From Bacteroidota bacterium (GTDB taxonomy: Bacteria; Bacteroidota; Bacteroidia; UKL13-3), in assembly GCA_030680835.1 (NCBI GenBank), contig JAUXUD010000050.1, positions 1 to 46,054 on the forward strand: a stretch of 46,054 nt of DNA, given 5' to 3'. The translations under genes and the position numbers were made by a program. The notes beneath the pieces were generated by a model. The model was not told the origin of the DNA, did not search any database, and was given only the letters and a program-made list of their open reading frames with translations. Below, one piece after another: positions 1 through 46,054 of the stretch (the stretch's first letter is position 1; each line of letters starts with the position of its first letter).

Positions 1-672
1 GGTAAAAATATCTGAACCAATTAATATACCATGTGTAAATCCCCATGCAGTAAGATGTGCAATGTTTTTTACTTCCAGTGCCCTTAACATGTTGGTTCGG
101 TATTTTTCAATACTGGAAGCTTCGTAACCCAGTAATTTTGATATTTCTTTTGCATTGAAACCCTTTGCAATCAGTTTAATGATTTTTAAATCCACCGGAC
201 CGAGGGTATCTCTCCAATATCCATCATCTTTTGATTTTAAGGATGTATTTAAACTCAATTCTTCCCAGTTACGTGTTAATTCACGGTCTTTATATACATT
301 GGAACCCTGCATTACCGAAGGAATTGTGGCCAGGATAGAAGCTGTGTTTTTTCTGCAATAATGGATGATTCCATTTTCATGCAGTTCCTGTGAGGCCACC
401 GTATAAAAGCCATGGGAAATAGCCAAAATTTTAAAGTTGATTTTCATGGTTTTTAAAATTTTGATGGTGTCGATGCCATTCAAAACAGGCATATGCAAAT
501 CCAGCAGGAGTAAGTCCAGTTCAGGTTTTTCTTTCTCAAATTTTTTAATGAAATCTGAGCCATTCATGGCCATCATAAGCAGGTTAAAATCACCGGTTTC
601 ATTTAATTCCTTGCTCAATACAAAGAGGTCGGCAGGGCAATCATCTACGATTGCTATATTCAGCTTTTTCAT
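1..672 (-). CDS. NarL/LuxR-family response regulator (partial, cut by left edge)
   Basis: This frame reads from an ATG at 672 down to base 1 without a stop, so at least 224 residues are present and the stop lies outside the window. The start MKKLNIAIVDD gives the acidic pocket of a receiver domain. LLLLDLHMP near residue 58 carries the likely phospho-acceptor Asp, and YCRK supplies the conserved Lys. After a linker, GPVDLKIIKLIAKGFNAKEI followed by SSIEKYRTNM is a LuxR-type helix-turn-helix (about residues 155-215). It should act as a phosphorylated DNA-binding regulator in the cytoplasm. No partner kinase is visible on this side. It diverges from gmd, with a 336-bp gap holding a perfect dyad at 721-738. 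The family call is firm; the regulon is unknown. Confidence 0.9.
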   Translation of the reverse strand, partial: MKKLNIAIVDDCPADLFVLSKELNETGDFNLLMMAMNGSDFIKKFEKEKPELDLLLLDLHMPVLNGIDTIKILKTMKINFKILAISHGFYTVASQELHENGIIHYCRKNTASILATIPSVMQGSNVYKDRELTRNWEELSLNTSLKSKDDGYWRDTLGPVDLKIIKLIAKGFNAKEISKLLGYEASSIEKYRTNMLRALEVKNIAHLTAWGFTHGILIGSDIFT

Positions 673-720
673 AGGGGTTGAAATTGTTATACGATAATAA
701 GCAAAGTAATTATGTGAAAC

Positions 721-738
721 AATCCCAGAAATGGGATT
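721..738. promoter_or_regulatory. Perfect 7-bp dyad with GAAA loop between divergent genes
   Basis: AATCCCA, GAAA, TGGGATT forms a perfect inverted repeat 49 bp upstream of the response-regulator start. As DNA it is an 18-bp operator-like dyad; as RNA it would be a hairpin with a GNRA-type loop followed by a T-rich stretch on the plus strand. Nearby, TAATTGGC is repeated in tandem at 802-817. The rest of 673-1008 is AT-rich and shows no ORF. A role in autoregulation is inference from position only. Confidence 0.4.
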
Positions 739-909
739 TATTTATTAACTTCAAAAGTTTTTCCCATAAATTAGGATTGTTTTGTGTTCAAAAAAAATAA
801 TTAATTGGCTAATTGGCTGAACACTACATTAGATAGGATATCAAGGATTTTTTATTTTGTATGGTTCTAAATTGTGAGGCATTCTTTTCACCTGCATTTT
901 CGTTGATTC

Positions 910-939
910 TTGCAAAATATGGGATAAATTGTATTTTTG
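910..939 (+). promoter_or_regulatory. Bacteroidota-type promoter for gmd
   Basis: TTG at 910-912 and TATTTTTG at 932-939 are separated by 19 bp and match the primary sigma factor pattern of this phylum (TTTG near -33, TAnnTTTG near -7). Transcription would start near 946, giving a leader of about 60 nt before the gmd ATG. Confidence 0.6.
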
Positions 940-1008
940 GCACTTATGTAATACTAGCTGAACCCCATATTATTTAGTATTTACAAAAACAAAATTTAAA
1001 CTTAATAA

Positions 1009-2148
1009 ATGAAAGTAGCTTTAATAACCGGAATAACCGGTCAGGATGGTGCATACCTCGCTGAATTTTTATTGAAAAAGGGATATTTTGTACATGGGAT
1101 TAAACGCAGAAGTTCCTTGTTTAATACCGATCGCATAGATCATTTGTACCAGGATCCGCACGAAAAAAATGTAAACCTGAAATTGCATTATGGCGATTTA
1201 ACCGATTCAACCAATTTAATACGGATTATACAGGAAACGCAGCCGGATGAAATTTATAACCTGGCCGCCATGAGTCATGTGCATGTGAGTTTTGAAACCC
1301 CTGAATATACCGCCAATGCAGATGGTACCGGAGCCCTGCGGATTTTGGAAGCCATACGCTTATTGGGCCTTACAAAAAAAACAAAGCTGTATCAGGCTTC
1401 TACTTCCGAATTATACGGTTTGGTTCAGGAAGTACCCCAAAGCGAAACCACCCCGTTTTACCCGCGCTCCCCGTATGCAGTTGCCAAATTATACGCTTAC
1501 TGGATTACGGTAAACTACCGCGAAGCATACGGTATATTTGCCTGCAACGGCATCTTGTTTAATCATGAAAGTCCGGTAAGGGGTGAAACTTTTGTTACAC
1601 GAAAAATTACCCGTGCGGCTGCAAAAATTGCCCTGGGTTTGCAGGATAAATTGTTTTTGGGAAACCTCAACGCGCAACGCGACTGGGGTCATGCCAAAGA
1701 TTATGTTGAAGCCATGTGGTTGATTTTGCAACAGGAAAAGCCCGAAGATTTTGTAATCGCAACGGGTAAAACAACCTATGTACGCGATTTTGTGAAAATG
1801 GCATTTGCAGAAGCAGGCATTCAGCTGGCATTTAAAGGTAGCAATGAAAACGAAACAGGTTATGTGGCATCTGTTGATAAATCAAAACAGGAATCATTGG
1901 GCATTTTTGGTTTATCTGAATTAAAACCGGGAGATACCCTGGTAGCTGTTGACCCCAGATATTTCAGGCCTACCGAGGTTGACTTATTAATTGGTGACCC
2001 AACAAAGGCCAATACCCAATTGGGATGGATCCCCAAACATGATGTGCATTCGCTGGTAGCCGATATGATGCAAGGTGATCTGGAACTGATGAAGAAAGAT
2101 AAATTTTTAAAAGATTCGGGACATGCGATTCTCCGTTATTTCGAATAA
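1009..2148 (+). CDS. gmd: GDP-mannose 4,6-dehydratase
   Basis: The enzyme converts GDP-D-mannose to GDP-4-dehydro-6-deoxy-D-mannose, the first step toward GDP-L-fucose and related deoxy sugars for surface polysaccharide. It is a 379-aa extended SDR protein. The Rossmann motif TGITGQDG is at residues 7-14. The active site is visible as S131-T132-S133-E134 and the Y156-x3-K160 pair. [12 protein letters not shown] and [16 protein letters not shown] are family-specific nucleotide and tetramer loops. The usual SPRRGETF reads SPVRGETF here, a single change in an otherwise canonical loop. Length is slightly above the usual 345-375 because of extra residues around 275-310. The next gene starts 9 bp downstream, so co-transcription is likely. 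No GDP-fucose synthase gene is present beside it. Confidence 0.95.
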
Positions 2149-2157
2149 TATTATTTG

Positions 2158-4266
2158 ATGAAAAAGCTTGTCCTTATTTTATGTTTATTTTTATTGTGTT
2201 TAGCCCAAAGCATAGCACAGGTAACTGCCCAAAGCAAGTTTACCACTGCTGGCCGCTTGGGACTGAGTGTAAATAATTATGGCACCTATGGCAGGCCTAC
2301 GGTACGAAGCAATACGCAAGGTCCGCCCTCCATGGCATTTCCAAGAGGCAGCGGCATAGAACATTTGTTTGAAGCCGGCATTTGGATAGGTGCTCTGGTT
2401 GACGGACAAGTACGTGTAAGCACCAGCTCCGTTGATGCATCATCGGGTTATAGCACCGGCGGTGCCGGATTTGAATTTACACAACTGAGTACCATTAAAG
2501 AACGCTCAAAATTACCATCAAGCAGTAATTATTCGGCATCGGCCGTTTCGCACCAGGATTTTGTTTTTTCCTTAACCGACAGTTTTGTGGTAATTCCCGG
2601 AACTACTATTCCCATTAGTGGTCACCAGAATCCTTTAGGTGCAGTGATACACCTCGAAACCTATGCATGGAATTATTCCTTTGCTGATTTTTTTGTTTTG
2701 TGTAATTACGAAATCACCAATTTATCGGGCAAGCGATGGGATTCGGTATATGTAGGTACTTTCAGCGATCTGGTGGTACGCAATGTAAATGTAACCCGCG
2801 ATGCAGGCACTGCTTTTTTTAACAAGGGCCGCAATGGGGTCAACAAAAAATACCATGCATTGTATGCTTACGAAAGCTATGGCGACGATATCGATTTTAC
2901 CCGTTCCTATGGCGGCATTCAGTTTTTGGGCATAGACTGGAGGGGCCTGTTTTTTAATCCGGCCCGGCCCGATACCTTTCTTTCAAAAGGGCTGCCTGCG
3001 CCAAAGCTGAATTATAATTTCTGGAACTTCAACTCGGTTGCTGTACCTTGGAATACGCCCGGAAATGACCAGGAACGTTATTTGAAATTAAGCAGTAATA
3101 TAGATTCAAGCATATTGTTTGGAGGTGATGGTCCCATAGTGGGCATTCCGGCAAACTGGATGCAATTGCTGTCGGCGGGTCCGGTTGTAAATATTGAACC
3201 CGGCGAAAAGTTTACCTATACCATTGCATTTGTTTGTGCAAAGCAAAAAGAGCCCCTGAGTTATTTGCCTCCCTCGAGTACCAATATATTTACAAGTGCA
3301 GAATCTGAAAAAGAACTGACAGATAATTTTAAGCGGGTACGCTCAACTTATGTGGGTGAAGATGTAAATGAAGATGGCAGGTACCGCCCTGAATTGGACC
3401 TGAACCAAAACGGAAAATTAGACCGCTTTATTTTGCCTGAACCGCCCGAATCGCCCCTCACCAAAATAGTGACATCGGAGAATAAGATAGAAGTTTACTG
3501 GAGCAATAAATCGGAATACTCTTTAGACCCGATAACCCGCAAGCGTGATTTTGAAGGATACCGGATATACAGGAGCAATCCGGGAGATGATATGAACCTG
3601 AAAATATTGGACGAAGCAAATCTGATTGCTCAATGGGATTCGGCCGGAAATAATGTGGGTTTCAATAATGGTTTTGATGTAATTAAGCTGGCTGAACCCA
3701 AAGTATTTTCGGGAGATACTACAAAATATCATTACAAATACACCTTGGATAATTTATCGAATGGCTGGCAGTATCTGGTGGTAGTAACTGCATTTGATGA
3801 AGGAGATAAGGAACTGGGCGTGGAGCCCCTTGAATCATCTTATACCGAAAATGAAGTAAGGGCATTTCCGGGAACCTTAGCCAATGATTTTAACGATGCC
3901 CAGGCAAAGCGGGTGGGCGTATATCCCAATCCATACAGTACCACGGCAGCATGGGATGGAACCACTTCGCGCAGCAACAAAATATATTTTTACAATTTAC
4001 CCAATCGCTGCGAAATACACATTTATACCGCAAGCGGAGATTTGGTTGCAACGATAGCACACGACGGCAATAACTACAAAGGCGAGGGCATAGGCTGGAC
4101 AGACAAATACGGAAACACAGAACGCACAGTAATGAGTGGCGGCGAACACGCATGGGATTTATTGAGCAATACCAAAACGCAACTCATAACAGGAGTTTAT
4201 TTATTCACCGTAAAAGACCTGCAAAACGGACTCATGCAAAGTGGAAAGCTGGCGATCATCAAGTAG
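2158..4266 (+). CDS. Secreted T9SS type A sorted protein with FN3-like domain
   Basis: The first in-frame ATG is at 2158 (a TTG at 2155 would add one residue). The protein is about 702 aa and starts MKKLVLILCLFLLCLAQS, a clear Sec signal peptide cut near residue 20. The middle holds a calcium-binding-like stretch with DVNEDG near residue 402 and DLNQNGKLD near 417. An FN3-like sandwich follows (about 433-545, ending YLVVVTAFDEGD). The last 100 residues contain GVYPNPYS and GVYLFTVKDL and end KLAIIK, as in type A C-terminal T9SS sorting domains, so the product should be exported across the outer membrane. No catalytic motif was recognised and the substrate or role is unknown. A heptad-repeat array begins right after the stop codon. 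Confidence 0.82.
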   Translation: MKKLVLILCLFLLCLAQSIAQVTAQSKFTTAGRLGLSVNNYGTYGRPTVRSNTQGPPSMAFPRGSGIEHLFEAGIWIGALVDGQVRVSTSSVDASSGYSTGGAGFEFTQLSTIKERSKLPSSSNYSASAVSHQDFVFSLTDSFVVIPGTTIPISGHQNPLGAVIHLETYAWNYSFADFFVLCNYEITNLSGKRWDSVYVGTFSDLVVRNVNVTRDAGTAFFNKGRNGVNKKYHALYAYESYGDDIDFTRSYGGIQFLGIDWRGLFFNPARPDTFLSKGLPAPKLNYNFWNFNSVAVPWNTPGNDQERYLKLSSNIDSSILFGGDGPIVGIPANWMQLLSAGPVVNIEPGEKFTYTIAFVCAKQKEPLSYLPPSSTNIFTSAESEKELTDNFKRVRSTYVGEDVNEDGRYRPELDLNQNGKLDRFILPEPPESPLTKIVTSENKIEVYWSNKSEYSLDPITRKRDFEGYRIYRSNPGDDMNLKILDEANLIAQWDSAGNNVGFNNGFDVIKLAEPKVFSGDTTKYHYKYTLDNLSNGWQYLVVVTAFDEGDKELGVEPLESSYTENEVRAFPGTLANDFNDAQAKRVGVYPNPYSTTAAWDGTTSRSNKIYFYNLPNRCEIHIYTASGDLVATIAHDGNNYKGEGIGWTDKYGNTERTVMSGGEHAWDLLSNTKTQLITGVYLFTVKDLQNGLMQSGKLAIIK

Positions 4267-4268
4267 AA

Positions 4269-4391
4269 ATTTACGATTTACGAATTACGATTTACGAATT
4301 AAGATGTACAATGTACGATGTACGATGTACAATGTATGATGTACGATGTACGATGTGGGAGAGTGTGAGAGTTCAAGATTCATACTTCATA
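4269..4391. repeat. Degenerate heptad-repeat array (intergenic)
   Basis: Starting two bases after a stop codon, the sequence runs in 7-bp steps: ATTTACG, ATTTACG, AATTACG, ATTTACG, AATTAAG, then a switch to ATGTACA, ATGTACG, ATGTACG, ATGTACA, ATGTATG, ATGTACG, ATGTACG. After a GAGAGTGTGAGAG spacer come TTCATAC units that are complementary to GTATGA within the array. A plus-strand frame through it continues to 4409, but it is an accident of the period. Related arrays lie at 19024, 29820, 34112 and 34604. Confidence 0.85.
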
Positions 4392-4428
4392 CTTTCTGTT
4401 TCTGTGTAATCTTAGGGTATGCATAATT

Positions 4429-4468
4429 AAAAAAAGCAATGAACTGATTTTGGTTTGTTGCTTTTTTT
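4429..4468. terminator. Bidirectional intrinsic-terminator-like hairpin
   Basis: AAAAAAAGCAA (4429-4439) is the exact reverse complement of TTGCTTTTTTT (4458-4468). Inside, AACT and GGTT pair with one wobble around a GATTTT loop. A-tract and T-tract flank the stem symmetrically, so it could work in both directions. A near-identical hairpin is at 19162-19201, where the inner stem is AACC/GGTT, consistent with selection on pairing. Confidence 0.7.
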
Positions 4469-4645
4469 GAGGTAATACACAGCCACAAAAGTTAACAGGA
4501 GTTTTTAAATACAAATCTGTTTGTTGATTTGGAATACTGAAATAAAGCGGTAATCTTGTTAGAACAAATAAAAAACCAGGGTTACCTGCAAAACGGTAGT
4601 AAGTGACCCTGTAATTGGGAGGGGTATAAAGAAGTTATGCCGCAT
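4469..4645. repeat. Dispersed intergenic repeat, copy A (upstream of higBA)
   Basis: This copy shares TGAGGTAAT, CACAAAAG, ACAGGAGT, GGAATACTGAAATAAAGCGG and CTGCAAAACGGT with the copies at 19202, 20826 and 23881, and ATAAAGAAGTTATGC with the copy at 20826. GGTAATCTTG (4549-4558) and CAGGGTTACC (4577-4586) form a 10-bp stem with two G-T wobble pairs and an 18-nt loop. On the minus strand a stop-free frame reads LTRLPLYFSIPN, matching the other copies. The repeat ends about 100 bp before higB. See findings for interpretation. Confidence 0.8.
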
Positions 4646-4690
4646 TGCTTGGGCAAATTCCCTTCTCGCCAAGACAGGATTTTAATTAAA

Positions 4691-4722
4691 TTTGACTATT
4701 ATGTATTGTATACTTACCTTTG
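4691..4722 (+). promoter_or_regulatory. Promoter of higBA
   Basis: TTTG (4691-4694), a 20-bp spacer, and TACCTTTG (4715-4722) match the Bacteroidota -33/-7 consensus fully. The expected start site near 4729 lies about 18 bp before the higB ATG. HigA proteins usually repress their own operon, so an operator is expected to overlap this site, but no clear dyad was seen. Confidence 0.7.
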
Positions 4723-4746
4723 GCGTAAGTAACGCAGGACAATACT

Positions 4747-5028
4747 ATGATAATCTCGTTTGGGGACAAGGAAACTCAGAAAATTTGGGAAGGTAAGAGA
4801 ATTACGGGGCTGTCGACAGAAATCCAAGAGACTGCGCGCAGAAAATTGAGAATGCTAAACAACTCCCAAGACCTTAATGACCTGAAGATTCCACCTTCCA
4901 ATAAACTTGAAAAGTTGAAGGGCAATTTGAAAGACTATTATTCAATTCGGGTGAACATTCAATGGAGAATCATTTTTAAATGGAATAACGGCAATTCAGA
5001 GGAAGTTCAAATTATAGACTATCATTAA
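4747..5028 (+). CDS. higB: HigB-type toxin (RelE/ParE superfamily)
   Basis: This 93-aa protein has the compact RelE-like fold signature of HigB. An early IWEGKR is followed by a helical segment with ARRKLRMLNN, then LKGNLKDYYSIRVN, QWRIIFKW and a terminal VQIIDYH. HigB toxins are ribosome-dependent mRNA endonucleases that slow growth when their antitoxin is lost. The toxin-first order and the 12-bp gap to an Xre-type antitoxin are typical of higBA. The gene has its own promoter and lies in an accessory patch between repeats. The family call is strong; the exact cleavage activity is inferred from the family. Confidence 0.9.
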   Translation: MIISFGDKETQKIWEGKRITGLSTEIQETARRKLRMLNNSQDLNDLKIPPSNKLEKLKGNLKDYYSIRVNIQWRIIFKWNNGNSEEVQIIDYH

Positions 5029-5040
5029 AAATATCGTGAC

Positions 5041-5340
5041 ATGAAAAAACTAAAAAACATTCATCCCGGAGAAATTTTACTTGAGGAATTTCTTGTTCCA
5101 TTAGAAATTACAGCTTATCGACTTTCTAAGGACATAGGTATTCCTCAGACTCGTGTTTCGGAAATTATTAAAGGGAATAGACGTATTACTGCGGACACAG
5201 CATTAAGACTGTCAAAATACTTTGGAAACAATGCAAAATTCTGGCTTGGCTTGCAAGACGACTTTGATTTAGAGGAAGAAAATAATCAGAAGAAAGCTGA
5301 GCTAAACGCCATAAAACAGCATGACCGCAACGCTGCATAA
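5041..5340 (+). CDS. higA: HigA-type antitoxin (Xre-family HTH)
   Basis: The 99-aa protein starts with NIHPGEILLEEFL, the standard HigA opening, and carries a Cro/C1-type helix-turn-helix (about residues 20-65) with IGIPQTRVSEIIKGNRRIT as recognition region. NNAKFWLGLQ is the family's conserved post-HTH segment. It should bind and neutralise HigB and repress the operon. It follows higB by 12 bp. Its TAA stop is part of the left arm (CATAAC) of an imperfect palindrome that continues to 5460. Confidence 0.93.
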   Translation: MKKLKNIHPGEILLEEFLVPLEITAYRLSKDIGIPQTRVSEIIKGNRRITADTALRLSKYFGNNAKFWLGLQDDFDLEEENNQKKAELNAIKQHDRNAA

Positions 5341-5460
5341 CAAAGGCTAACCAAAAGTGGCCGCATTGTATTTCGCGGGATAAATTTGTGTAAGTTTGTT
5401 ATGGTTACACGTTGGTAGTTTTGTTACATCCGTCACCTTCTGGTAGGCTCAACCGTTATG
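5336..5460. repeat. Imperfect 125-bp palindrome directly after higA
   Basis: CATAAC at 5336-5341, overlapping the higA stop, is the exact reverse complement of GTTATG at 5455-5460. Further in, GGCTAACCAAAAG (left) resembles the reverse complement of CTTCTGGTAGGCT (right) with small mismatches. The centre is unpaired. No ORF is present. The architecture (stop codon overlapping a short core, second inverted pair inside, about 120 bp) recalls integron attC sites, but the cores do not meet that consensus exactly and no integrase is in the window. Confidence 0.5.
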
Positions 5461-5530
5461 TGAAATTATAAACGCCACAACGAGTTCTTGAAACATTATA
5501 TACGTTTAGCTCAATAGATCGTGAAGCCTT

Positions 5531-6166
5531 ATGCATACTATCATATTCATTAGCACGGTACATAAAGCTACTGGAAAATGTAGCGCAGAAGAATTATGTA
5601 AAATTATTAATGAACTAAGTCCTGAAGTTATTTTTTTAGAAGCTCTTCATGACACATATACTGAGTATCAAAAACTCACTTTTAAGTCATTTGGGGTATA
5701 TCATAAAAAATTAGAAATATCAGCAATCCAAAGATATTCATTAATCAAACCTTTTAAATATGTCCCTGTCTTAGATAAAGGATTATCTGATTCTTTTGAA
5801 AAGAAATACAATTTAGTTTGCGAGAATTCTGAATTACAAAAATTGAATGATCGTTATAATAGTTTGGCTGAAATGTATGGTTTTGAATTTCTTAATGGTG
5901 TTGAAAGTATTAAACTTCAAGAAGAAATGCGAGCCCCAGAAAGTCATCTTTTAAATGGTCATGTGCTTGATAAAGAAGCTAAGGATGATATTAATACATA
6001 CGAAGACTCAATGATCCGTAATATATATTTATACTGCAAGAATAACCATTTCAATTCTGCAATATATAAGTGCGGTGTAGCCCACCGGAAATCAATTATT
6101 GAGAAAATAGGGAAACATAATGGTCAAGAACAAATAAAACTTAACTGGATAGTTTTTGGAAGCTAA
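5531..6166 (+). CDS. TraB/TIKI-like domain protein
   Basis: The 211-aa protein begins IIFISTVHKATGKCSAEE and continues SPEVIFLEAL, resembling the N-terminus of TraB/GumN-type proteins, where a GTxH-like strand is followed by a helix and a strand ending in an acidic residue. Near the C-terminus, IYKCGVAHRKSIIEKI matches the second conserved His-containing element. Some members of this superfamily are metalloproteases; activity here is unproven. There is no signal peptide or membrane segment. It stands alone between two palindromes. The initiator ATG is the first in frame. The fold call is moderate and the function unknown. Confidence 0.55.
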   Translation: MHTIIFISTVHKATGKCSAEELCKIINELSPEVIFLEALHDTYTEYQKLTFKSFGVYHKKLEISAIQRYSLIKPFKYVPVLDKGLSDSFEKKYNLVCENSELQKLNDRYNSLAEMYGFEFLNGVESIKLQEEMRAPESHLLNGHVLDKEAKDDINTYEDSMIRNIYLYCKNNHFNSAIYKCGVAHRKSIIEKIGKHNGQEQIKLNWIVFGS

Positions 6167-6302
6167 AATAACTTAATATAGGACAATTGCTATGCTGGTT
6201 TCGTTATTAGGCAAAGTGTGCGCTACCAACTATCTTCGCATTAAGGCTGACGGTACAGACTTCGACACCGTACTGCGCAAGCCCCCAAAACTTGGCAGTA
6301 AC
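6162..6302. repeat. Nested imperfect palindromes after the TraB-like gene
   Basis: GCTAAAATAAC (6162-6172, spanning the stop codon) pairs with GTTATTAGGC (6203-6212) with two differences. That right arm, continuing GCAAAG, is also inversely repeated by CTTGGCAGTAAC (6291-6302). Between them GTGCGCTAC and GTACTGCGCA are inverted, and ACGGT/ACCGT forms an inner stem around AGACTTCGAC. The organisation echoes the palindromes at 5336-5460 and 21675-21779. No coding signal is seen here. Confidence 0.45.
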
Positions 6303-6330
6303 CTTTAGAGACTTCATACATTAAAACAAA

Positions 6331-6487
6331 ATGGCGACAGATGGAATAAAAATTATTGATACAACTAAAAGAAGTATGCAAACAAGTTGGTTCAATGGGT
6401 GGTGCAACAACTTTTGAAAACTTAACTACTGTATCGACACGAGTGGAGAATGGCAGACTAAATTTTGGTATTTGTGGTTCCTTGTAA
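6331..6487 (+). pseudogene. Gene debris in the 6.2-6.7 kb spacer
   Basis: An ATG at 6331 opens MATDGIKIIDTTKRSM but stops after 28 codons at 6417. In the next frame a stop-free stretch from about 6347 to 6487 reads KEVCKQVGSMGGATTFENL and then GRLNFGICGSL before TAA; it lacks an ATG at its start. The protein-like composition of both pieces in different frames suggests remnants of one or two decayed small genes. The rest of 6488-6729 shows only AT-rich leader sequence for the kinase gene. Identity is not known. Confidence 0.35.
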
Positions 6488-6729
6488 ATTATCTACCTTC
6501 TTTTATACCGTTAATGGGGACAGTTTTGCGGCATCACATCCAAAATAACCCATAGTATTGCACTCATGTTCGGGATTAAGAAATTAATGACGCTTCAACG
6601 GTAACAAATGAATTTCCAAATAATATTGGCCAATAATTTGCAACGCTCACTAATTTGATTAAGTTTGAATAAACAAATGTGCGATTAAGCAATTGTTTTA
6701 CATTTACTTTTTTTAATTTAGCCGAGGGG

Positions 6730-8631
6730 ATGAAAAGCTTAGTAAAACTAGTTTGTCTGCTGGCATTTGCTTTAATAACACTTAGAGCAAATGCATTATT
6801 CCATAATGATGATGGTGTGCCGCAAAAAAACACGGAAGAGAAGTTTACAAATGCGAGCATACAAACACGGCTCGATAGCCTGAAACTTAAACTTGCCGAC
6901 ACTGTGCGGATTCGCATCATGTACCAGTTGGCCAATCTTCTTGGTTCACAAAAGCCTCATGATGCCTTGAAGTTTGCTGAAATGGCCCTCAGATTGTCGG
7001 ACAGCCTTGGCTATATGAAGGGTAAAATTTCTTCACTTTTAAATAGCGGGAAAGCCCAAATGGTACTTGCAGATTATCCTAAAGCCCTTCACTACTGGAT
7101 TGAAACCCATAAACTTGCCAGGCAGACCCATAATTACAATATAGAGGGAATTGTGCTTCAAAATATCGGAGGCTTATACGTTCACCTCAAAAAATATGAC
7201 CTTGCCAGAAAATATTACACAGAAGCGTTGCTTATAAAAAAACGCCATTCACTGGAGAAGGACCAGATAGGTTCTTACCTTGGACTTGGGATTGTGTACC
7301 TCAAACAGGAAAAGTACCGGGAAAGTAATTTTTACTTTTTCAAGGCATTGAATATCGCCAGCAAAGACAATGATCCCAATGATCTCTCTTCGATATTTTC
7401 AAATATTGGAACTTTGTATGCAAATTTAAAGCAGTATGATACGGCCATTTTTTATTACAAAAAGGCGATTGAAATGGAGGAAAAGGGAGTATCAAATGTC
7501 TGGGGAAGTTATATTGCTTATATGAACCTCGGTTTAATGTATGTTGAAAAATCGCAGACAGATGAGGGATTAAAGTATTTGCTGAAGGCGAAAAAAAATC
7601 TTGAAAGCTCAACTGTGAGGTTTGACGGGGCCGGTATCTACCTGGCACTTTCAGAAGCGTTTGCAAAGAAAAAGGATTTTGAAAAGGCATACGCCAATCA
7701 CCGTGTTTACCACAGTCTCAGTGATTCTGTCGTAAATGAAACGATTACCAGACAGATTTCTGAAATGCAAGCACAATTTGAAAGCAGGCAAAAGGAAGAA
7801 CAGATAAAAATCCTACAGAAAGACAAGGAACTTGCCGAGGCTAAAACAAGGAAGCGGGAGCTTCTCGATAATTCGCTTCTTGCAGGTCTTGGCCTGGTAA
7901 TGATTATTTGTATTATTCTATACAGAAGTGTGAGGAATAAACTGAAACTGAACGGCATGCTTACCCTCAAGAATATTGAAATAGAAAGCCAGCGTCTTGA
8001 AATAGAAATGAAGAGCCGCGTGTTAAACGAATTTAATAAAGAGCTGATGAAGGAAAACATTTCGGCACGTTATGAAACCCTTAAAAGCAAGATCAATCCG
8101 CATTTCCTTTTTAACTGCCTGAACACATTAACAACACTTATTGTAAAAGACCGGAAGGCCGCAGTTTCCTTTGTTGGCATCTTTTCCAAACTATACAGAA
8201 ACATTCTTTCTCTCAGCGACCATCAATTTATTTCCCTGCGTAAGGAACTTGAGCTAACCGATAATTACCTGGTACTGCAGGAAACCAGGTTTGGCGAGAA
8301 CCTGAAGGTTATAAAAAACATTTCTGAAAATGATCTCGACAAACTGGTGCCTCCTTTTTCTTTGCAACTTCTAATTGAGAATGCGATTAAGCATAACATG
8401 ATCTCGCAGAATCACACATTGAAGGTTATAATCGAAGCAAACAATGGGAAGTTAATCGTTAGCAATAACCTTCAGCCCCGGTTTCATCCGGAGCCTTCAA
8501 CAGGTATAGGACAAAAAAATATTATCGAGCGTTATAAACTGGCCGGCTTTGAAAGACCCGTTTTTACAATCGAAAAAGATCGTTATATTGCTACTATTCC
8601 GTTGTTCGAAAAAGAAATTATTGAAACATGA
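6730..8631 (+). CDS. LytS-type sensor histidine kinase with periplasmic TPR domain
   Basis: The ATG at 6730 is preferred over the one at 6679 because it follows a GAGGGG purine run and starts directly with the signal peptide MKSLVKLVCLLAFALITL. The 633-aa product has tetratricopeptide repeats (about residues 75-330), a coiled coil (about 345-378), one membrane span (LAGLGLVMIICIILYRS, about 383-400), a cytoplasmic coiled coil and a His_kinase domain with INPHFLFNCLN (His458), followed by an ATPase region with LIENAIKHN (near 548). It should autophosphorylate and pass phosphate to the next gene's product, which overlaps it by 4 bp (ATGA). The ligand sensed by the TPR region is unknown. Confidence 0.92.
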   Translation: MKSLVKLVCLLAFALITLRANALFHNDDGVPQKNTEEKFTNASIQTRLDSLKLKLADTVRIRIMYQLANLLGSQKPHDALKFAEMALRLSDSLGYMKGKISSLLNSGKAQMVLADYPKALHYWIETHKLARQTHNYNIEGIVLQNIGGLYVHLKKYDLARKYYTEALLIKKRHSLEKDQIGSYLGLGIVYLKQEKYRESNFYFFKALNIASKDNDPNDLSSIFSNIGTLYANLKQYDTAIFYYKKAIEMEEKGVSNVWGSYIAYMNLGLMYVEKSQTDEGLKYLLKAKKNLESSTVRFDGAGIYLALSEAFAKKKDFEKAYANHRVYHSLSDSVVNETITRQISEMQAQFESRQKEEQIKILQKDKELAEAKTRKRELLDNSLLAGLGLVMIICIILYRSVRNKLKLNGMLTLKNIEIESQRLEIEMKSRVLNEFNKELMKENISARYETLKSKINPHFLFNCLNTLTTLIVKDRKAAVSFVGIFSKLYRNILSLSDHQFISLRKELELTDNYLVLQETRFGENLKVIKNISENDLDKLVPPFSLQLLIENAIKHNMISQNHTLKVIIEANNGKLIVSNNLQPRFHPEPSTGIGQKNIIERYKLAGFERPVFTIEKDRYIATIPLFEKEIIET

Positions 8632-9365
8632 ACTGTGTGATCATCGAAGACGAGATCAAGGCTGCGGAATACCTTGAATGCCTGCTTGATGAAACCAACG
8701 GGCAAATTAAGGTATGCCGCAAATTCGATACGGTATCGGAGTCTGTTCGGTGGTTAAAGACAAACAAGACAGATCTCATTTTTCTGGATGTAAACCTCGG
8801 AGATGGAACAGGTTTCGAAATATTTAGCCATGTGGAGCTTGACACTCCGGTGATTTTTACCACAGCCTATGACGAATATGCAATCAAAGCCTTTGAACTG
8901 AACAGCCTTGCCTACCTTTTAAAGCCTATCCAGGCAGGTGAGCTTAAACAGGCTCTTGAAAAGTATCATCACTTTTATCCGGACAAACCAGATTACAGCT
9001 CATTGAATCTTTCTGCCGTTTCAGGTTATCAGAAAAGATTCCTCGTTGCAAGTTCCAACCAGCTTTCTTTTATACCTGCTGAAGAAATTGCCTATTTCAA
9101 TTTGGTTAACCGGCATGTGTTTCTAACCACAAGAGGTGGCAAACAATTCCTTTTTGATAATCCACTTGAAGCGCTTGAACAAAAGCTTGATCCTGACAGA
9201 TTTTTCCGCATCAACCGTCAGTTCATTATAAACATTGATGCGATTGGCAAAATGTTCTTTCAAGAAAGGGGCCGTGTTAAAATAGAGGTCATTCCTGAAT
9301 ACAATGAGGAAGTGATTGTAAGTACTGAAAAGGCTGCCCAGTTTAAGGGCTGGTTAAATAAGTAA
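8628..9365 (+). CDS. LytTR-family response regulator
   Basis: The 245-aa protein has a receiver domain with the E7-D8 pocket and LIFLDVNLGDG (Asp54 phospho-acceptor), and AYLLKPI supplies the conserved Lys. The C-terminal LytTR DNA-binding domain (about residues 135-245) contains EEIAYFNLVNRHVFL and FFRINRQFIINID, both standard for the family. It overlaps the kinase gene by 4 bp, so the pair is translationally coupled. LytTR proteins bind paired direct repeats 21-22 bp apart; a candidate pair lies 74-103 bp downstream of its stop, in front of the giant beta-helix gene, suggesting that gene is a target (inference). Confidence 0.95.
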   Translation: MNCVIIEDEIKAAEYLECLLDETNGQIKVCRKFDTVSESVRWLKTNKTDLIFLDVNLGDGTGFEIFSHVELDTPVIFTTAYDEYAIKAFELNSLAYLLKPIQAGELKQALEKYHHFYPDKPDYSSLNLSAVSGYQKRFLVASSNQLSFIPAEEIAYFNLVNRHVFLTTRGGKQFLFDNPLEALEQKLDPDRFFRINRQFIINIDAIGKMFFQERGRVKIEVIPEYNEEVIVSTEKAAQFKGWLNK

Positions 9366-9438
9366 TTTTCATTCCAATGTTGAACCCATCCAGCTTCTGA
9401 AGCAATATTTTGGCGTTGCAGATTCGGTCAAAAAAAAA

Positions 9439-9468
9439 ACCGTTTTAGGTCCCTATTTTACAGTTTCA
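9439..9468. promoter_or_regulatory. Candidate LytTR operator (two direct repeats)
   Basis: ACCGTTTTA (9439-9447) and ACAGTTTCA (9460-9468) match at 7 of 9 positions and start 21 bp apart, two helical turns. LytTR regulators bind pairs of about 9 bp with a central GTT separated by 12-13 bp, which this fits; the last two bases of each half deviate from the AgrA-type consensus. The location between the LytTR gene and the giant gene adds support. Confidence 0.5.
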
Positions 9469-9561
9469 TCCAAAAACATGATTGAAAACTTTTGCCGCAT
9501 CCTGCAGTGGTTAACTTCGTATAAAACTTACGAATTAAACCAATCATTAAACCTTATTCAT

Positions 9562-12500
9562 ATGAAAGAATCTCCGCACCTGAGAAGAATGTTATGGGTT
9601 ATTTTGTTCTCCGTATCATTCAGCTGTTATGCTACTCAGCTCAGTGGTGTTTACACCATAGACAGCAGCGCAACGGCATCGTCAACTAACTTCCACAGCA
9701 TGACCTCCGCCATCATTTACATGACGAGCGGTGGCAGCCGCCCTGACAGTGGCCCGTCGAACTCATCACCATATGGTGTAAGCGGGCCGGTTGTTTTCAA
9801 TTTTACCGGTTCAATCAATACTTACCAGGAACAGGTAACAATACCGAACATTCCTGGCGCAAGTGATGTAAATACAATCAGATTCAATGGTTATGGCATA
9901 GCAAGGATACAGTATGCGCCGGTGGCAGGATCTCCACACGTGATCAAGCTCGACAATGCCAGGTTCGTGATCCTTGACAACATGATCATCGCCATAACAT
10001 CCAGCTCATTCGGCTGGGGAGTCCATTTTATCAATAACTCCGACAGCAACATGGTTAAAGGCTGTATCATAGACTTCAGTGCTGTAACGTCCGTTACGAG
10101 CCCTTATGGGGTTGGCATAGCCATGACCAACAGCACAACTTCAGCAACAATTGCGGGCAACAACGGTATCGGCAACCGGATTATCAACAACCAGATCATT
10201 GGTATTGCAAGCGCCGGCCCATATTACGGTATTACCAACTGCATGAGCTCGAACTCCATTTATTCAGCCAATAAATTCATTAACAATACCATTTCAAATT
10301 ACTATGCATGCGGCATTTACAGCATTAATGGCAACGGAACCATCATAAGCCGTAATTACCTATCCAGGCCATTAAGGTCCAGCAGCACCACATTCTATGG
10401 AATCTTCAATACCTCACTCAATAATGACACGATCACGAATAATATCGTTGAAAGACTATTTGATGGTATACTCACTAGTACGTTGACAGGTTATGCATTT
10501 TATCTCGATGCCACCGGTACAACTACTTCCCAGACCAGCCTTGTGGCAAACAACATCGTGAGGAATATCAACTCAACATCGCAGAGCGGAAGCTTTTACG
10601 GATTTTATTCATCTACACCGCAGTACATACAGTTCTATCACAATACAGTTTCTTTTGACTACCCGTCGGGCAGCAACCGTTCTTATTACGGCCTCTATTT
10701 TGGATTTGCACCGCTGGCAGGAACCGAAGTAATAAACAACATCTTCAGCTTGTCAACACCGACCGGTGGTGCAAAATATGGCTTATATCTTGCGTATCCA
10801 ACGGTTACGGGCCTCATCAGCAACAATAATGATGTTTATGTAACATCGCCTGGTTACTTTGGATACCTGGGGGCAAACTATGCAACACTTGCACAGTGGC
10901 AGGCTGCAGCAGGCAGCGTCCTGGACACGGCAAGCACCGATGCCAACCCTTTATTCTCAGAAATTGCAACAGGCAACGTTGTTCCTAAAGAAGCAGACCT
11001 GAAGAATAAAGGTGCAAACCTGTTTTCTGTTGTACCGTATGACTTCACCGGTGCTCCACGAGATACCACGCCTGATATCGGGGCTTATGAATTCGCACTT
11101 GTGAACAATGATGCTGCAACTACGATGCTCTCAGCTCCCACAGTTCCTTTTGCACCCGGGACTTATCCGATCACGGTTAAGCTGAAGAACAACGGCTTGA
11201 ATGCGCTAACATCAGCAACCATCAACTGGTCAGTTAACGGGGTAGCCCAGACGCCTTTCCTTTATTCCGGGAGCCTGAATACATCCATACGCTCAACAGC
11301 TATTACTCTCGGCAGTGTCACATTCACTGCGGGCATAAGCGTGAACATCATGGTGTGGTCAACAGTTCCGAACGGAGTCAGCGATCCTAACAACGCAAAC
11401 GATACATCATACATATATAATCTTTATTCACTGCTTACGCCGGGAACGTATACACTCAATAAGAACAGCTCTGCGGCAGGTAACTTTGCCAGCTTTAACC
11501 AGCTGGCCGGAGCACTGAACGGCGGGGTTTCCGGACCGGTAACAATCAACGTTGTGCCTGGGTCGGGACCTTATACCGAGCAGGTTGCATTCCCTGTCAT
11601 TCCGGGCTGTACCCAGGTGAATAATGTTGTGATCAACGGTAACAATGAAATACTGAGGTATAACAATACCAATGTAACCTCACTGTATTTGATCAAGCTC
11701 AACGGAACGGATAATCTAACGATCAAAAAACTGCGCATTGTTCCGTTGAATCAGACTTACGGCTGGGGTATCTGGCTAACGAACCAGGCAGACACAAATA
11801 CCATCGACAGCTGCGTATTCGACTACAGCAACATGACCACCACCCAAGTGAATTCGGGAGGTATCGTATTTAGCAGTTCGCCCACCTCAACCGCAGCAGC
11901 AGGGGCAAACGGAAGCTGGAATACAATCAGCAACAACCAGATGTTCGGCGGACCATCAGGTGGACTCTATTATTGTATCGCCCTCGTTCCAGCTACCAGT
12001 AATTCGGTTCTCTCCGCCAACAGAATCATCAACAACCGTTTCCAGGATTTTTATGCTTATGGCATTTATATGAATTCGACCTGGGGCACTTTAATTAAAG
12101 GCAATGATTTTTCACGACCAACCAAAACAACCGTAACTGCGTTCTTCGGTGTTTACGCCTTCAATAGCAATAAGGCAGACACTTTTGACAGTAATAAATT
12201 CCACACACCTTTCGGCGCTAACCCCACAGGTACAGGAACCGCATATGGGATAAATTTTGCAGCGCCAAACTTCCCATCAGGAAACTACACAGTTATACGA
12301 AACAACCTGTTCTATGACTTCCGCACAAACGGCACTATACATGGAATCTATGGAGTAAACTTCCAGAACATCTACATTGTTCATAATACTTTCAATTTTG
12401 TCATGCCGAATTCTCCGACCATTTATTGTATCAACTGGGCTTTTGTTGCGCCAAGCGCGCCCAGTTATGTGTATAATAACATTTTCAATATCAATGCCGG

Positions 12501-15500
12501 CGGTACAACCAACAAGTTCGCACTTTATTTTGGAGCGACAGGAACCAACTATTTCACCAACAGCAATGTATTTAACATATCGGGCACAAATGCTTATATA
12601 GGTTATTATTCTGCAAACTACAGCACACTTTCCACCTGGCAGACTGCAAATACCGCCAGTTATGACCTTAACAGTATCCAGACTGACCCACGGCTTATCA
12701 GCACGACAGCGCCAGAACTGATGATCCCGACTGAACCTTCTATCAAAAGCATCGGTAACAACATGCTCACTTATTGCCCGGTAGACATCCTGAGTAATGC
12801 ACGTGATATTGCCCCGGATCCAGGTGCGTATGAATTTATTCCTTCATACAACGATGCAGGTATTCCGACACTAAGCTCTCCAACAGTACCAATGCCGACA
12901 GGCAGCAGCAGCATTGACATCAGGTTGAAGAACTACGGTTTATCAACGCTCACTTCAGCCAATATTAACTGGTCATTGAACGGCATAACGCAGACAGGAA
13001 CCTCATTCTCCGGAACGCTTTCCCGAGATTCCACAGCTACTATTGCATTAGGAACACTTACCCCAACTTTGGGAAATATCTATAAAGTTAAAGCCTGGTC
13101 AAGCCAGCCGAACGGCACCACAGACACCCTGCCATATAACGACTCTATTGTCAGATATATTGGAACTGCGATGAATGGCATATATACCATTAATCCGGCA
13201 TTACCGGATTCCGTGCGTAATTTCAAGACCTACGACCAGGCTGTTCAGACTCTTTACGCCTTTGGAATTAATGCACCAGTAACCTTTATGGTTAGCAATG
13301 GTATTTATAACGAGCAGGTTTCATTCACAGGAGTAATACCTGGTTCAGACGCAACAAATACAGTAACCTTTATTGGCGCCGATTCTGCCAATTGCAGGCT
13401 GGTTCACGACGGAATAGTCAGGAGAGCAACAGTTCTTTTTAATAACGCCAAAAACATCACATTCCGGAATATGTCAATAGAATGTACAGGGATTTCAGGA
13501 GGATATGGTGTACAGTTTATTAACTCAGCCGACAGTAATGTCATTTCTAAATGCAGAATCCGGGTTCCACTCCTGACTTCATTCATATCAACCTTCGCAC
13601 CTGTTGTTTCTTCTGCTTCGCTTTTTGCCTCAAATTCTGCCGGCAATAATGGAAGCTATCTTACCATTGATAGCTGTACGCTCACCGGAGGTTATTATGG
13701 TGTGAGCCTGTATAACAGTTTAAGTCTACGTGGAAACAATAACCGGATCAGATACTGCAATATCGTACAGCCATATTTTTATGGTTTGTCCCTGTTTTAC
13801 CAGAACGACGTTGTCATTACGCAAAACACAATCAATGGCGCAGGGAATAATCTCAACTCTACCGTTTTTGGCTATTACCTGAACACTTGCGACAGTGGTT
13901 TTACCCTAACTAAAAATACATTGGCAGCGGTCCCCGGAGGTTACGGAATTTATTATACAAAATGCAATGGCACTTCCTCATCACCTAACATAATTGCCAA
14001 CAATATGGTTCAGATCGGCGCTGCGACTTCTACGAGCTTTGGCATTTATGATGCCGGCTCAAACAAATATACAGACCTTGTTTACAATGCTGTAAACAAT
14101 ACCAGTGGTGATGCGTCTTATGTAAGCACTGCCCTCTATTTTAACTATGCCAATGCCACAACATCCAGCAATCTGCGTGTGAACAATAACATTTTTGCAG
14201 CACCAAACGGAGCCTTGAGCGTATACTGCCCTAACTCAACAGCGCTGTCAACCTCATCCATCACGCTTAACAACAATGTGTATTATTCGCCTTCAAGCTA
14301 TCCTTTCCGGATCGTCGGCACGATCTATCCTACACTTTCAAGCTATGCGAGCGCTATGAGCACATTCATTACAGGATCAGACTCCAGCAGTATATTCCAG
14401 AATCCTGCATTCTTCTCGGCTACCAACCTGAGAACAATCACACCACAGCTGGGCAATATTGGAACACCGATCCCTACCGTAACAGATGACATTGACGGGC
14501 AAACCAGGAGCTCATCAGCACCTGACCCTGGCGTTTATGAATTCACTGCACCGCCGAATGATGCAGGCGCAATTGCATTTGTTCAGCCAACGCAACCTTT
14601 GATTCCGGGGCTTAGTGATTTAAAGGTTGTGATTCAGAATTTCGGTACAAACACTCTCAGCTCAGCGGTTGTTACATACCGGATTGATACTGTAGTAAGG
14701 TCGAGAACATATTCAGGAAGCATCCTTCCGGGCGGCACTGATACGGTGCTGTTCAATGCTACAAGTGGTCCTGGCGGAAGCAGCCAGCGGTATAACTTCA
14801 CAGGAAGCCTGGTTTCCATGAAAGCATGGACATCATCACCAAACAGCGTTACGGACATTCAGCCGCTGAATGATACGTTTGCGACCAGCATATGCGGTGG
14901 ATTATCCGGAACTTATACGATAAACCCATCAGGAGGAGGAACAAATAATTTCACATCTATTGCAGAAGCAGTGAATAAACTAATGTGCGGAGGTGTCTAT
15001 GGTCCCGTTGCATTTAACATCAGTACCGGAACCTATACCGGGCAGATTGACATTCCAACTGTTGCCGGGGTGAGCGCCACAAACACAGTTGTTTTCAAAT
15101 CAGTGAGCAATAACCCGGCTGATGTGATTATCAACTCAAGCACATCCTCGCTCTCGGATAATTATACGATCAGATTGCGTGGCGTATCCTACATGACATT
15201 CCAGTCATTAACCTTGAAAAACAGCAGCTTCTCATCTTGCCGCGTGCTTTCAATCAATAAGTTCCCGTCGTCAAACATCAATACAAGTAACCTTGTAGTG
15301 CGGAACTGTATCATTGAAGGTTCGCCATCATCGCCCCAGGGTGACGATGCATTTGCGCTTATTTATGCAACAAATGGTGATAACCCTACTAATCTGTCGT
15401 TTATCAGAAATCGCTTAATTTATGGCGCATATGGAATTGTTATAGGCGGGCAGAACATTGTCGGTCAGTACAGCCCGGGACTGACAATTGATTCAAATAT

Positions 15501-17337
15501 TTTCTCTCTGCCTATCTGGGTAGCCATATACATGCAGAACCGCCTTGCTCCCATCATTCGTTATAACACGATTGATGGCAGCGCTACCACAGGCACATAC
15601 GGGATCTATCTGACTTCCGTTTCACAGGGCACAGAAGTAAGGGGGAATATCATAAACATGCATAGCCCTACAGCAGGAACTTATGGTCTGTTCGTAAACT
15701 ACAATAATTATTACAGTGAGCCGGGAACGGGCCTTTTCATCAATAATGTAATTAACATGACACATAGTACAACCGTACAGAATGGCATTTACCTGATTAA
15801 CTCCTCCCAGGCAACCCTACTGAACAACACGGTTCATTGCGCATCAAGTTCAACCAGCAACAATGCTCTTTATATATCCGGTAATGCAGCCGGTACTTCT
15901 CCTATTGTTCAGTCAAATTCAATCCAGATCATCAATAATCTCCTTTACACACAATACGGATATGCAGCTAATTATGCAGGTGCGTTTTCTGCTCCTGCAG
16001 TGACTGTATCAAATAATAACCTTTATTATTCAGGTTCAGTTAACCGGGCTTCCGTCAACAGCGTGAATTATTTTTCGGTTTATTCCTTCAGGAATTCTCT
16101 CTATCCCGGTTCAGACAACAGGTCATTGTTCACTTTACCGGTGTTCACATCCACAAACAACCTGCGGCCTGATATAACCAGCCCAAGTGCGTGGGCGGTA
16201 AACGGGCGCGGACAGCAGTCTGCACTGGTCACAAATGATGTTCTTCAGAATTCCCGCAGTTCGGCAATCAACACCGGCGCACCTGATATCGGTGCTTATG
16301 AATTTACACCTGTTTCAGAACCGCCTGCGTCAGTATTTACCGGCGGCATAGGCTTAGGAAATACCCAGTACATGGTTGATTATGGCGATACTGTTGCATG
16401 GGTAACATGGGGTACCTCAGGAACACTTCCAGATGCGCTCAGTGGTAAATATTATCCAGGATCATTAGTAGCGAATCCATCTGCGTACAACGTGAATCCC
16501 AACAAAAACTACATGGATGTGAAGTGGAATATCCAGGGCACCAACGGTTCGTCTTACAGCTATGGCCTCGGGCTGAAATACTGGGGAACAATGGTGGGCA
16601 AGCTCACCAGCCAGAGCAATATCCGCCTTGCTAAGCTTGATTCAGGTGCTACCACATGGAACTATTATCCGGTCACTTCAACCGTTGATACTGTAAACAG
16701 GACGATCACAATTTCCTCTTTATCGGGCTTCTCTAACTTTACAGGAACCGACCTCACTAACCCGCTGCCGGTAAAGCTTAGCAGCTTTGATGCCCGCCTT
16801 ACCGGAAGCGATGTTTTGTTGAAATGGCAAACTGCAAGTGAACTCAATACAAGCTATTTTGAAATTGAGCGTTCGAGTGATCATGCCAACTTTGAAAATG
16901 CAGGCAGGGTAAATGGAAAAGGTAACAGCAATACTATAGTGAATTATCTTTTTACAGATCGTGATGCTGTTTCATTGGGTGCAACTGTTCTGTATTACCG
17001 CCTCAAGCAGATAGATAAGGATGGAGCATACCAGTACTTTGGACCAATTGCAGTGAACATGAACACTGAAATAAATGACTTCAGCGTAATTGTTTATCCT
17101 GTTCCTTTTACATCGGAAGTGAATCTCGATATCATTAATCCCACAAGCGGAAAAGTAAATGTTGTGATAAGAGATATGGAAGGCAGAATAATCTTTACTA
17201 AAGATATTGATACACCTAAAGGATTCAGCAAAGCCAAACTCGAGGCTCTGAATACTGTTAAAGACGGCATCTATTTCTTAAATATGAGCATAAACGGAAA
17301 TACCGTTATAAGGAAGCTTGTTAAAACGAGCAACTGA
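9562..17337 (+). CDS. Giant T9SS-sorted multi-module parallel beta-helix surface protein
   Basis: The ATG at 9562 is chosen over 9478 because MKESPHLRRMLWVILFSVSF is a signal peptide. The 2,591-aa product has four related modules that each open with a G-x-Y-T-(I/L) header and an NF-x-S/T phrase (starting near residues 28, 628, 1205 and 1783). Each continues as an Asn/Gly/Ser-rich right-handed beta-helix (repeated N-N-x-I phrases) and closes with DIGAYEF, DPGAYEF or DPGVYEF. Three CARDB/Ig-like linkers (for example LKNNGLNALTSATINWSVNG) separate them. After residue 2400 comes a sandwich domain (LPVKLSSFDARL, LKWQTASELNTSYFEIERS), then a type A T9SS sorting domain (VYPVPFTSEVNLDII to IRKLVKTSN). 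Probably an adhesin or carbohydrate-binding surface protein. A strong terminator follows. Confidence 0.88.
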   Translation: MKESPHLRRMLWVILFSVSFSCYATQLSGVYTIDSSATASSTNFHSMTSAIIYMTSGGSRPDSGPSNSSPYGVSGPVVFNFTGSINTYQEQVTIPNIPGASDVNTIRFNGYGIARIQYAPVAGSPHVIKLDNARFVILDNMIIAITSSSFGWGVHFINNSDSNMVKGCIIDFSAVTSVTSPYGVGIAMTNSTTSATIAGNNGIGNRIINNQIIGIASAGPYYGITNCMSSNSIYSANKFINNTISNYYACGIYSINGNGTIISRNYLSRPLRSSSTTFYGIFNTSLNNDTITNNIVERLFDGILTSTLTGYAFYLDATGTTTSQTSLVANNIVRNINSTSQSGSFYGFYSSTPQYIQFYHNTVSFDYPSGSNRSYYGLYFGFAPLAGTEVINNIFSLSTPTGGAKYGLYLAYPTVTGLISNNNDVYVTSPGYFGYLGANYATLAQWQAAAGSVLDTASTDANPLFSEIATGNVVPKEADLKNKGANLFSVVPYDFTGAPRDTTPDIGAYEFALVNNDAATTMLSAPTVPFAPGTYPITVKLKNNGLNALTSATINWSVNGVAQTPFLYSGSLNTSIRSTAITLGSVTFTAGISVNIMVWSTVPNGVSDPNNANDTSYIYNLYSLLTPGTYTLNKNSSAAGNFASFNQLAGALNGGVSGPVTINVVPGSGPYTEQVAFPVIPGCTQVNNVVINGNNEILRYNNTNVTSLYLIKLNGTDNLTIKKLRIVPLNQTYGWGIWLTNQADTNTIDSCVFDYSNMTTTQVNSGGIVFSSSPTSTAAAGANGSWNTISNNQMFGGPSGGLYYCIALVPATSNSVLSANRIINNRFQDFYAYGIYMNSTWGTLIKGNDFSRPTKTTVTAFFGVYAFNSNKADTFDSNKFHTPFGANPTGTGTAYGINFAAPNFPSGNYTVIRNNLFYDFRTNGTIHGIYGVNFQNIYIVHNTFNFVMPNSPTIYCINWAFVAPSAPSYVYNNIFNINAGGTTNKFALYFGATGTNYFTNSNVFNISGTNAYIGYYSANYSTLSTWQTANTASYDLNSIQTDPRLISTTAPELMIPTEPSIKSIGNNMLTYCPVDILSNARDIAPDPGAYEFIPSYNDAGIPTLSSPTVPMPTGSSSIDIRLKNYGLSTLTSANINWSLNGITQTGTSFSGTLSRDSTATIALGTLTPTLGNIYKVKAWSSQPNGTTDTLPYNDSIVRYIGTAMNGIYTINPALPDSVRNFKTYDQAVQTLYAFGINAPVTFMVSNGIYNEQVSFTGVIPGSDATNTVTFIGADSANCRLVHDGIVRRATVLFNNAKNITFRNMSIECTGISGGYGVQFINSADSNVISKCRIRVPLLTSFISTFAPVVSSASLFASNSAGNNGSYLTIDSCTLTGGYYGVSLYNSLSLRGNNNRIRYCNIVQPYFYGLSLFYQNDVVITQNTINGAGNNLNSTVFGYYLNTCDSGFTLTKNTLAAVPGGYGIYYTKCNGTSSSPNIIANNMVQIGAATSTSFGIYDAGSNKYTDLVYNAVNNTSGDASYVSTALYFNYANATTSSNLRVNNNIFAAPNGALSVYCPNSTALSTSSITLNNNVYYSPSSYPFRIVGTIYPTLSSYASAMSTFITGSDSSSIFQNPAFFSATNLRTITPQLGNIGTPIPTVTDDIDGQTRSSSAPDPGVYEFTAPPNDAGAIAFVQPTQPLIPGLSDLKVVIQNFGTNTLSSAVVTYRIDTVVRSRTYSGSILPGGTDTVLFNATSGPGGSSQRYNFTGSLVSMKAWTSSPNSVTDIQPLNDTFATSICGGLSGTYTINPSGGGTNNFTSIAEAVNKLMCGGVYGPVAFNISTGTYTGQIDIPTVAGVSATNTVVFKSVSNNPADVIINSSTSSLSDNYTIRLRGVSYMTFQSLTLKNSSFSSCRVLSINKFPSSNINTSNLVVRNCIIEGSPSSPQGDDAFALIYATNGDNPTNLSFIRNRLIYGAYGIVIGGQNIVGQYSPGLTIDSNIFSLPIWVAIYMQNRLAPIIRYNTIDGSATTGTYGIYLTSVSQGTEVRGNIINMHSPTAGTYGLFVNYNNYYSEPGTGLFINNVINMTHSTTVQNGIYLINSSQATLLNNTVHCASSSTSNNALYISGNAAGTSPIVQSNSIQIINNLLYTQYGYAANYAGAFSAPAVTVSNNNLYYSGSVNRASVNSVNYFSVYSFRNSLYPGSDNRSLFTLPVFTSTNNLRPDITSPSAWAVNGRGQQSALVTNDVLQNSRSSAINTGAPDIGAYEFTPVSEPPASVFTGGIGLGNTQYMVDYGDTVAWVTWGTSGTLPDALSGKYYPGSLVANPSAYNVNPNKNYMDVKWNIQGTNGSSYSYGLGLKYWGTMVGKLTSQSNIRLAKLDSGATTWNYYPVTSTVDTVNRTITISSLSGFSNFTGTDLTNPLPVKLSSFDARLTGSDVLLKWQTASELNTSYFEIERSSDHANFENAGRVNGKGNSNTIVNYLFTDRDAVSLGATVLYYRLKQIDKDGAYQYFGPIAVNMNTEINDFSVIVYPVPFTSEVNLDIINPTSGKVNVVIRDMEGRIIFTKDIDTPKGFSKAKLEALNTVKDGIYFLNMSINGNTVIRKLVKTSN

Positions 17338-17358
17338 TAAATCCTCCATCTTAGAATA

Positions 17359-17390
17359 GGGAACCGGGAAATCGGTTCCCTGTTTTATTT
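17359..17390 (+). terminator. Intrinsic terminator of the giant gene
   Basis: GGGAACCG (17359-17366) pairs perfectly with CGGTTCCC (17373-17380) around GGAAAT, followed by TGTTTTATTT. It lies 21 bp after the stop codon and has no complementary A-tract, so it reads as a plus-strand terminator. Confidence 0.85.
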
Positions 17391-17549
17391 GTTGGTTGCG
17401 GCTGGGATCCAACGAAGATGCGAACCGTAAAATTTTTGGTCTCGACTCTCCTTATTTATATTTGTATTAAACTGTTGGTCCTTAGCTTATATACTTACTA
17501 TTCTATGCCTAACTGCACATAATAAACTGAATTCATGAAAGGACGATTA

Positions 17550-17713
17550 ATGCTTATTGAGTAACAACTTTTAGATATAGACAGTGCAGCGTTTCAGGCA
17601 GCCAATTTGGGAAACAGAAAACTGTCAAAGGTACAACCGACACTTTCTTTCGACTTGCAGATGGAAGTTTACGGTATGTTGAATTCACAACAAAAGCCGA
17701 TGGACATATGTGA
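17550..17713 (+). pseudogene. Frameshifted remnant of a nuclease-like gene
   Basis: An ATG at 17550 reads four codons and hits TAA. The same frame then continues LLDIDSAAFQAANLGNRK, after which the sensible protein shifts into another frame as VKGTTDTFFRLADGSLRYVE and FTTKADGHM before TGA at 17711. The segment T-D-x(n)-Y-V-E-F-T-T resembles the core of a restriction-like nuclease fold with spaced D and E. At least one stop and one frameshift make it non-functional. The surrounding 17391-17800 has no intact gene. The family assignment is tentative; decay of a protein-coding gene is well supported by two adjoining frames. Confidence 0.5.
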
Positions 17714-17801
17714 AGCATTTCTACTTTCCGATTTTACGACATATTTATTTGCCGGTTACAGAATTGATTTTTAGAAACTTAAAGCTCATGGACAATGCGG
17801 C

Positions 17802-18074
17802 AATTGGTTTTCGGAGCTCTAACTATATGCTGTAAGTGCTGCAAATTGGTTTTCGGAGCTCTAACTATATGCTGTAAGTGCTGCAAATTGATATTCGGAG
17901 CTCTAACTATGTGCTGTAAGTGCAGCAAATTGATTTTTGGAGCTCTACCTATATGCTGTAAGTGCTGCAAATTGATTTTCGGAGCTCTAACTATGTGCTG
18001 TTAGTGATGCAAATTGATTTTCGGAGCTCTAACTACATGCTGTAAGTGCTGCAAATTGATTTTTGGAGCTATCG
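17802..18074. repeat. 42-bp tandem repeat array (6 full copies plus a partial)
   Basis: Units start at 17802, 17844, 17886, 17928, 17970 and 18012, with a partial copy from 18054. Each runs AATTGRTTTTCGGAGCTCTA, then ACTATATGCT and GTAAGTGCTGCA. Copies differ by one to a few substitutions and never by an indel. Because 42 is divisible by three, both strands stay open across the array: the plus frame repeats KLIFGALTMCCKCC until an AAG-to-TAG change in copy 5, the minus frame repeats LQHIVRAPKTN. There are no spacers, so it is not a CRISPR. It resembles a minisatellite; coding use is possible but unsupported by any start signal. Confidence 0.93.
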
Positions 18075-18324
18075 AATGTTTGAATATATTTTGCAATGGA
18101 CATTATATAAATAGGGATCATCTTTTCAGATTAATACAAGGTAGGGAAGTCGAGCGTAATTGCTATTTAAATTAATAAAATGCTATTAAAATAGTAATTA
18201 CATCCGTTCGCCATTAAATTTTATTTGCCTCATTTTCAGTGATTCATGTTTTTTACCCGCATAATTGTTATTATATTTTGTTTGTCAATGCTACCTTTAT
18301 GTTTCAATCATTAAAAAAATAACC

Positions 18325-19023
18325 ATGGAACAAAACACCAATCCGGATGGTAGCACCCAAGCGGTCACTACCCCAAAAAGAAAACAATCGGCCAGTCTCA
18401 TTCCCAGAAATGAGGCAGATTTATTGTATCAGGCATTTTTGGTAAACAAAGCCTGGACACTTAACCCAAACATTAACTTAATATGGATGGATCAACCCGA
18501 TTTTGAAACATTAATCGACACCGGGGTTGAAAGCTTTAACCTCAAAAACAAAAGCAAAGGAGGCAGGCCTATATTAACTACAGGGCTTCAAAAGGCAGAC
18601 GATGAAATTGAAGATGCAATCCGGGCTATTAAAATTTATCTGGCAAAAAAATACAAAACGGTAAAAGCTGCAACTCCGTACTATTACAAATTTGGAATTG
18701 AGCACGTAAATGATTCCTACATTTATCCAGGCGAACGCAGTGCCCGACTTGCTGCATTAACCCAAACCATCAGTGCCATTTTAGAAGAAGGATTTGGTAC
18801 CGAAGAATATGGAACTGCATTTTGGACTGCAATGAAAACAAAATACACCACCTTGTATAATCAATCCAGTGATGTAGATGGAACGGTATCCATAAAAGTA
18901 AGCGACAAAAACCAGCAATTAAAAATGATTCGGAAAGTATTGAAATCCCTTACCTGTGTGCTGGAAGGAAATTATCCGGATAACTATGAGAGCACGCTGC
19001 GGAGCTGGGGGTACCAGAAGTAG
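18325..19023 (+). CDS. Hypothetical protein, 232 aa
   Basis: The ATG at 18325 (AACCATGG context) is preferred over 18265, since the upstream extension is hydrophobic and unlike the rest. The product begins with a polar tail (MEQNTNPDGSTQAV, then KRKQSASLIPRNEADLLYQA) and is then mixed helix-rich without membrane segments. The C-terminal half has KNQQLKMIRKVLKSLTCVL, a likely amphipathic helix. No catalytic motif or family was recognised. It probably acts in the cytoplasm. It stands alone after the minisatellite; an 8-bp-period array begins immediately after its stop codon. No distinct promoter match was found upstream, although 18075-18324 is AT-rich. Confidence 0.75.
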   Translation: MEQNTNPDGSTQAVTTPKRKQSASLIPRNEADLLYQAFLVNKAWTLNPNINLIWMDQPDFETLIDTGVESFNLKNKSKGGRPILTTGLQKADDEIEDAIRAIKIYLAKKYKTVKAATPYYYKFGIEHVNDSYIYPGERSARLAALTQTISAILEEGFGTEEYGTAFWTAMKTKYTTLYNQSSDVDGTVSIKVSDKNQQLKMIRKVLKSLTCVLEGNYPDNYESTLRSWGYQK

Positions 19024-19132
19024 TGTGGGAGTGGGAGTGTAGGAGGGTAGGAGTGTATGAGGGTAGGATGGTATGAGGGTAGGAATTTATGCGGGTAGTA
19101 TAGTTCATACTTCATAGTTCATACTTCATACT
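19024..19132. repeat. Octad array followed by complementary heptad units
   Basis: Directly after a stop codon the sequence steps in 8 bp: GTAGGAGG, GTAGGAGT, GTATGAGG, GTAGGATG, GTATGAGG, GTAGGAAT. It then switches to a 7-bp period of TTCATAC, TTCATAG, TTCATAC, TTCATAC. The second part is complementary to GTATGA in the first, so the whole can fold back on itself. The tail TTCATACTTCATACTTTC is the same as at the end of the array near 4377-4395. Confidence 0.85.
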
Positions 19133-19161
19133 TTCCCCGTAATCTGAAGACAAGCATCATT

Positions 19162-19201
19162 AAAAAAAGCAATGAACCGATTTTGGTTTGTTGCTTTTTT
19201 T
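19162..19201. terminator. Bidirectional terminator-like hairpin (twin of 4429-4468)
   Basis: AAAAAAAGCAA (19162-19172) pairs with TTGCTTTTTTT (19191-19201); the inner AACC/GGTT pair is fully Watson-Crick around a GATTTT loop. Sequence identity with 4429-4468 is nearly complete, so the terminator has been copied together with the repeat that follows it. Confidence 0.7.
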
Positions 19202-19300
19202 TTGAGGTAATGTATAGCAGCAAAAGTTAACAGGTGAGTTTAAAAAAAAGATTGTTTGATGGTTTGGAATGCTGAAATAAAGCACTGGAGCTTAGGCAGA
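19202..19300. repeat. Dispersed intergenic repeat, copy B (upstream of fic)
   Basis: Shares TTGAGGTAATGTATAGC, CAAAAGTTAACAGG, TTGTTTGATGGTTTGGAAT and CTGAAATAAAGC with the other copies, then diverges where copies A, C and D have their 10-bp stem. The minus-strand frame reads LYFSIPNHQT without a stop, as in the other copies. It is the most truncated member. Confidence 0.75.
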
Positions 19301-19404
19301 CCTATAGTGGTAATTTTTGGGGACAGTGCTATCCCGAACATTTGTGTAAGAAACGAACAGATGAATTACCAAAATGACGACACTGCAAATGTCAAAATGA
19401 CTGT

Positions 19405-19412
19405 TATCTTTG
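19405..19412 (+). promoter_or_regulatory. Candidate -7 element for fic
   Basis: TATCTTTG matches TAnnTTTG exactly and sits 27 bp before the fic ATG. No TTTG is found at the right distance upstream, so the promoter may be weak or activator-dependent. Confidence 0.45.
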
Positions 19413-19438
19413 AGGCAGAAATTTATTAAATAGGCATC

Positions 19439-20818
19439 ATGCAAAATACAATCAACAAAATAGAAGAATTGAGCTCAACTCTAAAGAAAGTTCGTCCTAT
19501 GAAGGCTGAGTTTCAAAAAAAGTTGGACAGGAAGTTTCGACTTGAATTCAATTACAACTCTAATCACATAGAGGGAAACACCCTAACATACAGTGAAACA
19601 GAGTTGCTCCTAATTTTTGACGAGACGAAAGGGAACCACACTTTGCGTGAGTATGAAGAAATGATAGCACATGATGTTGCTTTACAGTTAGTAAGCGATT
19701 GGGCTGACGACAAAGAGAGACCTTTAACAGAAGCCAACATCAAAAATCTCAATGAAGTTATGCTTGTAAAACCATTTTGGAAAGATGCAATTACTCCTGA
19801 CGGACAGAAGTCAAGACGACTGATAAAAGTTGGAGACTATAAAGAATTTCCCAATTCAGTTCAGTTAAGCAATGGAGAAATTTTTGAATATGCGTCTGTA
19901 ACAGACACACCAATTCTCATGGGAGAATTAATACAATGGTATCGTACCGAAGAGCAAAAAAACGAATTTCATCCTGTTGCTTTAGCGGCAATATTGCATT
20001 ACAAGTTAGTTCGCATACATCCATTTGACGATGGCAATGGCAGGATTTCCCGACTGCTCATGAATTATGTTTTGTTAAAAAATAATTTGCCTCCTGTTGT
20101 GATTAAATCTGCTGACAAAAGAAATTACCTTTCAGCACTAAACAGTGCCGATGCAGGCGACTTAAATTCATTCATTAAATATATTGCACAACAATTAGTG
20201 TGGAGTTTAGAAATAAGTATTAAAGCAGCCAATGGAGAAAGTATAGAAGAACCTGATGATGTAGAAAAGGAAATTTCAATTTGGAAAAAGCAAGCTGCAC
20301 AAAATGTTGTGAATGCAACACATCGTAGTGATGACTTGATTTATGAAATATATACCAATGGTGTTCAAGAAATGTTTGAACAGTTTGCAGACAAGCACAA
20401 ACAATTTTATGACTTGTTTCACAAATCAGGTTGCTATACATACAAGAACAGTGGAGGACAAGAAGGAACTCAATGGCTGACTGATGAAATTTATAAAATT
20501 GTTTTGAACCCCAAAGCACTGTTTGTCGATGCTGGTGAAGTTCCTGAATTAGCTATCGCTGATGATACTTTCAGAAACATTTTCATCCAGGTAAATTTGC
20601 AGGAATACAAATACAACGAAACAGACCCGTTTACAATTCAACCCCGACTAATGATTGAGTTTCATTCATACAAATACGAGGTGCAATACGGGAATAAAAA
20701 AATTGAAAAAGTTTATGGTGAGTTGCTTAACGCTGACGAAAGAAAAGAAATAATAGCGGACTGCCTAAAAGCTGTGTTTGCAGAAATCAAAGTTAAATCT
20801 GGAAATGGTAAGCATTAA
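19439..20818 (+). CDS. Fic-domain protein, class II (autoinhibited) AMP-transferase type
   Basis: The 459-aa protein has the full Fic motif HPFDDGNGRISR at residues 194-205, the active site for transferring AMP from ATP to target hydroxyls. An N-terminal S41-N-H-I-E45-G fits the inhibitory (S/T)xxxE(G/N) helix, which makes it a class II enzyme with intramolecular control. LDRKFRLEFNYNSNHIEGN is the typical Fic_N opening. Residues about 280-459 form an extra C-terminal domain of unknown type. Such proteins act as toxins or as signalling enzymes on endogenous targets. It is a single gene between repeat copies B and C, which fits an accessory or mobile origin. Confidence 0.92.
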   Translation: MQNTINKIEELSSTLKKVRPMKAEFQKKLDRKFRLEFNYNSNHIEGNTLTYSETELLLIFDETKGNHTLREYEEMIAHDVALQLVSDWADDKERPLTEANIKNLNEVMLVKPFWKDAITPDGQKSRRLIKVGDYKEFPNSVQLSNGEIFEYASVTDTPILMGELIQWYRTEEQKNEFHPVALAAILHYKLVRIHPFDDGNGRISRLLMNYVLLKNNLPPVVIKSADKRNYLSALNSADAGDLNSFIKYIAQQLVWSLEISIKAANGESIEEPDDVEKEISIWKKQAAQNVVNATHRSDDLIYEIYTNGVQEMFEQFADKHKQFYDLFHKSGCYTYKNSGGQEGTQWLTDEIYKIVLNPKALFVDAGEVPELAIADDTFRNIFIQVNLQEYKYNETDPFTIQPRLMIEFHSYKYEVQYGNKKIEKVYGELLNADERKEIIADCLKAVFAEIKVKSGNGKH

Positions 20819-20825
20819 CAAACAG

Positions 20826-21035
20826 TTCTGCAAACAATACCACAAAAGCAGCAGGAGTGTTTAAATAAAAGTCTGTTTGATGGTTTGGAAATATAAAATA
20901 AAGCGGTAACCTTGTTAGGCCCAAATAATTAATCAGGTGTGCCTGCAAAACGGTTGGAGGTGATGGTGTAATAGTAAGGGGGATAAAGAAGTTATGCAAT
21001 ATACTAAGAGAGTCAGAAAAACACAAATTAAGCGT
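20826..21035. repeat. Dispersed intergenic repeat, copy C (upstream of the lipoprotein gene)
   Basis: Starts a few bases after the fic stop with CACAAAAGCAGCAGGAGTG and contains GTCTGTTTGATGGTTTGGAA, ATAAAGCGGTAACC and CTGCAAAACGGTTGGA. The stem pairs GGTAACCTTG (20905-20914) with CAGGTGTGCC (20934-20943) at 8 of 10 positions around a 19-nt loop. A 77-codon minus-strand frame (20793-21026) contains GLTRLPLYF and PNHQTDFYLNTP, shared with copy D. It ends near AAGCGTGAAAATG, also echoed in copy D. Confidence 0.82.
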
Positions 21036-21061
21036 GAAAATGAATTTTACTATTAAATAAC

Positions 21062-21655
21062 ATGACTAAAAAAATATTAATCGTAATAAGTGTCATAGGA
21101 CTGATTCAATTAATAATTATTGCATGTTGTCCAGACCCGAAAACATATTATAATAGGATTACGGGTATTGAAGTTGAGAATTGTAGCCTTAAAACCGACT
21201 TAGGAGATAGTGTAGTTTTATCACAAAATGATTTTCGTATTCGATTGAGAATTATGAAAGAGACATTTGCTCAGATTTTTAATCCATCAGCCTTAATAAA
21301 TAGTGCTTATGCAACATCCTGTGAAGATAACTTTGTGGGACTAAAATCTGATATTATTTATTTTACGATTACATGTAATAAAGAAATACTTAATACCCAA
21401 GCTGGAGTGCCAATAGATTATAATAAACTGAATGTTTACAAGATTGGATTTACAGAAGATTCAAAAAACCAACGGAAAACAATTAATGAATGGCTTGACA
21501 TTTTGAATAATGGAGGATATTTATTGGCTTTTGAATGGTATTTCGAATTTAATCAAAATATAAATCCCAATGGCTTCTTAAAGTTTAAGATTAATATTAA
21601 ACAAGAGGATGGAACTGAATTTGAAGTTGAAACAAACTCGATAAAGATTAAATAA
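21062..21655 (+). CDS. Putative lipoprotein, 197 aa
   Basis: The N-terminus MTKKILIVISVIGLIQLI followed by IIACCPDP is a hydrophobic signal ending in a Cys that fits a lipobox, so the protein is probably lipid-anchored after cleavage before Cys22 or Cys23. The rest is rich in beta-type residues, with SCEDNFVGLKSDIIYFTI and a C-terminal FLKFKINIKQEDGTEFEVET strand pair. Two further cysteines could form a disulfide. No family could be named with confidence. The ATG follows repeat copy C by about 30 bp, and a 105-bp imperfect palindrome follows the stop. It is probably an accessory gene. Confidence 0.72.
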   Translation: MTKKILIVISVIGLIQLIIIACCPDPKTYYNRITGIEVENCSLKTDLGDSVVLSQNDFRIRLRIMKETFAQIFNPSALINSAYATSCEDNFVGLKSDIIYFTITCNKEILNTQAGVPIDYNKLNVYKIGFTEDSKNQRKTINEWLDILNNGGYLLAFEWYFEFNQNINPNGFLKFKINIKQEDGTEFEVETNSIKIK

Positions 21656-21674
21656 AGTACGTTACACAACACAA

Positions 21675-21779
21675 GGTTTGGCCAATAAGGGATTCAGTGG
21701 TAAGCGAAATGTTGTAGTCCGCTTCAATTTTTCATGTACCTTGATAGGAAATCGCCCGCAACCTATTACTGGCCAAACC
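21675..21779. repeat. Imperfect 105-bp palindrome after the lipoprotein gene
   Basis: GGTTTGGCCA (21675-21684) is the exact reverse complement of TGGCCAAACC (21770-21779); the arms extend inward as ATAAGG versus CTATTAC with small differences. An inner stem AAGCG/CGCTT (21702-21706, 21720-21724) lies off-centre. No ORF in this interval has a convincing start. The size and layout match the palindromes after higA and after the TraB-like gene. Confidence 0.6.
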
Positions 21780-21835
21780 GCCGAGCAAAGGTTACCAGTG
21801 ATTTTACAAAGCAAAATACCAGGACAATTAATCAT

Positions 21836-22810
21836 ATGAAACGAACCACATTTATATTGACTTTTACTTTATGGACATCCATAACATTTGGTCAGACTCA
21901 ACAATATTATGACCTTGTTAAAATGGCGGATTCATTATATGAGGCGAAGGATTATAAGAATTCTGGTTTAACCTATTCAATCGCTTTTAAATCTAATGAT
22001 AGGAAAGCTACTTTATGGGACCGATATAACGCTGCATGTTCATGGGCAAGGGCAGGTTACCCCGACAGTGCTTTTTTTAATTTATATCATATTGCAACCA
22101 TGATGAAATTTAAAAATTACGGACAAGTTATAACTGACACAGACCTGAAAACATTGCACGATGATTTAAGATGGAAGCCTCTACTTGATATAATAAAGCA
22201 GAACAAGGACAAAGCAGAGGCTAATTTAATTAAGCCATTGGTTATTCAACTGGACTCCATTTATCTTGATGACCAGACCTACAGAAGACAATTAATCGAG
22301 ATTGAAAAAAAACTGGGTTGGGGATCAAAAGAATCAGAACAAATATGGGATATAATCCGTGTTAAAGATTCACTTAATGAAATGGCTGTAAAAGGAATAT
22401 TAGACCAATATGGTTGGTTGGGAGTAGACTCCATTGGTGAACAGGGAAACAAGACTTTGTTTCTCGTTATCCAGCATTCAAATCCGGTTACCCAAATAAA
22501 GTATTTGCCTATGATGAGGGATGCGGTAAAAAGAGGGAAAGCAAATGGAAGTAGTTTAGCTTTGCTAGAAGACAGAGTTGCATTGGGTCAGGGTAAAATG
22601 CAGATATATGGAAGTCAATTATGGCAGGATTCGTCGGGAACTTATGTTCAACCCATTGAAGATGTTGAAAATGTAGATAAGAGAAGGGCTTTAATTGGAC
22701 TTCAACCGATGGCAGAATATCTTAAATTCTGGAACTTAAGCTGGAGTATTGAAAAATACAAAAAAGAACTACCAATAATTGAAGAGAAAGTGAAAGAACG
22801 ACAGAAATAA
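21836..22810 (+). CDS. Exported DUF6624-type protein with TPR-like N-terminus
   Basis: The ATG at 21836 starts the signal peptide MKRTTFILTFTLWTSITFGQ; the upstream in-frame extension from 21734 overlaps a palindrome and is rejected. The 324-aa protein has a TPR-like helical region (about residues 20-130, with RYNAACSWARAGYPDSAFF). Its C-terminal part has FLVIQHSNPVTQIKYLPMMR and KMQIYGSQLWQDSSG, characteristic of the DUF6624 family as I recall it. That family has no established activity. The gap to the next gene is 27 bp, suggesting a transcription unit with the immunity-like gene. Confidence 0.7.
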   Translation: MKRTTFILTFTLWTSITFGQTQQYYDLVKMADSLYEAKDYKNSGLTYSIAFKSNDRKATLWDRYNAACSWARAGYPDSAFFNLYHIATMMKFKNYGQVITDTDLKTLHDDLRWKPLLDIIKQNKDKAEANLIKPLVIQLDSIYLDDQTYRRQLIEIEKKLGWGSKESEQIWDIIRVKDSLNEMAVKGILDQYGWLGVDSIGEQGNKTLFLVIQHSNPVTQIKYLPMMRDAVKRGKANGSSLALLEDRVALGQGKMQIYGSQLWQDSSGTYVQPIEDVENVDKRRALIGLQPMAEYLKFWNLSWSIEKYKKELPIIEEKVKERQK

Positions 22811-22837
22811 AACCTGTAATAAAAGGTTGCAATTGTT

Positions 22838-23350
22838 ATGCAGAACAAGCATCCAAAAAATACCGCAAAACAGTCAAAGCGTTATGCATTTGTTGCAGTG
22901 CATCGGGGAGGTTCGCTAACAAAAGAGAACCATCGCAAGTTAATGAAGTGGGCAAGAGTATGTGCTGAACATGTATTGCCGCTTATTGACAAGGAGATTG
23001 ATCAAAGACTCCTATATGCATTAGAGATAGCAAAGGAATGGGAGAAAGATCTTGTACCCACAGGTGTTGCCATTAAGGCTTCATTGGGAGCACATGCAGT
23101 GGCGAGACAATCAGAGGACCCTATATATAAAGCGGTGGCCCGTTCAATCGGACAAGCAGTAGCAACTGCGCATATGGCAGACCATTCTCTGGGTGGCGCA
23201 TTTTATGCGATTAAAGCTGTAAAACTTGCTAACAAGAATATAGAAAGGGAAAGAGATTGGCAGAACAAAAAGCTGGATGAATTGCCAGATGAACTCAGAG
23301 AAATAATTCAGGCTATGTGGAAAATGAAAGAACTGGACAGAAGATTATAG
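22838..23350 (+). CDS. Putative immunity protein (Imm5-like)
   Basis: The 170-aa cytoplasmic, fully helical protein has FVAVHRGGSLTKENHRKLMK near the start, then a repeated-helix body with AVARSIGQAVATAHMADHSL and AFYAIKAVKLANKNIERERD. These phrases are typical of a family annotated as putative immunity proteins (Imm5 group) found near polymorphic toxins. No toxin gene is adjacent, so it is an orphan immunity gene, perhaps protecting against toxins of neighbouring cells. It sits 27 bp after the DUF6624 gene in the same direction. The family call comes from recalled sequence features and was not searched. Confidence 0.72.
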   Translation: MQNKHPKNTAKQSKRYAFVAVHRGGSLTKENHRKLMKWARVCAEHVLPLIDKEIDQRLLYALEIAKEWEKDLVPTGVAIKASLGAHAVARQSEDPIYKAVARSIGQAVATAHMADHSLGGAFYAIKAVKLANKNIERERDWQNKKLDELPDELREIIQAMWKMKELDRRL

Positions 23351-23423
23351 AAAATAGAAAATAAAAAATAGAAACCATTAATAACTTAAGAAGTTCACAG
23401 CAGAACTTTTAAAAATCAAGATT

Positions 23424-23873
23424 ATGACAAACAACAGTTTAACCTTGCACAGAGTTTTGAAGGCAAGTCCTGAAAAAGTTTTCCGTGCTTTCTCTGATCC
23501 CAATGCTTATGCAAATTGGATTCCGCCCTACGGCTTTTTATGTACTGTTCATCATATGGACTTTAAAGTTGGGGGCAGTTTTAAAATGTCATTTGTAAAT
23601 TTCAGTACCGGAAACGGACATGCATTTGGGGGTAATATTTTAGAAATAAAGCCTAACGAATTTATTAAATACACCGATAAATTTGATGACCCCAATTTGC
23701 CGGGAGAGATGACCACAACCATTTGGTTAAACAAGGTATCCTGTGGCACAGAACTCAAGGTATTACAGGAAGGCATCCCATCAGTCATTCCTGTCGAAAT
23801 GTGTTATCTGGGTTGGCAGGAATCACTGGACAAACTTATAAAATTGGTTGAACCAGAAATTCCGGATGCATAA
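23424..23873 (+). CDS. SRPBCC / AHSA1-like domain protein
   Basis: The 149-aa protein has the usual features of the Activator-of-Hsp90 homology 1 (AHSA1) branch of the SRPBCC fold. These are an N-terminal LTLHRVLKASPEKVFRAFSD, then NWIPPYG, FKVGGSFKMSF, NILEIKPNEFIKYTD and a C-terminal helix with GWQESLDKLIKLVEPE. The fold encloses a hydrophobic ligand pocket; members often act in stress response or ligand binding. No specific ligand can be inferred. It is 73 bp downstream of the Imm5-like gene, and repeat copy D follows within 10 bp of its stop. Confidence 0.88.
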   Translation: MTNNSLTLHRVLKASPEKVFRAFSDPNAYANWIPPYGFLCTVHHMDFKVGGSFKMSFVNFSTGNGHAFGGNILEIKPNEFIKYTDKFDDPNLPGEMTTTIWLNKVSCGTELKVLQEGIPSVIPVEMCYLGWQESLDKLIKLVEPEIPDA

Positions 23874-23880
23874 CCTTATT

Positions 23881-24080
23881 TTTTTTTGAATAATGTATGA
23901 CCACAAAAGCAACAGGAGTGTTTATATAAAAGTATGATTGATGATTTGGAATACTGAAATAAAGCGGTAACCTTGTTAGGCCAAAACAGAAAGCCAAGGT
24001 TGCTGTAAAAAGGTTAGAAATGATGTTGGAACCGGTAGAGGATAACGAGTTTAAGCGTAATTTTAACATAAATCTAAATC
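23881..24080. repeat. Dispersed intergenic repeat, copy D (upstream of the small membrane protein gene)
   Basis: Contains TTGAATAATGTATGACCAC, AACAGGAGTGTTTATATAAA, TTGGAATACTGAAATAAAGC and AAGCGTAATTTTAAC near the end. The stem pairs GGTAACCTTG (23966-23975) with CAAGGTTGCT (23995-24004) at all ten positions, two of them G-T wobbles, around a 19-nt loop. The minus-strand frame 23836-24069 has GLTRLPLYFSIPNHQ and FYINTPVAFVV, closely matching copy C. The next gene's ATG is at 24085. Confidence 0.82.
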
Positions 24081-24084
24081 GCTA

Positions 24085-24654
24085 ATGGAGGACAATGAAA
24101 ATATAATTGTGACCGCACAATTAAAAAGTGCTTTTGTAGCTTATGCAATGACCTTTTTTATGGTTGTTGTTTTCTGTGTTATTTTAAATCAAATACTATT
24201 GAATGGCAAAAAAGAAATTGAATGGTGGTTTTTGCTTTTAGGAGTTATCATTATTTCATACATGTTCTACTTAGTATTTAGACCGCAATTTAAAAATTTA
24301 ATTATTTACCAAAACAAGATTGAAATAAAGCCTTTGTTTTCGCTTACACCCAAGACAATTAGCTACAACAATTTAAAAGGTTGGGAATTATTTGAGACAA
24401 CAGTAATGGGAGGGTTAGGCTATAACATAAGACTCATCACCATAACAAATAAATCAATTGTATTTCCAAAAGACAATTATTCCAATTACGATAAATTAAT
24501 TCATGGATTTCACAAATCAGACCTGGCATATTTAGGACAAAAAGAATTTAACAGCAGGTATAAACACGCTTATAAATTTATTTTAAAATGGAGTGCAATT
24601 TTATTCCCGATTATTTACGGAATATTTCTCTTACTTAAAGCTGCAAAGCTTTAA
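24085..24654 (+). CDS. Small membrane protein with PH-like middle region
   Basis: The 189-aa protein has two N-terminal membrane spans (FVAYAMTFFMVVVFCVIL and WWFLLLGVIIISYMFYLVF). A soluble middle segment, NLIIYQNKIEIKPLFSLTPK to LITITNKSIVFPKDN, has the strand pattern of bacterial PH-like domains. A third C-terminal span is ILFPIIYGIFLLLKAA. No enzyme motif is seen. It directly follows repeat copy D. The topology is clear from composition; the PH-like call is tentative and the role unknown. Confidence 0.7.
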   Translation: MEDNENIIVTAQLKSAFVAYAMTFFMVVVFCVILNQILLNGKKEIEWWFLLLGVIIISYMFYLVFRPQFKNLIIYQNKIEIKPLFSLTPKTISYNNLKGWELFETTVMGGLGYNIRLITITNKSIVFPKDNYSNYDKLIHGFHKSDLAYLGQKEFNSRYKHAYKFILKWSAILFPIIYGIFLLLKAAKL

Positions 24655-24753
24655 AAACAGCCAATTGTAATGCGCGGCTATTCTAAAACGATTTCTGTAA
24701 GATGTTTAAAGAAAAAACACCGGAAATTTTACAAACATTTTCCACATTGAAAA

Positions 24754-24784
24754 TTGGTTCATCCATAATGTATCAGTACATTTG
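24754..24784 (+). promoter_or_regulatory. Promoter of katG
   Basis: TTG (24754-24756) and TACATTTG (24777-24784) are separated by 20 bp and fit the Bacteroidota consensus. The expected start near 24791 gives a katG leader of roughly 185 nt that contains the hairpin at 24816-24859. Peroxide control by an OxyR-type regulator is usual for katG; no specific operator was identified. Confidence 0.6.
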
Positions 24785-24815
24785 TGATTAAACAAGGAGA
24801 GTCTCTGCATGAGGC

Positions 24816-24859
24816 GGGGCAGGCTGTGTGAAGGGAGAATTTCAAGCACAATCTGTCCC
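24816..24859 (+). ncRNA. Long hairpin in the katG leader, group II intron domain V-like
   Basis: GGGGCAG pairs with CTGTCCC, GCTGTG with CACAAT (one mismatch) and TGAA with TTCA, with a 2-nt bulge, for about 17 bp around GGGAGAAT. The arrangement AGGCTGTGTGAAGG ... TTTCAAGCACAATCT resembles bacterial group II intron domain V (AGCCGTGTG ... CACGGTTCT), but the catalytic AGC reads AGG and no intron-encoded protein lies nearby. It is either a degenerate intron relic or an unrelated leader structure. The surrounding 24655-24974 holds no gene. Confidence 0.4.
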
Positions 24860-24956
24860 GGTAAATTCAGTGGATTTTGTGGGAATGTGAGGGTGAAATT
24901 CGCTTGCGTGACCTGGTTCGCTGTAAGGTTTTGACACGAGTTCCAAGTAATAATAA

Positions 24957-27152
<2,196 letters not shown>

Positions 27153-27178
27153 CGGACTGTCAGGTTTATAAAGGGAGA

Positions 27179-27198
27179 ACCTCGCTATTGTGCGGGGT
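27179..27198 (+). terminator. Possible katG terminator hairpin
   Basis: ACCTCGC (27179-27185) pairs with GCGGGGT (27192-27198) with one T-G wobble around TATTGT, followed by ATTTATAAATAA instead of a clean T-tract. It lies 27 bp after the katG stop. Confidence 0.45.
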
Positions 27199-27225
27199 AT
27201 TTATAAATAAGTTGGATTAAAATAA

Positions 27226-27336
27226 TCTGAACCAATAGAAATTCTTATTGATAGGCACCTTATTGCTACGGTAATTGCCAGAGATGCAACGGTTTTTGGA
27301 CAGGTTGATAATGAAACAAATATTAGTGTGCCCTAA
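27226..27336 (+). other. Short stop-free fragment without a start codon
   Basis: Between two TAA stops the frame reads SEPIEILIDRHLIATVIARD then ATVFGQVDNETNISVP. It has a protein-like look but no start codon and only 36 codons. It may be the tail of a decayed gene in the katG/hlyC spacer. No family was recognised. Confidence 0.2.
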
Positions 27337-27377
27337 TCCTGTGGCGTAACTGTGTAAAACTAATGCCCCTGTTTTAA

Positions 27378-27385
27378 TAGTTTTG
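27378..27385 (+). promoter_or_regulatory. -7 element almost touching the start codon
   Basis: TAGTTTTG matches TAnnTTTG exactly and ends only 4 bp before the ATG at 27390, which would give a nearly leaderless transcript. No good -33 box is present (GTAAAAC lies in the expected zone), so the site is uncertain. Confidence 0.35.
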
Positions 27386-27389
27386 CTGA

Positions 27390-28661
27390 ATGGGAATTCT
27401 GATTATACTGTTTCTGATTTTGCTTAACGGCGTTTTTGCCATGTCGGAAATTGCAATGGTTTCATCGCGTAAATCGCGTTTGGAAACTGCCGCAAAACGG
27501 GGCGACAAGGCGGCAAAAAAAGCCCTGGAACTCGCCAGCAACCCCGGCAAATTCCTGGCCACGGTTCAAATTGGTATTACGCTTATTGGTATCCTTACCG
27601 GTATTTACAGTGGTGAAAAAATACAGGATGATTTGATTGCTTTCCTGAACAATTTTGAACTGCTAACTGTATACAGCGAACCCATTGCCACATCTGTTAT
27701 TGTAATTACGTTAACTTTTTTCTCTTTGTTATTGGGCGAATTGGTTCCCAAACGCATCGGGCTTACCATGCCCGAAAAGATTTCAAAAATTTTGTCCTAT
27801 CCGATGTATTGGATTTCTGTTTTTACTGCACCTTTTATCTGGCTACTTACCTTTTCTTCCGATATGATTATAAAACTTTTTCATATTAAACCTACAAGCG
27901 AAAGCAAAATAACTGAAGAAGAAATAAAAGCGATTATTCAGGAAGGAACGGAAGGCGGAGCGATACAGGAAATTGAGCAGGACATTGTGGAACGGGTTTT
28001 CATTCTGGGCGACAGAAAAACATCTTCGCTAATGACCCATCGCAGTGATACCATTTTTTTAAAGTTGGATGATGATACGCAAGCTATTCGTAAAACGGTA
28101 AACAACGAAATGCACTCTGTATATCCTGTTGTAAACAGTAATATGGATGTGGCAGGAATTATTTTACTTAAAGATCTTTTCAGATATATCAATGATTCTG
28201 ATTTCAGAATTTCAGACCATATCAAACAACCACAATATATTTCTGAAAATCTCTCGGCATTTGAAACCATGAAATTATTTAAAACGGGGAAAACGCATCA
28301 GGCAATTGTAATGGATGAGTTGGGGCAAATGCAGGGTTTGGTAACCATGAACGATTTGCTGGAAGCTTTGGTTGGCGATGTGTCTGAATTTTATCAGAGT
28401 GAATTTACTTTCAGTCAGCGTGCAGACGGCAGCTGGCTTATTGACGGGCAATATCCTTTAACTGAATTTTTGCGTAAACTGGATTTGGACGAGCTGGCAG
28501 CGGACTATCCGTTCAACACCATCAGCGGGCTCATCCTGCATCAACTCAGACGAATACCCACTGCCGGCGATACGCTTCGCTGGTTAAATTTTGAAATTGA
28601 AATTTTGGATATGGACGGAGCCAGAATTGACAAAGTGTTACTAACCATGCTCAAAGACTGA
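27390..28661 (+). CDS. HlyC/CorC-family protein (DUF21, CBS pair, CorC_HlyC)
   Basis: The 423-aa protein has an N-terminal DUF21 membrane domain with four hydrophobic segments (starting GILIILFLILLNGVFAMSE) and the conserved SSRKSRLETAAKRGDKAAKK loop. Two CBS motifs follow (about 205-330, with HRSDTIFLKLDDDTQ and GLVTMNDLLEALVGDV). The C-terminal CorC_HlyC domain (about 340-423) contains DGSWLIDGQYPLTEF and NTISGLILHQLRRIPTAGD. This family, related to CNNM/CorC, is linked to magnesium or other divalent cation export; older annotations say hemolysin. It is a single gene after katG. The start is set by the immediate membrane segment. Confidence 0.93.
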   Translation: MGILIILFLILLNGVFAMSEIAMVSSRKSRLETAAKRGDKAAKKALELASNPGKFLATVQIGITLIGILTGIYSGEKIQDDLIAFLNNFELLTVYSEPIATSVIVITLTFFSLLLGELVPKRIGLTMPEKISKILSYPMYWISVFTAPFIWLLTFSSDMIIKLFHIKPTSESKITEEEIKAIIQEGTEGGAIQEIEQDIVERVFILGDRKTSSLMTHRSDTIFLKLDDDTQAIRKTVNNEMHSVYPVVNSNMDVAGIILLKDLFRYINDSDFRISDHIKQPQYISENLSAFETMKLFKTGKTHQAIVMDELGQMQGLVTMNDLLEALVGDVSEFYQSEFTFSQRADGSWLIDGQYPLTEFLRKLDLDELAADYPFNTISGLILHQLRRIPTAGDTLRWLNFEIEILDMDGARIDKVLLTMLKD

Positions 28662-28706
28662 CACTGCATGCAAAAGGGGAAGAAGGATAGCAGTAATAAT
28701 TTTAAA

Positions 28707-28735
28707 TTGTATATTCGTTATCTTATTTAGTTTTG
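28707..28735 (+). promoter_or_regulatory. Promoter of the NTF2-like lipoprotein gene
   Basis: TTG (28707-28709), an 18-bp spacer and TAGTTTTG (28728-28735) fit the phylum consensus well. Transcription would begin near 28742, about 75 nt before the ATG at 28818. Confidence 0.65.
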
Positions 28736-28817
28736 ATTAGCAGCAGGTGTTGCGTTGTCAAACCCAGCACTAAAGTTATTTCAAAATCCATTATCAATTT
28801 GTTTAAACCGGTATATC

Positions 28818-29369
28818 ATGAAAAAAACATTCACAGCTTTTGGAGTAATACTCTTAATTTCAACAATCCTTTTATCTTGCGGTAATATGAAAAAAGAAGA
28901 AAAAAATGCAGAGGCTACTCTAACAGCAGCGGCAAACAACCCCGATAATACACTCCTGATTAAAGCGGCTAACGATTCGTTTTATGCCGCACTCAATGCC
29001 ATGTTTACAGGCAACCTGGAGCCTATGGTGGCCATTTGGTCGCATTCCGAAAATATTACCGATATGGGTCCTTTTGGAGGTCGATTAACCGGTTGGAAAG
29101 CCGTGCATGAAGAATTTGAAAAAGAGGCTGCCATGAAATTCGGAGGTAAAATAGTTTACAAGGACCTGCATACCTATGCAGGAACTGATATGGGTTATAC
29201 CGTATGCATTGAAGAAGGTGAAAATATGAGTTCCGAAGGGAAACCCGTTACCGTGAGTCACCGGGCCACAAATATTTTCCATCTTGAAAACGGAGCATGG
29301 AAAATGGTTCATCATCAAACAGACCTTTCGCCTCAGTTGGAGAAAACTTTTGAAGTAGAGACCCAATAG
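28818..29369 (+). CDS. SnoaL/NTF2-like lipoprotein
   Basis: The ATG at 28818 gives a lipoprotein signal (MKKTFTAFGVILLISTILL, then SCGN with the lipid-accepting Cys); the TTG upstream at 28755 is rejected. After a short polar tether, residues about 50-180 form an NTF2-like cone. NDSFYAALNAMFTGNLEPMV, a central GGRLTGWKAVHEEFEKEA and a C-terminal ATNIFHLENGAWKMVHHQTD are typical of SnoaL-like/DUF4440 proteins. The fold binds small ligands, sometimes catalytically; no specific substrate can be assigned. It has its own promoter, and the next gene starts 12 bp after its stop in the same frame. Confidence 0.88.
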   Translation: MKKTFTAFGVILLISTILLSCGNMKKEEKNAEATLTAAANNPDNTLLIKAANDSFYAALNAMFTGNLEPMVAIWSHSENITDMGPFGGRLTGWKAVHEEFEKEAAMKFGGKIVYKDLHTYAGTDMGYTVCIEEGENMSSEGKPVTVSHRATNIFHLENGAWKMVHHQTDLSPQLEKTFEVETQ

Positions 29370-29381
29370 CAAACTTTTCAA

Positions 29382-29819
29382 GTGCAGTTAAATTTTCCTG
29401 AATACACATTCAAAACCAAGAACGAAGCGGGTAAGAAACGCATTTACGATATCATTCGTAAAAGATTTGTTGCACTCACACCTGAAGAATGGGTGAGGCA
29501 GCATGTGCTTTGTTTTTTAACACTAAGCAAACAATACCCGCAAAGTTTAATAGCGGTTGAACGCGAAATAAAATTTAATAATTTGCGGAAACGTTTTGAT
29601 GTACTGTTATTTGACAAAAGCGGAAAACCGCTGATGTTAATAGAGTGCAAAGCATTTGATGTGAAATTAACTCCGCAAACACTCAGGCAGATTGCCACCT
29701 ATAATATGAGTTTTAAAGTGCCTTATTTATTTATAAGTAATGGATTGATACATCTTTTGTTTGTTTTGAACCCTGAGAATAATTATGTGCAAACAGAAGA
29801 ATTTCCGGTAATTGTTTAA
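29382..29819 (+). CDS. HsdR N-terminal-like (PD-(D/E)XK) nuclease-domain protein
   Basis: The only usable start is GTG at 29382: the frame is closed upstream by the TAG of the preceding gene, and no ATG precedes the conserved core. The 145-aa protein has RKRFVALTPEEWVRQHVLCF, then KRFDVLLFDKSGKPLMLIEC followed by KA. The D-x(n)-E-C-K pattern is the catalytic signature of the restriction nuclease fold, as in type I enzyme HsdR N-termini. It occurs here as a stand-alone domain, which is common in Bacteroidota and not tied to a restriction system. The 12-bp spacing after the lipoprotein stop suggests translational coupling. Nuclease activity is unproven. Confidence 0.85.
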   Translation: MQLNFPEYTFKTKNEAGKKRIYDIIRKRFVALTPEEWVRQHVLCFLTLSKQYPQSLIAVEREIKFNNLRKRFDVLLFDKSGKPLMLIECKAFDVKLTPQTLRQIATYNMSFKVPYLFISNGLIHLLFVLNPENNYVQTEEFPVIV

Positions 29820-29896
29820 GAGTGTAGGAGTGTAGGAAGATAGGAGTGTAGGAATAGGGTTTTTAACTCATACCTCATACCTCATACCTCATACCT
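29820..29896. repeat. Octad array with a complementary second half, between convergent genes
   Basis: TGTAGGAG, TGTAGGAA, GATAGGAG, TGTAGGAA is followed by GGGTTTTTAA and then four exact or near-exact copies of CTCATACC. The second half is close to the reverse complement of the first (TATGAG versus TAGGAG). It separates the nuclease-domain gene from the convergent nucleoside transporter gene, so a terminator-like function is possible. Confidence 0.82.
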
Positions 29897-29899
29897 AAA

Positions 29900-31180
29900 C
29901 TACATCATGATTCCGGCTAAAGTTGCACTTAGATAAGAGGCCAGTGTACCACAAATCAAAGCTTTGAATCCGAGTTTGGCAAGGTCGCTTCGGCGGCTGG
30001 GGGCGAGCTCTCCGATACCACCTACCTGTATGGCTATGGAACTGAAGTTTGCAAATCCGCATAGGGCAAAACTGGCTATCACCAATGATTTGGGATCAAG
30101 AGTATGGCCTGCAATCATGGGGGATAATTTTGAGTAGGCTACAAATTCGTTGATTACCATTTTGGTTCCCATTAATGAACCCACCACATGGGTGTCTTGA
30201 GAGGGAACTCCCATGGCCCAGGCGAATACTGAAAAAACAGCTCCAAAAATTTCATTTAAACTCAGGTGTGCAATATCAATTCCAACCAATGAAAACGACA
30301 TTCCGGTGCCAGCGAGAATGCTTCCTATTTTTCCTAAAACTAAATCTACCAATGCAATTAAGGCGATGAATCCAATTAACATGGCAATCACATTTAAAGC
30401 AACTTTTAATCCATCGGATGCCCCATGTGAAATGGCTTCGAGTAAATTTGCATGTACTTTTTTTACTTCGAGCTTTAAAGCGCCTTTGGTGGGCGATTCT
30501 TCTGTTTCGGGCCAAACTATTTTTGAAATCACCAACGCCCCCGGTGCAGCCATAACACTGGCGGCAAGCAGGTAGGGGGCAGGTACTCCCATTGAAATAT
30601 ATACGGCCATTACACCACCCGCAATGCAGGCCATACTTCCGCTCATACTGGCCAGCAGTTCGCTCATGGTCATGGTGTTGATATAGGGCTTAATCATAAT
30701 CTGTGCCTCAACCTGACCCACAAATGCACTGGCTACATTTGATAAAGCTTCACTGCCACTAACGCGCATTATCGTATATACAATGCGGGCAAAGAAGGAA
30801 ACAATAACCTGCATTAATCCAATGTGATAGGCAATGCTTACCAATACGGCCACAAAAATAATGGTAGGCATAATTTTAAACATGAACAAAAAACTGTAGG
30901 CATCACCGAAAATGGGCTTTAACAATTCGGGTTTGATGAGTCCGCCAAAAACAAATTCTCCGCCTTTATCAGCGAGTTGAAGGAGTTGTTCAATTTTTTT
31001 TCCTACATAGGCAAAAATGCCTGCACCCAAAGAAGTCTTTAAAATAAAAAGGGCCAAAATAATTTGAACCCCCAATCCACTTAATACCACCCGGTAGCTA
31101 ATTGCCTTTCTGTTATTCGACAGTAAAAAGGCAATGCTTAAAATCATTACAATGCCAATCAATCCGGTGTATCTTTCCAT
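29900..31180 (-). CDS. nupC: Concentrative nucleoside transporter (CNT/NupC family)
   Basis: The 426-aa inner-membrane protein starts MERYTGLIGIVMILSIAFLL and shows the usual CNT order: an N-terminal domain of three spans, a gate domain with FLFMFKIMPTIIFVAVLVSI, and a C-terminal core. The core contains GQVEAQIMIKPYINTMTMSE and VPSQDTHVVGSLMGTKMVIN. These segments carry the Gln/Glu and Asn/Glu residues that contact nucleoside and sodium or proton in known CNTs. It ends in hydrophobic LSATLAGIMM. It probably imports nucleosides for salvage. The gene lies 9 bp after the DUF151 gene in the same direction, so they are likely one operon. Confidence 0.95.
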   Translation of the reverse strand: MERYTGLIGIVMILSIAFLLSNNRKAISYRVVLSGLGVQIILALFILKTSLGAGIFAYVGKKIEQLLQLADKGGEFVFGGLIKPELLKPIFGDAYSFLFMFKIMPTIIFVAVLVSIAYHIGLMQVIVSFFARIVYTIMRVSGSEALSNVASAFVGQVEAQIMIKPYINTMTMSELLASMSGSMACIAGGVMAVYISMGVPAPYLLAASVMAAPGALVISKIVWPETEESPTKGALKLEVKKVHANLLEAISHGASDGLKVALNVIAMLIGFIALIALVDLVLGKIGSILAGTGMSFSLVGIDIAHLSLNEIFGAVFSVFAWAMGVPSQDTHVVGSLMGTKMVINEFVAYSKLSPMIAGHTLDPKSLVIASFALCGFANFSSIAIQVGGIGELAPSRRSDLAKLGFKALICGTLASYLSATLAGIMM

Positions 31181-31189
31181 GTTTTATAA

Positions 31190-31783
31190 TTAACCCTTAC
31201 GTCTTTGAATTTCATCGCGGATCCGTGCCGCGTTGGTATAATCTTCTATTTTAATGGCGTTGTCCAAAAGCGCATGTAATTGCTCAAGGGTTAATTTGGT
31301 ATATTCGGTTGGACCTGCAGTACTTTCCGTTTTTTTATTTTCAACCGATTCTGAAGTTTCTGCTTCATGTAAATCTTCATTAAAAATAACACCTGCTGCA
31401 TCCATAATATCCTGGTAAGTGTAAATCGGGCATTTAAATCTTACAGCCAAAGCAATAGAATCGGATGTGCGGGCGTCTATTTCCCTGATTTCGCCGTTCT
31501 GTTCGCAAATCATTTTTGCATGAAAAACGCCTTCGTTCAAACTATAGATAACCACCTCATGCATTACGATATCAAAGGATTTGCAAAAATTTAAAAACAA
31601 ATCATGTGTCATGGGTCTGAAAGGAACGATTTTTTCGATCTCAATAGCAATCGCCTGCGCTTCAAAACTACCGATTACCACCGGAAGTTTGCGGTTGCTG
31701 TTTTCTTCTCCCAAAATTAAAGTATATGAACCGCTTGTTTGTCCGGTACTTAATCCAACAATATGTAATTTTACCCTGCTCAT
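31190..31783 (-). CDS. Bifunctional nuclease-family protein (DUF151) with UVR motif
   Basis: MSRVKLHIVGLSTGQTSGSY at 31783 is the conserved family start; the longer frame to 31837 adds an unlikely leader. The 197-aa protein has the DUF151 domain (about residues 1-130) with KLPVVIGSFEAQAIAIEIE, RPMTHDLF and DARTSDSIALAVRFKCPIYT. A linker rich in Glu, Thr and Ser follows. A C-terminal UvrB/UvrC-like motif (LEQLHALLDNAIKIEDYTNA to ARIRDEIQRR) is a protein-interaction hairpin. This two-part architecture is common in Bacteroidota. Nuclease activity is known for some relatives. It heads the operon with the nucleoside transporter. Confidence 0.9.
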   Translation of the reverse strand: MSRVKLHIVGLSTGQTSGSYTLILGEENSNRKLPVVIGSFEAQAIAIEIEKIVPFRPMTHDLFLNFCKSFDIVMHEVVIYSLNEGVFHAKMICEQNGEIREIDARTSDSIALAVRFKCPIYTYQDIMDAAGVIFNEDLHEAETSESVENKKTESTAGPTEYTKLTLEQLHALLDNAIKIEDYTNAARIRDEIQRRKG

Positions 31784-31934
31784 GCATCTACGTTTATCGC
31801 TAACGAAATAAGTAAATAAGAAGCACCTTTGAAACAAAAATATTTATTATTGAAAAATAAATGTGAATGAACAGGGAAAAAGGGCAGAAATTGAGAACAG
31901 AATTTCTCAGGTTATGAATTACCTGGTACCGTTT

Positions 31935-32000
31935 AGATGCCATGAATGGCGTCTCTACAACCGATTTACAAATTTACCTAATAACGTTATGAATGGTGTC
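31935..32000. repeat. Two related small palindromes between the DUF151 gene and etfA
   Basis: AGATGCCAT-GA-ATGGCGTCT (31935-31954) is a 9-bp stem with one wobble, followed by CTAC. A second, decayed copy, ACGTTAT-GA-ATGGTGT (31984-31999), followed by CTCTAC, keeps seven pairs with three wobbles. Both share TATGAATGGYGTCTCTAC-type sequence. It resembles GTAGAGAC-type palindromic repeats widespread in bacterial spacers. The second copy overlaps the etfA stop. No gene is present in 31838-32001. Confidence 0.65.
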
Positions 32001-32001
32001 T

Positions 32002-32985
32002 CTACCCGTGGTGAGCCTTAAATTCCTTTGCGGCCGCAATAATTTTTGGAAGCACTTCAAATGCATCACCCACAATGCCGTAATCTGCTGCTTTAAACAG
32101 GGGTGCTTCGGGATCTTTGTTGATAGCCACAATTACTTTGCTGGAGCTTACACCGGCTAAATGCTGAATGGCTCCTGAAATACCAATGGCCAGATATAAA
32201 TTGGGTTTAATGGTGATTCCGGTTTGTCCCACATGTTCAGTGTGCGGTCTCCAGTCCATATCACTTACCGGTTTGGAGCATGCCGTTGCAGCACCTAAAA
32301 TATCGGCCAGTTCCTCTATTAAATTCCAGTTTTCAGGACCTTTCATTCCACGACCTCCGCTTACTACCAATTCGGCTTCCGTTAACACGATTTTACCACT
32401 GGTACGTGCAATTTCTACTGATTTTGTGATTTGATCAGACGGCGACAGACCAGCATCGGCACTCACTATATTTGCGGTTTTGGGTAATTCGGTTAATGCA
32501 AATGAATTGGGGGTAATGGCAATTACTTTAACTGCGGTATCAATGGTTACATCTGCGAAAGCTTTTCCGGAGAAAACGCTTCTTCGTACCTTAAAACCAT
32601 TGCTTAAATCGGGGAAAGAAATAATACCGCTTGCGATACCCGCTTTTAATTGGGCTGCAACTCTGGGGGCAAGCGATTTGCCGCAATAGGTATTGGAAAT
32701 AACGATTAAGCCGGCGTTTTCATTTAGGGCTGCATGGGCGATTACTTTACTATAGGTTTCGGCCGCAAATTGTAAAAGTAAGTCCTGTGTATAAGTAAGT
32801 ATTTTATCAGCACCATATTTTGCCAGATCGGCCAATTTATCCGGGTTTACATTTCCAATAGAAACAGCAGTACAGGTTCCCCCATTTTGCTGTGCAATTT
32901 GTGCCGAATAAGAAACAGCTTCAAGGGTTGATTTCTTAAAACTGCCATCTGTATTTTGTGCAAAAACGAGTATATTCATGTTCAT
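32002..32985 (-). CDS. etfA: Electron transfer flavoprotein, alpha subunit
   Basis: The 327-aa protein (or 325 if the second Met is used) has the N-terminal alpha/beta domain starting MNILVFAQNTDGSFKK. The C-terminal FAD domain contains GGRGMKGPENW, EHVGQTGITIKP, LYLAIGISGAIQHLAG and VAINKDPEAPLFKAADYGIV, the family signature for FAD binding. With EtfB it forms the heterodimer that moves electrons from acyl-CoA dehydrogenases to the quinone pool. It follows etfB by 15 bp. The frequently conserved Arg just before the VGQTG loop region reads differently here (ACSKPVSDMDWRP), a small variation. Confidence 0.96.
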   Translation of the reverse strand: MNMNILVFAQNTDGSFKKSTLEAVSYSAQIAQQNGGTCTAVSIGNVNPDKLADLAKYGADKILTYTQDLLLQFAAETYSKVIAHAALNENAGLIVISNTYCGKSLAPRVAAQLKAGIASGIISFPDLSNGFKVRRSVFSGKAFADVTIDTAVKVIAITPNSFALTELPKTANIVSADAGLSPSDQITKSVEIARTSGKIVLTEAELVVSGGRGMKGPENWNLIEELADILGAATACSKPVSDMDWRPHTEHVGQTGITIKPNLYLAIGISGAIQHLAGVSSSKVIVAINKDPEAPLFKAADYGIVGDAFEVLPKIIAAAKEFKAHHG

Positions 32986-33000
32986 TTTATTTTTTTAATA

Positions 33001-33738
33001 TTAAATTACTTTGGCCTCACTGTGAAGCAAATCAATTAATGATCCTGCTTCTTCAACGCTTATCATTTTGCAGGCACCTTTTGCAGGTGGGTTCTCAAAA
33101 TTTACTGTTTTGGTGCCGGCAACCGCTTCAGTGGGTTCAACTACCTTTAAAGGTTTGGTTCTGGCAGCCATAATGCCACGCATATTCGGAATGCGGGGTT
33201 CGGTTAAATCTTTTTGTGAACTGGCCACAAATGGGAGTTTGCAGGTTAATTTTTCCCTGCCGCCGTCAATATCGCGTTCAAGCGTACCCATACCATTTTC
33301 AATTTCCAGTGAAGTTACCACGTTAATGCTTGGCCAGCCTAATAACTCACCCAATAAACCGGCTACCATACCTCCGTTATAGTCAATACTTTCACGTCCG
33401 GTTAAAATTAAATCGTAGCCCTCATTTTTAGCGTAAGCCGCAATTTGCGATGCAACAAACCCGGCATCTACCGGTTCGGCATTAATACGCACTGCATCTG
33501 TTGCGCCAATGGCCAGGGCTTTTCTGATACTGGGGTCGGTATCTGTAAGTCCTACATTAATAACCGTAACCGTACCCCCTTGTTTTTCGGTAAGTTCCAA
33601 AGCCCGCGTCAGGGCCAGTTCGTCGTAGGGATTAATAATAAATTGCACTCCCTGCGTATTAAACTTCGTGTTGTTTTCGGTAAAACTTACTTTTGTGGTG
33701 GTATCGGGAACATTGCTGATGCAAACCAATATTTTCAT
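33001..33738 (-). CDS. etfB: Electron transfer flavoprotein, beta subunit
   Basis: The 245-aa protein starts MKILVCISNVPDTTTKVSF and has the conserved FIINPYDELALTRALEL, ADAVRI-type strand (GATDAVRINA), LILTGRESIDYNGGMVAGLL and RIPNMRGIMAARTKPL segments. It binds AMP and pairs with EtfA. It is first in the etfBA unit, with a TAnnTTTG promoter (33764-33792). Together with methylmalonyl-CoA epimerase nearby it points to beta-oxidation and propionyl-CoA metabolism, although the dehydrogenases are outside the window. Confidence 0.96.
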   Translation of the reverse strand: MKILVCISNVPDTTTKVSFTENNTKFNTQGVQFIINPYDELALTRALELTEKQGGTVTVINVGLTDTDPSIRKALAIGATDAVRINAEPVDAGFVASQIAAYAKNEGYDLILTGRESIDYNGGMVAGLLGELLGWPSINVVTSLEIENGMGTLERDIDGGREKLTCKLPFVASSQKDLTEPRIPNMRGIMAARTKPLKVVEPTEAVAGTKTVNFENPPAKGACKMISVEEAGSLIDLLHSEAKVI

Positions 33739-33763
33739 ACAGTATTTAAAATTAATAGAGCGG

Positions 33764-33792
33764 CAAAAATATTATAATTATTAAGAATCAAA
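33764..33792 (-). promoter_or_regulatory. Promoter of etfBA
   Basis: On the minus strand TTTTG (33789-33792 region) and TATTTTTG (33771-33764) are 17 bp apart. The -33 box abuts the ATG of the divergent TPR gene at 33794, so the two genes have almost overlapping control regions. The etfB leader would be about 20 nt. Confidence 0.55.
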
Positions 33793-33793
33793 A

Positions 33794-34111
33794 ATGCGGG
33801 TACACCGAATTAAAAAATTGATGCAATTGTTGGGTGAAAATAAAGACGATACTTTTGCGCTTTATGCACTGGGAATGGAGTTTGAGGGCATGAACCAACC
33901 TGATGAGGCAATAAAATATTTTAACAAAGTTTTACTGCTTGACCCTACAAAAGTTTCGGTTTATTACCGTTTGGGCATTATTTTACAGCAAAAAGGGTTG
34001 GATGAAGAGGCTTTAAAAATATTAAAATCCGGTTTGAGCCTTTTAAAAGAAAGCAAGGATCAAAAAACAAAAAATGAGTTTTTAAGCCTCATAGAAGAAA
34101 TTGAATTTTAA
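33794..34111 (+). CDS. Small TPR protein
   Basis: The 105-aa protein consists of about two tetratricopeptide repeats: DTFALYALGMEFEGMNQPDE and AIKYFNKVLLLDPTKVSVYY, then RLGIILQQKGLDEEALKILK. It ends with a charged helix (KNEFLSLIEEIEF). There is no signal peptide. TPRs mediate protein contacts; the partner is unknown. It diverges from etfB with 55 bp between, and a self-complementary 14-bp repeat array follows immediately. The ATG is the first after an in-frame stop region. Confidence 0.85.
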   Translation: MRVHRIKKLMQLLGENKDDTFALYALGMEFEGMNQPDEAIKYFNKVLLLDPTKVSVYYRLGIILQQKGLDEEALKILKSGLSLLKESKDQKTKNEFLSLIEEIEF

Positions 34112-34206
34112 AATTAAGAATTCACAATTAAGAATTCACAATTAAGAATTCACAATTAAGAATTCACAATTAATATTCTAAATTGTGAATATTTAATTCT
34201 TAATTA
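34112..34206. repeat. 14-bp (2 x 7) tandem repeat with an inverted arm
   Basis: Four copies of AATTAAGAATTCAC (34112-34167) are followed by AATTAATATTCT and then AAATTGTGAATATTTAATTC, which is nearly the reverse complement of the repeat. It separates two convergent genes and would fold into a long AT-rich hairpin, possibly a two-way terminator. The inverted arm supplies the last codons and stop of the methylmalonyl-CoA epimerase gene (V-I-K-N-stop). Confidence 0.88.
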
Positions 34207-34603
34207 CTTCCTGGCACAATTCTATTAAAACGCCATTTGTTGTTTTAGGATGAACAAAGGCTATTAATTTATTATCGGCACCCGGAACCGGTGATTCGTT
34301 GATGAGTTGAAATCCTTCACTTTTTAAGCGGGCCAGTTCAGCAACTATATCATCCACTAAAAATGCGATATGGTGAATTCCTTCACCTTTTTTAGCAATA
34401 AATTTTGCAATAGCACCTTCATCGGATAAGGATTGGAGTAATTCAATTTTACTTTCACCGACTTGGTAAAAAATGGTTTGCACGTTTTCTTTTTCAACCA
34501 CTTCCCGTTTTGTTGGTTTTTGGTTCAGCAAAGCATTAAAAATGGGTTCAGAAACCAATGCATCTTTGATTGCGATTCCTATGTGTTCGATTTTGTTTAA
34601 CAT
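34193..34603 (-). CDS. mce: Methylmalonyl-CoA epimerase
   Basis: The 136-aa protein belongs to the vicinal oxygen chelate superfamily and interconverts (R)- and (S)-methylmalonyl-CoA in the propionyl-CoA/succinyl-CoA route. Metal ligands are visible as His7 in NKIEHIGIAIKD, the His of GEGIHHIAFLVDD and the Glu of NGVLIELCQ. LLQSLSDEGAIAKFIAKKGE is a conserved family stretch. Length is typical. The last residues lie inside a repeat arm (see 34112-34206). The upstream spacer to the phosphopantetheinyl transferase gene is entirely a heptad array. Confidence 0.94.
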   Translation of the reverse strand: MLNKIEHIGIAIKDALVSEPIFNALLNQKPTKREVVEKENVQTIFYQVGESKIELLQSLSDEGAIAKFIAKKGEGIHHIAFLVDDIVAELARLKSEGFQLINESPVPGADNKLIAFVHPKTTNGVLIELCQEVIKN

Positions 34604-34669
34604 ACAAATTACGAGTTACGAATTACGAGTTAGAATGTACGATGAACGATGTATGATGTACGATGTAAT
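34604..34669. repeat. Heptad-repeat array filling the mce/PPTase gap
   Basis: In 7-bp steps: ATTACGA, GTTACGA, ATTACGA, GTTAGAA, TGTACGA, TGAACGA, TGTATGA, TGTACGA, TGTAAT. The composition and the switch from TTACGA to TGTACGA match the array at 4269. The whole 69-bp spacer is made of it, so it occupies the 5' region of mce on the minus strand. Confidence 0.85.
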
Positions 34670-34672
34670 ATA

Positions 34673-35344
34673 CTACCGATTACCAATTTCCCTGTGCTCC
34701 ATGTCTTCTGCTGTTCCATAGGTTAGTACATAGTTTTCAAAGCATTCATATTTCAGTATAATTTTATTTATATAATTCTCTTTTTTGATATGTGTTTGCA
34801 AGTTACCTTCTTTTTCCAAATGAAAGGGGTCAATAAATAAATTCATTTTAAAATCAACTTCTTTTTCACCATATATTTTATAGAGGGTTTCTTTTGCACT
34901 CCAGATAATTGTTTTTTCTGTTATTTGAGTTTCACTTCCGGCAAATTGCATTTCGTTTTCATTCATAAATTTATGGGTAACTTTATTAATTCTTTTATCG
35001 ATTAACTCGAGGTCGATACCCACTTCTTTGGTTTTACTGAAGATTATACCTGCAAAATCATGTGAATGTGTGATGGATACAAAATGATGTTCTCCGTTTA
35101 TTTCGAGTAAAGGCTTGTTAAATTCGTTTTTATGCAAATGACATTTTGTGTTCAAAAATTGTTGTGCCAGCAATACCCTGCTTGCCAGGTAGTGCAGTGC
35201 AGAACCCAGTTCCATGCGTTCGTGCATATTTTGTTCAAAAAAATCAATGCCTAATAGTTGCTTGAGTTCAGCTTTACTTTCCGTAATTTGCCAGAGGGCT
35301 AATACTACGTCGGGTTTGATATTTTTTTGCAGGTATAAGGGCAT
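34673..35344 (-). CDS. 4'-phosphopantetheinyl transferase (Sfp-like)
   Basis: The enzyme moves the phosphopantetheine arm from CoA to a serine of carrier proteins. The 223-aa protein has the family motifs in order: HHFVSITHSHDFAGIIFS, VGIDLELIDKR (the magnesium-binding D-x-E) and TIIWSAKETLYKIYGEKEVD (the WxxKE(A/T)xxK motif). It is therefore an Sfp-type two-domain enzyme, larger than AcpS. No polyketide or peptide synthase is in the window, so the target may be the fatty acid carrier protein or a distant pathway. It is divergent from the WD40 gene with 58 bp between. Confidence 0.92.
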   Translation of the reverse strand: MPLYLQKNIKPDVVLALWQITESKAELKQLLGIDFFEQNMHERMELGSALHYLASRVLLAQQFLNTKCHLHKNEFNKPLLEINGEHHFVSITHSHDFAGIIFSKTKEVGIDLELIDKRINKVTHKFMNENEMQFAGSETQITEKTIIWSAKETLYKIYGEKEVDFKMNLFIDPFHLEKEGNLQTHIKKENYINKIILKYECFENYVLTYGTAEDMEHREIGNR

Positions 35345-35402
35345 AAAAGTGCAAGTTTAGTTTATTAGTTTCATTTTTGAATCCAAATAAATCATTGAAC
35401 TG

Positions 35403-36314
35403 ATGAGAACAAAAATTTCTGTTATTAAAACAGGTCACTTTAGCGGCCATACCAATAGCATTTTTACACTTATATTATCTATAAAGCCTGATCATATATA
35501 TACAGCGGGAGCCGACGGATATATTGTTGAATGGGATTTATTGAATAAAGGGGATGGGGTAGTGATTTGCCGCTTGCCGAAACCCGTTTATAGTTTGCTG
35601 TTATTGCCCGAAACACAACAATTACTGGCAGGCACTTCCAGTGGCAATTTACATGTAATTGATTTATCTCAAAACAAGGAAATTAAAAACATTGAGTTGC
35701 ATCAATTGGGTATATTTGATATGAAATTGTTGGGGGCATCAGTAATTACTGTGGGAGGCGATGGATTTCTATCAAGGGTTGATTGCAAAACATTTGCATT
35801 AATAAATAAGATTAAAACCAGCACAAAAAGTGCAAGAGTTATTGCGATAAATCCCAACGGACTTGATTTTGCTGTAGGTTTCAGCGATCACCTGATTCGA
35901 ATTTATGATGTGGTTTCATTTGATTTAAAGCAGGTTTTAACCGGGCATACGAATTCTGTTTTTGCTTTGTGTTATTCTCCCGATAGCCAGTATTTACTGA
36001 GTGGCGGGCGGGATGTGCAATTAAAAAGATGGGCAGTTAATGAACCTTATCAATTGGTAAATGATGTGGCTGCGCACACGCTTCATATCAATACAATTGC
36101 TTTTAATACGGATGGTACATTATTTATTACCGGGAGTATGGATAAGTCTATTAAAATATGGGATTCTCACACTTTTGAGTTGTTAAAAGTTGTGGATAAA
36201 TTACGCAAAGATTCGCACTTAAATTCTGTTAATAAATTGTTATGGGTAAAAAACGCCCAATTTGCAAGTATCAGCGACGATAAAATGATGATGCTTTGGG
36301 AGCTAATTTCTTAA
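35403..36314 (+). CDS. WD40 repeat protein
   Basis: The 303-aa cytoplasmic protein has about seven WD-like blades. Clear ones are GHTNSIFTLILSIKPDHIYT with GYIVEWDL, then LAGTSSGNLHVIDL, GHTNSVFALCYSPDSQYLLS with GRDVQLKRW, INTIAFNTDGTLFITGSMDK with IKIWDS, and FASISDDKMMMLWEL. It should fold as a beta-propeller that acts as a protein scaffold. Partners are unknown. It starts 58 bp from the divergent transferase gene. Confidence 0.92.
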   Translation: MRTKISVIKTGHFSGHTNSIFTLILSIKPDHIYTAGADGYIVEWDLLNKGDGVVICRLPKPVYSLLLLPETQQLLAGTSSGNLHVIDLSQNKEIKNIELHQLGIFDMKLLGASVITVGGDGFLSRVDCKTFALINKIKTSTKSARVIAINPNGLDFAVGFSDHLIRIYDVVSFDLKQVLTGHTNSVFALCYSPDSQYLLSGGRDVQLKRWAVNEPYQLVNDVAAHTLHINTIAFNTDGTLFITGSMDKSIKIWDSHTFELLKVVDKLRKDSHLNSVNKLLWVKNAQFASISDDKMMMLWELIS

Positions 36315-36726
36315 AAAAATCATAAAATTAACTGAATATTAATGTTTATTAAAAAAATTTAAGTATAATACGAGGCTTAATTAAGGGCATTAAGATAAGA
36401 ATAACCACTATTCAAATATTTCAAACGATTGTTAGGTAAAGAAAAGGTAAAATTCTGATAAAGCATTACTATGTTCATAAAACAATTTAATGGACATTTT
36501 AATAAAAAGGCTATTTATCGGGTACAATATTTACTAAGAAAAAATTAAGAAAAGAAAAGTGACTTAACTGCGTGACAGTAAGGTCTGAATGAGGGGAAAA
36601 GACAGTCTGTACATATAGACTTGTTATGTGAGAAACAAATCGCAGTATAATTAACCGGTTATTTCCTTCCATTTAAAAGAGTTTGTCCATTGAGTTTTGA
36701 TTTGAAAAACTATAAATCTAAACTAT
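36315..36726. other. Long AT-rich leader before the second giant gene
   Basis: These 412 bp contain no ORF with a credible start. Visible elements are the 10-bp palindrome CTTAATTAAG (36376-36385), an AGTCT/AGACT inverted pair around GTACATAT (about 36612-36629), and AACCGGTT near 36655. A near-consensus -7 element TAGACTTG lies in the second of these. The length suggests a long untranslated leader or a complex promoter; no clear -33 box was found. Confidence 0.4.
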
Positions 36727-39700
36727 ATGAAAACTCGACAAAGCTATGTACCTAAATCAGGAATTAATCTCCTATTGTTATTAGCACTTTTTATTGGAAT
36801 GAACCGGGCCAATTCACAGGTTTCAACTTATGTATTTAGCCAGAGTACTACAACGTACACTCCAATCACAGGAGGTACGGTATTATCTGCAGCAGGGGTT
36901 GGCAATGATGATAATCAATATGCGTCAGTACCCATTGGATTTGGATTTGCGTACTCGACAGGAAGCTATACTACGCTTGGAGTAAGTGCAAATGGCTATG
37001 CAAAATTTGGCGGAACAACTCCCGGAAATTTTTATGATGGGACTTCCATACAGAATGTGGCCAATGCGGTTCATATTTTAAGTGAAGATTTACATGGCAC
37101 ATCGGCAACTTGTGAAATAAGATATCAAACTATAGGTACTCCCGGTAATCAGATTTTTATTTTACAATGGAAAGACTGGGGTTTTTACAGCAACTCTGGA
37201 AATGAAATAAATTTCCAGTTAAAGCTTTATGAAAGTAACGGAGTTATTCAATACGTATATAGTCCTACTACTCCTTCTACTTCACAAACCTGCCAGGTGG
37301 GTTTAACCGGAACTGCCGTTTCAGATTTCATTGGCCGGCAATCTGCAACCAGTTGGACAGCAAGCACAGCCATGACAGGCAATACACAGCAAATTGCATG
37401 GTCAAGTTCTATTTATCCTTCTGCAGGATTAACTTTTACATATTCACCTCCACCATGCAGCGGTACACCGGCACCGGGAAATACCACTACTACAATGAAT
37501 GCAGCCTGTGTGGGAATTAATTTTACACTGGGAGTCCAAAATACAGTTCCGGGTACCGGCCTGGTTCGTCAATGGCAAAGTTCTCCTGATAGTTTGGTAT
37601 GGACAGATATTGCCGGGGCAACCGGAGCAACTTTAAGCACTACCCAAACGGTAGCCACTTATTATCGCGACAGTATTGCCTGTGGTGCAAGTTATGGAAT
37701 TTCAGTTCCAAAAAGAATAACCATGACCAGTGGTGGTCCTTGCTTAACCTATTGTACAGCAATTACTACAAGTCCAACAGTAACCGGTACCATTGGCCGC
37801 TTTACTTTTGGATCATTGGCAAATCCTGCAGCAAATCCAACTCCGCAGGTCCCCAATTCAACATCAAATAGCGGTTATACAGATTATACAAGTTTACCAA
37901 CATTATCTTTCAATTATGGAGTAACCTATCCGGTATCTGTGTATCCGATTTATTATTCAAATGCATATCCGATGGGAGCCTCTGTATTTATTGATTTTAA
38001 TATTGATGGTGATTTTGCAGATGCAGGAGAGCGATTTAACTTACCCTATCCCGGTGTTACAGGTGCAAGTTCTGTTGGGAATATTACTTTACCCGTCACA
38101 GGTACTCTTGGAGTAACCCGGATGAGAGTTATAAATAACTATAGTGCAATTCCGGTTCATACCAACGGATGCGGTACAAATAATTATGGTGAAGTTGAAG
38201 ATTATTTTATCAATTTGCTTCCGGCTCCTCCGATGGTTTTTTCTTCTTCAACTTCTACCCAAACATTAACTACTCCGGTTGCAACAGGTGTAGCCAATCA
38301 ACAGGTAATCGGAATTCAGGTTGTTACTTCGGGAGTTAATCCACAAATAAATTTAACACAGCTTCATTTGAACACAACAGGTACCACCAGTTTGTCTGAT
38401 ATTACAAATGCAAAAGTTTATTATACCGGCACAAGCAGTACTTTCGCCACCACTACTCAATTTGGAAGTACTGTTTCATCACCTGGAGCAACTTTTAATA
38501 TATCGGGTACACAAGCGTTAGATACAGGTACAAATTATTTCTGGCTTACCTATGATATTTCAGCATCGGCTGCCAGCAATAATATAGTTGATGCCGGATG
38601 TGATTCTATCATGGTTGCAGGTGTATATTATTACCCGACTGTTACGGCACCGGCCGGATCCAGAACGATAAGGCCACAATTGAATGGGACTTATACAGTA
38701 GGTACTTCGGTTGCTTCTTATTTCCCTACCATCACTGCAGCCGTTAACGAACTGGCTGCAGTTGGATCAACAGGCCCTGTGGTATTTTCTCTTGTAGATA
38801 ATACGTATAATGCTGCAACCAATGAGGTATTTCCAATAACCATTAATGCAATTAACAGCACGTGCTCCAATTGTGATATTAATAACCCAAATCTTACCAT
38901 AAGACCCGCAGCAGGTTCTACCGGCGTATTGATTGAAGGATTGGCTGCTGGTACTTCTGCTTTGTTTAATTTAAGCGGATCGAGGTATCTGGTATTTGAT
39001 GGAAGACCCGGTGGAAGCGGAACTTCAAAAACCATGGTGATTAGTAATGGCAATACTTCGAATCCGGTATTTAATATTTTAAATGATGCCAGGGCAGTAA
39101 CCATTCGCGACTGTTTTATTAAAAGTGCGAATACCAGCACCATTAGCGGTGCAATCTATATTGGTGGTTCAACAGGTGCCAATGGAAATGACAGTATAAC
39201 CATAACCAATAATACCATCAGGAATTATGCAGATGCTGCACTCCCAACCATGGCAAATGCCATCTATTCAATAGGGCAATCGGCAACGGTTCAAAATGAT
39301 TATTACACTATCAGTAATAATAATATTTATCGTTTTACAACGGGTGGAATTGTGGTTCCTGCAACAACAAGCGGTAATGGCGCATACTGGACCATCACAG
39401 GAAATAGTTTTTATGATACTGCCGCAATTACACTTACCACGGCAATGACAGCAATTAACTTTACTCCTTCAACCAGTGCAACCAATTCATTCGGACATGT
39501 AATCAGTGGTAATTATTTTGGCGGTACTGCTCCTATGTGTGCAGGAACTGCTATGACTTTTACAGGAACCTCCGGTTCGTTTACCGGTATTCTTGCATCA
39601 AACAGTACCACTGCTACTGCAACACTTATTCAGAATAATGTATTTCAAAATATAAATATGAGTGCACCTACCGGTTTCCGATCGCTGAATGGTATTATTA

Positions 39701-42700
39701 CACAAACAGCGGGTAGTTTCATCATAGGAGGCAGTGGGGCAAATATTTTTGGAGACAGAACTGTTGCCAATAGTATTCAATCTGCTAATAATGGTGCCAT
39801 CATTGCGTTCAGCAATTCTTCTGCAGGTACTATTACCATTACCAATAATGTAATTGCCAATGTTACCATGACGAATACCGGCTCATCCGCAGCATTCAGG
39901 GGAATTTTATCTACCTCCGGTACCGGCACACAAACCATAAGCGGTGACAGTATCTATAATATTAGTATGTTGGGTAATGTTACGGGTGCAGGTCAGTCTG
40001 CAGGATTTGTTGGAATCGGGGTTTCATCCTCTCCAACCTCTTTGGTATTATCCAATAACATCATTGGGGGTACTCCCGGTACTATCAGAAATGTATCTGT
40101 GGGATTAAAAACAATGGTAGGTATAGCTTATGCAGGATCAGGCATCAATAATTTAATACAAAATAATGTCATCAGCAATTTTACTTCTTTTAGCACCTAC
40201 ACATCCTCAACTACCCTTGCAGCTTTTAATGGTTTGTATATTGTAGGAGGTACTAATAGTATATCGGGTAATGCCATTCAGAATATACGATTATCAAGTT
40301 TCTCAGCAACTCAACTGAATGGATTACTGGCAACCTCAGGAACCAATACCATTAATGGTAATACAATTTCATATCTGGTAAATCCTGGTAGCAATACAGG
40401 AAGCACAACATCTGCGGGTTTAAATGGAATGCTGATCTCTTCAACACTTTTACAAACCGTTACCAACAATACCATTGACTCACTTACTGCAACTCCGGCA
40501 ACCGCCGCTTCAACACAAATCAATGGTATTTATGTAGCAGGTACTACCGGAAATATTATTACAGGAAATAACATTACCCGGTTTTTAACCAATGCAAGCA
40601 ATGCCAATGTAATCAATCCGTCTATAGTTGGATTAATGGTTAATACTTCCGGTTTGAACCAAACGATTTCACAGAATACAATTCATACGCTTTCTAATAC
40701 AAATGCAACCATTGCAACCGGAATTTATGGAATGTCATTTATTCTTTCTACATCTTCTGCCAGTAATACATCTATAATTGCCAGGAATAATATTCATAGT
40801 ATCGCATTATCAACAACGGCAGCAGGTAGTTTAACAGGCATTCAGTTAACGAACGGATACGCAATTTTCCAGAATAACATGATTCGTTTGGGAATTAATG
40901 CAGCAGGTACAGTTTTAACCGGTCCTTACATTGTTAGGGGTTTTAATATTACCGGAACCAATTTTGGTGCTGCTAATGGTTTGAGAATTTATCATAACTC
41001 TGTGCATCTTGCCGGTACTTCTTCAGGAGCAACCAATACTGCAGGAATTGAATTCCCATCAACCGTATCAACAGGCTCTGCAGCTATTAGAAACAATATT
41101 TTTTCAAATACTATTTCCGGTGGAACCGGTTTTCATTGTGGAATTAAATTAGCAAACATAACAAATATCAACAGTAACAATAACCTGTATTATTTCCCGG
41201 GCACAGGTGGAAGAATGGGAATGATTGGAGCTACAGCTTATACCACAATAGCAGGCACAGGCGGATGGGCAGCAACTACCCGGCAGGATGGCAACAGTGG
41301 TATTGGGAATCCAAATTTTATATTACCTGGAGGAACCTCTTCAACGGGCAGTATTAAACTTCAGTCTCCCACACCTGCAGAGGGTATGGGTGATGCAACC
41401 GCTTCGGTTGCCGATAACTTCGACGGACTGTCAAGAGGAACCAGAACACCGGTTGATGTGGGTGCTGATGCAGGAAACTTTACCTTATCGAGTGACGGAT
41501 TTGCACCGATTATAACATTTACTGCACTTAACAATCCTTTTGTGAGTACCAGCAGAACGCTTACTGTTTCAATTACTGATGGCGGGGGTATACCTGTTTC
41601 GGGAACCAATGTTCCCAGAATTTATTATAAGAAAAATGCAGCAGGAACCTTTACCAGCGCAGCAGGAACTCTGGATGTTGGAACGGCCACATCGGGCCAG
41701 TGGAGTTTTGTTATTGACCATACTTCGGTGGGTGGCATCGTACCTTACGATTCTATTTACTATTATATTATCGCACAGGATTTAAACGGAAATATAGTTT
41801 CTTCTCAGCCTTATGCAGTAGCAACCGATGTAAATACCATCGTATCTCATCCCTTCCCGAATACCATTCTGAACAATTACAGAATGAATACAACCTTGGC
41901 TACATCTATACTTGTAGGAACAGGTAACCCGATCACATCGTTGACAGCAAATGATGCTACCGGTTTATTCTTTAATATTAACAGTGGTGCAATAAGTGGT
42001 AACACAGAAGTATTAATTACCAGCAATATCACTGAATCAGGAGCAGCACAATTAAATTCAATTACCCAGGTAAATGCAGGGGTAGCAGGCAATTTTGGTT
42101 ATACCTTAACCATTCGCCCGCAAACAAATACACAATATATATTAAGCGGAGCCAATATCAGTGGTTTGATCCGGCTGAACGGCGCAAGTGCAGTTACTTT
42201 TTCAGGAGTTTCGCCAACGGGCACTGCCGCCGATACGAATCTTGTTTTTGTAAATGCAAGTTCAGCACCGGTATTTCAATTCTCAACCGATGCAAGTAAT
42301 GATTCACTTTATAATATAGTAATTCGCGGTCGCAATACCAGTACGGGCAGCGGACTTGTATATATAACTACGGCAGGTACCGGTTCAGGTAATGATAATA
42401 TAAATATTACAGGTTGTAATATTTACTCTGATCAGATTATTGCTTCTCCTTATGCAAATGGAATTTACAGTGTGGGTACTTTTGCCAAAGAAAATGATAA
42501 CCTGGTTGTGGTTAATAATAACATTTTCAACTTTAGCAACTCAGGGGTTCTGTTTACATCAAACAGCGGAAATGGACTGATTATCCGAGGCAATCATTTC
42601 TATAATAATAATCCGGCTTTACCTACCACCACTATGACAGTTATTCAGATACTGTCGGGTTCCGTAAGCAATGGCGACAGCATCACCGGAAACTATATTG

Positions 42701-45700
42701 GCGGACGTGACAGATTATGCGGAGGTACTGCACAAACAAATACAGGAGCAGTAACTTTTACCGGTATCAATTGTACTGTGGGCACTTCAAGTGGAGTAAG
42801 TATCCAGGGAAATACCATTCAGAATTTTAATTACAGCAGCGTTTCTGCTTCAACGTTTACAGGAATTCAGGTAAATTCGGGTGTTGCAAATATTGGAGGA
42901 GTAAGCGGAAATTTGATAGGCAGCAGTACGGTTGCAAACAGCATTATTAACGCAGGAAATTCGGTTACAACCGGTATTATTTATTCGGGTTCAAACGCTG
43001 TTATTGTGAGTAACAATACAGTAGCAAATATTCAGAAAATAAATACAGGAACTTCTGCAGCCATACGTGGTATTATGACCTCAAATACTTCAAATGGATT
43101 AACCATTAATAATAATAATGTAAACAATCTTTATACTACTTCCGGTAATTCAGGATCAACAACAATTGCTTCATTGGTTGGAATTGGTACAACCAACTCA
43201 GGCAGTTCACAAAGCATAACAAACAATACCGTATTTAATCTTGCCAATGCCAACACCACTACTTCCTCAATTAAAGTGGTTGGGATGTTTTCTACATCAG
43301 GCCTCAATAACTTTACCGGCAATCAGGTAAGAAACCTGAGCAACTCCGCGATTAGTACAGGTACTACCACTAGTGCTGCAATTATTGGAATTTATCATTC
43401 GGGATTAACCGGAAGTGTGGTAAGCAACAATCTGGTCGATACGATTAACACAACGGGTGTGGGTTCAACCCAAACTATTGGTATGTATACTACGGGTACT
43501 AGTCAAACCCTAACCGATAATATCGTTAGAAGGCTTTCTTCTGCTTCAAATTCGATCAATACAACATCTGCTTCATCAATTATTGGGATTATGTATAATG
43601 GAGGTTCCTCAAATATTAATATATCAAGGAATACGGTTCATACATTAAATGCTACCAATACAACAGGTGGCAATGGACAAAACATCATAGGAATGTATGC
43701 TACCATTTCAACTGGGGGAACCAACGTGGTGAACAGAAATGCCATTCATAGTCTGGGCTCCGTTTCAACAATGGTAACCAATATTTATGGAATGTATATA
43801 GCCGGCGGTTCAACCGGTTATAGCAATAATATGATTCGTTTGGGGTATGATGCCAATGGAAATGCTCTTAACGCGGGCATGTATAATATATACGGAATTA
43901 CATTGGGTACAAGTTCAGGAAATAATTTCTATCACAACTCGATTTATGTTACCAATAATTATACTCAACCAACCCCACCGTATTTAAACACTCAATTTAC
44001 TGCAGCATTTAATCAAATTATAAGTGCCAGTGCAGTTACGAATATTAAAAACAATATTTTCATGAATGAAGGTACCAATATGGGTACCGGTAATGCAATG
44101 GTAAGCGGAACACACGCGGCTATGAGACTGGCATCTACGGCAAATATCAGTTCCAATTTCAATATATTTAGCGTGGGCGATACCACCAATGGCGGCGTTT
44201 ATGTATCTATGGGTACAAGCAGTACCGGAGCTTCTAATTCAAATTATATTTTCTTTAAAGGACAAACAGCTTCGGGCACATTACCCAGCTGGCAGGCTTT
44301 AAATCAAAGTGCACCTTTTGATATGAACAGTGGGGCAGGCAATCCATCCTTTATAAACAGAAACGGAACCTCGGAAACCGGAGACCTGCATTTAAACAGC
44401 AGCAACCCGGCTGAAGGTGCTGGAGATCCATCACTTTCAGCAGTAATTACAGATGATTTTGATGGTGCCGTTAGAAATGATTCAAGTGCGGTAGATATAG
44501 GAGCCGATGGTGGTAACTTTACAAAGTCGCCTGACCTATTTGCACCGGTTATAACCTATACAGCATTAACCAATACACCTACTATTGTTAATAGAACCAT
44601 TGATGTTACTATTACAGATAATATAGGAGTTGGAAATACAGTAGGAACCCGCCCGGTTATGTATTTTAAAAAGGGGAGTGGTTTGGCTTTATCGGCATCA
44701 GCGGGTACTTTAACTTCAGGTACTGTTACCAATGGTACCTGGAACTTTACCTTTAACTATACGCTTTTAGGCGGAGCCGCACAGGGAGATACCATCTCAT
44801 ATTTCTTTGCGGCACAGGATGCAGCATTGAATACAAGTGTTGCTCCGATATTTGGAATCGCAAGCGACGTAAATACAATACTTGACACTCCTGATATTTT
44901 TAGCAGTTTCAGGATTTCAACTCCATTGGCTACAACGATTAATGTAGGTCCTAATGAAACTTACAAATGCCTGACTTGTTTGGGTGATACCGGATTATTT
45001 AATGCAATAAACAATGGTTTCCTTGCGGGAAATACTGTAGTGAATATAGTAGGCGATACCCTCACTGAATCGGGTGACGTTGCACTTAACAACTGGTTGG
45101 AAACTGCTTCAGGATTACTGGGTAATTATAATTATTCTTTAACTATCAGACCAGGTTCAGGAGGGGTAAATACCAAGAAACTTATTAAGAGTGATTTTGC
45201 AGGTATTACCCTAAGGTTTGTTGGTACAGATAATTTAACTTTAACTGGAATTGGAGCTGGAGGTAGTGCAAATGATACCAATTTGGTGTTAAGAAACAGG
45301 AATTTAACTGCAGGTGTAGTAAGTTTAACAAATGATGCCAGTAGAAATACCTTTACCAATTTAATTGTTGAAGGAAGATCCAGTGGTACCAATTCTTTGT
45401 TCACCATAGGCACAACTACCAATACAACAGGAAATGACTCAATACTGATTTCAAATTCTTACTTTAGAGCGGATACCTCAAACAATAATGCAGGAAATGG
45501 TTTAGTTTCAAGTGGAACCACAGGTAAAGACAATGATAATCTAACGATAGAGAATTGTCATTTTTATAATATAAACCAGGTATCCATTTTCATGAATGCC
45601 GGCACCGGGAATAATATTAAGATCAGAAATAACCATGTCTATCATAATTCAAATGCGGCGGCATCGGCTAATGTATTCTATGGAATAATCATGCAGGGAA

Positions 45701-46054
45701 CAACACTTTCCAATAATGATACCATTACCGGTAATTATATCGGAGGGTCTGGACCAAATGCAGCAATGCCGGCTTTCAATTCCAGCAATCCTTCAGGATT
45801 CAATGGAATGGGAATTCTTAGCGGTTCCGTTACCGGAACATATATCAACAATAACTTTATACAAAATATTACAAACAGCGCAGGTGGAATTACTGGTATA
45901 GGTATTACAGGTGGAATAGCAATGGTAACCAATAATACAATTGGTTCAACAACTGCAAATAGTTTAACCAGCTTAGGTAATTCTTCAGTAGTGGGTATTC
46001 AATCATCTACCTCATCTGATATCACCATACAAAACAATACCATTAGAAATCTGT
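36727..46054 (+). CDS. Second giant GEVED/parallel beta-helix surface protein (partial, runs past right edge)
   Basis: The frame opens at ATG 36727 with MKTRQSYVPKSGINLLLLLA, a signal peptide cut near residue 30, and stays open to the window end (over 3,109 codons). In order: an N-terminal sandwich (about 32-240); an Ig-like stretch; a GEVED domain (about 340-496, VFIDFNIDGDFADAGERF and GEVEDYFIN); a sandwich with LTQLHLNTTGTTSLSD (about 502-650); beta-helix 1 headed by GTYTVG and ending near residue 1556; a linker with VDVGADAG and Ig-like DLNGN/IVSS sequence; beta-helix 2 (about 1795-2555); a similar linker with VDIGADGGNF; and a third beta-helix still open at the edge. The C-terminal sorting domain, expected by family, is not seen. 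Probably an adhesin or glycan-binding surface protein. Confidence 0.85.
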   Translation, partial: MKTRQSYVPKSGINLLLLLALFIGMNRANSQVSTYVFSQSTTTYTPITGGTVLSAAGVGNDDNQYASVPIGFGFAYSTGSYTTLGVSANGYAKFGGTTPGNFYDGTSIQNVANAVHILSEDLHGTSATCEIRYQTIGTPGNQIFILQWKDWGFYSNSGNEINFQLKLYESNGVIQYVYSPTTPSTSQTCQVGLTGTAVSDFIGRQSATSWTASTAMTGNTQQIAWSSSIYPSAGLTFTYSPPPCSGTPAPGNTTTTMNAACVGINFTLGVQNTVPGTGLVRQWQSSPDSLVWTDIAGATGATLSTTQTVATYYRDSIACGASYGISVPKRITMTSGGPCLTYCTAITTSPTVTGTIGRFTFGSLANPAANPTPQVPNSTSNSGYTDYTSLPTLSFNYGVTYPVSVYPIYYSNAYPMGASVFIDFNIDGDFADAGERFNLPYPGVTGASSVGNITLPVTGTLGVTRMRVINNYSAIPVHTNGCGTNNYGEVEDYFINLLPAPPMVFSSSTSTQTLTTPVATGVANQQVIGIQVVTSGVNPQINLTQLHLNTTGTTSLSDITNAKVYYTGTSSTFATTTQFGSTVSSPGATFNISGTQALDTGTNYFWLTYDISASAASNNIVDAGCDSIMVAGVYYYPTVTAPAGSRTIRPQLNGTYTVGTSVASYFPTITAAVNELAAVGSTGPVVFSLVDNTYNAATNEVFPITINAINSTCSNCDINNPNLTIRPAAGSTGVLIEGLAAGTSALFNLSGSRYLVFDGRPGGSGTSKTMVISNGNTSNPVFNILNDARAVTIRDCFIKSANTSTISGAIYIGGSTGANGNDSITITNNTIRNYADAALPTMANAIYSIGQSATVQNDYYTISNNNIYRFTTGGIVVPATTSGNGAYWTITGNSFYDTAAITLTTAMTAINFTPSTSATNSFGHVISGNYFGGTAPMCAGTAMTFTGTSGSFTGILASNSTTATATLIQNNVFQNINMSAPTGFRSLNGIITQTAGSFIIGGSGANIFGDRTVANSIQSANNGAIIAFSNSSAGTITITNNVIANVTMTNTGSSAAFRGILSTSGTGTQTISGDSIYNISMLGNVTGAGQSAGFVGIGVSSSPTSLVLSNNIIGGTPGTIRNVSVGLKTMVGIAYAGSGINNLIQNNVISNFTSFSTYTSSTTLAAFNGLYIVGGTNSISGNAIQNIRLSSFSATQLNGLLATSGTNTINGNTISYLVNPGSNTGSTTSAGLNGMLISSTLLQTVTNNTIDSLTATPATAASTQINGIYVAGTTGNIITGNNITRFLTNASNANVINPSIVGLMVNTSGLNQTISQNTIHTLSNTNATIATGIYGMSFILSTSSASNTSIIARNNIHSIALSTTAAGSLTGIQLTNGYAIFQNNMIRLGINAAGTVLTGPYIVRGFNITGTNFGAANGLRIYHNSVHLAGTSSGATNTAGIEFPSTVSTGSAAIRNNIFSNTISGGTGFHCGIKLANITNINSNNNLYYFPGTGGRMGMIGATAYTTIAGTGGWAATTRQDGNSGIGNPNFILPGGTSSTGSIKLQSPTPAEGMGDATASVADNFDGLSRGTRTPVDVGADAGNFTLSSDGFAPIITFTALNNPFVSTSRTLTVSITDGGGIPVSGTNVPRIYYKKNAAGTFTSAAGTLDVGTATSGQWSFVIDHTSVGGIVPYDSIYYYIIAQDLNGNIVSSQPYAVATDVNTIVSHPFPNTILNNYRMNTTLATSILVGTGNPITSLTANDATGLFFNINSGAISGNTEVLITSNITESGAAQLNSITQVNAGVAGNFGYTLTIRPQTNTQYILSGANISGLIRLNGASAVTFSGVSPTGTAADTNLVFVNASSAPVFQFSTDASNDSLYNIVIRGRNTSTGSGLVYITTAGTGSGNDNINITGCNIYSDQIIASPYANGIYSVGTFAKENDNLVVVNNNIFNFSNSGVLFTSNSGNGLIIRGNHFYNNNPALPTTTMTVIQILSGSVSNGDSITGNYIGGRDRLCGGTAQTNTGAVTFTGINCTVGTSSGVSIQGNTIQNFNYSSVSASTFTGIQVNSGVANIGGVSGNLIGSSTVANSIINAGNSVTTGIIYSGSNAVIVSNNTVANIQKINTGTSAAIRGIMTSNTSNGLTINNNNVNNLYTTSGNSGSTTIASLVGIGTTNSGSSQSITNNTVFNLANANTTTSSIKVVGMFSTSGLNNFTGNQVRNLSNSAISTGTTTSAAIIGIYHSGLTGSVVSNNLVDTINTTGVGSTQTIGMYTTGTSQTLTDNIVRRLSSASNSINTTSASSIIGIMYNGGSSNINISRNTVHTLNATNTTGGNGQNIIGMYATISTGGTNVVNRNAIHSLGSVSTMVTNIYGMYIAGGSTGYSNNMIRLGYDANGNALNAGMYNIYGITLGTSSGNNFYHNSIYVTNNYTQPTPPYLNTQFTAAFNQIISASAVTNIKNNIFMNEGTNMGTGNAMVSGTHAAMRLASTANISSNFNIFSVGDTTNGGVYVSMGTSSTGASNSNYIFFKGQTASGTLPSWQALNQSAPFDMNSGAGNPSFINRNGTSETGDLHLNSSNPAEGAGDPSLSAVITDDFDGAVRNDSSAVDIGADGGNFTKSPDLFAPVITYTALTNTPTIVNRTIDVTITDNIGVGNTVGTRPVMYFKKGSGLALSASAGTLTSGTVTNGTWNFTFNYTLLGGAAQGDTISYFFAAQDAALNTSVAPIFGIASDVNTILDTPDIFSSFRISTPLATTINVGPNETYKCLTCLGDTGLFNAINNGFLAGNTVVNIVGDTLTESGDVALNNWLETASGLLGNYNYSLTIRPGSGGVNTKKLIKSDFAGITLRFVGTDNLTLTGIGAGGSANDTNLVLRNRNLTAGVVSLTNDASRNTFTNLIVEGRSSGTNSLFTIGTTTNTTGNDSILISNSYFRADTSNNNAGNGLVSSGTTGKDNDNLTIENCHFYNINQVSIFMNAGTGNNIKIRNNHVYHNSNAAASANVFYGIIMQGTTLSNNDTITGNYIGGSGPNAAMPAFNSSNPSGFNGMGILSGSVTGTYINNNFIQNITNSAGGITGIGITGGIAMVTNNTIGSTTANSLTSLGNSSVVGIQSSTSSDITIQNNTIRNL

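Follow-up and report, generated by a model that had tools for sequence, protein, structure and literature searches.

Sequence comparison indicated that the LytTR response regulator encoded in the window (the whole stretch of DNA analysed here, 46,054 nucleotides) most likely controls the giant gene that adjoins it. The spacer between the two genes carries a direct repeat in three copies with a period of 21 bp. Arrays of this period occupy the corresponding spacer in all five members found of the regulator's clade and are absent after 17 other LytTR genes. We consider it probable that the spacer holds a three-copy LytTR operator, at which the regulator, phosphorylated by the kinase encoded upstream, would bind and activate the giant gene, and that this gene would be the main or only target.

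Gene organization of the window

The window corresponds to contig C18 of a 4.3-Mb genome that contains 13 LytTR matches in total. Three genes with the same direction succeed each other, encoding a TPR-sensor kinase, a LytTR response regulator and a giant protein that combines a beta-helix stretch with a T9SS sorting domain (Table 1). The kinase was 30–36% identical to the kinases of four related loci, and the alignment with these was better suited by a start at ATG 6730 than at GTG 6679. The regulator contained a receiver domain (Response_reg, 61.2 bits against a cut-off of 30.2) and a LytTR DNA-binding domain (71.1 bits against a cut-off of 22.6). It was 45–50% identical to its four relatives, and the phosphoacceptor Asp54 was invariant in the alignment of the five regulators. 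The C-terminal sorting domain of the giant protein was recognized as T9SS type A by both Por_Secre_tail (31.9 bits, cut-off 27) and TIGR04183 (33.6 bits, cut-off 23). Translation of the giant gene likely starts at ATG 9562 rather than at the first ATG (9478), since the former gives a signal-peptide-like opening and agrees with the N-termini of the orthologues in G057:C20 and G036:C57. With this start, the spacer between regulator and giant gene comprises positions 9366–9561; its predicted RNA structure was not significant (z −1.2).

Table 1. Positions in the window of the genes and of the predicted regulatory features.
Feature	Position	Strand	Remarks
TPR-sensor histidine kinase	6679..8631	+	650 aa from GTG 6679; TPR_12 and His_kinase above cut-offs
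LytTR response regulator, 245 aa	8628..9365	+	4-base overlap with kinase gene; Response_reg and LytTR above cut-offs
Operator copy 1 (predicted), CAGATTCGGTC	9419..9429	+	Repeat comparison, matrix triple, longest direct repeat
Operator copy 2 (predicted), CCGTTTTAGGT	9440..9450	+	First repeat of the preliminary description; register 9441 fits too
Operator copy 3 (predicted), CAGTTTCATCC	9461..9471	+	Second repeat of the preliminary description; longest direct repeat
Promoter-like match TTTG-N17-TAACTTCG (hypothetical)	9491..9519	+	One mismatch to the −7 consensus; ~20 bp past the array
Giant T9SS cargo gene	9562..17337	+	2591 aa from ATG 9562 (2619 aa from ATG 9478); Beta_helix and Por_Secre_tail above cut-offs

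Elsewhere in the window, a gene for a HigB-like toxin precedes one for a helix-turn-helix antitoxin-like protein upstream of the kinase (4747–5340), a Fic/DOC-family protein is encoded at 19439–20818, and a protein of 725 aa containing two peroxidase (PF00141) stretches at 24975–27152.

Relatives of the regulator and their gene layout

The regulator was searched for in 64 genomes of the family (the order being represented by the same 64) and in 395 genomes of the class. A profile built from the members (A1) was searched against 5 genomes of the order of G139, 395 of the phylum and 394 of the class, the genome draws overlapping. For the phylum and both class searches, scores were obtained for seven candidates per genome at most. 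Four further loci with the unit were found, three in the same family (G057:C33, G037:C5 and G036:C36) and one in another family and order (G139:C16). Each of them encodes a kinase of 608–616 aa and a 244-aa LytTR regulator, followed by a short spacer and a gene for a protein of 1835–3034 aa with a Por_Secre_tail domain. The preliminary description had proposed a LytTR operator through which the TPR-kinase/LytTR pair would be tied to a single giant T9SS protein, and the recurrence of both the layout and the 21-bp repeat in all four other clade members found argues for such a connection.

The five regulators formed one clade (support 100/99) in a tree of 21 sequences, which took in all but one of 22, the omitted one having a stop inside its frame. 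No further clade member was detected in the searches of the family, the order of G139, the class and the phylum, those of the class and phylum covering at most seven candidates per genome. With profile A1, four members scored 420–447 bits and all other candidates at most 287, a separation to be read with the profile having been built from the members themselves. A contig search returned 15 loci at 27–41% identity. The regulator of G360 scored 233.8 bits against that of the window, inside the member range of 228–261, and joined the member branch without support (47/13); its locus encodes a kinase of 345 aa, continues downstream with a convergent gene and lacks an array (best pair 5.5), and it was counted as a non-member. 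The clade sample consists of five members, two of which are close relatives.

Direct-repeat array in the spacers

The preliminary description had noted two 9-mers, ACCGTTTTA (9439–9447) and ACAGTTTCA (9460–9468). Both are indeed present between the giant gene and the LytTR gene (end of the stop codon, 9365), with their starts 21 bp apart. Taken as the complete operator, the pair was too short: the two 9-mers correspond to copies 2 and 3 of the array, and copy 1, further upstream, had been missed. A mechanical search for direct repeats in the spacer returned 9416–9434/9458–9476 as the longest (19 nt, 74% identical). These two stretches contain copies 1 and 3 together with flanking bases and lie 42 bp, or 2 × 21, apart. 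When the window was scored with the matrix, lags of 22 (16.9) and 20 (13.7) exceeded that of 21 (13.4), so that copy 2 may be positioned one base later. The three copies are thus arranged at 21-bp steps, or at 22 and then 20 bp, compared with 21 bp in the four relatives. This arrangement agrees with the spacing claimed earlier to fit LytTR operators, for which the excerpts available of the source describe repeats of 9–11 nt with 11–13 nt between them and no single consensus common to the sites (PMC4847170).

The suggestion of GTT as the conserved core had to be abandoned. GTT-N18-GTT occurs 12 times on the plus and 38 times on the minus strand of the window (50 in total). Its conservation in orthologous spacers had been set in advance as a check; it was absent from three of the four and present in another register in G036. 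These spacers rule out GTT as the shared core, which is closer to TT(C/T)(A/G) within CACTTTCGG. An exact-pattern search that hit only this site in its own genome was discounted as evidence, since the pattern had been fitted to the site.

Considered alone, the window does not distinguish the repeat from chance: 101 of 300 dinucleotide shuffles contained a lag-21 repeat as good as that of its spacer, and the case therefore depends on the comparison with the relatives. All five spacers contain a direct repeat of roughly CACTTTCGG with a 21-bp period, and it is this array that the window shares with its relatives. There are three copies in the window and in G139, and two each in G057, G037 and G036, all of which fell in register in a MAFFT alignment of the spacers. 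The distance from the stop of the regulator gene to the start of the array is 53 bp in the window and 6–9 bp in the other four loci. Without supervision, a lag of 21 was the best of 33 lags over the five spacers (z 4.4, reached by 0 of 200 shuffles). It was first in four leave-out sets too (reached by 0, 1, 0 and 0 of 300 shuffles) and remained first when the spacer of the window was left out. Per member, it was the best of nine lags in four of five, the window being the exception. The best lag-21 pair after the regulator's stop scored 13.3–27.3 with the matrix in the five members vs. at most 11.5 in the 17 non-members. The non-member stretches, which were 130 and 150 bp long and may include coding sequence, showed no lag-21 signal as a set (z −0.4). 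A mild excess at lag 22 was observed in the same set (z 2.8, the highest of 33 lags).

AT-rich spacers with runs of A and T can be expected to yield imperfect repeats, which the choice of register would then make alike. Besides the shuffle result for the window alone, this explanation by chance could draw on the seven aligned pairs, whose columns were on average 66% identical, and on the weak scores of the sequence-only model described below. It would leave unexplained why lag 21 ranked first over the five spacers, with and without the window, why this signal was absent from the 17 controls, and why the array occurs at the same place in four loci. We regard chance as an unlikely origin of the array.

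Ranking of the array and number of targets

In leave-one-out rankings, which are somewhat favourable because the register was chosen after all five loci had been seen, the matrix from the other four loci placed the window triple first of 92,000 (21.5 bits; next 14.3) and the G139 triple first of 28,894 (16.5 vs. 12.8 for the next). Ranked by pairs, G037 and G036 were first, the G139 pairs second and fifth of 28,936, and the window pairs third (9419/9440) and 21st (9440/9461, the pair originally described) of 92,042; the G057 pair, whose first copy contributed 1.0 bit, was 17th of 33,936. For a sequence-only model made without the window (R2), the site was the top hit within the window, although at an E-value of 0.23. 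Genome-wide, the window site was not among the two hits of this model, both of which were inside ORFs. With default filters, R2 found nothing at E ≤ 10 near the giant orthologues (21 sources), a negative that carries no weight because the window's own site was likewise missed. As judged from these comparisons, it is the position and the period of the array that convince, whereas its sequence alone does not.

With a model comprising all sites (R1), the array was the best hit in each of the five genomes, as it must be by construction. R1 gave 20 lesser hits in these genomes (150 first-look candidates being scored per genome), and the seven of these 20 that were looked at were all inside ORFs. 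No array was found upstream of the kinase genes (best pair ≤5.0 bits; 110–124 bp scanned in G036 and G037), which speaks against autoregulation. At seven of the 12 other LytTR loci of the window's own genome, the scanned best pairs reached 8.2–15.6 with the full matrix vs. 21.0 and 20.1 for the window pairs. The location of the lesser R1 hits inside ORFs and the absence of an array before the kinase genes suggest that the regulator has few targets, perhaps one.

Proposed mode of control

In the proposed mechanism, the kinase would phosphorylate the LytTR regulator, which would then bind the repeat copies on one face of the DNA, 21 bp being two helical turns, either as a dimer or as alternative or adjoining dimers. 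The third in-phase copy would leave room for a second dimer or allow a choice of sites. Binding would occur just upstream of a Bacteroidota-type promoter, for which a −7 consensus of TAnnTTTG is given in the excerpts available of PMC9723704, and would activate the T9SS gene at 9562, probably the main or only target. If the promoter-like match in Table 1 were used, copy 3 would sit ~60 bp before the transcription start. The window contains six such matches vs. 3.76 expected, a number that is not significant and represents no excess. A 14-nt inverted repeat (TGGTTAACTTCGTA/TACGAATTAAACCA, 9508–9542, 86% complementary, 7-nt loop) lies over the promoter-like match, between the array and the giant's ATG, and its string TTCGTATAAAAC recurs in the spacer of G037.

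The same periodicity of two helical turns would also be expected of a phased A-tract or curved-DNA element, acting as a UP-like or architectural site rather than as a sequence-specific operator. An A10 run follows copy 1 in the window and an A8 run follows copy 1 in G139, and the gaps in the other loci are T/A-rich. The invariant columns of the aligned pairs, however, are the C and TT positions and the A before copy 2, mostly outside the A/T gap, and among the spacers examined the element is confined to those of one regulator clade. We regard this explanation as very unlikely.

A genuine LytTR operator might alternatively have another main duty, such as repressing the giant gene, controlling read-through from the regulator gene, or serving a different LytTR regulator. 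The number of LytTR matches in the genome would provide other candidate regulators, and a search of the spacer revealed no terminator-like site, so that read-through is possible. Nevertheless, the array tracks this regulator clade and not the other LytTR neighbours of giant orthologues, and the lack of an array before the kinase genes likewise speaks against such a duty, which we judge very unlikely. As to the sense of control by the adjoining regulator, activation is likelier than repression.

Comparison with known LytTR systems

YpdA, the kinase of the YpdA/YpdB system of Escherichia coli, is not known to contain TPR repeats. In the excerpts available, this system resembles the window in having a LytTR regulator, a 21-bp period, a TTTC core and a target outside the regulator operon; it differs in that the two copies are perfect and that the target is a transporter gene, not one for a surface protein. 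The YpdB site at PyhjX consists of a directly repeated GGCATTTCAT, its two copies being separated by 11 bp (PMC4847170). AgrA of Staphylococcus is likewise a LytTR regulator acting on imperfect direct repeats, whereas its consensus, (TA)(AC)(CA)GTTN(AG)(TG), is unmatched in the window, where no pair of this type occurs (consulted parts of PMC8826819 and PMC4227749). For the proximal AgrA repeats, a centre some 60 bp upstream of the start of transcription is reported (PMC4227749), similar to the distance proposed here for copy 3. In LytTR regulatory systems such as HdrRM of Streptococcus mutans, direct repeats mostly 12 and sometimes 11 or 13 bp apart are located just before the promoter, as proposed here; these systems, as portrayed in the accessible part of the source, are however one-component with a membrane inhibitor and are autoregulatory, while no array precedes the kinase gene of the window (PMC6193735). 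Among Bacteroidota, the two-component system FimS/FimR of Porphyromonas gingivalis is reported to bind and activate directly the promoter of a surface-structure gene, mfa1 (PMC1974823, in part). The NCBIfam FimS model (NF053520) matched residues 63–425 of the window kinase with 76.1 bits, far below its cut-off of 600.

In titles and abstract openings of the LytTR literature combined with T9SS, TPR, SprB or Bacteroidetes, no description of a kinase–LytTR–giant unit was found. To our knowledge, little is known about what sets the timing of giant cargo protein production. The operator layout is that of an ordinary LytTR site; it is less usual to find such a site paired with giant T9SS proteins that differ between loci. 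The unit combines a TPR sensor, a single predicted target and an operator that can be recognized from the sequence, and represents a small testable system. Its footprint, a 21-bp array with a CACTTTCGG-like core directly past the regulator gene, can be used to screen the surroundings of other LytTR genes in the phylum.

Giant cargo and its proposed exchange

The five genomes contain between 117 and at least 150 T9SS sorting-domain matches each, so that a neighbouring T9SS gene is by itself no rarity; among the T9SS matches listed, open frames of at least 1800 aa were in the minority. The giant proteins of the clade members are only partly alike. That of the window was 31% identical over 1085 aa to the giant of the G057 cassette and 28% over 761 aa to that of G139, and its best agreement with those of G036 and G037 was in the C-terminal 190 aa; the latter two were 71% identical to each other over 1542 aa. 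Furthermore, an orthologue of the window giant occurs in G036 at C57 without the cassette, and C36 of the same genome carries the cassette together with another giant. Taken together, this indicates that regulator and operator were kept while the cargo differs. We tentatively propose, as a possibility we would not yet favour, that the TPR-kinase, the LytTR regulator and the phased multi-copy operator constitute a self-contained cassette which evolution has re-paired with different giants, the cargo being exchanged.

Long orthologues of the window giant (about 36–46% identical) are common in the family. At 17 of 20 orthologue loci, no kinase or regulator match was present in the stretch covered, and 20 of 20 stretches further downstream were likewise without such a match, several of the stretches being cut by contig ends. 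An orthologue of the window giant adjoins another LytTR cassette in G060 (L105 11368–15678), G057:C20 (L107 2207–6473) and G024 (L091 about 1148–5348). Besides a TonB-receptor-like protein of about 808 aa, this other cassette encodes a kinase (about 345 aa) and a LytTR regulator (about 255 aa); the TonB-receptor-like protein has carboxypeptidase-regulatory-like domains and a TonB-plug match just below the cut-off.
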